Shown: in pieces, positions 1 through 64,000 of the stretch
Position numbering within the stretch: position 1 is the first letter of the stretch
Layout: each line of letters opens with the position of its first letter
Source of the DNA: Thermoanaerobacter ethanolicus JW 200
GTDB taxonomy: Bacteria > Bacillota > Thermoanaerobacteria > Thermoanaerobacterales > Thermoanaerobacteraceae
NCBI RefSeq assembly: GCF_003722315.1
Contig: NZ_CP033580.1
Span: 1,549,001 to 1,613,000, forward strand
DNA length: 64,000 nucleotides
Direction: 5' to 3'
Notes under the pieces: model-generated
Told to the model about the DNA's origin: nothing
The model's database searches: none
Seen by the model: the letters and a program-made list of their open reading frames with translations, nothing else
Position numbers and translations under genes: made by a program

Positions 1-1503
1 TCAGATTTTACAAAACAACAGATACAGGGCTTTGTACAAGATTTTGTAAGTGGAGCAATAAGGGCGAAAAAGGCTGGTTTTGATGCTGTGGAGTTGCACT
101 TTGCCCATGGTTGGTTTGTAAATCAATTTTTATCGCCTGATACAAACAAAAGGACTGACGAATACGGAGGAAATTTTGAAGGAAGGACAAAGTTTGCACT
201 TGATATATTGCGAGGAGTTAAAAAAGCTCTTCCGGATATGACAGTAATTTGCAGGATTAATGGCAGTGATTTTACAGATGGAGGCTTTTCAATCGAAGAG
301 AGTGTAAGATTCGCAAAACTGTTAGAATACCATGGTGCTGATGCTTTAGATATATCGGGAGGTGTGTCTTCCACATCGGAATACCATATCTCTCCTATGG
401 GAATTGGAGATAAGCCTTTAATTGGAATTGCAAAGAGGATAAAGGAAAATATAACTATACCTGTTATAGCGGTTGATAAGCTCGGCAGTGTTTATGATTG
501 GGAAAAAATTTTAGAGGATGGCATAGCTGATTTTATAGGGATAGCTCGTGGTCTCATAGGAGATCCGGATTTGGCAGAAAAGTTGATAAAAGGACAAGAA
601 GAAGATATAAGGTATTGCATTCACTGCAATCAGGCGTGTATTGCATACATTCAAAAAGGACTTTCTGTTTCTTGCATGATTAATCCAGAGGTAGGAAGAG
701 AAAAAGAATTTGAAGTAAAGACCGATAAACCATTAAATATAGCTGTAATTGGCGGCGGGCCAGCAGGCATGTCTGCGGCCAAATATCTCGCAAAAAAAGG
801 CCATAACGTTACTTTGTTTGAAAAAGAAAATAAACTTGGTGGACAACTAAATGTAGCAAAAGTGCCTCCTTATAAACAAGAGATAGGAAAAGTTATTGAA
901 TATCTGGAAAATGATTTAAAGAAATACAATGTCAAAGTACATTTAAATAAAAAAATAAGTTTACAGGAAATAAAAGAAATGCCTTATGATAAAATTGTCA
1001 TTGCTACAGGCTCAAAGCCAGCTAAAATCAATTTGGATGCGGATATAAATCCTTATACGGCTATTGAGGTGTTAGAAGGAAATATTCCAAAAGGAAGAGA
1101 TATTGCAATAATTGGTGGAGGCCTTACTGGACTTGAAACAGCCGAATACCTTGCTGAAAAAGGGAAAAAAGTGACAGTTTTAGAAATGAAAGAAGAAGTT
1201 GGCGAAGGGATATACCCAATGGTTAAAAAACTGATTTTAAATAGATTAAAAGAACTTAAAGTTGATATAATCACAAATGCTTTAATAAAAGAAATATCTG
1301 GGGGGAAACTCATGTATACTTCCAAGGACACATATAAAGTAGTCAAAGTGGAGGATGTAGTTTTAGCAGTTGGAAATTTACCTGATACTGAATTTGAGGA
1401 ACTAAAAAATGAGAACAGATATTATTTCATTGGTGACTGCAAAACTGTTGCTTCTGCAGTAGAAGCGATAAGGGATGGAGCAGAGCTTTCACTCATTATA
1501 TAG
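1..1503 (+). CDS. NADH:flavin oxidoreductase / 2-enoate reductase-type flavoenzyme, 5' end outside window
   Basis: The frame is open from the first base, so the start lies upstream and about 500 codons are visible. The first part is the C-terminal half of an old-yellow-enzyme-like TIM barrel that binds FMN (HFAHGWFVNQFLSP, RINGSDF). A four-cysteine CX2CX3CX11C motif beginning RYCIHCNQAC near base 610 fits a [4Fe-4S] cluster. Two dinucleotide-binding folds follow, VIGGGPAG near base 745 and IIGGGLTG near 1105, for FAD and NAD(P)H. This is the domain order of clostridial 2-enoate reductases and 2,4-dienoyl-CoA reductases, which reduce C=C bonds in unsaturated acids. The exact substrate cannot be read from the sequence. 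The hydrolase gene follows after 11 bases, probably in the same operon. Confidence 0.88.
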   Translation, partial: SDFTKQQIQGFVQDFVSGAIRAKKAGFDAVELHFAHGWFVNQFLSPDTNKRTDEYGGNFEGRTKFALDILRGVKKALPDMTVICRINGSDFTDGGFSIEESVRFAKLLEYHGADALDISGGVSSTSEYHISPMGIGDKPLIGIAKRIKENITIPVIAVDKLGSVYDWEKILEDGIADFIGIARGLIGDPDLAEKLIKGQEEDIRYCIHCNQACIAYIQKGLSVSCMINPEVGREKEFEVKTDKPLNIAVIGGGPAGMSAAKYLAKKGHNVTLFEKENKLGGQLNVAKVPPYKQEIGKVIEYLENDLKKYNVKVHLNKKISLQEIKEMPYDKIVIATGSKPAKINLDADINPYTAIEVLEGNIPKGRDIAIIGGGLTGLETAEYLAEKGKKVTVLEMKEEVGEGIYPMVKKLILNRLKELKVDIITNALIKEISGGKLMYTSKDTYKVVKVEDVVLAVGNLPDTEFEELKNENRYYFIGDCKTVASAVEAIRDGAELSLII

Positions 1504-1514
1504 AGGTGATTTAA

Positions 1515-2111
1515 ATGGTTATAAAAGGTGAGTATGTAAATATAAAAGGCAGTAAAATTCATTATTTAGAAATAGATAAAGAGAGTAGCAAAGATACAGT
1601 GATATTATTGCATGGCAAAAGATACAATGCTTATGATTGGATAAATTCAGGGATAGCTGAAAATTTATCTAATCAAGGATTTAAGGTGATATGCTTTGAG
1701 TTTCCCGGATATGGTTCTTCCGAAGAGTGCGATTTAGAAAAGGAAGAGGTTTTATTAGAATTTGTAAAAAAATTAAATATATCTTCTTTTCACCTTGTAG
1801 CTCCCTCTTTTAGTGGGGAGATATCTATAAAATTTGCTCTCAAATATGGCGATATGCTTAAAAGCTTGACAATTGTAGATAGCATAAATGTAGATAAATA
1901 CAAAGAAAAATTAAATGAAATATATGTAAAAACATTGATTGTATGGGGGAAGAAAGATGAAATTGCACCCTATGAATTTGCGGAAATATTGAAAAATAAT
2001 ATTAAAAACAGTACCTTGTTTGTGTTTGAAAATTTAGGACACACCTGCTATTTTGATGATGCCAAAAAATTCTCTGAGGTGTTGATAAATTTTATAAAGG
2101 GCTTAAATTAA
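1515..2111 (+). CDS. alpha/beta hydrolase
   Basis: A 198-residue cytosolic protein of alpha/beta-hydrolase fold. The oxyanion strand reads LLHGKRYNAYDW, the probable nucleophile elbow is VAPSFSGE (Ala in place of the usual first Gly), the acid is probably the Asp of WGKKDE, and the histidine lies in NLGHTCYF near the C-terminus. It is shorter than the usual 250-300 residues because the lid region is reduced. The ATG is preceded by GAGGTGATTTAA. It lies 11 bases behind the flavoenzyme and ends at a terminator, so the two are probably co-transcribed. The substrate is unknown; esterase or C-C hydrolase activity are both possible. Confidence 0.8.
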   Translation: MVIKGEYVNIKGSKIHYLEIDKESSKDTVILLHGKRYNAYDWINSGIAENLSNQGFKVICFEFPGYGSSEECDLEKEEVLLEFVKKLNISSFHLVAPSFSGEISIKFALKYGDMLKSLTIVDSINVDKYKEKLNEIYVKTLIVWGKKDEIAPYEFAEILKNNIKNSTLFVFENLGHTCYFDDAKKFSEVLINFIKGLN

Positions 2112-2138
2112 GGCTGTCTTTAAGACGGCCGTTTTTTT
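2112..2138 (+). terminator. Rho-independent terminator after the hydrolase gene
   Basis: Arms GGCTGTCTT and AAGACGGCC pair (one G-T pair) around a one-base loop and are followed by seven T, directly after the hydrolase stop codon. Confidence 0.85.
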
Positions 2139-2152
2139 ATGCCTTTAATAGG

Positions 2153-2214
2153 TTGACAAATATAAAATTTCGTGTATAATGTATACATGATACCCCTAAA
2201 CATAGGGGGAGTAT
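2153..2214 (+). promoter_or_regulatory. Consensus promoter with overlapping CsoR/RcnR-like palindrome
   Basis: TTGACA (2153-2158), 16 bases, then TATAAT (2175-2180) is a near-perfect vegetative promoter. Right after the expected start point, 2190-2214 holds the palindrome CCCCTAaacaTAGGGG inside ATAC...GTAT flanks. Blocks of C and G with AT flanks resemble operators of the CsoR/RcnR/CstR repressor family. The placement fits a repressor that blocks initiation of the ferredoxin gene at 2234. The family assignment is inference. Confidence 0.55.
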
Positions 2215-2233
2215 TTTTAATGGAGGTAGAATC

Positions 2234-2449
2234 ATGAAAGTAGCAAGAATCGATGAAAATATATGCGACAGGTCACCTTTTTGTCCAGCAGCAATGAGCT
2301 GCAGATTTAAGGCTTTTAAAGTTACGTTTGGAGGGTCATTTAGGATAAACATAAGCATCGATGAAGAAAAGTGCACAGGGTGTGGTGTTTGTACGAGATA
2401 TTGTCCTCATGGAGCAATTGAGCTTGTTGAAAAAGAAAAAGCTTCATAA
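2234..2449 (+). CDS. small 4Fe-4S ferredoxin-like protein
   Basis: A 71-residue protein with two cysteine clusters. The C-terminal one, CTGCGVCTRYCPHGAIEL, is a classic 4Fe-4S motif (CX2CX2CX3CP). The N-terminal one, CDRSPFCPAAMSC, is unusual and has too few regularly spaced cysteines for an ordinary ferredoxin. It probably carries electrons in the cytoplasm. The start is set by the GGAGGTAGAATC just before ATG. It is monocistronic: its own strong promoter lies upstream and a terminator hairpin follows. Its partner enzyme is not evident from neighbours; the CsoR-like palindrome upstream hints at metal or sulfur control. Confidence 0.78.
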   Translation: MKVARIDENICDRSPFCPAAMSCRFKAFKVTFGGSFRINISIDEEKCTGCGVCTRYCPHGAIELVEKEKAS

Positions 2450-2477
2450 AAATAAGGCACACTTAAGTGCCTTATTT
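2450..2477. terminator. Hairpin terminator after the ferredoxin gene; left copy of a duplicated target
   Basis: Arms AATAAGGCAC and GTGCCTTATT pair perfectly around ACTTAA, one base after the stop codon. The 28-base block recurs with three differences at 2801-2828, on the other side of the 323-bp element, so it appears to be a target-site duplication. Confidence 0.75.
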
Positions 2478-2800
2478 CAGACTGTAGACAAACTCTTTAT
2501 GATATGTTGGCATTTTGCATAAGTGTAGCGACTTGATAGCCCGGCACTCAACCGAAAATGTTAAAAAAGGAGAATAAGAGAAAAGACCAGCCCGTTCAGT
2601 TGAGTGCCGGGAAACTTAGCGAGGCTGAGAGGCGAAAGCGGGGCCGAAGCCAAGGATGGCGGAGGCGGGCACTAAGTCAGGGATGACGAATGTGCCCGGA
2701 ACCCCGCTTGAGCCCGAGGACGAGCGCTAGTTTAGTCTGCGATATCACCGGAGCAAACGATGCAAAATGCCAACAGAAATAGAACTTTGTCAACAAATTG
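2478..2800. mobile_element. 323-bp GC-rich non-autonomous (MITE-like) element with IS1182-type ends
   Basis: There is no credible reading frame. The left end CAGACTGTAGACAAA matches the left end of the IS1182 element at 4143 in 14 of 15 positions. The right end, read inwards as CAATTTGTTGACAAAGT, matches that element's right end in 16 of 17. Imperfect inverted repeats of about 50 bp include a perfect 15-bp pair ending in GCATTTTGCAT-type sequence (around 2507 and 2760). The centre is far richer in G and C than its surroundings and is full of inverted repeats. It is bounded by a 28-bp imperfect direct repeat. Mobilisation in trans by the neighbouring transposase is inferred. Confidence 0.75.
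2536..2735. ncRNA. possible structured RNA cargo inside the 323-bp element
   Basis: The core holds several strong pairings: CCCGGCACTCAAC with GTTGAGTGCCGGG (about 2540 and 2599), GCGGGG with CCCCGC (about 2638 and 2703), and CGGGCAC with GTGCCCG (about 2667 and 2692) enclosing GTCAGGGATGAC. Such dense GC pairing in an AT-rich genome suggests an RNA fold on one strand. I could not assign it to a family with confidence; a HEARO-like RNA is one possibility. Whether it is transcribed is unknown. Confidence 0.35.
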
Positions 2801-2828
2801 AAATAATGCACACCTAAGTGACTTATTT
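2801..2828. repeat. right copy of the 28-bp hairpin target duplication
   Basis: Matches 2450-2477 at 25 of 28 positions. Two of the differences break the stem, so this copy is a weaker hairpin. It overlaps the stop codon of the M48 peptidase on the minus strand and may have served as that gene's terminator. Confidence 0.65.
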
Positions 2829-4055
2829 TACATTTGCCTTTTCTACTAATTCAATCCTATGCATTGTAGAAGGATGAGAATAAGAAAACCATTCTATAAA
2901 AGGCGGCGGAGCTACATCCAATAAACTTTTTTTAGCAAGGTCAATCTGAAGTTTTATTACAGGTTTTTTGTCGTGAAGGTACTCTACAGATAGTAAATCT
3001 GCTTGTTTTTCCATCTGCCTTGATATGTAATTTTGTATTGGAGTTGTGTCAAAATTTATAAGTAGTATAAACAAATATATCATCGCTAAAACTGCAGGAG
3101 TCATTCTTTTACCATAAGGGAGAAATAGGCTTGAGTGAATTAAAATATTAAGAAAATAAAGGCCTATTACAAGTCCTACTATGCCTATTAACATACTTTT
3201 TAATACGTGATTTTCTTTCCAATGACCTGCTTCATGAGCTATAACTGCCTTTATTTCATCCTCTTGATAATTTTTTAATAATGTATCATACAATACAATC
3301 CTACTTGTCTTTCCAAATCCATAAAAGTAGGCATTGGCAAGAGTAGTCCTTTTACTTGCATCCATTTCTTGAATCTTATCTATTTTTATTCCCGCATTTT
3401 TTGATATTTCCTTTACCATGTTTATTATTTTTTGGTCTTTGATTGGGGTGAATTTATTAAATAAAGGTGCTATAAAAGTAGGATAGACGTAAATTTGCAC
3501 AAACATAATTATCGTCAAAAAGACTGCAGCATTTACCCACCAGTTATTAGGCCATTTATTTAGAGCCACAAATAAGAGCAATACTTCCATTGACGAAAAA
3601 ACAAAGTCTAAAGCCGCACTTTTAAAATAATCACTCCACCAAGAAGCCATTGTCTGTACAGAAAAACCCCATTCAACTTGAACAGAATGGCTTAAAAGGC
3701 TAAAGGGTAGAGATATTAACCTTAAAATTACCCATAAGGCAATGAAATATAAAAAGACATTCACATAGTATTTACCTGAAGCTAATTTTTCGGTATAGTA
3801 TGAAAGCTTGATAGCATTATTCCCAAATACAAGCCATAACAAAAAAGCTGCTTTTGTCAAAAAAGAAGTTATGTAAATCAATCGATTTATTTTGTGATAC
3901 TTTTGCGCTTTTGATATTTCTGCAGGGGAAAAATATTTGTAGACTTCATGAGGTATATTTCCTGGAAATAATGTATAATAAAGGTATAAAACAGAAAATA
4001 TTGTGGCAATTAATATAAGTATCAGCCACAATTTATTGAATTTTATAAAAGCCAT
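2823..4055 (-). CDS. M48-family (STE24-like) membrane metallopeptidase
   Basis: A zinc metallopeptidase of about 410 residues embedded in the membrane, with the HEXXH motif in AVIAHEAGHWKEN and a downstream zinc ligand region (EKQADLLS). At least five hydrophobic segments are visible, arranged as in the CAAX-protease (STE24) branch of M48, which acts in membrane-protein quality control. Start: the first possible codon is a GTG that overlaps the ribosome site, and GAAAGGATTGAAGACT before the ATG at 4055 favours MAFIKF as the N-terminus. It is a single gene, convergent with the ferredoxin gene. An IS1182 element sits about 90 bases upstream and may affect its promoter. Confidence 0.85.
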   Translation of the reverse strand: MAFIKFNKLWLILILIATIFSVLYLYYTLFPGNIPHEVYKYFSPAEISKAQKYHKINRLIYITSFLTKAAFLLWLVFGNNAIKLSYYTEKLASGKYYVNVFLYFIALWVILRLISLPFSLLSHSVQVEWGFSVQTMASWWSDYFKSAALDFVFSSMEVLLLFVALNKWPNNWWVNAAVFLTIIMFVQIYVYPTFIAPLFNKFTPIKDQKIINMVKEISKNAGIKIDKIQEMDASKRTTLANAYFYGFGKTSRIVLYDTLLKNYQEDEIKAVIAHEAGHWKENHVLKSMLIGIVGLVIGLYFLNILIHSSLFLPYGKRMTPAVLAMIYLFILLINFDTTPIQNYISRQMEKQADLLSVEYLHDKKPVIKLQIDLAKKSLLDVAPPPFIEWFSYSHPSTMHRIELVEKANVK

Positions 4056-4120
4056 AGTCTTCAATCCTTTCACAAAGTTTTACCTAACAATATTATATCT
4101 CATTGGAGGAAAAAATAGTT

Positions 4121-4142
4121 GTGCAAATAAAATTATTTGCTT
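4121..4142. repeat. left 22-bp target duplication of the IS1182 element, palindromic
   Basis: Identical over 22 bases to 5709-5730. Its core GCAAATAAAATTATTTGC is a perfect 8-bp-arm palindrome, which on the right side is followed by a T run as in a terminator. Confidence 0.85.
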
Positions 4143-5708
4143 CAGACTGTTGACAAAATATCGGGAACCCGTTATGATGAGAAGGGTTCCTTGTTATTTT
4201 AGTGGTATAAAGCAAAAGAGGAGAGGAGAAGGAAGATGTTAACAAAGAAACAGGATGCAAGACATCAAATAGAATTTGTAAGCATAGATCAATTAGTACC
4301 AAAAGACCACCTTTTAAGAAAGATAGAAAAAGTCATAGACTTTAGCTTCATATACGATTTAGTAAAGGACAAATATTCCGAAGATCACGGCAGACCAAGT
4401 ATAGATCCAGTAGTATTGATAAAAATACTGTTCATTCAATATCTTTTTGGTATACCGTCGATAAGAAGAACAATAGCAGAAATAAAAACAAACGTTGCAT
4501 ATAGATGGTTTTTAGGGTATGGACTAACAGAAGAAATACCTCATTTTTCAACATTTAGCCAGAACTACATAAGAAGATTCAAAGGGACAGACATATTTGA
4601 GAAAATATTTACGAAGATTTTAGAAGAAGCAATAAGGCATGGGTTAGTAAATGCAGAGGAAGTATTCATAGATTCCACTCACGTAAAAGCAAGTGCCAAT
4701 AAGAAAAAATATACAAAAGAAATAATAGAACAAGAAGCCAAGACTTACCAAGAAAAACTAGAAGAAGAAATAAACAAAGATAGAGAAGCTCATGGAAAAA
4801 AGCCATTAAAGAAAATCAAGACGATAAAGACGAAAGAAGTAAAAGTAAGCAAAACAGACCCAGATAGTGGAATGTTAAACAAAAATGAAAAAGAAAAATG
4901 TTTTGCATATTCCTTTCACACAGCCTGCGATAAAAACGGATTTGTATTAGGAGTAAAAGTTGAAGCAGCGAATGTACACGACAGCGTAATGTTTGAAGAA
5001 GTACTAAAAGAAGTTGAAAATAGGGTAGGAAAACCGAAAGCAATAGCAGTAGATGCAGGATACAAAAATCCGTACATATTAAAGACAATATTTGATAGAG
5101 AAATAATACCAGCAGTGCCATACACAAGACCAAAAACAAAAGACGGTTTTATGAAGAAACATGAGTTTGTGTATGATGAATATTATGACTGTTACATATG
5201 CCCGCAGAATGAAATACTAACATATGTTACAACCAATAGAGAAGGATATAGAGAATACAAATCAAACCCAGAAAAATGTAAAAACTGTCCTTTAAGAGAA
5301 AAGTGTACCCAAAGTAAAGACTACACAAAGAGGATATTCAGGCACATATGGGAAGGATATGTAGAAGAAGCAGAACACCTAAGGCATACACCTTACTGTA
5401 AAGAAGTATATGAGAGAAGGAAAGAGACAATAGAGAGAGTGTTTGCAGATTTAAAGGAGAAGCATGGTTTGCGATGGACAACATTAAGAGGGAAAGAAAA
5501 ATTGTCCATGCAAGCGATGCTTGTTTTTGCTGCCATGAATTTAAAGAAAATGGCCTTATGGTTATGGAGGAAGGGCAAAGGGCCCTTTGACATTTCAAAA
5601 CTTTATCCATTATTTGGAGTTTTAAAGAAAATTTTATCCAGATATATACAGCCCCTGTTTTCGGTACTAAGAAAACAGGGGCTAAAATTTTACTTTGTCA
5701 ACAAACTG
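4143..5708 (+). mobile_element. IS1182-family insertion sequence
   Basis: A 1566-bp element. Its ends, read inwards, are CAGACTGTTGACAAA and CAGTTTGTTGACAAA, imperfect inverted repeats, and it is flanked by a perfect 22-bp palindromic direct repeat. A strong hairpin (GGAACCC with GGGTTCC, about 4164-4190) lies between the left end and the transposase gene and could stop transcription entering from outside. It carries one transposase gene. Confidence 0.85.
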
Positions 5709-5753
5709 GTGCAAATAAAATTATTTGCTTTTTTGTATAAATACTATAGATGA
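4236..5753 (+). CDS. IS1182-family DDE transposase
   Basis: A 505-residue transposase. The N-terminal domain (RHQIEFVSIDQLVPKDHLLR) and the region PSIDPVVLIKILFIQYLFG are typical of the IS1182 family. Catalytic acids are likely in EVFIDSTHVKA, AVDAGYKN and the C-terminal RKETIERVFADLKEKHG. A cysteine cluster near residues 325-355 (CYICPQNE, CKNCPLREKC) could bind zinc. GGAGAGGAGAAGGAAG precedes the ATG. Odd: no stop codon lies inside the element. The frame runs through the right terminal repeat and the flank, and ends at a TGA in the first bases of the next element (from 5744), so the last 15 residues are not its own. Confidence 0.9.
   Translation: MLTKKQDARHQIEFVSIDQLVPKDHLLRKIEKVIDFSFIYDLVKDKYSEDHGRPSIDPVVLIKILFIQYLFGIPSIRRTIAEIKTNVAYRWFLGYGLTEEIPHFSTFSQNYIRRFKGTDIFEKIFTKILEEAIRHGLVNAEEVFIDSTHVKASANKKKYTKEIIEQEAKTYQEKLEEEINKDREAHGKKPLKKIKTIKTKEVKVSKTDPDSGMLNKNEKEKCFAYSFHTACDKNGFVLGVKVEAANVHDSVMFEEVLKEVENRVGKPKAIAVDAGYKNPYILKTIFDREIIPAVPYTRPKTKDGFMKKHEFVYDEYYDCYICPQNEILTYVTTNREGYREYKSNPEKCKNCPLREKCTQSKDYTKRIFRHIWEGYVEEAEHLRHTPYCKEVYERRKETIERVFADLKEKHGLRWTTLRGKEKLSMQAMLVFAAMNLKKMALWLWRKGKGPFDISKLYPLFGVLKKILSRYIQPLFSVLRKQGLKFYFVNKLVQIKLFAFLYKYYR
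5709..5730. repeat. right 22-bp target duplication of the IS1182 element
   Basis: Perfect copy of 4121-4142, followed by six T. The undisturbed locus would have held one hairpin with a T run. Confidence 0.85.
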
Positions 5754-7136
5754 GAAAAATTGATAACAAATATTACCATAAAATAGATGCACTACACCTA
5801 TGCTAACTGTAGTTCTGCTAAAATTTCATCAATAGGTACTTTATTATTAGCTCGCTCATACAGCCATTGAACACGCTGCTTTTGTACTTCTTTGCGTACC
5901 ATTTTTATTCCTTGCCCAAATTTGCAATATTCGTCGCCTGAAGTCGTACAATACAGGTATGTCAATGATATAAGCCATAATAATCTATCTATTGATTTTG
6001 TTGATCGTACTTGATATGTATTTAGTCCAAGATTATTCTTTGTCTGCCTAAAGAATATTTCTATAGGCCATCTTTGACTGTAGTAATTTAGAATAGTCTC
6101 GGTATCTAATTCAGTATCAGTACAGATAAATGCATGTAGAGCATTTTCATTTTTAAAAGCTTTCTCAGGCCAGCACAATACTACTACAGCATTATCTATG
6201 CCATTTAAGGCTCCTTCATAGCGATATACCCAGTAATTAGAACCGTTTACTGTAACGAGGCAAACTTCGTTCTTTTCGATATATTGGGCAAAATCTTTTA
6301 TCTGAATTCTGATGCCTTGTGGATAGATAATCCTGTTAGTTTTTAATGCTCCTATGAGATGGTATCCTCTTTCGAAATGTGCTTCTATTACTTTTTTGTT
6401 TATGTACCATGAATCACATAGTCCATATGCTGGTCCTTTAGGTATTGGAAGCATAGATACCATTTCACATATTCTTTCGATTTTGCTTTTGCCACCTTTT
6501 TCATAGCGCTCAATGCAGTAAGGTAATACCACATTGCCGCAAGATAGCATCATGGTAAGAAGTTGATGTCCCCAAACTTGCTTCCCTTTTAAATGTGATT
6601 GATGGAATCCTGTTGCCTGGATAGTATGTTTAGCCTGTAACGAAGGCTTTGTCTTCTCAGCAATAGTATCATCAAAAATCACAAATATCGGCTTGTTGCT
6701 AGTTTGGGATAATTCAAATATAATGCGAATAACTTCTCGCCTTATAGCTCTCCATGCATACTCTATATTCCAAACACCTTGGCTTAAGAATTTGCCAAAC
6801 GTGGTTCTATGGCAATTAGCAAGGCTTAAATTAACTATATCTGTAACAGTACCACTATAACCTTTTTGAGTGGCAGCAATTATAAATTCTAAAATATGAC
6901 GAATAACAGGTTTAGTAAAATATAATGCAAAATTTAATTTCATTAAGTACTGGATTATTGATGAATTTTCTGTTATTCTTTTATTATGAGACATTTGCTC
7001 CACTCCTATGATTAATATTGTTATAGGGTAACAACATATTAATACCATAGAAGCGAGCATTTGTCTCTATTTTTATTAAATTTTTTCATATAAGTTTGTT
7101 ATGGTAATTTATGTTAGTGAATTTTCTCATCTATAG
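5744..7136 (-). mobile_element. IS4-family insertion sequence, copy 1
   Basis: A 1393-bp element with terminal inverted repeats beginning CTATAGATGAGAAAA at both ends, flanked by TAAATA on each side (6-bp duplication). An apparently identical copy lies at 50314-51706 in the same orientation. It landed 13 bases beyond the right target repeat of the IS1182 element and 52 bases before the radical SAM start codon. Confidence 0.85.
5798..6994 (-). CDS. IS4-family DDE transposase, copy 1
   Basis: A transposase of about 398 residues. The first Asp lies in VIFDDTIAEKTK, the second probably in YGLCDSWY, and the IS4 signature Y-x2-R-x3-E-x6-K is exact in YYSQRWPIEIFFRQTK. The ATG at 6994 (MSHNKR) has GGAGTGGAGCAA before it; the upstream in-frame start would add 22 hydrophobic residues and is less likely. 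The protein is identical to the second copy at 50368-51564. Confidence 0.9.
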   Translation of the reverse strand: MSHNKRITENSSIIQYLMKLNFALYFTKPVIRHILEFIIAATQKGYSGTVTDIVNLSLANCHRTTFGKFLSQGVWNIEYAWRAIRREVIRIIFELSQTSNKPIFVIFDDTIAEKTKPSLQAKHTIQATGFHQSHLKGKQVWGHQLLTMMLSCGNVVLPYCIERYEKGGKSKIERICEMVSMLPIPKGPAYGLCDSWYINKKVIEAHFERGYHLIGALKTNRIIYPQGIRIQIKDFAQYIEKNEVCLVTVNGSNYWVYRYEGALNGIDNAVVVLCWPEKAFKNENALHAFICTDTELDTETILNYYSQRWPIEIFFRQTKNNLGLNTYQVRSTKSIDRLLWLISLTYLYCTTSGDEYCKFGQGIKMVRKEVQKQRVQWLYERANNKVPIDEILAELQLA

Positions 7137-7188
7137 TAAATACTTATATTATATATTTGTAAAATGTAGTAAAATGCGAGGGATATAT

Positions 7189-8877
7189 ATGAAAACACTT
7201 CTTGTAGGAATCAATGCAAAATATTATCACACAAATCTTGCTATAAGAAATATAAGAAAGTTTTGTCATCCTTATGATATAGAGATTTTTGAAACCACTA
7301 TAAATGACAGTACAGATTTTATGCTAGAAAGTGTTGTAGAAAAGGAACCAGACGTAGTAGGTATATCTTGTTACATATGGAATATAGAAATAGTATTAAA
7401 TTTGGTTGAAAATATAAAAAAGATACTTCCGAAAGTAATATTGGTTTTGGGGGGACCTGAGGCTTCTTATGATGTAGATAATCTTTTGTCAAAAGGCTTT
7501 GTAGATTACATAGTTTTAGGGGAAGGGGAAATTGCTTTTAAAGAATTATTGGAAGCGTTAGAAGGAAAAAGGGATATAAAAGAAGTTGCAGGAATTAGCT
7601 ATATGGTTGATGGGCAAATAGTAATTCAACCACAAAAAGATTATGTCAACTTAAATGAAGTTCCCATATCTTATGAGGAAGAGGAAGATTTGAGCAATAA
7701 GCTTGTGTATTATGAGACCTCAAGAGGTTGTCCTTTTAAATGTGCTTATTGTCTTTCTTCTATTGACAATAAATTGAGATATGAAAGCCTTGAAAAAGTT
7801 GAAAGGGATTTAAAGTGGTTTGTAGATAAAAATGTGAAAATATTAAAACTTATTGATAGGTCTTTTAATTCAAATAGAAAGAGAGCAAGAGAGATTTTAA
7901 ATATTATGAAAAAAATAGGTGGAGATACTGTATTTCACTGCGAAGTTAACCCTGAGCTTGTGGATGAAGAGTTTATAGAAGAATTAAAAGGGTTGGAAAA
8001 AAGAATACAGTTTGAAGTAGGAGTTCAGACTACAAATAAGAATAGCCTAAAAAAAATATCTCGTATTACTGCAGTTGAAAAAGCCTTGAGAGGAATAAAA
8101 CTGCTTAGAGAAGCGGGAATAAAACTGCATGTAGATTTGATAGCGGGACTTCCTGAAGATAGCTTTGGGACTTTTAGTAAAGCTTTTGATGATGTGTATA
8201 ATTTAAAACCTGATGAAATACAGTTGGGATTTTTAAAAGTATTAAAAGGTACTCCTTTAATGAGAAAAGTGGGAGAGTTTAAAATAGTTTATGATAGTAA
8301 GCCCCCCTATGAGGTCTTGTATACAAAGGATATTAGTTATCAAGAGTTAGTCATTTTAAAAGGTATAGCATTCCTTTTGAACAAATACTATAATTCTGGA
8401 AAATTTAAAAAAACTCTTGAATATTTGGAGAATAAATTTGAAAGGCCATTTGACTTTTATCTTGAATTTTATAAGTACTGGAAGGAAAACGAGCTATTAT
8501 ATAAAAATCATTCATTAAAAGCCTTATACGATATTTTATATAAATTTTCTATTGAAACACTCGATGTCGATGAGGATTTAATAAAAGACATTATAAAATT
8601 TGATTTTTTGTATTTTAATGCTGCCAAAGATTTACCTGATTGTGTAAAAGAAAAATATGAGAAAGGTCAAGAGATTTTTAAAAGGTATCTTAAAGATGAA
8701 AATTGGTTGAAAAAAAATCTTCCACAAGCTGTTGGACTTTCCAGTCTTGAATTGTCAAAGAGAGTGACTTATGAATTTTTTAAACACGATGTGACAGCAG
8801 ATTTTAAAAAAGAAAATTTAATAATAATTTTCCTTCATGAAGAAGAACAAACTTATTATACAAAATTAATTTTGTGA
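7189..8877 (+). CDS. B12-binding-domain radical SAM protein
   Basis: A 562-residue protein. Residues 1-150 form a cobalamin-binding-like Rossmann domain (LLVGINAKYYHTNLAIRNI, LVLGGPEASY). The radical SAM core follows with the cluster motif CPFKCAYC near residue 180 and the glycine-rich GLPEDSFGTF near 325. The C-terminal extension resembles the DUF4080 family often seen with this architecture. The reaction is unknown; these enzymes make a 5'-deoxyadenosyl radical from SAM. The ATG at 7189 is preceded by GAGGGATATAT. Reading further upstream would add 26 residues from IS flank sequence and is rejected. The IS4 copy upstream may have displaced the native promoter. Confidence 0.85.
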   Translation: MKTLLVGINAKYYHTNLAIRNIRKFCHPYDIEIFETTINDSTDFMLESVVEKEPDVVGISCYIWNIEIVLNLVENIKKILPKVILVLGGPEASYDVDNLLSKGFVDYIVLGEGEIAFKELLEALEGKRDIKEVAGISYMVDGQIVIQPQKDYVNLNEVPISYEEEEDLSNKLVYYETSRGCPFKCAYCLSSIDNKLRYESLEKVERDLKWFVDKNVKILKLIDRSFNSNRKRAREILNIMKKIGGDTVFHCEVNPELVDEEFIEELKGLEKRIQFEVGVQTTNKNSLKKISRITAVEKALRGIKLLREAGIKLHVDLIAGLPEDSFGTFSKAFDDVYNLKPDEIQLGFLKVLKGTPLMRKVGEFKIVYDSKPPYEVLYTKDISYQELVILKGIAFLLNKYYNSGKFKKTLEYLENKFERPFDFYLEFYKYWKENELLYKNHSLKALYDILYKFSIETLDVDEDLIKDIIKFDFLYFNAAKDLPDCVKEKYEKGQEIFKRYLKDENWLKKNLPQAVGLSSLELSKRVTYEFFKHDVTADFKKENLIIIFLHEEEQTYYTKLIL

Positions 8878-8941
8878 ATTTGTTTTTAAAGGTAAGTGTG
8901 ATAAAATTTGTATAGTAATTGAAAAATGAGGAGGCATATTT

Positions 8942-9673
8942 ATGAAACCTTTAGTAATCGCCCATAGAGGAGATTCAAGAAATGCTCCAGAAAACACATT
9001 AGCATCTTTTAAAAGGGCTTTAGAAATGGGAGCTGACGGTATTGAATTGGACGTGCAGCTTACTAAAGATGGACAACTAGTAGTGATTCACGATGAAAGG
9101 GTAGACAGGACTACAGACGGAATTGGCTTTGTTAAAGATTTTACTTTAAAAGAGCTTAAGAGGCTAGATGCTGGCATAAAATTTGACAAGAAGTTTGCAG
9201 GGGAGAGAATACCAACTCTTTATGAGGTTTTTGAACTCATTGGACATAAAAATTTTATTATAAATATAGAGATAAAAAGTGGAGTTGTACTTTATCCAGG
9301 AATTGAAGAAAAGCTTATCAAAGCGATAGAGGATTATGACTTTGAGGATAGAGTAGTTATTTCTTCTTTTAACCATTATAGCTTAAGGGATGTAAAGAGA
9401 ATGGCACCGGAGTTTAAAATTGGGCTTCTTTATCAATGTGGGCTTGTAGAACCATGGCACATGGCAATACGAATGAAAGCGTATTCTCTGCATCCTTTTT
9501 ATTTTAATATAATACCTGAATTAGTAGAGGGATGTAAAAAGAATAATATAAAATTATTTCCTTGGACTGTTGATAGGAAAGAAGACATGGAAATGATGAT
9601 AAAAGCAGGTGTGGATGCGATTATCACTGACGACCCACAAACTTTGATAAATCTTTTAGAGAAGGGAGAATAA
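8942..9673 (+). CDS. ugpQ: glycerophosphodiester phosphodiesterase
   Basis: A 243-residue GDPD-family TIM barrel with IAHRGDSRNAPENTLASF at the N-terminus (catalytic His-Arg and Glu), the metal ligands in GIELDVQL and the second catalytic His in VVIHDERVDRT. It hydrolyses glycerophosphodiesters to glycerol 3-phosphate and an alcohol. There is no signal peptide, so it should be cytosolic. GAGGAGGCATATTT precedes the ATG. The MFS permease begins two bases after the stop, so the pair is an operon and the permease may bring in its substrate. Confidence 0.9.
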   Translation: MKPLVIAHRGDSRNAPENTLASFKRALEMGADGIELDVQLTKDGQLVVIHDERVDRTTDGIGFVKDFTLKELKRLDAGIKFDKKFAGERIPTLYEVFELIGHKNFIINIEIKSGVVLYPGIEEKLIKAIEDYDFEDRVVISSFNHYSLRDVKRMAPEFKIGLLYQCGLVEPWHMAIRMKAYSLHPFYFNIIPELVEGCKKNNIKLFPWTVDRKEDMEMMIKAGVDAIITDDPQTLINLLEKGE

Positions 9674-9674
9674 T

Positions 9675-10880
9675 ATGTCCTCGCGATTGAATTATTTGAA
9701 GATATTTAATTTAGGCCTTGGTTTTATGGTAATTTCCATGATTTGGGCAGCATATAATGCCTATATGCCCATTTTTCTTGGTAATTTTACAAAAAGCAAT
9801 ACTTTAATTGGGTTTGTAATGAGTTGGGACAACATTGCTAACCTTTTTATACTTCCATTTTTTGGGGCTTTAAGCGATAATACGCGAACAAGAATAGGCA
9901 GGCGAATGCCATATATACTTGTAAGCATGCCTCTTGCTGGCGTTTTATATGCTTTGCTTCCACTTCAGACAAAACTTTTATCGCTTCTTGTTATAGATTT
10001 GCTGTTTAACATTGTTGTAGCTACGTATAGGACTCCTATGGTAGCTTTAATGCCAGATATTGTAGAAGAAGAGCACAGAAGCAAAGCTAATGGAGTCATA
10101 AATTTTATGGGAGGATTAGGTTCATTAATAATATTTTTTATTGGATCTCAGCTTTATAAAATAAACAAAGCATATCCCTTCTTTTTGTCAGGGATTTTAT
10201 CATTAATTATACCTATAGTTTTATTTTTAACAATTAAAGAACCTAAAATAGTTGTTAATGAGGAAAAAAAAGAAAAACAGAGTATTTTAAAGGCCCTTGC
10301 AACTGTGGTAAAAGATCAAAATAAAGCACCCTTTTATACTCTCCTGTCAATTTTTATGACAATTGCGGGTTTTGCTGCAGTTGAAACTTTTTTCACAAGG
10401 TATTGCAAAATAGCTTTAGGGATAGACGAAAGTGTTTCTTCTTTTGCAATGGGTTTTTACGCTTTGGCATTTTTAGTTTTTGCTTTACCTGCTGGATTTA
10501 TAGCTACAAAAATAGGGAAAAGAAAAACCATGATGATTGGAGCTTTTGGACAAGGAATTTTATTTTTAATATTTATGATAGTACGTGATTTTAGGACAAT
10601 CCAAATTTTGATGCCTTTTGCTGGAATGTTTAATGCTTTATTTACAATAAATTCTTATCCTCTTGTAGTGAGCTATACTTCAGCTGAAAAAATAGGGACA
10701 TATACAGGACTTTATTATTTCTTTTCATCCCTGGCCGCAATAGTTACTCCTTCCTCTTTTGGAGCTATTATGGATTTTATAGGATTTAACAAGTTATTTT
10801 TAGCAGCGTCTATATGTTTATTTGTATCTTTTGCTTTTCTATGGATAATTGGTGAAAAATATGAAAACACAATGTCGTGA
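9675..10880 (+). CDS. MFS permease, GPH/sugar-cation symporter-like
   Basis: A 401-residue protein with about twelve hydrophobic helices. The loop DNTRTRIGRRMPYIL after the second pair of helices is typical of the glycoside-pentoside-hexuronide and SLC45-like branch of the major facilitator superfamily. A charged cytosolic loop (KEPKIVVNEEKKEKQ) separates the two six-helix halves. It sits directly behind the phosphodiesterase gene, which suggests linked function, but the substrate cannot be told from sequence. Confidence 0.82.
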   Translation: MSSRLNYLKIFNLGLGFMVISMIWAAYNAYMPIFLGNFTKSNTLIGFVMSWDNIANLFILPFFGALSDNTRTRIGRRMPYILVSMPLAGVLYALLPLQTKLLSLLVIDLLFNIVVATYRTPMVALMPDIVEEEHRSKANGVINFMGGLGSLIIFFIGSQLYKINKAYPFFLSGILSLIIPIVLFLTIKEPKIVVNEEKKEKQSILKALATVVKDQNKAPFYTLLSIFMTIAGFAAVETFFTRYCKIALGIDESVSSFAMGFYALAFLVFALPAGFIATKIGKRKTMMIGAFGQGILFLIFMIVRDFRTIQILMPFAGMFNALFTINSYPLVVSYTSAEKIGTYTGLYYFFSSLAAIVTPSSFGAIMDFIGFNKLFLAASICLFVSFAFLWIIGEKYENTMS

Positions 10881-10942
10881 AAATATCAGTTTTTTGTGAT
10901 ATAATTTTAAGCGTAAATAAAAATTAAAATTAGGGTGATGAA

Positions 10943-11467
10943 ATGAAAGAGAGAATAAAATTAATAAAGGGGAATATTGTGGATCAAGAAGTAGATGCTA
11001 TTGTAAATGCTGCAAATTCTTCTTTATCTGGAGGTGGTGGGGTAGACGGAGCTATTCATAGAGCGGGTGGCCCTTCTATCGATGAGGAGTGCAGAATTAT
11101 AAGAGAAAAACAAGGAGGATGCCCTACAGGTCATGCGGTTATAACTGGAGCAGGTAATTTAAAGGCTAAATATGTTATTCACGCTGTTGGGCCTATATGG
11201 AGAGGCGGCAATCATAATGAAGATAATTTATTAGCAAGTGCTTACATAGAAAGCCTTAAATTGGCGGATGAATACAATGTAAAAACTATAGCTTTTCCCT
11301 CTATAAGCACAGGAGCATATGGTTTCCCTGTAGAAAGAGCTGCAAAAATAGCTTTAAGAGTAGTATCTGATTATCTTGAAGGTAGCAATATAAAAGAAGT
11401 GAGATTTATACTTTTCAGTGATAAAGATTATGAAGTATATTCAAAAGCTTATGAGGAATTGGAATAA
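10943..11467 (+). CDS. macrodomain protein, probable O-acetyl-ADP-ribose deacetylase
   Basis: A 174-residue single macro domain of the YmdB type. ADP-ribose-binding motifs are present: [20 protein letters not shown] (residues about 20-40), [20 protein letters not shown] and [12 protein letters not shown]. The family removes acetyl or ADP-ribose groups from O-acetyl-ADP-ribose and modified proteins. GGGTGATGAA precedes the ATG. It appears monocistronic and ends at a bidirectional terminator. Confidence 0.9.
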
Positions 11468-11480
11468 ATAAAATAAATAA

Positions 11481-11514
11481 AAAGGATAGGCCATAAATGG
11501 GTCTACCCTTTTTT
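11481..11514. terminator. bidirectional terminator between macrodomain gene and uppP
   Basis: AAAGGATAGGCC pairs imperfectly with GGGTCTACCCTTT; T runs on both strands serve the two convergent genes. Confidence 0.7.
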
Positions 11515-11521
11515 GTTTTTA

Positions 11522-12331
11522 TTATTTAACTATCTTTTCAGATATTAGAAGTAACATAAGTAGTCCTACAATTAGTCTATAATAAGCAAATGGTTTTAAA
11601 GGATGTTTTGTGAGATAGGACAAAAATTTATCTACTACAAATAAAGCGGTTATGAAGGACATTATGAATCCTACTGTAAGAGCTTCCCATTCCAATAAGG
11701 ACATGGCAGTAAAACTTTTGATAAGTTCAAAGCCTGTTGCTGCCAACATTGTAGGTATAGCTAAAAAGAAAGAAAATTCTGCAGCTGCTTTAACTGATAA
11801 ACCTACAAGCATACCTCCCATTATAGTAGAAGCAGACCGTGACATTCCAGGGAAAAGAGACATAACTTGTGCTATACCTATCCAGAAAGATTTTTTTGTG
11901 TCTACTTTGTCCATGTTGTCAATTTTATATCTTTTTCCGAAAGTATCTTCTATGACTATCATCATTATTGCACCTACAATGAGGGCAATTGCTACAGTGA
12001 AGGGCGAAAATAAATGCTCTTCAATGTATTTGTGAGTAAATAATCCTATAACTGCTGCTGGTATAAAAGCTATAAAGATTTTGAACCACAAATTAAATCC
12101 CCAATCTCCAGGTTTTAAATTTTTAAGAGAAGCAAATATTTTTCCCTTGTAATAATATACAACTGCTAAAATAGCTCCCAACTGAATGACGATTTCAAAC
12201 ATTGTAGCAAATTTTCCGGTAAAATTAATAAAGCTTCCTACAATGATTAAATGTCCTGTAGAGGAGATGGGGAGAAATTCAGTTAACCCTTCCACGATTC
12301 CCATTATAAAAGCTTTGATTAATAGTTCCAT
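11522..12331 (-). CDS. uppP: undecaprenyl-diphosphatase
   Basis: A 269-residue integral membrane phosphatase of the BacA/UppP family. It recycles the lipid carrier for cell-wall synthesis by removing a phosphate from undecaprenyl diphosphate, and its overexpression gives bacitracin resistance in other bacteria. Both signature motifs are present: EGLTEFLPISSTGHL (residues about 15-30) and PGMSRSAST (near 160), with eight or so hydrophobic helices. The start at 12331 is chosen because AAAGGGG sits about eight bases before it; an ATG two codons earlier is too close to that site. Confidence 0.92.
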   Translation of the reverse strand: MELLIKAFIMGIVEGLTEFLPISSTGHLIIVGSFINFTGKFATMFEIVIQLGAILAVVYYYKGKIFASLKNLKPGDWGFNLWFKIFIAFIPAAVIGLFTHKYIEEHLFSPFTVAIALIVGAIMMIVIEDTFGKRYKIDNMDKVDTKKSFWIGIAQVMSLFPGMSRSASTIMGGMLVGLSVKAAAEFSFFLAIPTMLAATGFELIKSFTAMSLLEWEALTVGFIMSFITALFVVDKFLSYLTKHPLKPFAYYRLIVGLLMLLLISEKIVK

Positions 12332-12481
12332 TACCATACCCCTTTGTCTTAAATTTTGTAACCTCTATTATTTTATATGATTAATAAGGACTAATCAATC
12401 AAAAAAATGTAAATTTAATTTATTTTTAATTTGCAAAATATGATATAATGTACTCAAGATATGAGAGGTGATTACAGGGTG

Positions 12482-12745
12482 ATGGAAGGGACTTTTTCGT
12501 TTATTGTTGCTATTTTAATATTAGTTTTTATTTTATGGCTTTTAGGTAAATCTCTAAGGTTGATGGTAAAGTTTGTATTAAATGCCTTAGTGGGTTTTGT
12601 GATGCTTTTGTTTTTTAATTTTTTTGGTGTTCTATTTGGGATTTACTTGCCTGTCAATATAATTACTTCATTTATTACAGGAGTTTTTGGAATAGCAGGT
12701 ATAGCAATTTTGCTGATTCTTAAATATTTATTCCATGTCATATAG
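12482..12745 (+). CDS. bofA: BofA-like sporulation membrane protein
   Basis: An 87-residue, very hydrophobic protein. The C-terminal block ([16 protein letters not shown] ... [18 protein letters not shown]) is the conserved part of the BofA family, which in Bacillus holds the SpoIVFB protease inactive during engulfment and so times sigma-K activation. The ATG at 12482 follows GAGGTGATTACAGGGTG; an earlier in-frame ATG lies before that site and is rejected. It is followed by a terminator and then sspI, another sporulation gene, which supports a spore-forming host. Confidence 0.75.
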
Positions 12746-12768
12746 GTTCCTTTTTAGGAACTTTTTTG
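12744..12768 (+). terminator. terminator after bofA
   Basis: GGTTCC, loop TTTTTA, GGAAC, then six T, starting at the stop codon. Confidence 0.8.
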
Positions 12769-12825
12769 TTTATTATTTTTTGTTTTGGGAATTATATTAG
12801 TGAATCTTACAATTGGAGGTATGTT

Positions 12826-13026
12826 ATGGACATAAAAAAAGCTGTGCTCGACAACTTAAAAGGAAGAACAAAAGAGGAAATCAAAGGGTTTATACAGGAG
12901 GTTGTTGACAGCAAAGAGGAAAATGCAATACCAGGATTGGGGGTGATTTTTGAGGCGACGTGGGAAAAGTTGAGCAATGAGGAGAAAGACAGTATGATGA
13001 ATTTGATAATGAGGGGAATATCTTAA
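12826..13026 (+). CDS. sspI: small acid-soluble spore protein SspI
   Basis: A 66-residue protein with the SspI family pattern: [13 protein letters not shown] at the start and [16 protein letters not shown] in the centre, about the length of the Bacillus protein. Minor SASPs of this type are made in the forespore and packed in the spore core. GGAGGTATGTT precedes the ATG. Expression is expected from a forespore sigma factor, but I could not identify such a promoter with certainty in the short upstream gap. Confidence 0.85.
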
Positions 13027-13052
13027 AAGCCGAGGTTTAGTCCTCGGCTTTG
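13027..13052. terminator. bidirectional terminator after sspI
   Basis: AAGCCGAGG, loop, CCTCGGCTT: nine perfect pairs starting just behind the sspI stop. It also closes the truncated transporter gene on the minus strand. Confidence 0.85.
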
Positions 13053-13055
13053 TAA

Positions 13056-13739
13056 TTATAATAAAAATATTGTAACAAGATATGCTGCTATAAGACCTGC
13101 TATTGCAGGTACCATGTTTTTTTTAGCGATTTTTTCGGCTTCTACGTCTATTACTGTAGAAACAGCTACGGTACTCCAAGGTATTATTGTACCACCTCCT
13201 GTCCATATTGCGGCTATCTGCCCTATAGAAGCTAAAATTGCTGGGTTTAGATTTAAAGTTGAAGAAAAAGTTTTAGCAATAGCACCTATTAAAGGAAGTC
13301 CAGAAAATCCAGAGCCGGATAAACCAGTCAGAACTCCTAATGAAAATTCTAATAAAGAAACAGTGTACTTATTTAATGGAATGTGCTGAGATAAATACAT
13401 TCCTAAATCTACAAGATATCCTTTTGCATGAGGACTTATAACTTCCTTTGCCATGCTTGTTTCTCCAAGGAGAAAAAAGGCGCTGATGACTATAATTGGG
13501 GCAAAGGTTCTCATTCCAGTTATGAAACCTTCTCTTAAATATTCGCGGGTTTTATCTAGAAAATTTTTTTGTACTAAAGTAGAGGCAATTAAAACTATTA
13601 TAGATGTTCCTCCTATCAAAGCAGTGGCCGCGTTAGAGTGAATTCTAAATAACAGCATCAAAATTATGTCTAAAATAAAAAGTCCTACTGCGATTATTGA
13701 AACCACCACACTACTAAAAGTATTTCGGTAATATGTCAA
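13056..13739 (-). pseudogene. C-terminal half of an ion-transporter-like membrane protein, split by IS110
   Basis: 227 codons of hydrophobic helices with LTGLSGSGFSGLPLIGAIAK and IWTGGGTIIPWS, glycine-rich re-entrant loops like those of GntP/NhaC-type symporters. The apparent first codon is a TTG without ribosome site, and a stop codon lies just upstream in the IS. The N-terminal half is at 15478-16284. Joining the halves at the shared TTG gives one continuous frame of about 500 codons. The substrate and exact family are not recognised. Confidence 0.75.
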
Positions 13740-13863
13740 GAGGGTGATAAAAAAAATTCAAAAAAAAATTTAATAAAATAACCTAAAAAAGGGCATAGCA
13801 AAGCTAACCATCACGCAATAAGCTGATGGAAATTAATGTAAAATATGGTTATGGGATAATATG

Positions 13864-15123
13864 TTAACTTATACAATCATCTCCTTTCATTATTGGGGAT
13901 TTATAAAGTTTTTCTTCGCGCAGCAGAGCGAAGACTAACCTTACAGTTTTACGTGCAGTCAATACAAGAGCACGTTTATGCTTGTGAGTTTTGCTTTCTT
14001 TAAATTTGCGGGCATAGTATTGTGAGAACTCAGGTAAATACTTCCTGAGCTGGTCAGCTGCTTGAATAAAATAATATCTGAGATACTCATTACCAGTACG
14101 CTTGAGATATGTGTCCTCCGCTTTAAAATCAGCAGACTGGTACTCTGACCAATAAAGGCCGGAAAACTTTGCAAGGGCATTATCATTATCAAACCTTGAA
14201 ATTCCGCCTATCTCAGATATTAAGCCGGCTGCGATGGTTGGGCCAATACCTTTTACTGATGTAAGACAAAGGAATTCATTGTTAAATCCTTTTACCTCAT
14301 TAATAATGGCTTTTTCTACAGCTTTCTTCTGTTTTTCAAGGGACTGTAGATTATCAAAGCAAGACTTGATAACAAAGTTTAAAGAATCATCTACAGTAGC
14401 ATTAATTCTATAAGACTTGTGAACAGCCTCTTGAAGCAATTTAGCTGTAGCTTCTGGATCATCAAAGCGATCTTTACTCTTGTCAACCAAAAAGCCGGCA
14501 AGCTCATCAAGCGGTCGAGCCGCAATATCATCAAGGGTGAAAAACTCATTAAATATTTCAGTAGCAGTTGCTCCAAAATTATTACTAAAGACTTTATTTT
14601 GGCACAAACCGCTAAACTTAAGGAACAAATTGCTGAGGAAATAATTTTTTTCTCTAACAATACTATTAACAATGTGAAAGCGATGGCGAGTAAGCCTCTG
14701 GAGAGCAAGATATCTAAAATCTACAGAACAAGATTTGGGGAGTCTACCGAATCTCAGTTTTTCAGCAATAGCAAAGGCATCAATCCAGTCATTTTTAGGT
14801 AAATTGCCGAGAGACTTTTTAAAAGCATTAATAATATTAGCATTAAAAGTAGTAATAGAAGGTTGATAAGGCTTAAGAGCAGAATGATCAGCCAAATAAT
14901 ACTGGAGGTGCCAGCCATAGACTGAAGTAGATTCCAAACCAATAAAGACCTTTTGGATATTGTATTTATTACAACACTCCAAGATACGGGAAACTATAAC
15001 ATCACAACCATGAGGGTTATTTTCTACAGAAAAACGAGAGGAAGCATCATTACCCTCCTGGTCGAGAATATGAACCTTGACATCATTCAGGCTTACATCC
15101 ATACCAACAAAAAGCTTATTCAA
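13864..15123 (-). CDS. IS110-family DEDD transposase (recombinase)
   Basis: A 419-residue protein with the N-terminal RuvC-like DEDD domain (FVGMDVSLNDVKVHILD, FIGLESTSVYGWHL) and the C-terminal Transposase_20 domain (SVKGIGPTIAAGLISEIG, AKFSGLYW) containing the usual catalytic serine region. It begins at the TTG at 15123, which has AAAGGAGG ten bases before it; an earlier TTG includes the ribosome site and is rejected. In IS110 relatives this protein works with a bridge RNA encoded in the element's noncoding end. Confidence 0.92.
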   Translation of the reverse strand: MNKLFVGMDVSLNDVKVHILDQEGNDASSRFSVENNPHGCDVIVSRILECCNKYNIQKVFIGLESTSVYGWHLQYYLADHSALKPYQPSITTFNANIINAFKKSLGNLPKNDWIDAFAIAEKLRFGRLPKSCSVDFRYLALQRLTRHRFHIVNSIVREKNYFLSNLFLKFSGLCQNKVFSNNFGATATEIFNEFFTLDDIAARPLDELAGFLVDKSKDRFDDPEATAKLLQEAVHKSYRINATVDDSLNFVIKSCFDNLQSLEKQKKAVEKAIINEVKGFNNEFLCLTSVKGIGPTIAAGLISEIGGISRFDNDNALAKFSGLYWSEYQSADFKAEDTYLKRTGNEYLRYYFIQAADQLRKYLPEFSQYYARKFKESKTHKHKRALVLTARKTVRLVFALLREEKLYKSPIMKGDDCIS

Positions 15124-15169
15124 GATTGTTACACCTCCTTTCAAAATTGATAAAGTAAGTAAAAGTTAA

Positions 15170-15399
15170 TTTGAGATAACCCTAGCAACCAGATTATGTA
15201 GCAACCTCGCAATTAGCTCTTAATATATAAGCCTGAATCCTCTGCTGCCAGGGGCTTATATATGACAAAGCAGATTTCGCGTAAGAAAAGGCAAATCTGG
15301 TGTAGGGACCACACTTTAAAGAGCGGTCAAGCCGCATGGAGGACGAAAGCCTGTCCCACATTAACTTTACAGTATAATAATGCTACAAGTTATCTCAAA
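15170..15399 (-). ncRNA. candidate IS110 bridge RNA
   Basis: This noncoding block upstream of the transposase is closed by TTTGAGATAAC (15170-15180) pairing with GTTATCTCAAA (15389-15399). Inside are a perfect 10-bp stem (TATATAAGCC 15224-15233, GGCTTATATA 15253-15262) with a 19-base loop, a second stem CAGATTT/AAATCTG (about 15271 and 15293) with a 15-base loop, and a GCGG/CCGC hairpin. IS110 bridge RNAs have this layout of stems with guide loops. The first loop contains TGAATCCT, which recurs in the terminal palindrome (15441-15448). Strand is assumed to follow the transposase. Transcription and function are inferred. Confidence 0.55.
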
Positions 15400-15437
15400 A
15401 GTAAATAATAAGGCCGAAAAAAGATGAGACGGCCGCG

Positions 15438-15477
15438 CCATGAATCCTGCATATTGCGCAATATTACGGATTCATGG
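15438..15477. repeat. 40-bp imperfect palindrome at the predicted IS110 end
   Basis: Arms CCATGAATCC and GGATTCATGG enclose three-base spacers and the perfect palindrome ATATTGCGCAATAT. The stop codon of the truncated transporter falls at its edge. Confidence 0.75.
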
Positions 15478-16284
15478 CAATAGATAAGATTTTAGACAAG
15501 ATGAGAATATTAAAGATTTCCAGTTATGAATGCGCTTTATTAAATTTTTAAGAAGTGAGACAAATTTATTGTCTTTAAAATTAATTATACGAGGAGGAGA
15601 AGGCTTGTCAGCATTATTAATGTCTAAATGATTGTTTCGCTGTTGTTTTTTACTTTGCTGCAATGTAATAAAATAAAGTATAAGAATGCTTACAGCTGAA
15701 GCTGTAGCCCAAATAGGTAAACTTGCCAATATTAATGTGTGAATTGGTATACCTGTTGCCCTAGCTGTTATAGAGGGAGCTCCTTGTATGAAAAAGTCTC
15801 CTGATAATGCTGATCCAAAGCCAAAAATTGAAACAATAGAGGCAAGGCTTACTTTGTCAATACCCGATTTTAAAGCGGGATTGATGAGAACCGCACCGAT
15901 TAAGCCGACTGCAGGGGCAGGCCATATAAAAAATGATAAAAACATCGTTAAAAAACCTATTATCCAAAAAGAAAAAGTAGGAGTTTTTAAATATTTTATA
16001 AAAGGTTTTGTTATGATTATATCTGCGCCTATGTCATCTAAAGCTTTTGACATAGATATTATAAGAGATATTATTACTATGATTTGCCACAACCTTTTTC
16101 CTGACACAAAAATTGCAGTGTAAAGTATTTGAACTGCTTTTAAGATATTTTCAGTTGATAGAAATCCAATTAAAAATATTGCTAATATTATGGGTAAAAT
16201 TATATCTTTTCTCATTAAAAGTAAAATCAATATAATTAAAATCATTATTAGATATGCTATGTGGGATGCAGTCAAGGTAACCAT
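15478..16284 (-). pseudogene. N-terminal half of the IS110-split membrane transporter
   Basis: About 268 codons from the ATG at 16284 (MVTLTASHIAYL), which has GAGAGGTGTTGAA before it. Six or more hydrophobic segments and the loops FFIWPAPAVGLIGAVLINPA and SGDFFIQGAPSITARATG are seen, followed by a polar loop (about residues 205-245) where the IS landed. Residual translation would stop within the IS palindrome at TGA. It could still make a truncated membrane protein, but a working transporter is unlikely. Confidence 0.75.
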
Positions 16285-16380
16285 TTCAACACCTCTCAAT
16301 ATTTTTCATAGTTTTATGATAGCTATATTTTGAGTTTTTATACCTTTTATAAAGTGGTATAATTGTTATGAGGTGTTATA

Positions 16381-16647
16381 ATGAACAAGATTGCAATGAT
16401 TGCTTTATTAACTTTAAATGTATTTTCTTTTGTTTTAATGGGTATTGATAAATATAAAGCGTTACATAAACTTTGGAGAATAAGTGAAAAGACCTTTTTC
16501 TTTTTAGCACTATTTGGCGGTTCAATAGGCGTATGGCTCGGTATGTATTTTTTTAGACATAAGACAAGACATAAATTATTTACGATAGGAATACCCTTGA
16601 TTATTTTTTGCCAAATTTTATTGTTTTTTTACATAAAAGTTTGGTAA
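16381..16647 (+). CDS. DUF1294 family small membrane protein
   Basis: An 88-residue protein with three hydrophobic segments and the DUF1294 pattern: GIDKYKALHKLWRISEKTF, then GGSIGVWLGMYFFRHKTRH. The family is widespread in bacteria and has no established function. GAGGTGTTATA precedes the ATG. It lies alone between the transporter pseudogene (divergent) and the flavodiiron gene. Confidence 0.8.
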   Translation: MNKIAMIALLTLNVFSFVLMGIDKYKALHKLWRISEKTFFFLALFGGSIGVWLGMYFFRHKTRHKLFTIGIPLIIFCQILLFFYIKVW

Positions 16648-16748
16648 AACAATGCATATAATAAAAACTTGCAAGAAAAACTATTTTTTTTATAAAAGAT
16701 TATTTGCTATAATATAGTTGAGAAATTAACAAATAGGAGGGGACATCG

Positions 16749-17927
16749 ATGAAAGCAATGACTATAAAACCAGGAGTAAGTAAAATTGGCGCAGTACATT
16801 GGGAGAGAAGATTATTCGACTCTTTAATACCCCTGCCAGATGGTACGAGTTATAATGCTTATTTGGTAGAAGGAAAGGATAAAATAGCCCTTTTAGATAC
16901 TGTAGATCCGATGACTTCGGATGTTTTGATAGAACAGTTAAAGGATGTAGAAAAAATTGATTATATAATAGCACATCATGCAGAGCAAGACCATTCGGGA
17001 TGTATTCCTTTAGTCCTTGAGAAATATAAAGAGGCTAAGGTGATATGTACTCCTAAAGCAAAAACTTTTTTAATGGATTTACTTTTAATACCTGAAGACA
17101 AATTTATTACTGTAGAAGACGGTGAAACTTTAGATTTAGGAGGAAAGACGTTAAAATTCATACATGCCCCGTGGGTACATTGGCCAGAAACAATGTTTAC
17201 TTACCTTGTAGAAGATAAAATCCTTTTTACGTGTGACTTTTTAGGTTCCCACCTTGCAACTTCTGAACTTTATGCAACAGATGAGTGCAAAGTGTATGAG
17301 GCAGCAAAAAGATACTATGCAGAAATAATGATGCCTTTTAGAAACTTTATAGAAAAGGACTTAGAAAAAATAAAAGATTTAGATATAGATATAATTGCTC
17401 CCAGTCATGGTCCTGTGTACAATAACCCTAAATTTATCTTAGATGCTTACAATGAATGGGTTTATGCAAAACCTAAAAATATAGTCGTAATACCTTATGC
17501 TACCATGCACGGCAGTGTGAAAAAAATGGTGGAATACCTACAGACTGCTCTTGTGGCAAAGGGCGTCATTGTAAAGCCTTTTGATTTGTCTGTTACAGAT
17601 ATAGGTGAATTGGCTATGGCATTAGTGGATGCTACTACAATAGTTATAGGTACTCCAACAGTACTTACAGGTGCTCATCCAATGGTGGTTTATGCTACTT
17701 ATTTGGCCAATGCTTTAAAGCCGAAGACAAAGTTTGTTTCAATTATAGGCTCTTATAATTGGGGTAGCAGGGCACAAGATCAGCTTTCTCAAATGATTAC
17801 CAATTTAAAAGTAGAGGTTATTTCACCAGTTTTCATAAAAGGATTCCCAAAAGAAGAAGACTTTAAGGCTCTTGATAAGTTAGCCGAAGAAATAGTGAAA
17901 AAACATGAAGAGGCTGGAATTTTATAA
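16749..17927 (+). CDS. fprA: FprA-type flavodiiron protein
   Basis: A 392-residue enzyme that reduces O2 to water or NO to N2O and so protects anaerobes. The N-terminal metallo-beta-lactamase-like domain carries the di-iron ligands in HHAEQDHSG (residues about 75-85), HAPWVHWPET and PSHGPVY. A C-terminal flavodoxin domain (from about residue 250) has the FMN loops YATMHGSVKKM and GTPTVLTGAHP. There is no fused rubredoxin, so a separate electron donor is needed. GGAGGGGACATCG precedes the ATG, and a strong terminator follows. Confidence 0.93.
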   Translation: MKAMTIKPGVSKIGAVHWERRLFDSLIPLPDGTSYNAYLVEGKDKIALLDTVDPMTSDVLIEQLKDVEKIDYIIAHHAEQDHSGCIPLVLEKYKEAKVICTPKAKTFLMDLLLIPEDKFITVEDGETLDLGGKTLKFIHAPWVHWPETMFTYLVEDKILFTCDFLGSHLATSELYATDECKVYEAAKRYYAEIMMPFRNFIEKDLEKIKDLDIDIIAPSHGPVYNNPKFILDAYNEWVYAKPKNIVVIPYATMHGSVKKMVEYLQTALVAKGVIVKPFDLSVTDIGELAMALVDATTIVIGTPTVLTGAHPMVVYATYLANALKPKTKFVSIIGSYNWGSRAQDQLSQMITNLKVEVISPVFIKGFPKEEDFKALDKLAEEIVKKHEEAGIL

Positions 17928-17931
17928 TTTA

Positions 17932-17964
17932 AAAGCACTCGTGATTAGTGCGAGTGCTTTTTTA
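17932..17964. terminator. bidirectional terminator between fprA and arsC
   Basis: AAAGCACTCG and CGAGTGCTTT form ten perfect pairs around a nine-base loop and are followed by a T run. The minus-strand arsC stop codon lies within it. Confidence 0.85.
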
Positions 17965-18382
17965 TGTCTTCTATCAAATTTTTTACATTTTCTTTGATTA
18001 TATCTCTTATTTCACGAAATTTATTTAAAACTTCTTCTTCTGTGCCTGTTGCTCTTGCAGGGTCTTCTAAGTCCCAATGGAGGCTTTTTATTGAAGGAGG
18101 CAAAGCAGGACATTTATCTCTTGCATCACCACATAAAGTTATCACATAATCTGCTTTAAAAAGGATATTTTCATCCAATAAATCGGAAGTTTGATTGCTT
18201 ATGTCAATTCCTATTTCCTTCATAACTTGTACAGCTTTTGGGTTTAAACCGTGAGCTTCTACACCACCACTATATACTTCAAAATCATCTTTTCCATAAT
18301 ATTTGCCAAAACCTTCTGCCATTTGACTTCTACAGGAATTGCCAGTACATATAAAATACAAAATTTTTTTATTTTTTGACAC
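17945..18382 (-). CDS. arsC: thioredoxin-coupled arsenate reductase (low-MW phosphatase fold)
   Basis: A protein of about 145 residues with the phosphatase loop [13 protein letters not shown] and the redox pair in [14 protein letters not shown]. The three cysteines match the Staphylococcus/Bacillus ArsC mechanism that reduces arsenate to arsenite with thioredoxin. A GTG at 18382 (MSKNKKIL) is preferred because AAAGGGGG sits eight bases before it; a longer frame would include that ribosome site. No arsB or arsR lies beside it, so a general phosphatase role cannot be excluded. Confidence 0.88.
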
Positions 18383-18505
18383 GTAACATCCCCCTTTTTG
18401 TTTATTCACAAATTATTATAAATGATTGTAGATTATAAAACAATCCGCTTTTTGTTAAGAATATGTTAAATTCTTTTGAGTAAAATAAAGTAGAGGTGAT
18501 GTTTA

Positions 18506-18814
18506 ATGTTGAATTATCCATACGGGCAAAATTCCATAGCGCCTGGTATAATTGTTACACCAGACAATGGAAATGCAAATTTAAAAGTACCTACAGATAC
18601 ATTTAGTATATATGTAAATGGGAAATATGTGGGAGAAAAAATCCTTATTGCACAAGGAGATTTAGGGGAAAACTCTGTAAAAGAGTACCTTATGAATCAA
18701 GGTTTTACGGATTTTAGTTATACAATTGATGGAAAAAATATTTATATAGACACCTATGAAGAAAATGCTAAAAATATGATAAATTATTTAAAAGTGTATT
18801 TAAGAATAAGGTAA
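18506..18814 (+). CDS. hypothetical protein
   Basis: A 102-residue protein that I do not recognise. It starts MLNYPYGQNSIAPGII and has no signal peptide or membrane segment. The pattern FSIYVNGKYVGEKILIAQGD followed by VKEYLMNQGF and TIDGKNIYID suggests a small alpha/beta fold. GAGGTGATGTTTA before the ATG and a terminator directly after the stop support it as a real single-gene unit. Confidence 0.65.
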   Translation: MLNYPYGQNSIAPGIIVTPDNGNANLKVPTDTFSIYVNGKYVGEKILIAQGDLGENSVKEYLMNQGFTDFSYTIDGKNIYIDTYEENAKNMINYLKVYLRIR

Positions 18815-18840
18815 AAGGGACTAAAATAGGTCCCTTTTTA
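18813..18840 (+). terminator. terminator after the 18506 gene
   Basis: AAAAGGGAC and GTCCCTTTT arms with a T run, overlapping the stop codon. A second weaker hairpin (GCAGGG/CCTTGC then T run) lies at about 18895-18917. Confidence 0.8.
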
Positions 18841-19031
18841 AAATTTGTTATATTGCAGATAAAAACAAGGGAAAATAATAGTGTAAAGGTATTAAGCAGG
18901 GTTTTTCCTTGCTTTTTAAATGAAAGCATGTGATTTTCGTCATTTAAATTTTTAAAATGTGTGATATAATTATATAACACCCTCAAGTAAAAAATATTAT
19001 ACAACAATAATTATTATTAAGGAGGATTTAT

Positions 19032-19928
19032 ATGAAGGTAGGTTTAATTGGATTAGGACGAATGGGATTTAATCTTGCTTTAAATATGAGAGACCATGGG
19101 CATGAGGTAGTGGCATATAACAGGTCACCTGAGAAAATAAAGGAGGCTGAAAAGGAAGGAATAAAAGGAGCTTATACAATTGAAGATTTAGTAAAAAAAC
19201 TTGAAAGGAGAAGAATAATATGGCTTATGGTACCTGCAGGAGACCCTGTTGACGAAATGATAGAAAAATTAGTTCCCTTGCTTGAAGAACATGACATCAT
19301 AATAGACGGCGGCAATTCCTACTATAAAGATACTTTAAGAAGGTATGAGATGCTTAAAGAAAAAGAAATTGATTTTGTAGATGTAGGCACAAGTGGAGGA
19401 ATTGAAGGAGCAAGACATGGGGCTTGCACCATGATAGGAGCAGAAAATGAGGTCTTTAAATATATTGAACCTCTAATTAGGGATATAAGTGCGGAAAACG
19501 GTTATTTACATACAGGCAAAAACGGCTCAGGACATTTTGCAAAAATGGTTCACAACGGCATAGAATACGGAATGATGCAAGCTATAGGAGAAGGGTTTGA
19601 GGTTTTAGAGAAAAGTCAGTTTGATTTTGATTTAAAAGAAGTGGCCAGGGTTTGGAGTCATGGGTCAGTGATTCGCGGATGGCTTATGGAGCTTATGGAA
19701 AAAGCTTTTGAAAAAGACCCTAAATTGTCTGGGATAAAAGGAGTAATGCACTCTTCTGGAGAAGGACTCTGGACGGTAGAAGAAGCTTTAAACCTCAAAG
19801 TGCCAGTGCCTGTAATTGCACAGTCTTTATTTATGAGATATCGTTCAGAGCAAGAAGATACATTTGCAGGAAAGGTTGTAGCTGCTTTGAGAAATGAGTT
19901 TGGAGGACATGCGGTGGAAAAGAATTAA
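19032..19928 (+). CDS. gnd: 6-phosphogluconate dehydrogenase, short (YqeC/GntZ) type
   Basis: A 298-residue enzyme that oxidatively decarboxylates 6-phosphogluconate to ribulose 5-phosphate. The N-terminal Rossmann motif is GLIGLGRMGFNLALNM; DGGNSYYKD, VGTSGGIEGARHG (substrate binding) and HFAKMVHNGIEYGMMQ (catalytic Lys) follow. It lacks the long C-terminal half of the 470-residue enzymes, as the NAD-preferring short class does. AAGGAGG precedes the ATG. zwf begins 13 bases downstream, so two oxidative pentose-phosphate enzymes share an operon. Confidence 0.93.
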   Translation: MKVGLIGLGRMGFNLALNMRDHGHEVVAYNRSPEKIKEAEKEGIKGAYTIEDLVKKLERRRIIWLMVPAGDPVDEMIEKLVPLLEEHDIIIDGGNSYYKDTLRRYEMLKEKEIDFVDVGTSGGIEGARHGACTMIGAENEVFKYIEPLIRDISAENGYLHTGKNGSGHFAKMVHNGIEYGMMQAIGEGFEVLEKSQFDFDLKEVARVWSHGSVIRGWLMELMEKAFEKDPKLSGIKGVMHSSGEGLWTVEEALNLKVPVPVIAQSLFMRYRSEQEDTFAGKVVAALRNEFGGHAVEKN

Positions 19929-19941
19929 TAGAGGTGGTTTT

Positions 19942-21399
19942 ATGGTTAAAAATAATATATCTAATATAATGGTTATATTTGGCGGGACAGGGGATTTGAC
20001 TCACAGAAAACTTATGCCTGCTTTGTACAATTTGAAATACCAAAAAATTCTTCCTGAAAATTTTGCTGTTGTATCCATAGGAAGAAGAGACAAAACAGAG
20101 GAACAATATAGGAAGGAAGTATTAGAGTCCGTTAAAAATTATTCGAGATTTGACATTGATGAAAAAGTTTGGCAAGATTTAAGTGAAAGGATATATTATA
20201 AGAGATTTGACTTTGTATATGATAATGGCTATATGGAATTAAGTTCTTTTTTAAAAGAACTTGATGAAAAATACAATACAAAGGGCAATAGGGTATACTA
20301 TCTTGCAGTAGCTCCAGAATATTTCGGTATAATTGTTGAAAAACTCTATAGGCATGGTATGGTAAATAATGAGACTTCCTGGCAAAGGGTGGTCATAGAA
20401 AAACCTTTTGGAGAAGATTTGGAATCGGCACGGAAATTAAATAAAATAATAACTGATGTTTTCACGGAAAGGAATACCTACAGGATAGACCATTATCTGG
20501 GAAAAGAGATGCTTCAGAACATAATGATAATTAGATTTGCTAATGTATTTTTTGAACCTGTGTGGAACAGAAGGTATATTGATAATGTTCAGATTTCTTC
20601 AAATGAAATAGTCGGAATAGAAAATCGCGGTGGATATTATGAAAAAGCCGGGGCGTTACGAGATATGGTACAAAATCACATGCTTCAACTTCTAACTTTA
20701 ACGGCAATGGAACCGCCTGTAAACCTCGATACAGAATCTATAAGAGACGAGAAGGTAAAAGTTCTGAAGTCTTTGGAGATATTTACTCCAGAGGCTGTTG
20801 AGAAAAATGTTGTGAGAGGGCAGTATGCAGGATATAGACAAGAAGACAAAGTTTCCTCTACTTCTAATACAGAGACATTTGTAGCTTTGAAAGTGCATGT
20901 AGAAAATTTTCGCTGGGCAGGAGTCCCTTTCTACATTCGCACAGGCAAAAGAATGCCGGAAAAGTCTACACAAATTGTAATACAGTTCAAACCGTTGCCA
21001 GGAATCTTGTATTTTAAAGAATATAAAAATTTATTGCCAAATTTATTAGTTATAAAAATTCAACCTGAGGAAGGTGTAAAGCTTCAATTTAATGCAAAAG
21101 TCCCTGGGGCAGGAGATATCACCATACAACCTGTAGATATGGATTTTTGTCAAAATTGCCAGATTTCAAATAATTCTCCAGAAGCTTATGAAAGACTTCT
21201 TTACGATGTCATGAGAGGAGATTCTACTTTATTTACGCGATGGGATGAGGTAGAATATTCTTGGAAGTTTGTAGATGCTATTGCTGAAGCATGGAAAGAC
21301 AAAACGCCTGACTTTCCTAATTATCAGCCAGGGACCTGGGGACCTAAAGAAGCAAATGAGCTGTTACTAAGGGACAATAGAATGTGGTGGAATGTATAA
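19942..21399 (+). CDS. zwf: glucose-6-phosphate 1-dehydrogenase
   Basis: A 485-residue enzyme that makes 6-phosphogluconolactone and NADPH. The coenzyme motif is FGGTGDLTHRKLMPAL, the active-site peptide is RIDHYLGKEM with catalytic His, and EKPFGEDL binds substrate. The ATG at 19942 has GAGGTGGTTTT before it; a longer frame would overlap gnd and is rejected. It sits behind gnd; no lactonase gene is nearby. Confidence 0.94.
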   Translation: MVKNNISNIMVIFGGTGDLTHRKLMPALYNLKYQKILPENFAVVSIGRRDKTEEQYRKEVLESVKNYSRFDIDEKVWQDLSERIYYKRFDFVYDNGYMELSSFLKELDEKYNTKGNRVYYLAVAPEYFGIIVEKLYRHGMVNNETSWQRVVIEKPFGEDLESARKLNKIITDVFTERNTYRIDHYLGKEMLQNIMIIRFANVFFEPVWNRRYIDNVQISSNEIVGIENRGGYYEKAGALRDMVQNHMLQLLTLTAMEPPVNLDTESIRDEKVKVLKSLEIFTPEAVEKNVVRGQYAGYRQEDKVSSTSNTETFVALKVHVENFRWAGVPFYIRTGKRMPEKSTQIVIQFKPLPGILYFKEYKNLLPNLLVIKIQPEEGVKLQFNAKVPGAGDITIQPVDMDFCQNCQISNNSPEAYERLLYDVMRGDSTLFTRWDEVEYSWKFVDAIAEAWKDKTPDFPNYQPGTWGPKEANELLLRDNRMWWNV

Positions 21400-21417
21400 A
21401 AGAAGGGGGTAAATTAA

Positions 21418-22035
21418 ATGAAAATATACGATATTTCAATGGAAATTCACGAAAATATGACTGTTTACAAAAATAAAGAAGAGAAAAGGCCTAAACATAC
21501 TATTACTGTTGATAGTGGCGATGTGAGAGAGTCCCGCATTAGCATGGACATGCATACAGGAGCGCATATTGATGCTCCTCTACACATGATTAGGGGAGGA
21601 GATACAGTAGAAAATATAGACCTCAATAAGGTTATAACTAAATGTAAAGTATTTGACTTTACAAATATATCTGATAAAATAACATCGGAAGACCTTGCAA
21701 GTAAAGACATTCAAAAAGGAGATTTTATAATATTTAAAACAAGAAATTCTTTTAGAGAGGATTTCGATTTTGAATTTGTCTATTTAGATAAAAGCGGTGC
21801 CCAGTTTTTAAAAGAAAAAGGTGTAATTGGTGTAGGTATTGATGCATTAGGAATTGAGAGAAATCAGCCGGAGCATGAAACTCACAAGATTCTTTTAGGA
21901 GCAGGTATAGTTATTCTTGAGGGACTACGGTTAAAAGATGTAGAAGAAGGAGAATATTTTTTATATGCTGCGCCTTTAAAAATTAGAGGTGCCGAAGCCT
22001 CCCCTACAAGAGCCGTTTTGATAAAGGAAGAGTAA
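21418..22035 (+). CDS. cyclase-family (KynB-like) metal hydrolase
   Basis: A 205-residue protein of the cyclase / kynurenine formamidase family. The metal-binding motif reads HTGAHIDAPLHM (HxGxHxDxPxH) and the C-terminal LEGLRLKDVEEGEYFLYAAPLKI is typical. Members hydrolyse formylkynurenine or cyclise small acids, but many are uncharacterised and no tryptophan-degradation genes are near. AGAAGGGGGTAAATTAA precedes the ATG, 18 bases after zwf, so it may ride on the pentose-phosphate transcript. Confidence 0.83.
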   Translation: MKIYDISMEIHENMTVYKNKEEKRPKHTITVDSGDVRESRISMDMHTGAHIDAPLHMIRGGDTVENIDLNKVITKCKVFDFTNISDKITSEDLASKDIQKGDFIIFKTRNSFREDFDFEFVYLDKSGAQFLKEKGVIGVGIDALGIERNQPEHETHKILLGAGIVILEGLRLKDVEEGEYFLYAAPLKIRGAEASPTRAVLIKEE

Positions 22036-22041
22036 AAAATC

Positions 22042-22281
22042 ATGAAGTTAAAATGGTCTAAGGGCAAAAATTTTGTTTTTGGAAAAATCTCATATGATGA
22101 AGAAAATACAGATGAATATATAGAGCTTTTATTTGAAAAATTCGGCAAAGAATTTTTTGAAGAAGTATATTTAGAGTATCAAAAAGGTACGACTATTGAC
22201 GTAGCTTTTAAAGAGGTGCTAATCAAGCATAATAAGCTAAAACCCTTAAATATAAAAAAATTGAAAATAAAAAAGCAATAA
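22042..22281 (+). CDS. small hypothetical protein
   Basis: 79 residues, highly charged, ending in the lysine-rich KPLNIKKLKIKKQ. No domain is recognised. It starts six bases after the cyclase-family gene with a weak GGAAG ribosome site, so translational coupling is likely. The composition resembles neighbouring genes. A hairpin (GCAATA/TATTGC around AGTCAG/CTGGCT) overlaps its stop and probably ends the operon. Confidence 0.55.
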   Translation: MKLKWSKGKNFVFGKISYDEENTDEYIELLFEKFGKEFFEEVYLEYQKGTTIDVAFKEVLIKHNKLKPLNIKKLKIKKQ

Positions 22282-22371
22282 GTCAGATTTACTGGCTTGT
22301 TGTTCTATTGCATTTTTATAGGGCTAAAGGTACAATATAGTTAAGAAAACTTTTACGTAAGGGGATTTTGT

Positions 22372-23040
22372 ATGAGAGAATACAGTGTATTTGATATTAT
22401 GGGGCCTGTGATGATTGGACCCAGCAGTTCTCATACAGCAGGGGCCGCAAGGCTTGCGAAAATTGCTCGAGAAATTGTGGAAGAGGATATATCAGAAGTG
22501 GAATTTGTATTGTATGAATCTTTTGCCCGTACATATAGGGGACATGGTACGGATAAGGCTCTTGTGGCAGGGATATTAGGTTTTGACCCAGATGATGAGA
22601 AACTGCCTCATTCTTTTGAAATAGCAAGACAGCAAGGGATAAAGTTTAAATTTACTGAAAGTGACGAAGAATCACCACATCCCAATACTGTAAAAATGAT
22701 AATAACAGGTAAAAGTGGACAGAAAAACAGCATTTTAGGATGTTCTATTGGTGGAGGAAATGTGCTTTTAAAAGAGATAAATGGCATAGAGGTAGAGTTT
22801 ACTGGTGAATATGAAACGTTGATTACAAATCACATAGATAGACCAGGGATAGTGGCAAATGTCACTAAAATTTTTGCAGATTACAAAATAAATATAGCTT
22901 TTATGAGAGTGTACAGGCATTCAAAAGGTGACAAAGCTATTATGGTCATAGAATCAGACCAAAAAATACCTGATGCTGCAAAAGAAACCATAAAAAACAT
23001 TGATGGAATTTTAAATGCCATAATAATAAATCCTATGTAA
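22372..23040 (+). CDS. sdaAB: L-serine dehydratase, beta subunit
   Basis: A 222-residue beta chain of the iron-sulfur L-serine dehydratase, which deaminates serine to pyruvate. The N-terminal GPVMIGPSSSHTAGAARLA is the family signature. An ACT domain occupies about residues 148-222 (TNHIDRPGIVANVTKIFADY) and may sense an amino acid. AAGGGGATTTTGT precedes the ATG. The alpha subunit follows 12 bases later. Confidence 0.94.
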   Translation: MREYSVFDIMGPVMIGPSSSHTAGAARLAKIAREIVEEDISEVEFVLYESFARTYRGHGTDKALVAGILGFDPDDEKLPHSFEIARQQGIKFKFTESDEESPHPNTVKMIITGKSGQKNSILGCSIGGGNVLLKEINGIEVEFTGEYETLITNHIDRPGIVANVTKIFADYKINIAFMRVYRHSKGDKAIMVIESDQKIPDAAKETIKNIDGILNAIIINPM

Positions 23041-23052
23041 TGGAGGTATAAA

Positions 23053-23946
23053 ATGTATCAATTTAATCATGGTTATGAACTATTAGAACTTACAAAAAAA
23101 TTTAACTTACCAATATCGCAAATTGTGGTGCTAGCGGAGCAAGAAAAGACAGGAGAAGGCCTTGATACAATTTTTCAAAAGATGAGAAATAACCTCAAAG
23201 TAATGAAAGAAGCTATTAATAAAGGTTTAAATGAAGATTTAAAATCAGTAAGTGGTTTATCAGGTGGAGATGCAAAAAAACTATATGAAAGAATAATCAT
23301 TGGCAATACTCTTTCTTGTGAAACAATGGCAAAAGCTGCTGCTTCTGCTCTTGCAGTGACAGAAGTAAATGCTTCTATGGGTAAAATTGTTGCTGCTCCT
23401 ACTGCAGGTTCCAGTGGAGTTATTCCGGGAGCTCTTATTACAGTGGCGAGAAAATTTGGCAAAAGTGATGATGATATGACAAGAGCTCTTTTCACTGCTA
23501 CCGGCATAGGTATTATAATAGCTAAAAATGCTACTTTATCTGGAGCTGAGGGGGGATGTCAAGCAGAAGTAGGTTCTGCTTCAGCGATGGCTGCAGCAGC
23601 TTTAGTAGAACTTATGGGGGGAACACCAGAACAGTGTTTGACGGCAGCTTCTTTTGCTATAATGAATTTGCTAGGGCTTGTATGCGACCCAGTTGCAGGG
23701 TTGGTAGAAATCCCTTGTGAAAAGAGAAATGCCCTTGGGGCGCTTAATGCTATGATATGCGCTGATTTTGCAATAGCAGGAATGGACAGTGTCATACCCT
23801 TTGACGAAGTGGTAGAAGCTATGTATAAAGTAGGGAAAGCTATACCTTACGCTTTAAGGGAAACTGCAGAAGGGGGACTTGCAAAGACTCCTACAGGGAT
23901 AAGGCTTAAGAAAGAGATATTTGAAAAAGTTGAACGGGGGGATTAA
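23053..23946 (+). CDS. sdaAA: L-serine dehydratase, alpha subunit
   Basis: A 297-residue catalytic chain that holds the [4Fe-4S] cluster. The glycine/alanine-rich core KIVAAPTAGSSGVIPGAL and the cysteines in GAEGGCQAEVGSA, EQCLTAASF and LVCDPVAGLVEIPCEKRN provide the likely cluster ligands. TGGAGGTATAAA precedes the ATG. It pairs with sdaAB and overlaps the start region of pepF, so the three form one transcription unit. Confidence 0.94.
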   Translation: MYQFNHGYELLELTKKFNLPISQIVVLAEQEKTGEGLDTIFQKMRNNLKVMKEAINKGLNEDLKSVSGLSGGDAKKLYERIIIGNTLSCETMAKAAASALAVTEVNASMGKIVAAPTAGSSGVIPGALITVARKFGKSDDDMTRALFTATGIGIIIAKNATLSGAEGGCQAEVGSASAMAAAALVELMGGTPEQCLTAASFAIMNLLGLVCDPVAGLVEIPCEKRNALGALNAMICADFAIAGMDSVIPFDEVVEAMYKVGKAIPYALRETAEGGLAKTPTGIRLKKEIFEKVERGD

Positions 23947-23947
23947 A

Positions 23948-25738
23948 GTGGAGGTTTTAAAAGATAGAAGCGAAATTGAAGATAAGTATAAATGGCGACT
24001 TGAAGATATATATGAAAATGAGAATTTGTGGGAAGAAGACTATAACAAGACTAAAGAGCTTTTAAAAGAGATTGTAAAGTTTAAAGGCAAAATTAACACT
24101 TCAAGAAATTTATTAGAGGTACTAAAACTTAATGACCAAATTGGGATGACAGCCAGCAAAATTTTTGCCTATGCCCGTATGAGAAGAGACGAAGATAATA
24201 CTAATCCCAAATATCAAGCTTTGACTGACAAGGCCATGAGACTCAATGTTGAAGTTATGAGTGCTACTTCTTTTATAGCTCCAGAGATTTTATCCATTGA
24301 TACACAAAAATTAATGGAAATGATAGAAGAATTAGAAGAATTAAAGATTTATAAGCAATATCTTGAAGATTTAATCAGGTTTAAACCTCATGTACTTTCA
24401 TCGGAAGAAGAAAAAATATTAGCAGAAGCAGAAACATTGGCAGAATCTGTTTCAAATGTATATACTATGTTGAATAATGCTGACATGAGATTCCCCACTA
24501 TTAAAGATGAAGAAGGCAAAGAAGTAGAAGTGACTCATGGCAATTTTGTACGCTTCATGCAGAGTAAAGACAGAAACGTCAGAAAAGCCGCATTTAACGC
24601 CATGTATGACACATACAAAAAATTTATAAATACTTTTGCTTCTACAATGGCGGGGAATGTAAAGAAAGATATTTTCTACGCTAAAACACGGAAATACAAT
24701 TCTTCTTTGGAAGCTTCACTTTTTGAAGACAATGTTAGTGTAGAAGTTTACAACAATCTTATAGAGACAGTACATAGTAGACTTGATGTATTACATAGAT
24801 ATGTGAGGCTTAAAAAGAAGCTTTTAGGTTTAGATGAGCTTCACATGTATGACTTGTATGTGCCCTTGATACAGGAATATGATAAGAAATTTACATATGA
24901 AGAAGCAATTAACCTCGTGCTAGAAGGACTACAACCGTTAGGAGATGAATACATAAATTTACTAAGGAAAGGATTTAATTCTCGTTGGGTGGACGTATAT
25001 GAAAATCGAGGAAAAACTTCTGGAGCTTATTCATGGGGAACTTATGGCACTCACCCTTATGTACTTTTAAACTATCAGGGCAAATTAAATGATGTATTTA
25101 CAATTGCCCATGAAATGGGACATTCTTTGCATACCTATTACTCAAATGCGACCCAGCCCTATGTGTATGCAGGTTATAAGATTTTTGTGGCAGAAGTAGC
25201 TTCTACTTGCAATGAAGCTATACTTATGAATTATCTTTTAAAAAATTCTAAAGATGAAAAAGAAAAACTTTATCTTTTGAACCACTTCTTTGAGGAATTT
25301 AGAGGGACAGTCTATCGGCAAGTTATGTTTGCTGAGTTTGAAAAACTCATACACGAAATGGCAGAGAGAGGAGAACCTCTTACAGCGGAAGTGTTAAACA
25401 AAAAATATTATGAATTAAATAAGCTCTACTATGGAGATGACATAGTGGTAGATGAAGGAATAAGCTATGAGTGGGCGAGAATCCCACATTTTTATAGAAA
25501 TTTCTATGTTTATAAATATGCTACTGGATTTTCTGCGGCAATAGCTATTTCTCAGATGATATTAAATGAGGGGGAAAAAGCTGTAGAAAGGTATAAGGAG
25601 TTTTTAAAGAGCGGGAGCTCTGATTATCCCTTAAACCTTTTAAAGAAGGCAGGAGTGGATTTAACTACTCCAAAACCAGTAAATGAAGCTTTGGATGTTT
25701 TTGAAAAATTGCTTGATGAGTTTGAAAAAATGCTATAA
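23948..25738 (+). CDS. pepF: oligoendopeptidase F (M3 family)
   Basis: A zinc peptidase of 596 residues that degrades short peptides in the cytoplasm. The HEXXH site is TIAHEMGHSLHTYY near residue 390, with the third ligand in VAEVASTCNEA. The start is the GTG at 23948, one base after the sdaAA stop, with GGGGGGATTAAA before it. Beginning earlier would overlap sdaAA. The length matches PepF (about 600). Confidence 0.92.
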   Translation: MEVLKDRSEIEDKYKWRLEDIYENENLWEEDYNKTKELLKEIVKFKGKINTSRNLLEVLKLNDQIGMTASKIFAYARMRRDEDNTNPKYQALTDKAMRLNVEVMSATSFIAPEILSIDTQKLMEMIEELEELKIYKQYLEDLIRFKPHVLSSEEEKILAEAETLAESVSNVYTMLNNADMRFPTIKDEEGKEVEVTHGNFVRFMQSKDRNVRKAAFNAMYDTYKKFINTFASTMAGNVKKDIFYAKTRKYNSSLEASLFEDNVSVEVYNNLIETVHSRLDVLHRYVRLKKKLLGLDELHMYDLYVPLIQEYDKKFTYEEAINLVLEGLQPLGDEYINLLRKGFNSRWVDVYENRGKTSGAYSWGTYGTHPYVLLNYQGKLNDVFTIAHEMGHSLHTYYSNATQPYVYAGYKIFVAEVASTCNEAILMNYLLKNSKDEKEKLYLLNHFFEEFRGTVYRQVMFAEFEKLIHEMAERGEPLTAEVLNKKYYELNKLYYGDDIVVDEGISYEWARIPHFYRNFYVYKYATGFSAAIAISQMILNEGEKAVERYKEFLKSGSSDYPLNLLKKAGVDLTTPKPVNEALDVFEKLLDEFEKML

Positions 25739-25747
25739 TGAATCAAG

Positions 25748-25776
25748 AGGGCAGTAAAAGAGACTGTCCTTTTTTG
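25748..25776 (+). terminator. terminator after pepF
   Basis: AGGGCAGT and ACTGTCCT arms (one G-T pair), then six T. Confidence 0.75.
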
Positions 25777-25790
25777 TTTTTTAATAATCA

Positions 25791-25853
25791 GTAGAACCAG
25801 AATTTGAAGACATGTACCTCTATTATTTTGATAAAGAGCCAGAGGAGGTTTAA
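25791..25853 (+). pseudogene. short coding remnant, possibly the C-terminal end of an ABC transporter ATPase
   Basis: Twenty codons and a stop read VEPEFEDMYLYYFDKEPEEV. A stop lies two codons upstream and there is no start. The pattern resembles the last residues of ABC-2 type transporter ATP-binding subunits. It suggests a deletion removed the rest of the gene. The assignment is weak because it is so short. Confidence 0.3.
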
Positions 25854-25929
25854 AAACTGCTTACTTTTATCTATTTAATGTTGTATAATAATAAAGTAAA
25901 CAATTTTTCCAAACAAAAGTTCAAACACT

Positions 25930-25987
25930 GGGGACGGTTCCTTCCGTCCGATTTCAACTTAAAGTTCAGATAAAAGGAACTGTCCCC
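25930..25987. repeat. REP-like interspersed inverted repeat
   Basis: GGGGACGGTTCCTT and AAGGAACTGTCCCC form an imperfect hairpin (12 of 14 positions) around about 30 bases. The GGGGACGGTTCC motif resembles REP sequences linked to RAYT (TnpA-REP) transposases. No transposase gene lies nearby. The rest of the 25854-26030 gap holds AT-rich promoter-like DNA. Confidence 0.55.
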
Positions 25988-26036
25988 TTTGTCTGTGATG
26001 TATAATATTAAAATAAAAAAGTGTGAGGTGTGAACT

Positions 26037-27107
26037 TTGGATTTTATAACAGTTGATTTAAAAGAAAGGTCTTATCCTATTTATTTTGCCTATGATTATT
26101 TGGATAAAGTAGGAGAAGTGATAAAGAAACATGTGAGAAGCAGTAAAACATTTGTAATAACTGATTCTAATGTTTATCCTTTGTATTTTGAAAAACTCAA
26201 TGAAAGTCTTAAAAAAAGTCGTTTTGATGTGTCATATGAAGTTATTCCTGCAGGGGAAACAAGTAAAACAATGGAAATGGCACAAAGGCTTCTTGAAAAA
26301 GCTTATGACTATGGACTTTTAAGAGACAGTTCAGTTATAGCTCTTGGAGGAGGCGTTGTAGGAGACATAGCTGGATTTGTCGCAGCAACTTACATGAGGG
26401 GAATAGACTTTGTGCAAATTCCTACGACTTTGTTGGCGCAGGTTGATAGCAGTGTAGGGGGCAAAGTAGCAGTCAATCTAAAAAAAGGCAAAAACATAAT
26501 AGGAGCTTTTCATCAACCTAAAATGGTATATATAGACACCGCCGTTTTAAACACGTTAGATAAAAGAGAAATACTTGGTGGATTAGCTGAAATAATCAAA
26601 TATGGTATTATATGGGATTTTAGTTTATTTGAGTATATTGAAAGCAACATTTATGAAATTTTAGATTTAAAAGAAGATAAATTAAGGTATATAATCAAAA
26701 AATCTTGCGAAATAAAAGGGAAAATCGTATCTCTTGATGAAAAAGAAGAAAACCTGCGTTCAATATTAAATTTTGGCCATACAATAGGACATGCCATTGA
26801 AGCTTTAACAGGTTATGAGAGGTATATTCACGGTGAAGCTGTTGCTATAGGTATGGTATACGCTTGTAAACTTGCATTAAATTTAGGGTATATTGATGAA
26901 AAATATTTTGAAAGAATTTTTTCTTTAATACAAAGGACAGGATTACCTACAGATTATGAGGATTTGCACAAAGAAGACATCGTAGAGGCTATAAAACTTG
27001 ATAAAAAGAGTAGAGAAGCCAAAATAAATTTTGTTCTTCTTCGTGGTTTAGGAAAAGCTGAAGTTACGACTGTTAAAGAGAAAGAAATCTTAAAAGTTTT
27101 AAAATAA
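26037..27107 (+). CDS. aroB: 3-dehydroquinate synthase
   Basis: A 356-residue enzyme for the second step of the shikimate pathway (DAHP to 3-dehydroquinate). The NAD-binding GGGVVGDIAGFVAATYMRG and PTTLLAQVDSSVGGKVAVN, and the metal ligands in ILNFGHTIGHAIE and RYIHGEAVAIGM, are intact. The start is TTG with GTGAGGTGTGAACT before it. It has its own terminator (27107-27127), so it is separate from the pheA cluster downstream although in the same pathway. Confidence 0.94.
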   Translation: MDFITVDLKERSYPIYFAYDYLDKVGEVIKKHVRSSKTFVITDSNVYPLYFEKLNESLKKSRFDVSYEVIPAGETSKTMEMAQRLLEKAYDYGLLRDSSVIALGGGVVGDIAGFVAATYMRGIDFVQIPTTLLAQVDSSVGGKVAVNLKKGKNIIGAFHQPKMVYIDTAVLNTLDKREILGGLAEIIKYGIIWDFSLFEYIESNIYEILDLKEDKLRYIIKKSCEIKGKIVSLDEKEENLRSILNFGHTIGHAIEALTGYERYIHGEAVAIGMVYACKLALNLGYIDEKYFERIFSLIQRTGLPTDYEDLHKEDIVEAIKLDKKSREAKINFVLLRGLGKAEVTTVKEKEILKVLK

Positions 27108-27127
27108 GCGGGTAACCGCTTTTTTCT
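27107..27127 (+). terminator. terminator after aroB
   Basis: AGCGG, GTAA loop, CCGCT, then six T, directly at the stop. Confidence 0.8.
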
Positions 27128-27221
27128 TTATCTTTTTTAGACTTTATGAAAAATTTACTTGACTTTACTTATGCAAAGTATTAAAATATCACCAATATTA
27201 TAAATTGCAAGGGGGTGTTGG

Positions 27222-28046
27222 ATGAAAATTGGTTATTTAGGGCCTAAAGGAACATTTTCTGAAGAAGCTGTTATAAAATACACACAAGGTGTTGAAAACT
27301 GTGAAGTTGTAGAGTTTAACACCATTCCGGAAGTCATAAATTGTATAAGCAATAGCTTATGCGAAGAGGCAGTAATTCCTATTGAAAACTCTATCGAAGG
27401 TTCTGTAAATATTGCCGTAGATATGCTGATAAACGACGCAAATGGGATAATGATAAAAGGAGAAGTGATAATACCTATTTCCCATTGCTTGATTTCGGAT
27501 GCTCCAGTTGAATTTAAAGATGTACATTGTATACTTTCTCATCAGCAGGCAATTGCTCAGTGCAGGGAATATATATCTAAAAAATTTCCCAATGCGGAAA
27601 TAAAAGCTACAGACAGTACTGCCCAAGCAGTCTTAGGTGTCAAATCTAAACCTGGAGTAGTGGCGATAGGTCCTGAAAGAGCAGCTGTTATTTACGGTAT
27701 GAGAATAATTGATAGGGACATACAAGATGTAAAAGAAAATTATACAAGGTTTTTGGTCCTTTCTCAAAAGGACGGGGTTGTCACAGGGAAAGACAAGACA
27801 TCAATAGTCTTTTCTGTCCCAAATGTTCCAGGCAGTTTATATAACGCTTTAGGGGTTTTGGCCAACAAAAAAATCAATATGACAAAAATAGAATCTCGAC
27901 CTTCAAGGAAAAAACTTGGGGAATATGTTTTTTGGGTGGACATTGAGGGGCATAGAGAAGATGAAATAGTAAAGAGTGCCTTAGAGGAGTTAAAAGGTAG
28001 AACGGATTTTTTAAAAGTATTAGGTTCATATCCTAAATTTAAGTAG
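27222..28046 (+). CDS. pheA: prephenate dehydratase
   Basis: A 274-residue monofunctional enzyme converting prephenate to phenylpyruvate. The N-terminus IGYLGPKGTFSEEAV, the ENSIEGSVNIAVD substrate loop and KENYTRFLVLS with the catalytic Thr are present. A C-terminal ACT domain (about residues 195-274, with ESRPSRKKLGEYVFWVD) should give feedback inhibition by phenylalanine. AGGGGGTGTTGG precedes the ATG. First gene of the pheA-aroF-tyrA-aroA cluster; no chorismate mutase gene is in it. Confidence 0.94.
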   Translation: MKIGYLGPKGTFSEEAVIKYTQGVENCEVVEFNTIPEVINCISNSLCEEAVIPIENSIEGSVNIAVDMLINDANGIMIKGEVIIPISHCLISDAPVEFKDVHCILSHQQAIAQCREYISKKFPNAEIKATDSTAQAVLGVKSKPGVVAIGPERAAVIYGMRIIDRDIQDVKENYTRFLVLSQKDGVVTGKDKTSIVFSVPNVPGSLYNALGVLANKKINMTKIESRPSRKKLGEYVFWVDIEGHREDEIVKSALEELKGRTDFLKVLGSYPKFK

Positions 28047-28070
28047 AACGGTAGAATGGAGGAATTGAAA

Positions 28071-29087
28071 ATGGTAATTGTTATGAATATTGATGCCACT
28101 GATAAGCAAATCTCTGATATTACAAATCTTTTAACATCTCTTGGTTTAGGTTACCACATTTCAAAAGGTGAAGAAAAAATAGTCATAGGTGTTATAGGTG
28201 ATAAGAAAAAATTAGAAGGTAAGGCTGTAGAAATGATGGAGGGAGTAGAAAAAGTCATTCCTATTGTGGAGCCTTACAAACTTGCTAGTAAGATATTTAA
28301 ACCAGAGCCAACTGTGGTAAAAGTAGAAGACATCGAAATTGGTGGAAGCAACATAGTTATAATGGCGGGCCCTTGTGCGGTAGAAAGCAGAGAACAACTC
28401 TTTGAAAGTGCTATGGCTGTTAAAAAAGCGGGAGCTCAATTTTTAAGAGGAGGAGCATTTAAACCGAGAACATCACCTTACTCCTTCCAAGGCCTTGAAG
28501 AAGAGGGCTTAAAGATGCTAAAAGAAGCTAAAGAACTTACTGGACTTAAGATTGTTACAGAAGTTATGGATGTCCATTCAGTTGAACTAGTGGCGGAATA
28601 CGCTGATGTTATACAAATAGGTACAAGAAATATGCAAAATTTTCCATTACTTAAAGCAGTAGGTAGAATCAACAAGCCTGTTTTATTAAAGAGAGGACTT
28701 GCGGCAACATTAGAAGAGTGGTTAAGTGCTGCGGAGTATATCCTAAGCGAGGGTAATAAAGACGTCATCCTATGTGAAAGAGGAATAAGGACGTTTGAAA
28801 CTTATACACGAAATACTTTGGATTTAAGTGCAGTCCCAGCCATAAAAAAGTTGAGCCATTTGCCTATAGTTGTTGATCCCAGTCACGGGACTGGGAAATG
28901 GCACCTTGTAGCTCCTATGGCTAAAGCTGCTATAGCAGCAGGAGCCGATGGCCTCATTATTGAGGTACATCCAGACCCTAAAAATGCATTATCCGATGGG
29001 GCTCAATCCCTTACTCCTGAAAATTTTGAGACTTTGTGTGAGGACATAAAGGTTATCGCTAAAGCAGTAGGGCGTGATTTTGTATGA
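28071..29087 (+). CDS. aroF: 3-deoxy-7-phosphoheptulonate (DAHP) synthase
   Basis: A 338-residue enzyme that condenses phosphoenolpyruvate with erythrose 4-phosphate, the entry step of aromatic synthesis. It is the type I-beta form: an N-terminal ferredoxin-like domain of about 70 residues, likely for feedback control, before the barrel. Motifs: [45 protein letters not shown]. The start at 28071 is preferred because GGAGGAATTGAAA precedes it, and the earlier ATG is part of that site. The stop overlaps the tyrA start by four bases. Confidence 0.93.
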
Positions 29088-29926
29088 TAAAAAATGCGGT
29101 TATTGTAGGATTGGGTCTTATAGGGGGATCAATGGCAAAAGCATTAAAAAAATACACAGATATAGACATTATTGGTGTTGATATAAATAGAGACAGTTTA
29201 CAAAAAGCATTAGAAGAAGGAGTAATTTCTTACGGCGTGACAGACCTTGATTTTCAAGTAGATGCTGATGTAGTTTTTATATGCACGCCTGTTGGAAAAG
29301 TTGCTGAAAAGGCTAAAAATATACTTCCTTATTTAAAAAAAGGTTGTATTGTAACTGACGTTGGAAGTACAAAAAAAGTTATAATGGAAGAAGTGCAAAA
29401 ATTTTTACCCGATGAAATTTTTTTCATCGGGGGCCATCCTATGGCTGGCACAGAGAAGGCAGGTTATGATAACGCTGATGCAGATTTATTTGTCAACTCT
29501 AATTATTTGTTGACACCTTTTGATAATGTAAAGGAAGATGTTTTAGATTTATTTATAAATGAAGTAATAATAAAAATAGGTGCAAAACCGGTAATAATGG
29601 ATTATAATAAACACGATGCCATTGTCGGAATAATAAGTCATGTACCTCATATTCTTTCTGCTACCCTTACGAATTTTGCTCATGATAAATGCAGTGAAGC
29701 ATTTAAATACGCAGCTGGTGGGTTTAAAGATACTACGCGAATTGCCTTGTCTCAGACTGAAATATGGAAAGACATAATTTGTACAAACAAAGAAGTTATT
29801 TTGGAGTTACTAAAAAATTACAGGGAAGTCCTAAGTGACTTTATTTGTTATTTAGAAAATGACGATATTGACACCATACAAAAGTTTCTTGAAGATGCAA
29901 GAAAATATCGAAACACTATAACTTGA
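29084..29926 (+). CDS. tyrA: prephenate dehydrogenase
   Basis: A 280-residue enzyme making 4-hydroxyphenylpyruvate for tyrosine. The Rossmann motif is [14 protein letters not shown]. The substrate region [19 protein letters not shown] and [14 protein letters not shown] (catalytic His) are intact. It lacks the C-terminal ACT domain of some homologues. It starts at ATGA overlapping aroF, so translation is coupled. Confidence 0.93.
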
Positions 29927-29935
29927 GGTGTTGTT

Positions 29936-31207
29936 ATGGATATTGAAGTTAAAAAGAAAAGATTTTTAAAAGGTATTATCTCAGTCCCTGGAGACAAGTC
30001 AATATCCCATAGAGCTGTAATGATTGGGTCAATTGCAGAAGGGATTACAGAAATTGAAAATTTTCTTTTAGGAGAAGATTGTATATCTACTATTAATTGT
30101 ATGAAGAATTTAGGAGTTGACATTGAATTAAAAGGGACAAATGTTAAAGTTCATGGAAAAGGGCTTTATTTAAATAAAAGCGAAAAAATCCTTGATGTAG
30201 GAAATTCAGGTACTACCATTCGGCTTTTGATGGGTATTCTCGCTGGTCAAAAGTTTGAGACAACGCTTACAGGTGATGATTCTATAAAGAGACGCCCTAT
30301 GGGAAGAGTGATAACTCCTCTTAGTATGATGGGAGCGAAAATAGAAGCAAGAGAAGGAAATTTTGCACCTCTTACGGTTTTTGGAAACAAACTTAAAGGC
30401 ATATATTACAAAATGCCAATTGCCAGTGCACAGGTTAAGTCCAGCATAATGTTGGCAAGCCTTTACGCTGATGATAAAACGACTGTTGAAGAGCCTTACC
30501 CTTCAAGAAATCACACGGAACTCATGTTTAGCTCTTTTGGTGCTAAAGTGGATGTAAATGGCACAAAAATAACTTGTTACCCTGGTTACAAATTACAAGG
30601 GCAGAGAGTTATTGTACCAGGGGATATATCGTCAGCAGCATATTTTATTGTTGCTGCAACTCTCGTTCCAAATTCGGAGGTTACTATAAAAAATGTAAAT
30701 GTAAATCTTACAAGGACTGGTATTATCGATGTGATAAAAGAGATGGGAGGAGACATTGTCTTAACAAATGAAAGAACTATAAACAATGAAAAAGTAGCGG
30801 ATATAACAGTTAAGACTTCAAGGCTAAAAGGAATTGAAATTGGAGGAAGTCTTATTCCAAGGCTTATTGATGAAATTCCAGTAATAGCAGTTGCAGCAGT
30901 CTTCGCAGAAGGGAAAACAGTGATAAAAGATGCCGAGGAGTTAAAAGTAAAAGAAAGCAATAGAATAAATACAATCACTTCAGAATTAAAGAAAATGGGA
31001 GCAAAAATTTTTGAAACAGAAGATGGGATGATTATAGAAGGGACGGGTTTTTTAAGAGGAAATACAGTGGAAAGTTACAACGACCACAGGATTGCCATGT
31101 CTTTATGGGTTGCTGGACTTATAGCAGAAGGAGAAACTAAGATAAAAAATGCTGAATGTGTAAATATTTCATATCCAGATTTTTATAAAACCTTTGATAT
31201 GCTATAA
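29936..31207 (+). CDS. aroA: 3-phosphoshikimate 1-carboxyvinyltransferase (EPSP synthase)
   Basis: A 423-residue shikimate-pathway enzyme with [31 protein letters not shown], the phosphate-binding RRPMGRV, and [11 protein letters not shown] near the C-terminus. The residue after the first LDVGNSGTT glycines is not the usual NAGTA(T)R, a pattern seen in class II, less glyphosate-sensitive enzymes. GAGGTGTT precedes the ATG. A two-component system follows after 15 bases without a clear terminator. Confidence 0.93.
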
Positions 31208-31222
31208 TATCATTGGTGATGA

Positions 31223-31915
31223 ATGATGAAAGAAAAGATACTTATCATAGAGGATGAAAAGCACATAGCCCGTTTTTTACAATTGGAGTTTGAACATGAA
31301 GGATATACTGTCACTGTGACTTACGATGGACTTTCTGGCTTAAAGGAGGCATTAGAAGGAGATTATGACCTTGTGCTTTTGGACATAATGCTTCCGGGAA
31401 TTGATGGATTTGAAGTTTTAAAAAAAATAAGAGAACATTCTGACATACCTGTTATAATGCTTACTGCCAAGTACGAAGTAAAAGACAAAGTGGAAGGACT
31501 TGACATTGGAGCTGATGACTATGTGACAAAACCCTTTTCTATAGAAGAGCTTTTTGCAAGAGTGAGGGCTGCTTTGAGAAAGAAAAAGCCGCATCTTAAA
31601 AAAGATGTGTTAAGATATAGCGACATCACTATGGATTTGACAACTCATGAAGTAAGAAGAGCGGGTATAAAAATTGAACTTACAAAAAAAGAATTTGACC
31701 TTTTAGAGTTTTTAATTAAAAATGCGAATATAGCTTTGACAAGGGAAAAAATCCTTGAGTGTGTGTGGGGTTATGATTATTATGGAGATACTAACATAGT
31801 GGATGTATATATAAGGTATTTAAGGAGCAAGATTGACGACCCCTTTGACCGGAAGTTAATCCACACCATAAGAGGAGTGGGGTACACTTTGAAGGAGGAT
31901 AAGGATGAAGATTAA
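31223..31915 (+). CDS. OmpR/PhoB-family response regulator
   Basis: A 230-residue regulator. The receiver domain has acidic residues in IIEDEKH, the phosphorylation site in LVLLDIMLPGIDG, and the switch lysine in DYVTKPFS. The C-terminal winged helix (about 130-230) ends with NIVDVYIRYLRSKID and RGVGYTL. Two ATG codons are adjacent; either could start. It overlaps the kinase gene by 11 bases. The signal is unknown; position behind aroA suggests at least partial co-transcription. Confidence 0.92.
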   Translation: MMKEKILIIEDEKHIARFLQLEFEHEGYTVTVTYDGLSGLKEALEGDYDLVLLDIMLPGIDGFEVLKKIREHSDIPVIMLTAKYEVKDKVEGLDIGADDYVTKPFSIEELFARVRAALRKKKPHLKKDVLRYSDITMDLTTHEVRRAGIKIELTKKEFDLLEFLIKNANIALTREKILECVWGYDYYGDTNIVDVYIRYLRSKIDDPFDRKLIHTIRGVGYTLKEDKDED

Positions 31916-33278
31916 ACTGTGGCCCCGCCGCATAACTTTAAGGATAGCTCTTCTTTATTCTGTAGTTTTTTCAGTAATATTGGTTGCGCTTAATGCTTCT
32001 GTGCTTTACGGCTTAAAATATTATTTAATATACCAAGCAATGGACCAAGTAACAAGCCAGGCAGAGGCTATAAAAAGTAAACTGGGGGAAATAAAAGAGG
32101 ACGTCAATTTATCTGAAAAAGATTTGATTTTTTCAAGCATACCAAATGAAAATATTTATACAAAAATATTTGATGAAAAAGGGAATGTCATCTATTCTTC
32201 TAAAAGATTAGAAAGAATTAATATTCCTCATGATGTAAACATAGATATTCCTGTTAAAATTGACAAATATGATAAGGATTTTACTTACCTCAATACCATT
32301 TTTAAAAGCGATGATAAAGTGTTCTATATTCAAGTGATAAAAGACATGGAAAATGAATATTTGTTTTTGAAGCTACTTTTTATTTTGATGTTTTTTGCGG
32401 ATGCGGCAGGAATTTTTGTGTCCTTTATTGCAGGATATTTCGTTACAAAGAGGGCTTTAAGACCTGTGGATTATATGGCAAAAGAAGTAAGAGAGATAGA
32501 TGCCCATGGGTTAAATAAAAGACTTAAAATATATGGAGAAGACGATGAACTTACAAGATTGGCAAAAACCTTTAATGACATGCTGGATAGGTTGGAAGAT
32601 TCTTTTAAAAGGCAGAACATGTTTGTCTCTGATGCTTCTCACGAACTTAGAACCCCAATTTCTGTAATAAAAGGGTATATTGACATGTTGGATAGATGGG
32701 GAAAAGAGGACAAAGCCGTATTGCAAGAGGCTATAGAGGCGATTAAAAGAGAAACGTTAGACATGGAGCATCTCATTGAAAGACTCCTTTTGTTGGCAAA
32801 AGGAGATAATAAGTCAATAAAGTTAAATAAGGAACAATTTAATTTAAAGGATGTAATAAAAGAAGTTGCAGAGGAAATAAAAATGTTAAATGAAAGCAAA
32901 AATATAGTTGTAAAAGGGCAAAATGACATAAATATAACGGCTGACAAAAAACTCATTAAAGAGCTTATAAGGATATTTTTAGACAATGCAGCAAAATACA
33001 CTTCTTCAGATGGCAATATAGAAATTGATGTGGGGAAAGATAATTCAAAAGCCTATATAAAAATTAAAGATGATGGCATAGGTATACCACAAGAAGATAT
33101 TCCACATATTTTTGATAGGTTTTACAGAGTAGACAAAGCGAGAGCCAAGGAGACAGGTGGGGCAGGATTGGGATTAGCTATTGCTAAGTGGATTATTGAG
33201 GAACACAAAGGAAGTGTCACTGTAAAAAGTGAAGTAGGGAAAGGTAGTGAATTTACCATAACATTGCCTTTAAGGTGA
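31905..33278 (+). CDS. sensor histidine kinase
   Basis: A 457-residue kinase with two membrane helices (about residues 10-35 and 150-175) around an extracellular sensor of about 115 residues. A HAMP domain, the H-box DASHELRTPISVIKGY, the N-box FLDNAAKYTS and the G-boxes DDGIGIP and GGAGLGLAI follow. It is an ArlS/CssS-like layout. The start ATG overlaps the regulator gene. It should phosphorylate the upstream regulator. Confidence 0.93.
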   Translation: MKIKLWPRRITLRIALLYSVVFSVILVALNASVLYGLKYYLIYQAMDQVTSQAEAIKSKLGEIKEDVNLSEKDLIFSSIPNENIYTKIFDEKGNVIYSSKRLERINIPHDVNIDIPVKIDKYDKDFTYLNTIFKSDDKVFYIQVIKDMENEYLFLKLLFILMFFADAAGIFVSFIAGYFVTKRALRPVDYMAKEVREIDAHGLNKRLKIYGEDDELTRLAKTFNDMLDRLEDSFKRQNMFVSDASHELRTPISVIKGYIDMLDRWGKEDKAVLQEAIEAIKRETLDMEHLIERLLLLAKGDNKSIKLNKEQFNLKDVIKEVAEEIKMLNESKNIVVKGQNDINITADKKLIKELIRIFLDNAAKYTSSDGNIEIDVGKDNSKAYIKIKDDGIGIPQEDIPHIFDRFYRVDKARAKETGGAGLGLAIAKWIIEEHKGSVTVKSEVGKGSEFTITLPLR

Positions 33279-33364
33279 TGTTATTTTTTTATCGAACTTT
33301 GCTCTTGAAATTCTATATATTGTGTGGTATTATAATAATACAACAATATATAGAGGTGATTAAA

Positions 33365-33523
33365 ATGAAAAACCAAGTGGCAGAGGATAAAAAACAGCTA
33401 AAAGAAAATAAAGCTGATCAAAATAATGTAAATGTGTTTACATGTCCGGATTGCGGTGCTAAATTGGTTCATGAGGGAGGTTGTGTTTTCTGTCCTTTCT
33501 GTGGTTACAGTGAGTGCCAGTAA
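33365..33523 (+). CDS. small zinc-ribbon protein resembling the NrdJ C-terminus
   Basis: A 52-residue protein. The second half, FTCPDCGAKLVHEGGCVFCP followed by FCGYSECQ, has paired CX2C knuckles and resembles the C-terminal zinc ribbon of adenosylcobalamin-dependent ribonucleotide reductase (NrdJ). The N-terminal 25 residues are charged. AGAGGTGATTAAA precedes the ATG at 33365, so it is a free-standing gene, not a reductase fragment. Its function is unknown. Confidence 0.65.
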   Translation: MKNQVAEDKKQLKENKADQNNVNVFTCPDCGAKLVHEGGCVFCPFCGYSECQ

Positions 33524-33549
33524 GTACCTATCTTTCCACCAGTTTAATA

Positions 33550-33578
33550 TGGACACAAGTTAAATATCCGGCTATAAT
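33550..33578 (+). promoter_or_regulatory. promoter of the riboswitch-controlled hydrolase gene
   Basis: TGGACA (33550-33555), 17 bases, TATAAT (33573-33578). Transcription would begin just before the riboswitch. Confidence 0.6.
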
Positions 33579-33587
33579 TTAGTTAAA

Positions 33588-33693
33588 AATATGCCGAATC
33601 CCCGATAAGGGGTACGGGGGAACTAAATTGGGGTGAATCCACTTTTGTGGTAGGGTGTCCCTAACCCGAACCCGTCAACTAACCTCGGAGGCA
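33588..33693 (+). ncRNA. cyclic di-AMP riboswitch (ydaO/yuaA class)
   Basis: The leader holds the class landmarks in order: GCCGAATCC, GGGGGAACTAAATTGGGG, TGAATCC, AGGGTGTCCCTAACCCGAA, CCGTCAACTAACCTCGGAGGC. The two ends pair (GCC with GGC). The ydaO class binds c-di-AMP and usually turns off genes for cell-wall hydrolases and osmolyte transport. The regulated gene here is a LysM hydrolase, which fits. Confidence 0.9.
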
Positions 33694-33707
33694 AAAGGGG
33701 GAACAAC

Positions 33708-34511
33708 ATGTTTAATATTCGCATCAAGGTCAAACCTCTCATCGCATCAGTTATAGCCGGATTGTTTATTTCCCAATCAGTATTTGCCGCAACTTACACA
33801 GTTAAACCCGGCGATACCTTATGGGGTATAAGTCAAAAATACGGGACTACCTATACTAAGCTGATGTCTTTAAACGGCCTTCAAAATACAATAATATATC
33901 CAGGGCAAGTTTTACAAGTGCCGGGCAGTGATAACACATATGTTGTCCAAAAAGGTGACAGCTTGTACTTAATTGCTTTAAAATACGGTATTACTGTTGA
34001 TATGCTCAAATCTGCAAACGGATACAAAAGCGACATAATATATCCTGGACAAGTCTTTATTATACCCCGGGATACTTCTTCTAATAGGACATATCAGGAT
34101 GTCAGCAGAGGTTCTATTGAAAGGGGTGTAATACCCTACACAAAAGATGAATTTGACCTCCTTGCGCGACTTGTTACCGCGGAAGCAGATGGAGAACCAT
34201 ACCAGGCTAAAGTAGCAGTTGCGGCCGTAGTAATAAACAGAGTTAAAAGTGGTATTTTCCCTAATACTATAAAAGACGTGATATATCAAGTCGATGCATA
34301 CGGAAATTACCAATTTACTCCTGTGTTAAATGGGTGGATAAATAGACCTGCCTCAGCTGACGCTATAAGTGCAGCAAGAGATGCGTTAAGTGGTGTTGAC
34401 CCAACAAACGGAGCCTTGTATTATTTTGACCAAAGTTCTACTAATGCGTGGTTGTGGTCACTTCCTATAGCGGCAAGAATAGGTAATATGGTTTTCTGTT
34501 ACGGCAGGTAA
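33708..34511 (+). CDS. LysM-containing SleB-type cell-wall hydrolase
   Basis: A 267-residue secreted protein. A signal peptide covers about residues 1-28 (VIAGLFISQSVFAA). Two LysM repeats follow (TYTVKPGDTLWGISQKYGTT and TYVVQKGDSLYLIALKYGIT), which bind peptidoglycan. A Hydrolase_2 domain with LLARLVTAEADGEPYQAKVA and LYYFDQSS occupies the C-terminal 130 residues, as in spore cortex-lytic SleB/CwlJ. AAAGGGGGAACAAC precedes the ATG. The c-di-AMP riboswitch in the leader ties it to wall homeostasis. Confidence 0.92.
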   Translation: MFNIRIKVKPLIASVIAGLFISQSVFAATYTVKPGDTLWGISQKYGTTYTKLMSLNGLQNTIIYPGQVLQVPGSDNTYVVQKGDSLYLIALKYGITVDMLKSANGYKSDIIYPGQVFIIPRDTSSNRTYQDVSRGSIERGVIPYTKDEFDLLARLVTAEADGEPYQAKVAVAAVVINRVKSGIFPNTIKDVIYQVDAYGNYQFTPVLNGWINRPASADAISAARDALSGVDPTNGALYYFDQSSTNAWLWSLPIAARIGNMVFCYGR

Positions 34512-34527
34512 AACTTCCGATGAGAGG

Positions 34528-34564
34528 GTCAAAAACGGGTACAATTTAAGTACCCGTTTTTGAC
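34528..34564. terminator. strong bidirectional terminator
   Basis: GTCAAAAACGGGTAC and GTACCCGTTTTTGAC form 15 perfect pairs. It ends the hydrolase gene on plus and the TMEM165-type gene on minus. Confidence 0.85.
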
Positions 34565-35125
34565 TTAGAAAAACAATTTATACAAAGTAGAAAGACCAAA
34601 GGCGATGAATATGAAAGAAGATAGATATTTTAAATATTTTGAAGGGATTCTTTTATTAAAATAAATGCCTACAATTATCCCTAATACATCTGCTAAAAAT
34701 ATTCCAAGAGTAGTGCCTATTAATATGTACAGAGGACTGTTGTATGATGCAGTCAAAGCTATAGCAGCCAATTGCGTTTTGTCTCCAAATTCTGATAGTA
34801 CATATGTACTTATAATAGTTGCAACAGGACCGTATTTTGAATTTTTTATTTTTTCCTGTTTTGTTTCTTCCTCTATTAAAGTTGAAATTCCAAAAAACAA
34901 AAATAATAAAGCAGCTGAAAATTTTATATAAAAAATGGGAATGTATTCGGTGATATACGAACCAAATATCACAGCAATACCATTGTTTATTAAGGCTGCG
35001 ATAAATATACTTATAAGAACAGTCCTTACTTTAAAAAGAGTAGCAAAGGCCATTGACATGAGCTGTGACTTATCTCCCATCTCAGAAGTAAAGATAAGGA
35101 CAAATGATGTGACAAGTGCCTCCAT
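34565..35125 (-). CDS. TMEM165/GDT1 (UPF0016) family manganese exporter
   Basis: A 186-residue membrane protein with six helices in two repeats. Each repeat has the family motif ExGDKT: SEMGDKSQLMSMAFA near residue 15 and SEFGDKTQLAAIAL near residue 111. Relatives export Mn2+ or exchange it for protons. A manganese riboswitch occupies its leader, which strongly supports the role. GGGGAGGCAATAAA precedes the ATG. Single gene. Confidence 0.9.
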   Translation of the reverse strand: MEALVTSFVLIFTSEMGDKSQLMSMAFATLFKVRTVLISIFIAALINNGIAVIFGSYITEYIPIFYIKFSAALLFLFFGISTLIEEETKQEKIKNSKYGPVATIISTYVLSEFGDKTQLAAIALTASYNSPLYILIGTTLGIFLADVLGIIVGIYFNKRIPSKYLKYLSSFIFIAFGLSTLYKLFF

Positions 35126-35170
35126 TTTATTGCCTCCCCAACTATTATATTTGCTCTATAAATAAATTAG

Positions 35171-35209
35171 GACCTTTACATAATATGTAAAACATATTAT
35201 GTAAAGGTC
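35171..35209 (-). terminator. expression-platform hairpin of the manganese riboswitch
   Basis: GACCTTTACATAATATG pairs perfectly with CATATTATGTAAAGGTC around a short loop, and the 5' arm takes in the GACCTTT at the aptamer's 3' end. Aptamer folding would therefore compete with it. The following T run is interrupted (CTAATTTATTTA), so it may be a weak terminator. Confidence 0.7.
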
Positions 35210-35290
35210 TCGTTCTTTAAGGTAAAGCCAGGGTTTCCCGATATGTTGACTTTACCACATATAAGCTATGCGAACTACTCCCCTTTACTC
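35203..35290 (-). ncRNA. yybP-ykoY manganese riboswitch
   Basis: On the minus strand the leader has AAAGGGGAGTAGTTCGCA, then GTCAACATATCGGGAAACCC, then GAACGAGACCTTTA: the conserved blocks of the yybP-ykoY class in order. The class senses Mn2+ and turns on efflux genes, which matches the TMEM165-type gene downstream. Confidence 0.88.
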
Positions 35291-35364
35291 AATATATTGT
35301 AAAAAATTTATCATAAAATGTCAATAGGAGCAATGTAAACAACAATAATGTCAAATTATTTAGC

Positions 35365-35649
35365 TTATTTTTTTAACATTTTAACTATTTCTGTATATTC
35401 GTCTGAAGTAATTTCACCTCGAACGTATCTTAACTTGGCAATTTCTAATGCTTCATTATTAGGATCTGTATCGTGTTTTTTAAAAAAGTTAACATTTCTA
35501 ATCTGTTTTACTAGCAAGTAAATTACTACACCTATTAAAATTAAGAACAATATATTGGTAAGTCCACCGCCGAACCAAGTTCCATAGCCACAAGGATAAT
35601 ATCCTCCAAACCAACGACCTAAACCACCCATCATATATCCTCCAAACAT
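35365..35649 (-). CDS. SHOCT-domain membrane protein
   Basis: A 94-residue protein. A glycine/tyrosine/tryptophan-rich N-terminus (GGLGRWFGGYYPCGYGTWFG) precedes one membrane helix (about residues 31-48). A C-terminal SHOCT motif (LEIAKLRYVRGEITSDEYTE) follows. SHOCT is a short oligomerisation motif of unknown role. GAGAGGAGAAGAAAATA precedes the ATG. It follows another SHOCT gene 31 bases upstream in the same direction. Confidence 0.75.
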   Translation of the reverse strand: MFGGYMMGGLGRWFGGYYPCGYGTWFGGGLTNILFLILIGVVIYLLVKQIRNVNFFKKHDTDPNNEALEIAKLRYVRGEITSDEYTEIVKMLKK

Positions 35650-35680
35650 TATTTTCTTCTCCTCTCTAAATATTTAAATT

Positions 35681-35869
35681 TTACAAAATACTTTTTAATT
35701 TGTTATACTCTTCTTCTGTAATTTCACCTTTAGCCAAGCGTATATCAAGTATTCTTTTTGCTTCGTTTGTTTGGTAATTTTTGTTTTCATGTAAATTATT
35801 AATCATTCTTTGCAGGTCACCTGTTTTGTACAAATAAAAGCCAATTGCCAAGATTAATATAAGACCCAT
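35681..35869 (-). CDS. short SHOCT-domain membrane protein
   Basis: A 62-residue protein with one N-terminal helix (MGLILILAIGFYLYK) and a C-terminal SHOCT motif (KRILDIRLAKGEITEEEYNK). The ATG at 35869 is chosen for its AAAGGAGTTGAAAAGT ribosome site. The DDE insertion sequence at 35898 lies only 28 bases upstream, so the original promoter, probably now beyond 37545, has been cut off. Confidence 0.7.
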   Translation of the reverse strand: MGLILILAIGFYLYKTGDLQRMINNLHENKNYQTNEAKRILDIRLAKGEITEEEYNKLKSIL

Positions 35870-35897
35870 ACTTTTCAACTCCTTTCTATTTATCGAA

Positions 35898-37544
35898 TAG
35901 GCTTGTGCAAAATTCAAAAGCCTTCATTTAAGCGATTCTGAAGACATACTTTTTTTCTATCACTCTTGAATTTTTTATCTTTTATGTAGGATTTCACCTC
36001 CCATTTGTCGAATTATTATATATACAGCATGAAAATATTTCTTAAGGAGGAGGAAATCCTACATGTACCAGCTTCAATTACTTTTAAATATACCTGAACT
36101 CTTTACTTCCCAGTCTAAAATAGACTTTTATTCTTCTATGTTTAAAAATCTTGATCTGTCTTCAATACCTGAATTCCCTTCCTCTAGTCCTGGCCGTAAG
36201 GGTTACTCTCATCATGCAATGTTTAGAGCTTTTATTGTTATGAAAGCTGAAAGATTCGGTACAATTTCTGACCTTTTAGATTATCTCCGCAATAATCTTA
36301 TCATTGCTCATCTTTGTGGCTTTAACATCCTTAAACCTCTTCCTTCTTATTGGACTTTCCGCCGTTTTATTAATGAGTTCTCTCATGATTATTTGACCTC
36401 TATCTTTCAAAATCAAGTCAATATCCTCAAAAATATGGGTATTATCTCTGGTGAGTTTATTTCCATGGACTCTACCCCTATTAAAGCTAACACTAAGTTA
36501 AATAACCCTAAGTCTTTTTCTAAAAATAAATTCTCTAAAGATAATCAGCCTAAGTCTGATAAGGATTGTAAATTAGGCGTTTATTCTGCTTCTAATGATT
36601 CTTCTAATAAACGTTATAAGTTTTATTGGGGCTATAAAAATCATATTATTGTTGATGCTATCTCTGGATTACCCATCGCTGAAACTACTACTCCTGCTGA
36701 TGTCCCTGATTTTGATGTCGCTTTGTCTTTACTTGCTGATACTAATAATTGGTTTAAACTGACTGGTACTAATTTTATCGCTGATAAAGGTTATGACGTT
36801 AAGAAACTCTATAATTATGTTAGAGATACTCTCCATGGTCATTGTTTTATTCCTCTTAACAAGCGTAATTCTAAAAATCCCCCTCTGACTGATGATGGTT
36901 ATATGGTTTGTGAAGCAGGTATTAAAATGCTCAAAGACGGCAAGCAATATTTTGATGGTTTTATTAAGCAAAAATTTGTTTGCAAGTTCTGCAATTCTAA
37001 AGATGACTCTGCTTGCCCTATTCAGCATCCTAAATATTTTAATGGCAAAAAGCATAGAGGCTGTACTAAGTATGCTATTATATCTTCTGATTATAGGTCC
37101 TCTATTAATAGAGACTCCCTATATTTTAAGGCTGTCTATAAATTGAGGATTGAATCAGAAAGATATAATTCCCGCTTTAAAGCTCTAGATTTTGAAAAAG
37201 CTTATGTCAGAAATATTAATTCTGTCAGCAACCTTAATACTTTTGGCCATATTACTTTGCTTACTGTCGCTATTGTAGCTATTAAACTGGGTAAATTTGA
37301 TGAGTTTAAGTCCCTTGTTGGTCTGATGCAATCGGCTTAACTTTTGCTGAATTTGGTTCATGCCATTTTTTAACATTTGACTTCTACAGGATATTTATGC
37401 CCTTTTTTAGCTCCTCTTTTTGTCTTTTCTTTTCCTTTACCACTTTCTTTATGTTCGATTGTCAGTCCTAATTACTATATATTGTATGTCATACATATTT
37501 TGGCTTTTGTTCGTGATTATTTTTATTAATTTTGCACATCCCTA
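35898..37544 (+). mobile_element. DDE insertion sequence, copy 1 (1647 bp)
   Basis: Ends read inwards as TAGGCTTGTGCAAAATT and TAGGGATGTGCAAAATT; flanks carry a perfect 9-bp duplication TTTATCGAA (35889-35897 and 37545-37553). A related copy in opposite orientation is at 48127-49772. Downstream of the transposase gene about 200 bases are noncoding on the plus strand. Confidence 0.85.
36063..37340 (+). CDS. IS transposase, DDE_Tnp_1 type, copy 1
   Basis: A 425-residue transposase of the IS4/IS5 superfamily. The N-terminal domain begins MYQLQLLLNIPELF. Probable catalytic acids lie in SMDSTPIKA (about residue 136), FIADKGYD (about 241) and the C-terminal ESERYNSRFKALDFEKAY. A cysteine cluster (CKFCNSKDDSACP) may bind zinc. 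AAGGAGGAGGAAATCCTAC precedes the ATG. It differs from the second copy mainly in residues 214-252. Confidence 0.88.
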   Translation: MYQLQLLLNIPELFTSQSKIDFYSSMFKNLDLSSIPEFPSSSPGRKGYSHHAMFRAFIVMKAERFGTISDLLDYLRNNLIIAHLCGFNILKPLPSYWTFRRFINEFSHDYLTSIFQNQVNILKNMGIISGEFISMDSTPIKANTKLNNPKSFSKNKFSKDNQPKSDKDCKLGVYSASNDSSNKRYKFYWGYKNHIIVDAISGLPIAETTTPADVPDFDVALSLLADTNNWFKLTGTNFIADKGYDVKKLYNYVRDTLHGHCFIPLNKRNSKNPPLTDDGYMVCEAGIKMLKDGKQYFDGFIKQKFVCKFCNSKDDSACPIQHPKYFNGKKHRGCTKYAIISSDYRSSINRDSLYFKAVYKLRIESERYNSRFKALDFEKAYVRNINSVSNLNTFGHITLLTVAIVAIKLGKFDEFKSLVGLMQSA

Positions 37545-37713
37545 TTTATCGAAAAATTGTTAACTTGCTTTCACCTTTATTTTAAAACTTACTTTTGAAG
37601 AAAATATGAAGAGAAAATAAATACAGTTTAATTAAAATAATTTCCAAAAGTAGGCGATTAGATTTTTGCAAACTGTGATGTATAATATATTAAAAGAAGT
37701 TTATCAAGCTATC

Positions 37714-37732
37714 TTCATAAGTTATTCATAAT
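37714..37732 (+). promoter_or_regulatory. direct-repeat operator before the two-component operon
   Basis: TTCATAAGTTATTCATAAT holds two TTCATAA half-sites 11 bases apart, the spacing used by OmpR/PhoB-type regulators. The same sequence with one change is at 39816-39834. It probably binds the regulator encoded at 37765. Confidence 0.6.
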
Positions 37733-37764
37733 TTTGCTGCAAAATAATAAAGGGTGGATGGAAG

Positions 37765-38460
37765 ATGAATAAGAAAATATTTGTGGTTGATGACGAAATA
37801 AAAATACTGGAAGTTGTAAAGTCATATCTTGAGCATGAGGGATTTAGCGTTATTACCGAAACCAATGGCAATAACGTTTTAAATACATTAAAAAAAGAAA
37901 AACCGGATCTTGTTATACTTGATCTTATGTTGCCAGGTATTTCAGGAGAGGAACTGTGCAAGAGAATACGGCAGTTTTCCAATGTTCCGATATTGATGCT
38001 TACAGCAAAAGTTCAAGAAAGTGATAAAATTAATGGATTTTCCATAGGTGCTGATGACTATCTTACAAAACCATTCAGCCCACGTGAATTGGTTATGAGA
38101 GTAAAGGCAATATTAAGGAGGACAAGTGATGATGTACCTCTTGCTGAAGTAATGTCTTTTAATAATGATGACCTTGTGGTCGATTTTAAAGCACACACGG
38201 TGAAGAAAAAAGGAGTAGTTGTAAATCTCACTCCAAACGAATTTAAAATTTTAAAGTTTTTAATTCGCAATCCTAACAGAGTCTTTACAAGAGAAGAATT
38301 AATTGAAAAAGTTATGGGATTTGACTATGAAGGCTATGACAGGACGATTGATGCACATATTAAAAATTTAAGACAAAAAATTGAAGACGATACGAAAAAT
38401 CCAGTGTATATTAAAACGGTGTATGGTGTTGGATATAAATTTGGTGATGGAAATGTTTAG
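37765..38460 (+). CDS. OmpR/PhoB-family response regulator
   Basis: A 231-residue regulator with receiver domain (FVVDDEIK, LVILDLMLPGISG, DYLTKPFSP) and winged-helix domain (NLTPNEFKILKFLI ... TIDAHIKNLRQKI). AAGGGTGGATGGAAG precedes the ATG. It overlaps the kinase start by a few bases. The direct repeats just upstream suggest autoregulation, and SHOCT genes on both sides are likely targets. Confidence 0.92.
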   Translation: MNKKIFVVDDEIKILEVVKSYLEHEGFSVITETNGNNVLNTLKKEKPDLVILDLMLPGISGEELCKRIRQFSNVPILMLTAKVQESDKINGFSIGADDYLTKPFSPRELVMRVKAILRRTSDDVPLAEVMSFNNDDLVVDFKAHTVKKKGVVVNLTPNEFKILKFLIRNPNRVFTREELIEKVMGFDYEGYDRTIDAHIKNLRQKIEDDTKNPVYIKTVYGVGYKFGDGNV

Positions 38461-39808
38461 AAATAATTTAAGAACAAGGACGGCTATTGTATTTATTTCA
38501 ATAGCTCTTATATCGATTGTTATTGTAAGTATTACAACAAACATCTTAATAATAAATAGCTTTGGAAATTATGTTACAAAGTCAACAGATAAAGAATTTA
38601 GCAATATAGCTAACACTCTTGCTGCAGTGTATAAATCTGAGGGAGGTTGGAAAAGTACAACAGGGCGTGAAATTGGCCATGCAGCTATGATGGAAGGGTA
38701 TGGATTAAGACTTAGAGATAAAGATGGTAAGATTATATGGGATTTTTCTTCAATGTCATATATGATGAATATGATGGGAAAATGGAATAAGAAAAATATT
38801 TCTAAAAAAACTCTTCCCATCATTGTGGATGAAAAAACAGTGGGATATGTGGATATAATTTATTATGGGCCGATGATGATGAGTGACTTGGATTTTAAGT
38901 TTTTATATGACATTAGCAGATATAATGTTATAGCAACGGTGATAGCTATTTTTATAGCATTGATTATAAGTATTTATGTGTCAAATTATATTACAAGACC
39001 GTTAGTTAATATTACGGAAGTTGCTAAAAAGCTTGAAAAAGGTGATTTTACTGCAAAGGTATATGATATACCTAAAGAAGAAGAGCTATTTAAGCTCACA
39101 GCGGCAATAAACCACCTTGGAGAATCTTTAAAAAATCAAGAAATACTAAGAAAACAAATGACCTCTGACATTGCACATGAGCTTAGAACACCATTGACAA
39201 CATTGCAGAGTCATATTGAAGCAATGCTTGATGGGGTTTGGGAGCCGACGCATGAAAGACTGAAAAGTTTAAATGAAGAAGTCTTAAGACTTATAAACAT
39301 TGTAAAAGACCTTGAAACATTGAATAAATTTGAATCTGACATGTTAAAGCTTAATAAAATCAAATTTGACGTAAGCGAATTAGTAAAGAACATTTTAACA
39401 AATTTTGAAGCATCTTTTGCTGAAAAAGAACAAGAAGTTGTAAAGAACATAGAAGATAACATTATGTTGTTTGGTGATAAGGACAGAATAGCACAGGTCT
39501 TCGTTAACCTAATATCAAATTCAAATAAATATACTCTTGTAGGTGGCAAAATAAAAATAGACTTTTATAAAGATGGCGATTATGCAGTATTTATTGTAGA
39601 AGATAATGGAATGGGTATATCAAAAGATGATATTCCTTTTATTTTTGAAAGGTTTTACAGAGGAGAAAAATCAAGAAATCGTGAAACAGGTGGAAGTGGA
39701 ATAGGGCTTTCGATTGCAAAAGCCATAGTACTAGCCCATGGAGGCAAAATAAACGTTGAAAGCGAGATAAATAAAGGGAGTAAGTTTACTGTTAAAATTC
39801 CCCTATAA
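38453..39808 (+). CDS. sensor histidine kinase
   Basis: A kinase of about 451 residues. Membrane helices lie at about residues 8-32 and 165-185. The extracytoplasmic part is rich in methionine (AAMMEGYG, SMSYMMNMMGKW, GPMMMSDL), a feature common in copper- or other metal-handling proteins. HAMP, H-box SDIAHELRTPLTTL, N-box LISNSNKYT and G-boxes DNGMGIS, GGSGIGLSI follow. The start at 38453 has GGTG six bases before it; 38447 is also possible. Confidence 0.9.
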   Translation: MFRNNLRTRTAIVFISIALISIVIVSITTNILIINSFGNYVTKSTDKEFSNIANTLAAVYKSEGGWKSTTGREIGHAAMMEGYGLRLRDKDGKIIWDFSSMSYMMNMMGKWNKKNISKKTLPIIVDEKTVGYVDIIYYGPMMMSDLDFKFLYDISRYNVIATVIAIFIALIISIYVSNYITRPLVNITEVAKKLEKGDFTAKVYDIPKEEELFKLTAAINHLGESLKNQEILRKQMTSDIAHELRTPLTTLQSHIEAMLDGVWEPTHERLKSLNEEVLRLINIVKDLETLNKFESDMLKLNKIKFDVSELVKNILTNFEASFAEKEQEVVKNIEDNIMLFGDKDRIAQVFVNLISNSNKYTLVGGKIKIDFYKDGDYAVFIVEDNGMGISKDDIPFIFERFYRGEKSRNRETGGSGIGLSIAKAIVLAHGGKINVESEINKGSKFTVKIPL

Positions 39809-39815
39809 AAACTGG

Positions 39816-39834
39816 TTCATAAGTTTTTCATAAT
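39816..39834 (+). promoter_or_regulatory. direct-repeat operator before the SHOCT gene
   Basis: TTCATAAGTTTTTCATAAT, 18 of 19 identical to 37714-37732. It ends seven bases before a TATAAT (39842-39847), so it covers the -35 position, as expected for an activator of this family. Confidence 0.6.
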
Positions 39835-39880
39835 GGCGGTGTATAATTATTTTTGAAAGGAAGAAAGGAGGGAAAATATT

Positions 39881-40129
39881 ATGATGAGAATGATGTATGG
39901 CTGGGGTTGGGGATATGGCATAGGTGGATTTATTTGGAGCATTGTCTGGATGGCAATAGAGATAGGTTTAATAGTTGCTGCAATATACTTTATTATATCA
40001 TTATTTCGAGGCACAAAAAATAGAAACAAAGAGAGGGATGCGATAGAAATTTTAAAAGAAAGATATGCAAGAGGGGAAATAAGCGAAGAGGAATATCTTG
40101 AAAGAAAAAAACGACTTGAAGAAAAATAA
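39881..40129 (+). CDS. SHOCT-domain membrane protein
   Basis: An 82-residue protein: Met/Gly/Trp-rich start (MMRMMYGWGWGYGIGG), one membrane helix (about 20-45), and a C-terminal SHOCT motif (IEILKERYARGEISEEEYLE). AAAGGAGGGAAAATATT precedes the ATG. It resembles the two SHOCT proteins at 35.4-35.9 kb. The operator repeat in its promoter ties it to the adjacent two-component system. Confidence 0.78.
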   Translation: MMRMMYGWGWGYGIGGFIWSIVWMAIEIGLIVAAIYFIISLFRGTKNRNKERDAIEILKERYARGEISEEEYLERKKRLEEK

Positions 40130-40211
40130 TTGTAGTATGTAGGTATATTTAAATTTGATTTGAATTATGATATCCTTAATTTGTAATAATCAAAATAGGG
40201 AGAGAAGTTAC

Positions 40212-40937
40212 ATGTATTTAATAAACTATGCTTCTGATGACTTTCAAAAAAACTTGCAAAAATCAGATATAGTTATAATTCCTGTAGGCTCTGTTGAGGC
40301 TCATGGACATCACCTTCCTTTGGGAACTGATATTTTTTCGCCTAGACTTTTTTGTGAGATGATTGAAAGAAAAATTGGCGATTATGTGTGGATTGCACCT
40401 GAAATACCATATGGGCAAAGTTACGACTTATCTGTCTACCCTGGCACAATTCATGTGCCTTCAGAAGTATTAGCGGAGTACGTGTATGCAGTGGGTAAAA
40501 GCTTATATGAAAATGGACTTAAAAAACTTATTTTTTTAAACGGACATGGGGGAAACATAAATGCTCTCAATCTTGCCAGTGAAAAGCTAGTCCAGCTTGG
40601 AATGGTAGTTTTAACAATAAATTGGTGGCTGGACTTTACAAAGGAAATACTTACTATTACACAAGGTCAAGGCCATGCAGGAGAAGATGAAACCTCAGCT
40701 ATTTTGTATTACAACGAGAAACTTGTTCAAATGGATAAAGCGACAAAAAATTTAAAAAAGCCTCTTTATAGGGTTTACTTTAAAGACAGAGGAAAAGTAT
40801 TTTATGAAAATGCCATGTCTGGAGACGCTACTCTTGCAACAAAAGAAAAAGGTGAAAAAATTTTTGAATTATTGACAGAAAAGATTATAAAGATAATCTT
40901 GGATATCCGTGAAGGAAGGTATTTTGTAGAGGAATAA
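40212..40937 (+). CDS. creatininase-family amidohydrolase
   Basis: A 241-residue protein of the creatininase / MftE superfamily. The metal ligands are in PVGSVEAHGHHLPLGTDIF (residues about 27-45), the conserved LNGHGGN near 115 and GHAGEDETS near 157. Members cut C-N bonds in cyclic amides, formamidopyrimidines and peptides. No mycofactocin or riboflavin genes are adjacent, so the substrate is open. AGGGAGAGAAGTTAC precedes the ATG at 40212; the upstream extension is rejected. Confidence 0.82.
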   Translation: MYLINYASDDFQKNLQKSDIVIIPVGSVEAHGHHLPLGTDIFSPRLFCEMIERKIGDYVWIAPEIPYGQSYDLSVYPGTIHVPSEVLAEYVYAVGKSLYENGLKKLIFLNGHGGNINALNLASEKLVQLGMVVLTINWWLDFTKEILTITQGQGHAGEDETSAILYYNEKLVQMDKATKNLKKPLYRVYFKDRGKVFYENAMSGDATLATKEKGEKIFELLTEKIIKIILDIREGRYFVEE

Positions 40938-40970
40938 GGGGAAAAGACATGATTGTATCTTTTACAACAA

Positions 40971-41010
40971 GCCTTAAAAGCTTTTAAATGAAGCTTTTAG
41001 GGCATTTTTA
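40971..41010 (+). terminator. terminator after the amidohydrolase gene
   Basis: GCCTTAAAAGCTT and AAGCTTTTAGGGC arms followed by a T-rich tail. Confidence 0.75.
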
Positions 41011-41131
41011 TTTTATAAAATTTTCTAAACTTTTAATTTCATTTTTTCGTTGTGTATTTACTTTTTTTGCGATATAATGTAAACAAGTATTATAACCTGA
41101 TATAAATGTTAGGTTATATGAGGTGGAAATT

Positions 41132-41686
41132 ATGATTAGGGAAGATATATTTGGGAATTCTCCTCAAATTGCTCATACAGCTTACATAGATAACACAGCG
41201 ATTTTAATTGGCAATATTGTAGTAGGAGAAAATGTCTACATAGGACCTAATGTTGTTATTAGAGCAGATGAAGTTGATGAAAATTACAAAGTGGGTAAAA
41301 TTGTTATTAATGATGGTGCAAGTATTTATGATGGAGTCAATATAAATACAATAGGGGCTTCAAAAATTGAAATAGGGAAAAATGCTATTATTTCCAATGG
41401 AGCAATAATAAAGGGAGAATGCTATATTGGGAATTGCTGTAATATCAATATAAAAACTATAATATTTAACTCTTACATTGGTGATAATTGTTACATTGGA
41501 ATAAACGCTATATTGGAGAATGTAAAAATAAATGACAATATGATGGTGGAGTCTGGAAATATTTTAAATGAAGGCAATGTAGCTTTATTGGTGAAACCAA
41601 TTTCAAAAGAAAAAATTGATGTAATTTACAAAATGAGTTCTGCAAATAAAATTTTAGTAAATGGCTACAAGTTAATAGGATATTGA
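41132..41686 (+). CDS. left-handed beta-helix (gamma-carbonic-anhydrase-like) hexapeptide protein
   Basis: A 184-residue protein with hexapeptide repeats from about residue 12 onward (AYIDNTAILIGNIVVGENVY, IGPNVVIRADE). It resembles gamma-class carbonic anhydrase and acyltransferase families. The histidine triad expected in carbonic anhydrase is not evident, so catalysis is doubtful. AGGTGGAAATT precedes the ATG at 41132. Convergent with the deacetylase gene, which ends at the next base. Confidence 0.75.
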   Translation: MIREDIFGNSPQIAHTAYIDNTAILIGNIVVGENVYIGPNVVIRADEVDENYKVGKIVINDGASIYDGVNINTIGASKIEIGKNAIISNGAIIKGECYIGNCCNINIKTIIFNSYIGDNCYIGINAILENVKINDNMMVESGNILNEGNVALLVKPISKEKIDVIYKMSSANKILVNGYKLIGY

Positions 41687-43039
41687 TTATTTTTCTTTTT
41701 TCAAAAGTCTCCACGCTGTTTTGTCAATAAGATATTTATTAGAAGTAGTGGTAGCAGATAAATATATTGCATCAAAGTCTATATTTATAGGAATAGTGAT
41801 ATGAACTATTCTATTTTTTATATTGACATCTCCTTTTCTATTGACTAATTTTCCATTTGTAACTTTTACATTTATTCTTGTAATTTCTTTATGACCTTTA
41901 AATAGTATACCATATAAGTTGTATTCATAAAGTGGCTTTGCAGGTTGTCTACACTTTATAGCTACGTGTAAATTATTGTTTTGCATGTATGCATATACTC
42001 CTGTTATATCAACACTTCCATTTTCATAATCTCTAAAATTATCATATTCTGGATCTATTATCACTTTATAATCATCAAATTTACGGTTTTTATTGTATTT
42101 TTTCAATATACCGTCTTCATAAAACCCATACAGCTCTGTTTTTCTGTCAAAGGCCAATAAAAAGTCTTTCATCACTTTTATCTGAGTTTTATACATCATT
42201 ATTGCTTCTCCCTTTTTGTCAATATCGGTTTTTGCAAGAGGGTATAGATGCCACTCTGTTCCTGTCTTCAAAAGATTTTGAGGAGGATTTAGATTTAATT
42301 GAGGGTGTTTTCCAAAAGGCAGTGGCCAGTCTGTGCGATGAACTATGTAAAGAAATTGAGGGAGATTTTCTTTTTTAAGAAGATATAAGGTATATTTTAC
42401 AAAACTATTTGTTGCCCAATGGTCGGGATGAAGCTCATTTGGATGAGGATATACAATAAGCGTAGGGTCATATTCTTTTATAATTTTTGTTAAATCTTTT
42501 ATTATGTTTTCTCCTTTGTATTCTACTTTCAGAGTGTATGAATTATCATAGGGGCTTATTGCTGTCTTAGTACCAAAGCTTTTATAAGGTACATTCCAAT
42601 ATTTCCACCAAAGAGGAGCTAAACCTTTATCAGGATATCCTAAAAAAATAATGTTTTTCCCTTTTACTCCTAAGTATTTTAAAGCAGAAAGAGTCTCTTT
42701 CTGTCTATCGTATCCAAGACGCAAAAAATCATGAGGGGTTGGAAAAGGAATGTCATAATTTTCAATAACTGCCCTTTTAAAGGAATCTCCATTAGTTATT
42801 ATTACGACTTTTACCTCACCACCATATCTCATAGTGTCTTGAATAAGGCCAGCTGAAGCCAATGTTTCATCGTCAGGGTGAGGTGCAAAGACTAATACTC
42901 TTTGATAAATTTGAGGAGTTGGATAAAGTTTTTTAACAGGAGTTTTGCTTTCATAATTATAAGTTTTTAATTCTAATCCAGCAAAGGCTACAAAAAGTAT
43001 TAAAATAATTATTGCAATGTATTTCATTTTTTTATTCAT
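41687..43039 (-). CDS. membrane-anchored PIG-L family deacetylase
   Basis: A 450-residue protein. An N-terminal hydrophobic anchor (residues 5-23) leads to the PIG-L/LmbE domain with zinc motif VLVFAPHPDDETLASAG and the second ligand region YPHPNELHPDHWATN. These enzymes remove acetyl groups from N-acetylglucosamine-like sugars. A C-terminal domain of about 110 residues is not recognised and may be a beta-sandwich. The extracytoplasmic site and the nearby nagB/ROK genes suggest amino-sugar metabolism. Confidence 0.85.
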   Translation of the reverse strand: MNKKMKYIAIIILILFVAFAGLELKTYNYESKTPVKKLYPTPQIYQRVLVFAPHPDDETLASAGLIQDTMRYGGEVKVVIITNGDSFKRAVIENYDIPFPTPHDFLRLGYDRQKETLSALKYLGVKGKNIIFLGYPDKGLAPLWWKYWNVPYKSFGTKTAISPYDNSYTLKVEYKGENIIKDLTKIIKEYDPTLIVYPHPNELHPDHWATNSFVKYTLYLLKKENLPQFLYIVHRTDWPLPFGKHPQLNLNPPQNLLKTGTEWHLYPLAKTDIDKKGEAIMMYKTQIKVMKDFLLAFDRKTELYGFYEDGILKKYNKNRKFDDYKVIIDPEYDNFRDYENGSVDITGVYAYMQNNNLHVAIKCRQPAKPLYEYNLYGILFKGHKEITRINVKVTNGKLVNRKGDVNIKNRIVHITIPINIDFDAIYLSATTTSNKYLIDKTAWRLLKKEK

Positions 43040-43138
43040 TATAAGACACCTTCCTTGTATATTTGTAGTCTCAAAATTTATTATTTACATTTTTCAAATT
43101 ATTATGGTATAATAATTACAGGAAAATGTTCGGATATC

Positions 43139-43180
43139 GAACTAATTTTTTTAGATAATTAGTTCAGATAATGAACTAAT
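43139..43180. promoter_or_regulatory. ROK-type operator with three half-sites
   Basis: GAACTAAT (43139-43146), ATTAGTTC (43158-43165) and GAACTAAT (43173-43180). The last two form a perfect palindrome ATTAGTTCA-N5-TGAACTAAT that abuts the ribosome site of the ROK gene. A TATAAT at 43108-43113 is upstream. Autoregulation is likely. Confidence 0.65.
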
Positions 43181-43192
43181 GGAGGCGAGATA

Positions 43193-44338
43193 TTGAAAGA
43201 CTATACTAAAGGCACTTCAGGGTTAATTAAAAATATCAATAAAGCCAATGTTTTAGATGTTATTAAAAAGATGCAACCCATATCGAGAATAGAGGTTTCT
43301 AAAGTTTTAAAAATGAGCAAATCTACTATTTCTGCCATTGTAGATGAGTTGATTGAAGAAGGTTTGGTAATAGAAAATGGTTACGGAGAAAAAGGTACAG
43401 TAGGGAGAAAGCCTATACAGCTTTCTTTTAATCCTGATGCTAGATTTGTTATAGGGATAAGTGTTGAATCTACAAATTCGATAGGAATTCTGACTAATTT
43501 AGAGGGGAAAATTTTAAAAAAGATAAAATGGGAAACTGGCATTAAAGAACAGGCTTTTAATGGAATTGTGAAAGGGATAAAAGAACTTGCTGAGGAAGAT
43601 AAAAATATAATAGGAATTGGTATTGGTCTTCCAGGAATCACAGATATACAAAAAGGAATTGTTGATGCACCAGGATTGAAATGGAGTAATTTTGATTTAA
43701 AGAAAAGGTTGAGTGAAATTTTTAATTATAATATCTACCTAGACAATAGTGTAAATTATGCCGCATTAGGAGAGAGATGGATTGGTTGTTGCTGTGAAAT
43801 AGAGAATTTTGTGCTTATAAACATAGGAAATGGTATAGGCTCGGGAATATATGTAAATGGTACTTTATTACGAGGCAATAGTTACGCTGCAGGGGAAGTA
43901 GGGTACATGGCCATAGGAGAGGATGCTTTTGAAAGAGTTTATTCTTACGAGGATTATGGTTATTTTGAAAGAAAGGCTTCTTTGTCTTCTTTAGTTGAAT
44001 CAGTTTCTAAAAGTTTGTCTTATGTAAAAACTATTGAGGGTGTAGTAAAAGAATATAAAAAACAAAATCCTGCTTGTGTACAAGCTGTATCTCAATTTAT
44101 TAAAAATTTAAGCATGGGTATTGCCAATATTGTAAGTATTTTAAACCCAGAAGCAATAATAATTGGAGGAGACATCCTAAACTATGAAATTGATATACGC
44201 CAGGAGTTAAAGGAGAAAGTGAAAAGGATTGTGCCTTTTGATTTTGACATTAAAGTAGCTCAACTTGGTGAAGATGCTTCTGCTATTGGGGCGGTAGCCG
44301 ATGTGCTTTTAAATACAAATAATTTAATTTTACTATAA
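43193..44338 (+). CDS. ROK-family transcriptional repressor (NagC/XylR type)
   Basis: A 381-residue regulator. A helix-turn-helix fills about residues 20-65 (SRIEVSKVLKMSKSTISAIV). The ROK sugar-kinase-like domain follows, with GIGIGLPGITD, NSVNYAALGERWIG and NIGNGIGSGIYVNG. The cysteine cluster of many ROK zinc sites is absent or altered. It starts at TTG with GGAGGCGAGATA before it. nagB follows 12 bases downstream, so it probably senses an amino-sugar phosphate. Confidence 0.85.
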   Translation: MKDYTKGTSGLIKNINKANVLDVIKKMQPISRIEVSKVLKMSKSTISAIVDELIEEGLVIENGYGEKGTVGRKPIQLSFNPDARFVIGISVESTNSIGILTNLEGKILKKIKWETGIKEQAFNGIVKGIKELAEEDKNIIGIGIGLPGITDIQKGIVDAPGLKWSNFDLKKRLSEIFNYNIYLDNSVNYAALGERWIGCCCEIENFVLINIGNGIGSGIYVNGTLLRGNSYAAGEVGYMAIGEDAFERVYSYEDYGYFERKASLSSLVESVSKSLSYVKTIEGVVKEYKKQNPACVQAVSQFIKNLSMGIANIVSILNPEAIIIGGDILNYEIDIRQELKEKVKRIVPFDFDIKVAQLGEDASAIGAVADVLLNTNNLILL

Positions 44339-44350
44339 GGAGGCCATAAG

Positions 44351-45112
44351 ATGAAAGTAATTATAACTGTAAATTATGACGAAATGAGTAAAAAGGCAGC
44401 AGAAATTGTGAAAAAGCAAATCAAAGAAAAACATAATACGGTTTTAGGGCTTGCTACAGGTTCTACGCCTCTGGGGATGTATAAACATTTAATTGAGATG
44501 TATAAAAGAGGGGAAATAGATTTTTCTAATGTCATTACTTTTAATTTAGACGAATACATTGGTTTATCTCCAGACCATCCTCAAAGCTATCATTATTTTA
44601 TGTTCCACAATTTTTTCAATCATATTAACATTAAAAAAGAAAATGTTCATATTCCAAATGGCATAGCCGAGGATTTAGAAGAAGAGTGTAGAAAATATGA
44701 AGAAGAAATTGAAAAAGCAGGTGGGATTGACTTGCAAATATTAGGTATTGGTGTCAATGGACATATAGGATTTAATGAGCCGGAGGAGAGCATAGAGACT
44801 AAAACTCATGTAGTTACTTTGACAGAAGATACAATAAATGCTAATAAGAGATTTTTTAAAAGCGCAGAGGAAGTACCAAGAAAGGCGATTACTATGGGAC
44901 TTGGAAGTATCATGAAAGCAAAGAAAATTGTCCTTTTGGCTTCTGGAAAAAATAAAGCAGAGGCAATAAAAGAAACTATAAAAGGACAATTGACTACTAA
45001 AGTGCCTGCTACTGTTTTAGCTTTACATCCCGATGTAATTATAATAATTGATAAGGAGGCTGCTTCACTTATACCCGATGAAGATTTAAAAGAAATAGAA
45101 GTAATTGTTTAA
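44351..45112 (+). CDS. nagB: glucosamine-6-phosphate deaminase
   Basis: A 253-residue enzyme converting glucosamine 6-phosphate to fructose 6-phosphate and ammonia. Motifs: [23 protein letters not shown] with catalytic Asp, [11 protein letters not shown] with catalytic His, and [27 protein letters not shown] precedes the ATG. It is co-transcribed with the ROK gene. A group II intron sits just behind its terminator. Confidence 0.94.
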
Positions 45113-45134
45113 TAGGCGAAAGCCTATTTTTTTA
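45111..45134 (+). terminator. nagB terminator; group II intron insertion site
   Basis: TAGGC, GAAA loop, GCCTA, then seven T. The intron's 5' end (GTGCG) begins at 45136. Confidence 0.85.
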
Positions 45135-45135
45135 T

Positions 45136-47048
45136 GTGCGCCCGGCATGGGCGATAGCTAGGCGGTGAAAGTCCGCTGTGGGCTTGGTAGTGGGAACCAC
45201 TAGCCAAGAGCAAGGGTGTCCATCGTGAGGTGGAATCTGAAGGAAGCTTAAGGCAAAATCTCGGTCTGATGAACAAGAACCAGATAAGAGGCTGAATTGG
45301 GGTGGATGAGTTTGCGTAACAAAACGAAGTCCAACACTACCCGAATCCCATACAGTAAATCTGGCAGATATATGAGATGAAAGTTATCGTTCTTACCCGG
45401 GGAGGTCTCAAGGATAAGTCATGGAAGTAAAATCTGAAGTGACAACCCATGCAGTGATGTATGGCTGAACCTTGAGAAGTCAGCAGAGGTCATAGTACTT
45501 ATCTAGACATGAATAGATAAGGAAGGACCGAACGTTAGGAGGTTTTGGAAATCTTATGGACTCGAAAGATATGCAGAGACTGCAGACAACTCAACAAAGA
45601 GGCTATCCGTTGAATAGAGAAATGGAATTTCAAAAGACAACGGAAGTGCATAGTATATCATCGGCGTCGGAAGATGGAAGAAACGAAGTACAAAGATATA
45701 CCAGCAAGATGCTTGAAATGATAGTAGAACGAAGGAACATGGAAGCAGCATACAAGCGCGTTGTTGCAAATAAAGGAAGCCATGGAGTCGATGGGATGGA
45801 AGTAGATGAACTTCTACCGTATCTCAAAGAAAACTGGGCAACCATAAAACAACAACTGCTGGAGGGGAAATACAAACCACAACCAGTGCGAAGAGTAGAA
45901 ATTCCCAAACCAGATGGAGGAGTAAGACTACTAGGAATACCTACAGTACTAGACAGACTAATACAACAAGCAATAGCCCAAATACTAAATAAAGTCTACA
46001 ACCATACATTTTCAGATAGCAGTTATGGATTCAGACCAGGACGCAGTGCAAAAGACGCAATAAAAGCCGCAGAAGCATACATAAATGAAGGATACACGTG
46101 GGTTGTAGATATGGACTTAGAAAAGTTCTTTGACAGAGTAAACCACGACATAATAATGTCCAAACTAGAAAAGCGGATAGGAGATAAAAGGGTACTAAAG
46201 TTAATACGAAGATACCTAGAATCAGGAGTAATGATAAACGGAATCAAAGTATCAACAGAAGAAGGGACACCCCAAGGAGGGCCATTAAGTCCCCTATTAG
46301 CAAACATAATGTTGGACGAACTAGACAAAGAACTTGAGAAACGAGGGCATAAATTCTGCCGATATGCAGATGACTGCAACATATATGTAAAAAGCAGGTC
46401 TGCAGGAAACAGAGTAATGAAGAGCATAAAGAAGTTCATAGAAAGCAAATTAAAACTAAAAGTCAACGAAGCAAAAAGTGCTGTAGATAGACCATGGAGA
46501 AGAAAATTTCTTGGATTTTCATTCTATACAAAAGAAAACGAAGTAAGAATAAGAATCCATGAAAAATCCATCAAAAGGTTTAAGGAAAAAGTAAGAGAAA
46601 TAACCAATCGGAACAAGGGAATAAGCATGGAAAACAGAATAAAAAGACTAAATCAAATAACAACAGGATGGGTCAACTATTTTGGATTAGCAGACGCGAA
46701 AAGCATAATGAAAACCCTTGACGAATGGATAAGGCGAAGACTAAGGGCATGTATATGGAAACAATGGAAGAAGATAAAAACGAAGCATGATAACTTAGTA
46801 AAACTAGGAGTAGAAGAACAAAAAGCCTGGGAATACGCCAATACAAGGAAAGGCTACTGGAGAATATCAAATAGCCCAATCCTAAATAAGACTCTTACAA
46901 ATAAATACTTTGAAAGCATAGGTTATAAGAGTTTATCCCAAAGATATCTAATTGTACACAATTCCTAATGAACCGCCGTATACCGAACGGTACGTACGGT
47001 GGTGTGAGAGGACGCTGAATAAAATAATTATTCAGCTCCTACTCGATT
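45136..47048 (+). mobile_element. group II intron (probably class C) with reverse transcriptase
   Basis: It begins GTGCGCCCGGCATGGG, a group II 5' end. About 420 bases of intron RNA domain I-IV sequence precede the protein gene. A domain V hairpin (ACCGCCGTATACC ... GGTACGTACGGTGGT, about 46971-47004) and a domain VI hairpin (CGCTGAATAAAATAATTATTCAGC) follow it. The 3' end near 47048 is approximate. Its place directly behind a terminator stem is the class C habit. Confidence 0.85.
45556..46968 (+). CDS. ltrA: group II intron-encoded reverse transcriptase/maturase
   Basis: A 470-residue protein. Reverse-transcriptase blocks include RRVEIPKPDGGVRLLGIPT, SSYGFRPGRSAKDAI, GTPQGGPLSPLLANIMLDE and the catalytic RYADDCNIY. 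The maturase X domain follows (ITTGWVNYFGLADAKSI). No HNH endonuclease domain is present, as in class C introns, which use other ways to prime. TAGGAGGTTTTGGAAATCTT precedes the ATG. It appears intact. Confidence 0.93.
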   Translation: MDSKDMQRLQTTQQRGYPLNREMEFQKTTEVHSISSASEDGRNEVQRYTSKMLEMIVERRNMEAAYKRVVANKGSHGVDGMEVDELLPYLKENWATIKQQLLEGKYKPQPVRRVEIPKPDGGVRLLGIPTVLDRLIQQAIAQILNKVYNHTFSDSSYGFRPGRSAKDAIKAAEAYINEGYTWVVDMDLEKFFDRVNHDIIMSKLEKRIGDKRVLKLIRRYLESGVMINGIKVSTEEGTPQGGPLSPLLANIMLDELDKELEKRGHKFCRYADDCNIYVKSRSAGNRVMKSIKKFIESKLKLKVNEAKSAVDRPWRRKFLGFSFYTKENEVRIRIHEKSIKRFKEKVREITNRNKGISMENRIKRLNQITTGWVNYFGLADAKSIMKTLDEWIRRRLRACIWKQWKKIKTKHDNLVKLGVEEQKAWEYANTRKGYWRISNSPILNKTLTNKYFESIGYKSLSQRYLIVHNS

Positions 47049-47133
47049 TAGCAAGATTTTGCAATTGAGATATAATATAATTGTCAGGGAAAAATAGGTT
47101 ACAAAAGGTGCTACTTTAAAGGAGAGATAAGCT

Positions 47134-48129
47134 ATGATAAAGGTGATGATGGAAGGATTTAAATTATATAACCATAATAAATGGCCTCGTGAAAAAATAA
47201 TGGAATATAGCAGTAAGCGTATGAGAGAAATGATAAAACACGCCTATACTTCCAGCAATTTTTATAAAACTCTCTATAAAAGAGCAGGAATAGAATATAA
47301 AGATTTGGACGCTGTTCCTATTGAAGAATTGCCTGTGATAGATAAAGAAATGATTAGAAATAATTTTTTTGATATAGTTACTGATTCTATCTCTTCCAAA
47401 GAGATAGAAATGGCAATGAAAAATAGTGAATTAATGGTGAGGATAGGAAAATATATCCTTGTTCATACTTCCGGCAGCACAGGCAAGCCTTGTAATTTTC
47501 TGTATGATATAGATGCTTTGGATATGATAGAAGCCAATATGGTTCGGATAAGCATAGGCGGGAAAAAGGAAATTGGATGGAGTGATTTCCCTATAAAGGT
47601 ATTGTACGTAGCTTCTGTAGGCAGCGGTTATGCTTCTACTGTACTTGCTATGAATGGAATTAAAAAATATCGAGCTAAAAGTATGGTATTAAATGCTGCA
47701 GACCCTATTGATACTTGGAAAGATAAAATTAAAAATTTCAATCCTAATTATTTGGCTGGTTATCCTTCCTGCATAAAAATATTGGCTGATATGCAACAAA
47801 GAGGCGAAATAAATATAAAGCCTAAGAAAATAATTACAGGAGGAGAGCCTTTAAGTAAAGAAATTTCCAATTATTTAAGCTCTGTTTTTGATGCTGACGT
47901 AATAGATTATTATGGTTGTACAGAATCAATATTTTTAGGTATGGGAACTAGCTGGTATGAAGGTATGTATCTCATGGATGATATGAATTATGTGGAAGTT
48001 GATGAGTTTGGCAGGTTAATCATAACTCCATTGTATAACAAAATTTTTCCTCTTATCCGTTATCGACTGAATGATGTGGTAAAAGGATTTGATAGAGAAT
48101 ATAAAGGTCCTTTACCTTATACTTATTAG
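47134..48129 (+). pseudogene. 5' part of a PaaK/CapK-like adenylate-forming ligase gene, interrupted by IS
   Basis: 332 codons including stop. The N-terminus MIKVMMEGFKLYNHNKWPRE and the ATP-binding loop VHTSGSTGKPCNF, followed by YYGCTESIF, are typical of the phenylacetate-CoA ligase / CapK branch of adenylate-forming enzymes. AAAGGAGAGATAAGCT precedes the ATG. The insertion sequence starts at 48127, so the stop comes from the IS. Removing the IS and one copy of TTATACTTAT joins PLPYTY to IKRVIGREEE in frame. Confidence 0.8.
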
Positions 48130-49772
48130 GGATGTGCAAAATTAATTAAAATAATCATAATCAAAAACCAAAATATGTATTACATACAATATATAGTAAT
48201 CAACACTGACAATCAAACATAAAGGAAGTGGTAAGGGAAAAGAAAAGACAAAAAGAGGAGCTAAAAAAGGGCATAAATATCCTGTAGAAGTCAAATGTTA
48301 AAAAATGGCATGAAATAGATTCAATAAAAATTAGGCCGATTGCATCAAAGCAACAAGAGATCTAAACTCATCAAATTTACCCAGTTTAATAGCTACAATA
48401 GCGACAGTAAGCAAAGTAATATGGCCAAAAGTATTAAGGTTGCTGACAGAATTAATATTTCTAACATAAGCTTTTTCAAAATCTAGAGCTTTAAAGCGGG
48501 AATTATATCTTTCTGATTCAATCCTCAATTTATAGACAGCCTTAAAATATAGGGAGTCTCTATTAATAGAGGACCTATAATCAGAAGATATAATAGCATA
48601 CTTAGTACAGCCTCTATGCTTTTTGCCATTAAAATATTTAGGATGCTGAATAGGGCAGGCAGAGTCATCTTTAGAATTACAGAACTTGCAAACAAATTTT
48701 TGCTTAATAAAACCATCAAAATATTGCTTGCCATCTTTGAGCATTTTAATACCTGCTTCACAAACCATATAACCATCATCAGTCAGTGGGGGATTTTTAG
48801 AATTACGCTTGTTAAGAGGAATAAAACAATGACCATGGAGAGTATCTCTAACAAAATTATAAACTCTCTTAACATCATACCCCTTATCGGCAATAAAATT
48901 AACATACTTAAGGTTAAACCACTTATTAGTCTTCTCAAGCAAAGATAAAGCGGCTTCAAAATCAGGGGCATCAGCGGGGGTAGTAGTTTCAGCGATGGGT
49001 AAACCAGAGATAGCATCAACAATAATGTGATTTTTATAGCCCCAATAAAACTTATAGCGTTTATTAGAAGAATCGTTAGAAGCAGAATAAACGCCTAATT
49101 TACAATCCTTATCTGACTTAGGCTGATTATCTTTAGAGAATTTATTTTTAGAAAAAGACTTAGGGTTATTTAACTTAGTGTTAGCTTTAATAGGGGTAGA
49201 ATCCATGGAAATAAACTCACCGGAGATAATACCCATATTTTTGAGGATATTGACCTGATTTTGAAAAATAGAGGTCAAATAATCATGAGAGAAGTCATTA
49301 ATAAAACGGCGAAAAGTCAAATAAGAAGGAAGAGGTTTAGAAATGTCGAAGCCACAAAGATGAGCAATGATAAGATTATTGCGGAGATAATCTAAAAGGT
49401 CAGAAATTGTGCCGAATCTTTCAGCTTTCATGACAATAAAAGCTCTAAAAAGTGCATGGTGAGAATAACCCTTACGGCCAGGACTAGAGGAAGGGAATTC
49501 AGGTATTGAAGACAGGTCAAGATTTTCAAACATAGAAGAATAGAAATCAATTTTAGACTGAGAGGTAAAGAGTTCAGGTATATTTAAAAGCAATTGAAGC
49601 TGGTACATGTAGAATTTCCTCCTTCTTAAAAAATTTTTTATAGTGTATATATAATAATTCGACAAATGGGAGGGGAAATCCTACATAAAAGATAAAAAAT
49701 TCAAGAGTGATAGGAAAAAAGTATGTCTGTAGAATGGCTTAAATTAAGGCTTCTGAATTTTGCACAAGTCTA
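48127..49772 (-). mobile_element. DDE insertion sequence, copy 2 (1646 bp)
   Basis: Same terminal repeats as the copy at 35898-37544 (TAGG...TGTGCAAAATT) in the opposite orientation, flanked by the 10-bp duplication TTATACTTAT (48117-48126 and 49773-49782). It splits the ligase gene. About 200 bases between its left end and the transposase stop (48130-48330) contain a short lysine-rich frame of unclear origin and no convincing gene. Confidence 0.85.
48331..49608 (-). CDS. IS transposase, DDE_Tnp_1 type, copy 2
   Basis: 425 residues from the ATG at 49608 (MYQLQLLLNIPELF), the same start as copy 1, with AAGGAGGAAATTCTAC before it. A longer frame adds 19 residues but has no ribosome site. Catalytic regions SMDSTPIKA and FIADKGYD are intact. 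Differences from copy 1 cluster at residues 214-252 (for example DAPDFEAALSLLEKTNKW in place of DVPDFDVALSLLADTNNW), while the last 170 residues are nearly identical. Confidence 0.88.
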   Translation of the reverse strand: MYQLQLLLNIPELFTSQSKIDFYSSMFENLDLSSIPEFPSSSPGRKGYSHHALFRAFIVMKAERFGTISDLLDYLRNNLIIAHLCGFDISKPLPSYLTFRRFINDFSHDYLTSIFQNQVNILKNMGIISGEFISMDSTPIKANTKLNNPKSFSKNKFSKDNQPKSDKDCKLGVYSASNDSSNKRYKFYWGYKNHIIVDAISGLPIAETTTPADAPDFEAALSLLEKTNKWFNLKYVNFIADKGYDVKRVYNFVRDTLHGHCFIPLNKRNSKNPPLTDDGYMVCEAGIKMLKDGKQYFDGFIKQKFVCKFCNSKDDSACPIQHPKYFNGKKHRGCTKYAIISSDYRSSINRDSLYFKAVYKLRIESERYNSRFKALDFEKAYVRNINSVSNLNTFGHITLLTVAIVAIKLGKFDEFRSLVALMQSA

Positions 49773-50124
49773 TTATACTTATATTAAAAGAGTGATAGGA
49801 AGAGAAGAAGAGATAATGTGGTTTAAAAACGAAAATGGTGATAAGGACTTTCTTCATCCTCTTTTTATTGATGACCTTGATGTTGAAGGAATAAAAGAAT
49901 ACCAGTTTGTCCAGACAAGTGATGAAAGCCTTATATTGAACTGTGTCAAACTACCTAATGCCGGTGAAGATGTTGAAGAAGAAATCAAGAGACAACTTGA
50001 CCAGTTTTTGAGTAAAAAGAAGCTTAGAAATGTAAAATACGAGGTACATTTTACAGACACGCTTCAGATTGATAAGATAACTGGAAAGGTAAAAATGGTC
50101 ATAAATGCTATAAAACAAGAATGA
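49773..50124 (+). pseudogene. 3' part of the interrupted adenylate-forming ligase gene
   Basis: About 115 codons in frame with the 5' part after removal of the IS: IKRVIGREEEIMWFKNENGD, then LHPLFIDDLDVEGIKEYQFV and a C-terminal mini-domain (LRNVKYEVHFTDTLQIDKITGKV) that fits the mobile domain ending of CapK-like ligases. An apparent ATG at 49723 lies inside the IS and is not a natural start. The repaired protein would be about 446 residues. Confidence 0.75.
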
Positions 50125-50196
50125 AAGTATTGCGCGATTGGTATAGTTTTAAGAAAATGATACTCATTTTTGTACGAAAGTGCAAAAAACTATAAT

Positions 50197-50313
50197 GCTT
50201 TACTGAAAATTTATACTTTTGTACAGTTGACAAATTTGTGAAAGAATTAAACGATAAATATAAAGAAATTACCAGTAAGATTTTGATTATAAAAATGAAA
50301 AATTATTATTTAA
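50197..50313 (+). pseudogene. coding remnant interrupted by the second IS4 copy
   Basis: An open stretch without start codon reads DKFVKELNDKYKEITSKI and, after skipping the IS4 copy and its TATTTAA duplication, continues NKSKEELGSKAF to a stop near 51776. The origin is not recognised; it resembles a degraded transposase or regulator end. The upstream part of the 50125-50313 gap is AT-rich with no clear feature. Confidence 0.3.
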
Positions 50314-51706
50314 CTATAGATGAGAAAAATTGATAACAAATATTACCATAAAATAGATGCACTACACCTATGCTAACTGTAGTTCTGCTAAAATTTCATC
50401 AATAGGTACTTTATTATTAGCTCGCTCATACAGCCATTGAACACGCTGCTTTTGTACTTCTTTGCGTACCATTTTTATTCCTTGCCCAAATTTGCAATAT
50501 TCGTCGCCTGAAGTCGTACAATACAGGTATGTCAATGATATAAGCCATAATAATCTATCTATTGATTTTGTTGATCGTACTTGATATGTATTTAGTCCAA
50601 GATTATTCTTTGTCTGCCTAAAGAATATTTCTATAGGCCATCTTTGACTGTAGTAATTTAGAATAGTCTCGGTATCTAATTCAGTATCAGTACAGATAAA
50701 TGCATGTAGAGCATTTTCATTTTTAAAAGCTTTCTCAGGCCAGCACAATACTACTACAGCATTATCTATGCCATTTAAGGCTCCTTCATAGCGATATACC
50801 CAGTAATTAGAACCGTTTACTGTAACGAGGCAAACTTCGTTCTTTTCGATATATTGGGCAAAATCTTTTATCTGAATTCTGATGCCTTGTGGATAGATAA
50901 TCCTGTTAGTTTTTAATGCTCCTATGAGATGGTATCCTCTTTCGAAATGTGCTTCTATTACTTTTTTGTTTATGTACCATGAATCACATAGTCCATATGC
51001 TGGTCCTTTAGGTATTGGAAGCATAGATACCATTTCACATATTCTTTCGATTTTGCTTTTGCCACCTTTTTCATAGCGCTCAATGCAGTAAGGTAATACC
51101 ACATTGCCGCAAGATAGCATCATGGTAAGAAGTTGATGTCCCCAAACTTGCTTCCCTTTTAAATGTGATTGATGGAATCCTGTTGCCTGGATAGTATGTT
51201 TAGCCTGTAACGAAGGCTTTGTCTTCTCAGCAATAGTATCATCAAAAATCACAAATATCGGCTTGTTGCTAGTTTGGGATAATTCAAATATAATGCGAAT
51301 AACTTCTCGCCTTATAGCTCTCCATGCATACTCTATATTCCAAACACCTTGGCTTAAGAATTTGCCAAACGTGGTTCTATGGCAATTAGCAAGGCTTAAA
51401 TTAACTATATCTGTAACAGTACCACTATAACCTTTTTGAGTGGCAGCAATTATAAATTCTAAAATATGACGAATAACAGGTTTAGTAAAATATAATGCAA
51501 AATTTAATTTCATTAAGTACTGGATTATTGATGAATTTTCTGTTATTCTTTTATTATGAGACATTTGCTCCACTCCTATGATTAATATTGTTATAGGGTA
51601 ACAACATATTAATACCATAGAAGCGAGCATTTGTCTCTATTTTTATTAAATTTTTTCATATAAGTTTGTTATGGTAATTTATGTTAGTGAATTTTCTCAT
51701 CTATAG
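50314..51706 (-). mobile_element. IS4-family insertion sequence, copy 2
   Basis: 1393 bp, same ends (CTATAGATGAGAAAA) and same orientation as the copy at 5744-7136, flanked by TATTTAA on both sides. The two copies look identical along their whole length and form 1.4-kb direct repeats 44.6 kb apart. Confidence 0.85.
50368..51564 (-). CDS. IS4-family DDE transposase, copy 2
   Basis: Same 398-residue protein as at 5798-6994, with the exact YREK motif (YYSQRWPIEIFFRQTK) and the same GGAGTGGAGCAA ribosome site before MSHNKR. Perfect identity between the copies implies recent transposition or gene conversion. Confidence 0.9.
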   Translation of the reverse strand: MSHNKRITENSSIIQYLMKLNFALYFTKPVIRHILEFIIAATQKGYSGTVTDIVNLSLANCHRTTFGKFLSQGVWNIEYAWRAIRREVIRIIFELSQTSNKPIFVIFDDTIAEKTKPSLQAKHTIQATGFHQSHLKGKQVWGHQLLTMMLSCGNVVLPYCIERYEKGGKSKIERICEMVSMLPIPKGPAYGLCDSWYINKKVIEAHFERGYHLIGALKTNRIIYPQGIRIQIKDFAQYIEKNEVCLVTVNGSNYWVYRYEGALNGIDNAVVVLCWPEKAFKNENALHAFICTDTELDTETILNYYSQRWPIEIFFRQTKNNLGLNTYQVRSTKSIDRLLWLISLTYLYCTTSGDEYCKFGQGIKMVRKEVQKQRVQWLYERANNKVPIDEILAELQLA

Positions 51707-51733
51707 TATTTAAATAAAAGTAAAGAAGAGTTA

Positions 51734-51769
51734 GGCAGCAAAGCTTTTAATCCTTTGCTGCCTTTTTTA
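51734..51769. terminator. terminator between IS4 copy 2 and the ABC operon
   Basis: GGCAGCAAAG and CTTTGCTGCC form ten perfect pairs, then six T on plus. On minus, A-rich flanks also allow weak use. Confidence 0.8.
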
Positions 51770-51837
51770 AAATTTTAGCTCTATAATAAAAATGGAGGGG
51801 TGGTGGCTATTTTAAAAAGGAAAGCAGCTTTTGTTTT

Positions 51838-54069
51838 TTAGTCTACTTGTTCTCTTAAAATCTCAACCGGCATGACCTTTGCCATCTTTCTTCTGACCAG
51901 AAATCTTGAGACTACAAAGACAAAAAACAACACAGCAAATGTTGAGAAGATGCTTTTTGTACTTACATCAAGCATCATGGCAAAGTCTATGTCTTTTGTT
52001 GCCGCATTCATCAGACTATCCATTGTTATCTTTGAGAGAGGAACGCCTATTATAAATCCTGCTAAAAATGAAAAGTTGTTAAAGCCAAGCATCATTTTAA
52101 AGATACTGCCTTCTCTATATCCCAGCATTTTTAATATCCCTATGTTTTTCTTGTTCTCATTGACAGTGAGGGTAGACAAAACATACACGATCAAGAGGGC
52201 AAGGATTGCTGCAACAAGTGCCATAACTTCAATTGTCTTTGAAAGGTCACCAGCCGAAGCTTTTATTGTATTTACAAGCTCAGATTTTGAGTAGCTTTCA
52301 AAAATCAAGTTATTGCTAAGGCTTAGTTTTTCTTTTGAAAATATGCCAATATACTCTTCCCTGCTGTAACCAAATATCTTGTTGAAACTCTCAAGGTCCA
52401 TATATCCACTGTTGCCTACTGGAAGATCAGCTATCTTGTAAACTTTTAAGGTGTACTTTTTATCTGTGAACTTGCTCTTTATGTGAATTTTATCTCCCTC
52501 TTTAAGACCAAGCTTGTTTGCCAAAGGTCTTGATATAACAAGCTTATTCGAAATTGGTATTTCATTGCCTTTATTATCATAGAGCTTTATCATCTGTGAA
52601 TCTTTTTTAATACCGTATATCATAATACTCAATTTTCTTCCTTCAATATCAAAAGACATCACATTGTATGGCTCTGCTTGGTTTGTCAGCTTTATTTCAG
52701 GATGTGTGGAAACTGAGTTTAAGAGGTAAAGATATTCATATTTGAAGTTTTTTTCATACGTCCTTTCAATGGCAACAACAATTGAATCCTTTGCTGTCAT
52801 GCCGTACATCATAAGTATTGTGGAAAAGATTATACCAACTGCTAAAACAAGCTCTCTTGCAAAATGTCTGTAGCCGTACTTTAACATAATCTTTGTCTGA
52901 AATTCAAACCTGTCGAAAAACTTTATGTCAGGAAGTTTGCCAAACTTTATCTCGTCAACACCATGAAGCATCTGAACAATCGTGAGCTTGAAAAAGTTTT
53001 TGAGCGCAAGGTACCCTGAGATGAATATAAATACTGCTGGCAGCGCCAGTGCAACAAATATGTGCTGCCATGGCAAAACATTTTTCAGCTTTGGCAGGGT
53101 AAAATATGACCTGTAAAATTCTGAAAGCGGATACGCTTCAAAATACCCAAGCAGAATACCCAAAATTGAACCTGTCAACCAAATATAAAGTGGAAATCTC
53201 ATGAAAACTCTAAACACATCTTTCTGGGTATAACCCATGGAATAGAGTGTGCCAATTTCTGCGTGCATGGTGTTTATTATCCTTCGCATGACGATAAAGA
53301 GTATAAACGATGATACAAGAATTATAAAAAGACTAAGAGGCAATGTCATCCTCTTTGCATTTTCAAGCTTCATCTCTGTGTAAATTATTCTTGGATTTTC
53401 ACTTTTCTCAACGAATTTTAAAAGATGCCAGTTAGAATTTATAAAACTCTTGAAATCTTCGATATTGTTGAGTCTTCCTTTATAGCTGTAGTAGTGAACA
53501 GGAAGAGCAGGAAACAGCTTTTTCATGTCATTTTCTGTCATCAGCACAACGCCAAAGTGTTTTGGGTCTGGAAGAATGTCCTGGTCGTTTTTTATAATGT
53601 AAATGTAATCAGGAAGATAGCCAATTCCACTTACTGTAAACTTTTTATTCAAAATTGTTATACTATCGTTTGTGTGATACTGGTGAGCTTTGAAAAAACT
53701 TGGGTCAAGCAAAACTTCACCGTCTTGTGGCTTTTTTCCAGCTTCTATATAGGGCTTGTTTATTCTATCTGAAATTGAAAATATTCTAAGTGTGATTCCA
53801 TTCTCTTGAACCTCATAAAAAAGCCTCTCCTCAAGCTCAACACCAAATTTTTCTTTCAAGAGTTTTTCATCAATATTCTGAGAGGTAATAAAATACCCAT
53901 CCTCTTGCACATAGTCTTTTATGAACATCTTATAGTTGACGTCTATGTCTTCCATTGACACAGCAAAAAGGGTATATGTCATTGAAGCAATTGCAACAAG
54001 CATTATGATAGAAAAGAACTGTAAAAATTCTCTTTTCATAACCCTCAAAGGGATTTTTTTGATTAACAT
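51838..54069 (-). CDS. FtsX-family ABC transporter permease
   Basis: A 743-residue membrane protein with an N-terminal helix (residues about 14-34), a large extracytoplasmic domain, an FtsX core near 240-360 (helices ILVSSFILFIVMRRII, FPLYIWLTGSILGILLG), a second extracytoplasmic domain and a C-terminal FtsX core (AAILALLIVYVLSTLTV, FLAGFIIGVPLSKI). This MacB-like two-core layout serves efflux of peptides, lipids or antibiotics without crossing the membrane. The start ATG overlaps the ATPase stop (TAATG). Confidence 0.88.
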   Translation of the reverse strand: MLIKKIPLRVMKREFLQFFSIIMLVAIASMTYTLFAVSMEDIDVNYKMFIKDYVQEDGYFITSQNIDEKLLKEKFGVELEERLFYEVQENGITLRIFSISDRINKPYIEAGKKPQDGEVLLDPSFFKAHQYHTNDSITILNKKFTVSGIGYLPDYIYIIKNDQDILPDPKHFGVVLMTENDMKKLFPALPVHYYSYKGRLNNIEDFKSFINSNWHLLKFVEKSENPRIIYTEMKLENAKRMTLPLSLFIILVSSFILFIVMRRIINTMHAEIGTLYSMGYTQKDVFRVFMRFPLYIWLTGSILGILLGYFEAYPLSEFYRSYFTLPKLKNVLPWQHIFVALALPAVFIFISGYLALKNFFKLTIVQMLHGVDEIKFGKLPDIKFFDRFEFQTKIMLKYGYRHFARELVLAVGIIFSTILMMYGMTAKDSIVVAIERTYEKNFKYEYLYLLNSVSTHPEIKLTNQAEPYNVMSFDIEGRKLSIMIYGIKKDSQMIKLYDNKGNEIPISNKLVISRPLANKLGLKEGDKIHIKSKFTDKKYTLKVYKIADLPVGNSGYMDLESFNKIFGYSREEYIGIFSKEKLSLSNNLIFESYSKSELVNTIKASAGDLSKTIEVMALVAAILALLIVYVLSTLTVNENKKNIGILKMLGYREGSIFKMMLGFNNFSFLAGFIIGVPLSKITMDSLMNAATKDIDFAMMLDVSTKSIFSTFAVLFFVFVVSRFLVRRKMAKVMPVEILREQVD

Positions 54070-54767
54070 TACCAGCTTACCTCCTGAGCTGAAATCTTTT
54101 GAGGATTCTCTGAAAATTCAACAAGCCTTCCGGACCTGAGCCTCAAGGTCGCATCTGCCATTTTAGAGATGGCAAGGTTGTGTGTTATTATCAAAATGGT
54201 TGTGCCAAACCTCTTGTTTACATCCTCCAAAAGCTTTAGAACAAGCTTGCTGCTTTCATAGTCAAGCGCACCTGTTGGCTCATCGCACAGAATCATTGCA
54301 GGATTTTTGACAACTGCCCTTGCAATTGCAACCCTCTGCTGCTGACCGCCAGATAGTTCAAAAGGAAATTTATTCTTTTCTGAATACACATCCATCATCT
54401 CAAGCACCATGTCAACATCTAAAGGATTTTTGCTTAAAGCCGCGCTGGATAACACATTTTCGTACACAGTAAGACCGTTTATCAGGTTGTAAAATTGAAA
54501 AACAAACCCAACATAGTCGCGTCTGTAGTCAGAAAGCTTTTTCTGGTCCATTGCAGTTATCTCTTTTCCATCAACAAAGATTCTGCCCTCTTCTGCCCTG
54601 TCAAGCCCACCAAGAATGTTAAAAAGAGTAGTTTTGCCAGAACCAGATGGACCAATCACAGTGTAGATTTTACCTCTTTCAAGCTCAAAGCTCACCTCAT
54701 TTAGCGCTCTGATTTCATTTTTGCCAATCCTGTAGATTTTGGAAAGCTTTTCTGCTTTGACAAACAC
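54069..54767 (-). CDS. ABC transporter ATPase (LolD/MacB type)
   Basis: A 232-residue ATPase with Walker A GPSGSGKTTLFNI, Q-loop, signature LSGGQQQRVAIARA, Walker B MILCDEPTGALD and switch His in IITHN. This is the class that partners FtsX-type permeases. It starts at GTG with AAGGAGAGGATATACT before it. Two tandem ATGACTNNNNAGTCAT sites sit 48-80 bases upstream, so it should be controlled by the TetR protein encoded divergently upstream in the same direction. Confidence 0.93.
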   Translation of the reverse strand: MFVKAEKLSKIYRIGKNEIRALNEVSFELERGKIYTVIGPSGSGKTTLFNILGGLDRAEEGRIFVDGKEITAMDQKKLSDYRRDYVGFVFQFYNLINGLTVYENVLSSAALSKNPLDVDMVLEMMDVYSEKNKFPFELSGGQQQRVAIARAVVKNPAMILCDEPTGALDYESSKLVLKLLEDVNKRFGTTILIITHNLAISKMADATLRLRSGRLVEFSENPQKISAQEVSW

Positions 54768-54814
54768 AGTATATCCTCTCCTTCAGCCTGCATTCTTTAA
54801 TGATATATTATATT

Positions 54815-54846
54815 ATGACTCATTAGTCATATGACTGTCAAGTCAT
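54815..54846. promoter_or_regulatory. two tandem TetR operators before the ABC operon
   Basis: ATGACTCATTAGTCAT (54815-54830) and ATGACTGTCAAGTCAT (54831-54846): two abutting palindromes with the same 6-bp arms and different 4-base centres. The same palindrome stands before the TetR gene at 55516. Confidence 0.75.
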
Positions 54847-54855
54847 ATTAAAAAT

Positions 54856-55494
54856 TTATTTTTTTGCAATCCCTTCTTTCAAAAGCTTTATAAACTGTGA
54901 AATAGCATCTTTAAAATAGTCAATGTCAAGCTCAAAAGTGGTTGTGTTGTTTTCATTCAAAGCCTTTTCGATGATAAACTTTTTCATGTAAAAACTTGCA
55001 CCTTCCAAAAATATTCCTATTAAAAGTGGGTCTATGTCGTCTCTTATAAAGCCCTGCTTCTGGTTGTATTTGATTATCTCAACCAAAAAATCTCTTGACT
55101 GCTTTAGGAATTTTTCATTTATCTCATCCTTAAAAGGTGAGTCATGAGAAAAAAATGCCATCTCAAGCAACATATACTCATACCTCAAATCTTTCATTGC
55201 ATTCCATACACTCTCAAGGGAGTTTTCGTAGTAGTCCAATATGTTCACGTGAACCATGTCCATCTTAGTAAGAAGCTGCAAAAATCTTTCATACGCAACT
55301 TCAATTGTGTAAAAATACATATCTTTTTTGTTCTCAAAATACTGATACATGCTTCCCTTTGCAACTCTGCATTCTTTGGCAACGTCCGATATATCCACAA
55401 GATGATAGGGTTTTGTTGCAAAATGTTTTATAAGTGCATCTGTGATAAGATCTTTTTTTTCCTGTGCAAGATTCAAAAAGGTAGCCTTTGGCAT
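54856..55494 (-). CDS. TetR-family transcriptional repressor
   Basis: A 212-residue regulator. The N-terminal helix-turn-helix (VDISDVAKECRVAKGSMYQY, about residues 30-50) is TetR-like. The remaining helical domain should bind a ligand. The ATG at 55494 is chosen because TTGAGGTGATGTTG precedes it; an upstream frame overlaps the operator. It lies directly upstream of the ABC operon in the same direction, with the palindromes between and before them, so it most likely represses both. Confidence 0.88.
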   Translation of the reverse strand: MPKATFLNLAQEKKDLITDALIKHFATKPYHLVDISDVAKECRVAKGSMYQYFENKKDMYFYTIEVAYERFLQLLTKMDMVHVNILDYYENSLESVWNAMKDLRYEYMLLEMAFFSHDSPFKDEINEKFLKQSRDFLVEIIKYNQKQGFIRDDIDPLLIGIFLEGASFYMKKFIIEKALNENNTTTFELDIDYFKDAISQFIKLLKEGIAKK

Positions 55495-55515
55495 CAACAT
55501 CACCTCAAGATTATT

Positions 55516-55531
55516 ATGACTCATTAGTCAC
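55516..55531. promoter_or_regulatory. TetR operator before the TetR gene
   Basis: ATGACTCATTAGTCAC matches 54815-54830 at 15 of 16 positions and lies 22 bases upstream of the start codon. Confidence 0.7.
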
Positions 55532-55628
55532 AAAATGTCAAAAATAAAATCCTCAATGGCAAAATAGCCATCAAGGGTTTTTGATTTTTCTTAAAGTGAA
55601 TTCTCTTTTCTTTCTTGTTTGAACATAG

Positions 55629-55690
55629 TTGTACTGTATCAGAAAATGTGGTAATATAGTATTAGTCACACCCTATAGGGGAGGGAGGTG
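55629..55690 (+). promoter_or_regulatory. promoter of ccdA with CsoR/CstR-like palindrome
   Basis: TTGTAC (55629-55634), 17 bases, TAATAT (55652-55657). The start region then holds ACACCCTATAGGGGAGGG, with CCCTATAGGG a perfect palindrome. The arms match those of the palindrome before the ferredoxin gene at 2190-2214, but without the four-base spacer. Confidence 0.5.
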
Positions 55691-55695
55691 TAGAC

Positions 55696-56352
55696 GTGCC
55701 AATTTACACAGCATTTTTAGCAGGAATTGTTTCTTTTTTATCACCCTGTGTTTTGCCTTTAATTCCCGCTTATGTGTCATATATTTTCGGAAATAAAAAG
55801 AATAATTTAATAAATTTGTTTCTCTTTGTTTTGGGATTTAGCATAGTGTTTGTTTTAATGGGGGCGACTGCAAGCCAACTAGGAAAGCTTTTTTTAGCCT
55901 ATAAAGACATTTTTAGGAAAGTAAGTGGGATAATAATTGTGCTTTTTGGACTTCAAATGACTGGGATTTTTAGACCGCTATTTTTAAATAAAGAAGGCAA
56001 ATTAATAAATATGGAAAAGGTACAGACCGGTTATATAGGGTCATTAGTATTGGGTATAACTTTTGCAGCAGGATGGACACCTTGTGTAGGTCCAATTCTC
56101 GCTTCGATATTGTTGTATGCTGGGGCGGTCAGTACTTTAAGTGTAGGCGTGATATTGCTTTTTGCATATTCTATGGGGCTTGGCATACCTTTTATAGTTA
56201 CAGCCTTATTGATTGACAAGTTTAAAAGTATGTATAAAAGGATTAACAAAATATTGCCTTATATTGAGGTAATAAGTGGGGTTATTCTCATAATATTTGG
56301 AGTTCTTTTATATTTTAACATGCTAATCAAGATAAGTGGATATTTTTATTAA
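55696..56352 (+). CDS. ccdA: CcdA-type thiol-disulfide transporter
   Basis: A 218-residue membrane protein of the DsbD/CcdA family with six helices and two conserved cysteine/proline motifs, FLSPCVLPLIPAY (about residues 15-27) and AAGWTPCVGPILAS (about 123-136). It passes electrons from cytosolic thioredoxin to extracytoplasmic partners. The start is GTG with GGGAGGTGTAGAC before it. TlpA-like protein and thioredoxin follow in the same operon, giving a complete relay. Confidence 0.9.
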   Translation: MPIYTAFLAGIVSFLSPCVLPLIPAYVSYIFGNKKNNLINLFLFVLGFSIVFVLMGATASQLGKLFLAYKDIFRKVSGIIIVLFGLQMTGIFRPLFLNKEGKLINMEKVQTGYIGSLVLGITFAAGWTPCVGPILASILLYAGAVSTLSVGVILLFAYSMGLGIPFIVTALLIDKFKSMYKRINKILPYIEVISGVILIIFGVLLYFNMLIKISGYFY

Positions 56353-56364
56353 GAGGTGGTTAGT

Positions 56365-56985
56365 GTGAAAAATAAAAGTCTAATTTTTACTATAATTGCT
56401 GTGATAGTTATAGGGGCACTTATTTTCGTCTTAAATAATTACACAAAAAGTGCTCAACCTTCCCCTTCTCAAGTGGCAGAAAATAATACTCCTAGCAATA
56501 ATGAAGATCAAAATACAAGTTCAAATGCAAATGCAAATAAAACTGAGCAAAGTGAGCCTAAGATAGGGAATCAAGTAGGAGATGTAGCACCAGATTTTAC
56601 GCTAAAAGATTTAGATGGCAATACTGTGACCTTGTCGAGCTTAAGAGGAAAAAAAGTTATACTAAACTTTTGGGCAACAACTTGTCCTTATTGCAAAATT
56701 GAAATGCCAGCTTTAAATCAGTTTATAAAAGGCCATAAAGATGATACGGTTTTACTTGCGATAGACTTGGGTGAAAGCCCATCAAAAGTAAAGCAGTATT
56801 TAGAAGGGAAAGGATATGAATTTACTGTGCTACTGGATACTGACTTAAGTACTATTTACGATTATCAGGTTCAATTTATACCTATGTCTTATTTTATAGA
56901 TAAAAACGGGGTCATAAGGGCGATTAGCAATGGGGCTATGACATATGACGAAATTGAAGAGTATTATAAATCAATTTCTCAATAA
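56365..56985 (+). CDS. TlpA/ResA-like membrane-anchored thioredoxin
   Basis: A protein of about 206 residues. The N-terminal helix (SLIFTIIAVIVIGALIFVL) anchors it outside the membrane. A Ser/Asn/Gln-rich linker (residues about 30-70) precedes the AhpC/TSA-Redoxin domain with active site WATTCPYCKIEMPALN. Reduced by CcdA, it could act on secreted disulfides or haem proteins. The second GTG (56365) is chosen for spacing from GAGGTGG. Confidence 0.87.
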   Translation: MKNKSLIFTIIAVIVIGALIFVLNNYTKSAQPSPSQVAENNTPSNNEDQNTSSNANANKTEQSEPKIGNQVGDVAPDFTLKDLDGNTVTLSSLRGKKVILNFWATTCPYCKIEMPALNQFIKGHKDDTVLLAIDLGESPSKVKQYLEGKGYEFTVLLDTDLSTIYDYQVQFIPMSYFIDKNGVIRAISNGAMTYDEIEEYYKSISQ

Positions 56986-57026
56986 ATGAAAATGTACAAA
57001 AGCAAGTAGAAGGAGGATATACACTA

Positions 57027-57350
57027 ATGAAACCAGTAAATGTCACAGATGAGACTTTTGCAGAGGAAGTATACAATTCTGATAAACCTGTTTTAGTAGA
57101 TTTTTGGGCTAAATGGTGTAGACCCTGTTTAATGATGGCACCAGTGTTAGAGGAGTTTGCGGAAGAATACGCTGATAAGATAAAAGTGGCAAAACTGGAT
57201 GTGGATGAAAATCCTGTAATTGCTTCTAAATATAGAATTATGAGCATACCTACAATGGGGGTTTTTGTAAATGGAAAAATGGTAGACAAAGTTATAGGTT
57301 TTATGCCTAAAGAGCATTTAGTTGAAAAGCTGTCAAAATATTTAAAATAG
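57027..57350 (+). CDS. trxA: thioredoxin
   Basis: A 107-residue thioredoxin fold. The active site reads FWAKWCRPC rather than the usual WCGPC, which should shift its redox potential. The cis-Pro loop is MSIPTMGVF. AGAAGGAGGATATACACTA precedes the ATG. Third gene of the ccdA operon, so it probably feeds electrons to CcdA from the cytosolic side. Confidence 0.9.
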   Translation: MKPVNVTDETFAEEVYNSDKPVLVDFWAKWCRPCLMMAPVLEEFAEEYADKIKVAKLDVDENPVIASKYRIMSIPTMGVFVNGKMVDKVIGFMPKEHLVEKLSKYLK

Positions 57351-57358
57351 GTAATAAT

Positions 57359-57403
57359 AAAAAAGAGTATCTCATTAAAAATTTAAGGAGATACTCTTTT
57401 TTA
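57359..57403. terminator. bidirectional terminator between thioredoxin and decarboxylase genes
   Basis: AAAAGAGTATCTC and GAGATACTCTTTT form 13 perfect pairs with A/T runs on both sides. Confidence 0.85.
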
Positions 57404-57405
57404 AT

Positions 57406-58893
57406 TTATGCTATCACATTTAAAACTTGCCGGTCATTTACTACTTTTATATAATTTACTTCCGGGTCTTCGGTGCCTTGTATGCTTAAGTTAGCTTCTT
57501 TCATTTTATCTACATATTCTATAATTTCTAATGTTATTCTTTCCCCCGGGCAAAGCACTGGAATACCTGGAGGATAAGCCATCAAAAACTCGGCACTTAT
57601 TTGCCCTACACTTTCTCTTAGAGGTAGTGCAACAGTGGAGGAGCCAAAAGCATATCTTGGTGATACTACTTGTTCTGGTATTTCTGGTATATCTATAGGT
57701 TTCGCTATTTCAATATTTTCATTGTATAATTCATCGCTTATTTCTCTTAAAGCCCTTAAGAGATAATCGACTTTTTCCTTTGTATCACCAATAGAGAATA
57801 CACATAAAACATTATACATATCTGATAGTTCAGGTTGTATATAATATCTTTCTGCCAATATTCTCTCTAACTGATGGCCGCTTATTCCAAGGCCTTTAGC
57901 TGTTATTGTAACTTTTGTGGGGTCAAAGTCATAGGCACCATCTCGGCCAACAATTTCTTCACCAAAACAGTAGAGTCCTTTTATATTGTTTATCTCTTTT
58001 CGAGCGTACTCTGCTAATTCTATTGTTTTATCTAATAATTCTCTTCCTTCTGTAGCCATTTGCATTCTTGCAACATCTAAGGAAGCCAACAATATATATG
58101 AAGGACTTGTTGTCTGGAGTAAACTCATTACTTGTTTTACTCTATTAATATCAATTCTATCGCCTTTAACGTGAAGCATCGAGCTCTGCGTCATTGAGCC
58201 AATAATCTTATGGGTGCTCTGTGCACAGATATCGGCTCCTGCTTCCATCGCTGAAATAGGCAATTTTTCGTTAAATTTAAGGTGTGGTCCGTGAGCTTCA
58301 TCCACCATGAGTATAGCGCCATAATCATGAACAATTTCAGCAATTTTTACTATATCCGTAGAAACTCCGTAATAAGTCGGGTTTATTATTAAAACAGCTT
58401 TTGCATCGGGATGTTCTCTTAACGCTCTTTCTACTGTTTCTGGGGTGACATTTAATGCAACACCGATATTTTTATCAATTTCTGGTTGCATATAAACAGG
58501 TATAGCACCACTTAATATAATTCCTGACGTTACAGATTTATGAATATTTCGAGGAACGATAATTTTTTCGTCTTCTCCCATTACGCTTAAAATCATTGCT
58601 TGAATTGCACCAGATGTTCCGTGAATAGAAAAAAAGGTAGCGTCAGCACCAAACGCTTCTGCTGCTAATTCTTGGGCATACTTAATTGGCCCAGTAGGTT
58701 TGTGCAAGCTATCTACTTGCTGAAACACTGTTACATCCATTGATAATACATTTTTGCCCACAAAATCTAAGAATTTTTTTGCCATTCCCACACCTTTTTT
58801 ATGGCCTGGCACGTGAAAAGGGATAGTATTGTTATTTACATATTCCATTAAGGCATCAAATAAAGGAGTTTGGGTTTGATCTAACTTTTTCAA
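57406..58893 (-). CDS. Orn/Lys/Arg decarboxylase (PLP, SpeA type)
   Basis: A protein of about 495 residues with the fold of aminotransferases. The N-terminus FHVPGHKKG and the PLP lysine in QSTHKIIGSMTQSSML are typical of the group III decarboxylases found in Firmicutes; the Asp motif is in MVDEAHGPHL. B. subtilis SpeA (about 490 residues, arginine decarboxylase) is the nearest in size. The start is uncertain: TTG at 58893 has AAGAAGGTG before it, GTG at 58905 is closer to that site. Polyamine synthesis is the likely role. Confidence 0.85.
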   Translation of the reverse strand: MKKLDQTQTPLFDALMEYVNNNTIPFHVPGHKKGVGMAKKFLDFVGKNVLSMDVTVFQQVDSLHKPTGPIKYAQELAAEAFGADATFFSIHGTSGAIQAMILSVMGEDEKIIVPRNIHKSVTSGIILSGAIPVYMQPEIDKNIGVALNVTPETVERALREHPDAKAVLIINPTYYGVSTDIVKIAEIVHDYGAILMVDEAHGPHLKFNEKLPISAMEAGADICAQSTHKIIGSMTQSSMLHVKGDRIDINRVKQVMSLLQTTSPSYILLASLDVARMQMATEGRELLDKTIELAEYARKEINNIKGLYCFGEEIVGRDGAYDFDPTKVTITAKGLGISGHQLERILAERYYIQPELSDMYNVLCVFSIGDTKEKVDYLLRALREISDELYNENIEIAKPIDIPEIPEQVVSPRYAFGSSTVALPLRESVGQISAEFLMAYPPGIPVLCPGERITLEIIEYVDKMKEANLSIQGTEDPEVNYIKVVNDRQVLNVIA

Positions 58894-58933
58894 CGCATAT
58901 AACACCTTCTTTCATAAGTTTTGGCTCAGAATA

Positions 58934-58977
58934 AAAGCCTAAAACCTTGATATAGGTAATTCAAAGGCATAGGCTTT
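58934..58977 (-). promoter_or_regulatory. hairpin in the decarboxylase leader, possible attenuator
   Basis: On the minus strand AAAGCCTA pairs with TAGGCTTT around an inner CTTTGA/TCAAGG stem, followed by TTATT. It lies about 40-85 bases before the start codon. It could be a regulatory terminator. The remainder of the 58978-59092 gap is AT-rich with no feature seen. Confidence 0.35.
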
Positions 58978-59153
58978 GCAGAGCTTTGCTTTCATTAAAA
59001 ATAATTTCAATTCATTATAAGACATATTGTTGTAAATTTCAATAATAAGTTTGCTTTAATTTAAAAAATTTTTTAGATATAAATTGCAATATTAAATGCA
59101 ACACCTAATGAAAATCATGTAGATATAGGATTTGGAACAAATCATATATAACC

Positions 59154-60351
<1,198 letters not shown>

Positions 60352-60621
60352 CTATATCATACACGATTTTCACTATGGTTTCTATTTTTTTATCTGTTGC
60401 ATTTAATTATACAACTAACCAAAATTTTTTAGAGAAATTTTAAACTGCTAATCTATTCTTAATTACACTACTATATAGTATGAGAAAAACCCTGAAATGT
60501 CAAATGCATTTTGTGATGAGTAGAGGTTTTCGATATAAATTTTTATTTGCGATTTTTACTATAGAAATTTATAATAATAAACAAAACGATATGACAATAT
60601 GGGATTTAATGAGGTGTGGAA

Positions 60622-63093
60622 ATGTTTAGTAAAGATGTTGTGCAGAAAGTAAAAGACTTGTCATTAGAAAAATTAAAAAACATGAATTTTGATGTGGATC
60701 AATATTTAATTGAGGAAGCAACTGGCGAAGTACAGAGTTTAATAGATTACAAAATGATTCACCAAGTATGTGATAATTTTCATATTGATGAGAGAGAAAA
60801 TAAAATAATCTTTAAAACTGGAGATTATTTGTTTGGGGATTATATAGTAAAAAATTTAAAAGAAGCGGAATATATAATTTTAGCAATCATTACACTGGGA
60901 GATAGAATAGATAAAAGGGTAAATGATTATTTTTCAGAAAGTAATTACACAAAAGGAATGATTTTAGATGTTATTGCAGGCGTGTTCCTTGAAATATTGA
61001 CGAATAATTTTTGGGAAGAGGTAAGAGAAAACGCGCAAAAGTATGGCAAAGAAGTTACAGATATTTTTTACCCAGGAAATAAGTGGGACATAAAAAATCA
61101 GGCTGTGATTTGTACACTTGTGGACAGTTCAAAAATCGGTGTAAATATTAATCACAGTTTTATCATAACACCCCAAAAAACAGTGTCTTTTGTATGTGGA
61201 GTAGGGGAAAATGTCAAAAGACCTGTAAAAGAATCAGTCTGTGACGATTGTGAAGCCAAAGATTGTATTTATAGAAATGTTCCTGGTGAATCTAAATATA
61301 AAGTGACTGTACGTTTTAGTAGTAATACAAAAGTTATTGAAGCAAGTGAAGGAGAAAATTTGTTTCACATTCTTGTAAGAAATGGAATAAGACTTAACAA
61401 TTTTTGTGGTGGTAGTCGGATTTGTGGTCAATGTAAAGTTATATTAAATGAGGAACTTGATATCTCTGATGATGAAAAATACTTTTTGACAGATAAAGAA
61501 ATAAAAAACAATGTTCGGCTTGCGTGTTTTGTTGAGATAGATAGGGATTTAGAGGTCAAAGTACTTTCTGAAGAGCAAAAAGCAAAAATATTGACGAAAG
61601 AAAATAATTTGTTAAGTATTGAGTCACACCCTCGCATAAAAACTTCTACAGTAGATATTAGAAGACCAACTTTAAACGACCAAGGAGACTATGTTAAAAG
61701 AATTAGAATTAAAGAGGCTGTGAGTGGAGAAATAGAAATTCCTTTAGGGCTTTTAAGTAATCTTCCTGAAGTTTTAGAAGAAAATGATTATAAGGTAAAT
61801 ATTACTATTAGAAAAAATGAAATAATTTCTATTAAAAAAGCTGCTTCAAAACAATACAACTATGGTATAGCATTAGATATAGGAACTACTACTATTGCTG
61901 CTTATTTGTATGACTTAGATGAAGGTAAAGAAGTAGATGTGTATTCATGTTTAAATCCACAGAGAACTTTTGGAGCTGATGTTATAACGAGAATAACTTA
62001 TAGTATTTCTAATTCTCAAGGATTATATCAGTTGCATTCAGCTCTAATAAATAAAATAAATGAGATTGTAGAAGAGTTTTGTGTAAAAAATTCTATAGAC
62101 AAAAGCGATATACATGAAATTGTGGCAGTAGGTAATCCTACAATGATACATTTTCTTTTAAATGTATCTTCCAAGAATATAGCAATATCTCCGTATGTGC
62201 CGACTTTTACGTCAAAGATAGAAATAAAAGCAAAAGAAATTGGCATAAACATAAACAAGGAAGGATACGTAATAACATTACCGCTTATATCTTCTTATGT
62301 AGGAGCAGATACTGTGGCAGCGGTTTTGGCAAACAAAATTGACCAATCTCAGGAACTATGTTTGCTTGTAGACATAGGAACCAACGGCGAAATGGTATTG
62401 GGGAATAAAGATAACCTTATTGCTTCTTCGGCAGCAGCAGGCCCTGCTTTTGAAGGAGCAGGAATAACTTTTGGACTAAATGGCGCAGAAGGAGCTATAG
62501 ACCATGTAGATTTTAGTAAAAGACCTTTTTATACTACAATAGGAAATAAAAAAGCTAAAGGAATATGTGGCTCCGGTATTGTAGATATTATTTCTGAACT
62601 TTTGAAGTACGGCATTGTTGATATTACTGGCAGATTTTTGTCTAAAGAAGAAGTTAAAAATGTACCTGTTGATATTGCCGAAAGGATAACTCTTTACAAA
62701 GATGAACCGGCATTTTTAATAGAAAATGGAATATATGTGACACAAAAAGATATAAGGCAAATACAACTGGCAAAAAGTGCCATACTTGCTGGCATTAACA
62801 TCATGATAAAAGAAATGGGCATTGATGTAAATAAAATAAAAAAAGTTTTTTTGGCAGGAGGATTTGGAAATTATATTCTTCCTGCGAGTGCAATAGCAAT
62901 TGGGCTTTTACCAAAGGAACTTCAAGGCAAAATCCTTCAAGTAGGCAATAGTGCTGGAGTTGGTGCGATAATGGCATTGCTTTCTGATAAAGAATTGGAA
63001 AGAGCTATACATCTACAAAGTAAAATAAGCTATATAGAACTATCAACTCATGAAGATTTTCAAAATGAATTTGTAAAAGGAATGTATTTTTAA
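60622..63093 (+). CDS. RACo-like corrinoid-activation protein fused to a MetH-activation-like domain
   Basis: An 823-residue protein in three parts. Residues 1-215 resemble the vitamin-B12-dependent methionine synthase activation domain (LVDSSKIGVNIN, ITPQKTVSFVCGVGENV). A 2Fe-2S ferredoxin domain follows (about 228-310) with NFCGGSRICGQCKV and a later Cys in RLACFVE. The DUF4445 ASKHA domain fills about 410-823 (GIALDIGTTTIAAYL, LVDIGTNGEMVLG, FLAGGFGNYI). RACo proteins use ATP to reduce Co(II) corrinoids of methyltransferases. The ATG at 60622 follows GAGGTGTGGAA. No corrinoid protein is nearby in the window. Confidence 0.85.
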   Translation: MFSKDVVQKVKDLSLEKLKNMNFDVDQYLIEEATGEVQSLIDYKMIHQVCDNFHIDERENKIIFKTGDYLFGDYIVKNLKEAEYIILAIITLGDRIDKRVNDYFSESNYTKGMILDVIAGVFLEILTNNFWEEVRENAQKYGKEVTDIFYPGNKWDIKNQAVICTLVDSSKIGVNINHSFIITPQKTVSFVCGVGENVKRPVKESVCDDCEAKDCIYRNVPGESKYKVTVRFSSNTKVIEASEGENLFHILVRNGIRLNNFCGGSRICGQCKVILNEELDISDDEKYFLTDKEIKNNVRLACFVEIDRDLEVKVLSEEQKAKILTKENNLLSIESHPRIKTSTVDIRRPTLNDQGDYVKRIRIKEAVSGEIEIPLGLLSNLPEVLEENDYKVNITIRKNEIISIKKAASKQYNYGIALDIGTTTIAAYLYDLDEGKEVDVYSCLNPQRTFGADVITRITYSISNSQGLYQLHSALINKINEIVEEFCVKNSIDKSDIHEIVAVGNPTMIHFLLNVSSKNIAISPYVPTFTSKIEIKAKEIGININKEGYVITLPLISSYVGADTVAAVLANKIDQSQELCLLVDIGTNGEMVLGNKDNLIASSAAAGPAFEGAGITFGLNGAEGAIDHVDFSKRPFYTTIGNKKAKGICGSGIVDIISELLKYGIVDITGRFLSKEEVKNVPVDIAERITLYKDEPAFLIENGIYVTQKDIRQIQLAKSAILAGINIMIKEMGIDVNKIKKVFLAGGFGNYILPASAIAIGLLPKELQGKILQVGNSAGVGAIMALLSDKELERAIHLQSKISYIELSTHEDFQNEFVKGMYF

Positions 63094-63148
63094 TAAAAGT
63101 GGAAATTAGAATAAAAAATTGGAAATTATAACAAAGGAGTGTTTGTAG

Positions 63149-64000
63149 ATGACAAAAGAAGACCTTAAGAAAAAGCTTGATAAAATAGATGGAAAGGGGT
63201 ATAAAGCTTACAAAGACCTTGAAGGAGAATATGAGTTTGAAAAATTTATACTGTATATTGACCATGTTCAGGGAGACCCTTTTGCACCTCCTTCAAGGAT
63301 AAGGGTTAAAGTGCCTCAAAATATAGCTGATTTTGAGTTTTCCATGTATAACAATCCCTCAAGGCAAGTTGCTTTAGAAGATTTTTTGACAAGGTCAGTT
63401 TTTGAAGTTATAAAAAGGTTGCCTTCTTTAAAAGGTACAGGACATAGTGGGGATATTTACATAGACAAAGGTGGTCAACAAATAATTAAAAGAAGTGCAA
63501 TGGTAGTTAACAAAGATTATGTAGAAGCAAGATTGAGCATAGGACTTCCTGCTTTTGGTAGACGAATAAATGGCAGTGGTGCCCAAAGAATATTTCTTGA
63601 ATTTTTACCTCAAATTGTAGAAAAAAGTCTTTTAAAAAAGAGCCTCAACGTACAAGATATATGGCTATGGGTTGAGACAGTGGAAGACCAAGATTACCTT
63701 AGAAGTCAACTAAAAGAGAGAGGGCTTGTGGCTTTTGTGGCTGATGGTGCGATTCTTCCTAGAGAAAGCGGCATAAGTGATAGACCTTTAAAAGGCGGTA
63801 ATGTAGTACCTTTTGAGTCGCCGGATAGTTTGAGGATTAAGTTTCAACTTCCAAATCGAGGAGAGATAACGGGGATGGGAATACCCGAAGGAGTTACGCT
63901 TATTGTGGGCGGCGGTTATCACGGCAAGTCTACCTTGTTACAAGCTATTCAAAAAGGGGTATACAATCACATACCAGGTGATGGCAGAGAGTTTGTTATA
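63149..64000 (+). CDS. ABC-class P-loop ATPase (PF09818-like), 3' end outside window
   Basis: 284 codons from the ATG (MTKEDLKKKLDKIDG), with AAAGGAGTGTTTGTAG before it; the gene runs off the end. The N-terminal part (FILYIDHVQGDPFAPPSR, EARLSIGLPAFGRRINGSGA) and Walker A GGGYHGKSTLLQAI belong to the predicted ABC-class ATPase family once listed as DUF2791-like or ABC_ATPase. There is no known function; no membrane segment. It is 56 bases behind the RACo-like gene and may be co-transcribed. Confidence 0.82.
   Translation, partial: MTKEDLKKKLDKIDGKGYKAYKDLEGEYEFEKFILYIDHVQGDPFAPPSRIRVKVPQNIADFEFSMYNNPSRQVALEDFLTRSVFEVIKRLPSLKGTGHSGDIYIDKGGQQIIKRSAMVVNKDYVEARLSIGLPAFGRRINGSGAQRIFLEFLPQIVEKSLLKKSLNVQDIWLWVETVEDQDYLRSQLKERGLVAFVADGAILPRESGISDRPLKGGNVVPFESPDSLRIKFQLPNRGEITGMGIPEGVTLIVGGGYHGKSTLLQAIQKGVYNHIPGDGREFVI

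Follow-up and report, generated by a model that had tools for sequence, protein, structure and literature searches.

Comparative sequence analysis identified the block at positions 2478-2800 of the window (the whole 64-kb stretch of DNA that was analysed) as a non-autonomous miniature transposable element of the IS1182 type, with a TwoAYGGAY-type structured RNA as its sole content. Because two hairpin loops of this RNA match the CsrA binding site, the element probably spreads a predicted decoy for CsrA. The explanation that fits best, and in which we have good confidence, is that of a miniature element that depends on a transposase, inserts into terminators and expresses this predicted decoy. 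The element and its flanks are as follows:

2478-2800, plus strand: the whole miniature element (323 bp), with the IS1182-type ends CAGACTGTAGACAAACT ... ACTTTGTCAACAAATTG
2450-2477, unstranded: the left target copy, which is the whole terminator palindrome AAATAAGGCACACTTAAGTGCCTTATTT (28 bp)
2801-2828, unstranded: the right terminator copy (28 bp), with three mismatches to the left copy

These mismatches between the flanking terminator copies indicate that the insertion is old. Since no ORF of at least 60 aa was found inside 2478-2800, a coding role for the element was rejected. The initial annotation had described a mobile element with a structured RNA as its only content and with IS1182-type ends, and this description was borne out by covariation, target-site duplications and an empty site. 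In T. thermocopriae (G009), the site that is orthologous to that of the window has no element and a single intact terminator. The orthologous site was also empty in two other genomes (G003 and G008), while G007 and G010 have the element at the same place, minus a 72-bp hairpin. The 346-bp region gave 47 BLAST matches across its own genome. A clear target duplication, with a median of 24 bp and a maximum of 40, was found in 70 of the 87 elements that have both ends; mispaired flanks gave 2/500 in this analysis. A hairpin is formed by 65 of these 70 duplications, and 57 of the 70 fold at -7 kcal/mol or better compared to 9 of 1232 control segments. Just two of 82 elements were found to lie between divergent genes. 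The element has the properties of a MITE, i.e., interspersed multiple copies, a target duplication, empty sites in relatives and terminal inverted repeats in common with autonomous IS1182, with no transposase gene. Taken together, the copies and their insertion sites showed the mobility, the ends and the terminator targeting of the 323-bp element.

A full IS1182 that encodes a DDE transposase is located 1.3 kb from the 323-bp element:

4143-5708, plus strand: full-length IS1182-family element, whose ends match those of the miniature element; its transposase is NF033551 (E 1.1e-146)
4236-5753, plus strand: the IS1182 transposase ORF, which extends beyond the element's right end (5708), so that the flank supplies its stop codon
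4121-4142 and again 5709-5730, unstranded: the IS1182 target duplication, the 22-bp palindrome GTGCAAATAAAATTATTTGCTT
5798-7060, minus strand: a second transposase-like ORF (420 aa), which adjoins the IS1182 element

The ends of the miniature elements (CAGACTGTAGACAAA on the left and TTTGTCAACAAACTG on the right) match those of the full IS1182, and the end motif occurs only three times in the 64-kb window, namely at the 2478-2800 element and at both IS1182 ends. The full element at 4143-5708 is likely the source of transposase for the miniature one. The distinction that had been drawn between these IS1182-type ends and those of IS200/IS605 proved correct, as the transposase is a DDE enzyme of the IS1182 family and palindromic targets are duplicated. 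Additionally, several GGA repeats (AGAGGAGAGGAGAAGGAAG) precede the start of the IS1182 transposase, which may be a CsrA-sensitive leader.

Within the element, the following parts were distinguished:

2505-2520, plus strand: 5' arm of the P1 closing stem (TGTTGGCATTTTGCAT), with a 16-bp perfect pairing to 2760-2775
2760-2775, plus strand: 3' arm of the P1 closing stem (ATGCAAAATGCCAACA), which pairs with 2505-2520
2540-2611, plus strand: optional 72-nt hairpin (CCCGGCACTCAAC...GTTGAGTGCCGGG) outside the conserved RNA, which stands in place of the AGCAGTAACT of the orthologous copies
2612-2733, plus strand: conserved RNA core, a predicted three-way junction of the divergent TwoAYGGAY (RF01731) type; core and closing stem make up the conserved RNA
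2638-2643/2702-2707, plus strand: stem GCGGGG/CCCCGC, read from the sequence
2649-2660, plus strand: hairpin A, GCC-AAGGAU-GGC, with the CsrA consensus loop CANGGANG
2666-2672/2692-2698, plus strand: stem CGGGCAC/GTGCCCG, read from the sequence
2676-2687, plus strand: hairpin B, GUC-AGGGAU-GAC, with the CsrA consensus loop CANGGANG

The GC content of the RNA core was 0.62 and that of the window 0.34, and windows of the same size were equally GC-rich in 1 of 1048 cases; the GC-rich block in AT-rich surroundings that had been noted at first is real, and so are the P1, GCGGGG/CCCCGC and CGGGCAC/GTGCCCG stems. The folding z-score was -6.25 for the plus strand and -5.01 for the minus strand, and none of 200 shuffles reached the same stability. 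The RNA folds as a three-way junction of outer stems with tandem G-A, a stem GCRGGG/CCCYGC and hairpins A and B. Among the copies of the own genome, 95.4% of the pair cells were paired and the compensatory cells outnumbered those of all 500 shuffles. In 64 distinct copies from four genera, 95.5% of the pair cells were paired and changes on both sides were found at 20 of the 35 pairs (168 cells, compared to a mean of 31 in the shuffles; 0/500); these values come from alignment A2, which was fitted to the covariance model and thereby favours it, and the plain MAFFT alignment A1 agrees. When the structure was slid by one to three columns, at most 41% of these pair cells were paired. The P1 arms also covary between subfamilies (AGATAT/ATATCT versus GGCAT/ATGCC). 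The comparison of homologues that was proposed as a check thus left the folded RNA standing, and covariation of this extent identifies the cargo as a real structured RNA. In one subfamily (L003, L018, L020 and L026), ACCTGACGTAGG takes the place of GATTGTGCCCGG as the 3' half of this hairpin B.

It could be argued that the structure matters as DNA, i.e., as a cruciform, an insulator or a set of protein-binding palindromes. The long perfect palindromes, the palindromic insertion targets and an optional hairpin that inverts its loop would fit with this, but the G-U wobble replacements, the tandem G-A mismatches and the GGA pattern on one strand are features of RNA, and a multibranched junction that covaries goes beyond a simple palindrome. 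We therefore consider a purely DNA-level role to be very unlikely. The arms of the optional hairpin (17 nt, 94%) lie at 2540-2556/2595-2611. The 13-bp CCCGGCACTCAAC stem that was initially counted among the stems of the RNA does exist, but it belongs to this insert, and because it is missing in most copies and in the orthologous insertion of G007 and G010, it was rejected as a part of the conserved RNA. In L007, L008 and L009, the loop of the 70-72-bp hairpin is oriented oppositely to that in L018, L020 and L026, and the identity of 98.6% appears only when one of them is inverted. This optional hairpin resembles a nested element that is invertible or replaces stem-loops.

The best match between the copies of the own genome and Rfam was to TwoAYGGAY (RF01731), with 40.1 bits and an E of 0.003, while the gathering cut-off of this family is 43 bits. 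The Rfam search that had been recommended was therefore productive for other copies, but the copy in the window was unmatched up to an E of 10 and did not reach the cut-off. Copies from the same order exceed it (59.9 bits), among them copies of G035 and G036, and copies from other families pass as well. The covariance model R1, which was built of the core from 15 own-genome copies and contains only Thermoanaerobacter sequences, recovered the G035 and G036 loci that pass the RF01731 cut-off at E values of 1e-8 to 1e-14. Since R1 finds loci that pass in Rfam, the RNA of the window type is homologous to TwoAYGGAY and forms a divergent branch of it. Moreover, two hairpins with ANGGAY loops are present in the shared junction and are near invariant in the alignment. 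By this homology, the cargo RNA is a divergent TwoAYGGAY RNA, with the window copy itself below the curated score. TwoAYGGAY was discovered in 2010 (PMC2864571), and a motif analysis from 2014 proposed it as a CsrA binder (PMC4333381). In the open-licence literature, we found no experimental test of its function since 2010 and no description of it as the cargo of a mobile element.

The first guess had been a HEARO-like or OMEGA-like RNA, and a catalytic intron, or the guide RNA of a transposon that carries a nuclease, would likewise account for a mobile element with a structured RNA as cargo. Nevertheless, Rfam matched neither HEARO nor introns at the site, there is no partner of the TnpB, IscB or IsrB type, the ends and the DDE transposase are those of IS1182 rather than IS200/IS605, and palindromic targets are duplicated. 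Because the RNA matches TwoAYGGAY, this guess was refuted by the evidence on both family and carrier, and we assign it practically no probability. A riboswitch or intron identity of the cargo was also rejected, as Rfam gave no support for it at 2478-2800. Elsewhere in the window, a c-di-AMP riboswitch (RF00379, 95.7 bits) lies at 33582-33708 and a group II intron with three Rfam domain matches at 45219-47047.

Analysis with R1 revealed 35 copies in the own genome. Each of the ten Thermoanaerobacter genomes that were searched contains 13-92 copies, six of nine Thermoanaerobacterium genomes have exactly one, and two genomes from another family within this order have 5 and 43. The genomes covered include T. 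wiegelii Rt8.B1, T. thermocopriae and Thermoanaerobacterium butyriciformans. No R1 copies were found in a further family, of which 13 genomes were searched. Genomes of one related family have CsrA but lack such an RNA, which speaks against the decoy explanation. Across the phylum, TwoAYGGAY was present in 40 of 398 genomes and at least two copies were found in 28 of these 40, with six candidates scored per genome. Some members from other Firmicutes that pass the Rfam threshold lie in the same kind of IS1182-type element; the copies of G153 and G144 again have CAGACTGTAGACAAA-type ends, and duplicated terminators are clear in G153. In G035 and G036, the RNA is flanked by different ends and short duplications, as read by eye, and in the own genome L003 and L005 have different transposon-like ends (GTGTAAAA...TTTTACAC). 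IS256 was considered as the source of these ends and rejected, as G035 and G036 have no PF00872 transposase and the IS256 ends of the own genome gave no clear match. The single Thermoanaerobacterium copy (L070-L075) is located between the genes of an S41-type protease and a glycerate kinase, which were named by eye from the translations in the species read, and faces either direction depending on the species. Judged by this constant locus, it is a fixed, non-spreading form without IS1182-type ends. As the same RNA occurs with IS1182-type ends, with other ends and at a fixed single locus, these data suggest one RNA that is borne by several vehicles. In G275 (L206-L211), very long inverted repeats close the TwoAYGGAY copies, which lack IS1182 ends; several of these copies adjoin the repeated motif GTCACGGGGACGGTTCT.

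Both apical hairpins show the CsrA consensus 5'-CANGGANG-3', in which N varies and the flanking letters are nearly invariant. In 50 distinct Thermoanaerobacter rows, the conservation of C-A-N-G-G-A was 1.00-0.96-0.40-0.98-0.98-1.00 for the loop of hairpin A and 0.98-1.00-0.51-1.00-1.00-1.00 for that of hairpin B. Two CANGGANG sites, i.e., at least two hairpin loops as in a decoy, were kept in 89 of 117 distinct copies, although the GGA motif of a hairpin loop is short. Such loops are high-affinity CsrA sites (PMC4894983). Every carrier genome that was searched has one csrA. In the own genome, the single csrA, whose product matches TIGR00202, is found in the order fliW-csrA-hag (fliW and hag were named by eye from the translations). 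The hag leader contains the hairpin GGC-AAGGAU-GCC and a second site, CAAGGAGG, at the ribosome binding site, and this hairpin was conserved in all of the Thermoanaerobacter and Thermoanaerobacterium leaders read. The flagellin leader is a classic CsrA target; in Bacillus subtilis, the hag leader is reportedly repressed by CsrA, according to work by Yakhnin from 2007 that is cited in PMC4894983, and we take the csrA-hag leader arrangement of the own genome to be the same. The 2.9-Mb genome contains 16 occurrences of the pattern GGCANGGATGCC, 15 of them in cargo copies and the remaining one in the flagellin leader next to csrA, whereas by our own estimate from the base composition chance would give about 0.2 matches; the reversed pattern has no occurrence genome-wide. 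Thus, 15 other copies of the own genome have hairpin B with GGCANGGATGCC, as does the flagellin leader.

An RNA that serves the transposon itself, through its stability, recognition of the transposase or target, or protection from transcription, would make the GGA loops a by-product of the fold. In at least two copies examined in G008 (L076 and L085), both GGA loops were lost, while the ends and the target duplications are correct and csrA is present; as these copies transposed without the loops, CsrA binding is not required for mobility. This agrees with such a role, as does the fact that the P1 stem and the end arms adjoin the transposon ends. Against it, the GGA is near invariant while the adjoining N is free, which is the exact CsrA consensus, the hairpin is identical to that of the hag leader, and the same fold occurs with other ends in G035/G036 and L003/L005 and without such ends at the single-copy Thermoanaerobacterium locus. 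We consider this possibility to be unlikely, but of some weight.

In the decoy explanation that we prefer, IS1182 transposase would act in trans, recognise the CAGACTGTNGACAAA ends and direct the insertion to an intrinsic terminator, at its stem-loop. The whole terminator hairpin is duplicated on insertion, and hence the flanking genes keep their terminator and the element is bounded by one on each side. Transcription of the element would then either start at a promoter-like sequence within the left arm or result from read-through, and it would stop at the downstream terminator copy, so that the duplicated terminator would both shield the neighbours and supply the 3' end of the RNA. The RNA would fold into the junction and display two CANGGANG loops, CsrA would bind them and would be titrated from targets such as the hag leader, which bears the same hairpin. 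We infer that the transposase acts in trans, that the element is transcribed, and that its RNA binds and titrates CsrA. A promoter-like site that points into the RNA was found in the left arm of 70 of 82 elements, compared to 12% in shuffles, and in the right arm of two; since the element copies are related, these sites count as one observation rather than seventy. The commonest was TAGACA-17-TATTTT, and the site in the window copy was no better than chance.

The RNA might instead act in cis and control read-through at the end of the invaded gene. Rfam types TwoAYGGAY as Cis-reg, and the elements are nearly always flanked by two terminator copies. Nevertheless, the elements are inserted in either direction relative to the upstream gene (27 vs 18, a bias that is not significant), the downstream gene is inconsistent and the single-copy Thermoanaerobacterium locus flips its direction between species, which makes control in cis quite improbable. 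Direction-dependent read-through from the upstream gene was rejected on the same counts.

More tentatively, and with rather more doubt than belief, it may be proposed that TwoAYGGAY is generally a mobile, transposon-borne CsrA decoy. Such bacterial "SINE-like" elements would mimic the CsrA site of the flagellin leader and insert harmlessly in terminators, and their copy number would set the dose of free CsrA and possibly also free the transposase message from CsrA, which would promote their own spread. Our analysis places TwoAYGGAY as the sole cargo of a high-copy, terminator-seeking miniature transposon and links it to a likely CsrA target of the same genomes, the flagellin leader hairpin. 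In Thermoanaerobacter, a genus that includes industrial thermophiles, this system makes it possible to test directly whether copy number enables a mobile element to rewire a global regulator that acts post-transcriptionally.

The CsrB, CsrC, RsmX, RsmY and RsmZ RNAs also have GGA in the apical loops of multiple hairpins with the consensus CANGGANG, and the cargo RNA would titrate CsrA as they do. However, there is no known homology, the cargo RNA has two sites rather than many, and it is mobile and present in tens of copies per genome. The known RNAs of this kind are gammaproteobacterial, and at the time of that report no CsrA decoy RNA had been identified outside the Gammaproteobacteria (PMC4333381). 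A functional parallel is provided by the rrA, rrB and rrF RNAs of E. coli, which are reported to be located between dual terminators and to interact with CsrA in vitro (PMC8144298); these are fixed parts of rRNA operons, are not mobile and are unrelated in sequence to the cargo RNA. With TwoAYGGAY RF01731, the cargo RNA shares the three-way junction, the two hairpins with ANGGAY loops and the G-A-rich outer stem, although the Thermoanaerobacter copies reach at most about 40 bits, slightly below the gathering score of 43, and are the cargo of a mobile element, whereas Rfam lists the family as Cis-reg. As for the IS1182 family, which includes IS1272 and palindrome-targeting ISs, the ends of the miniature element match those of the full IS1182 in the window and an inverted repeat or stem-loop is used as the target, as in IS1272 (PMC5678879). 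Unlike that family, the miniature element has no transposase gene, and while IS1272 replaces its target hairpin (PMC5678879), the miniature element duplicates the whole terminator hairpin.
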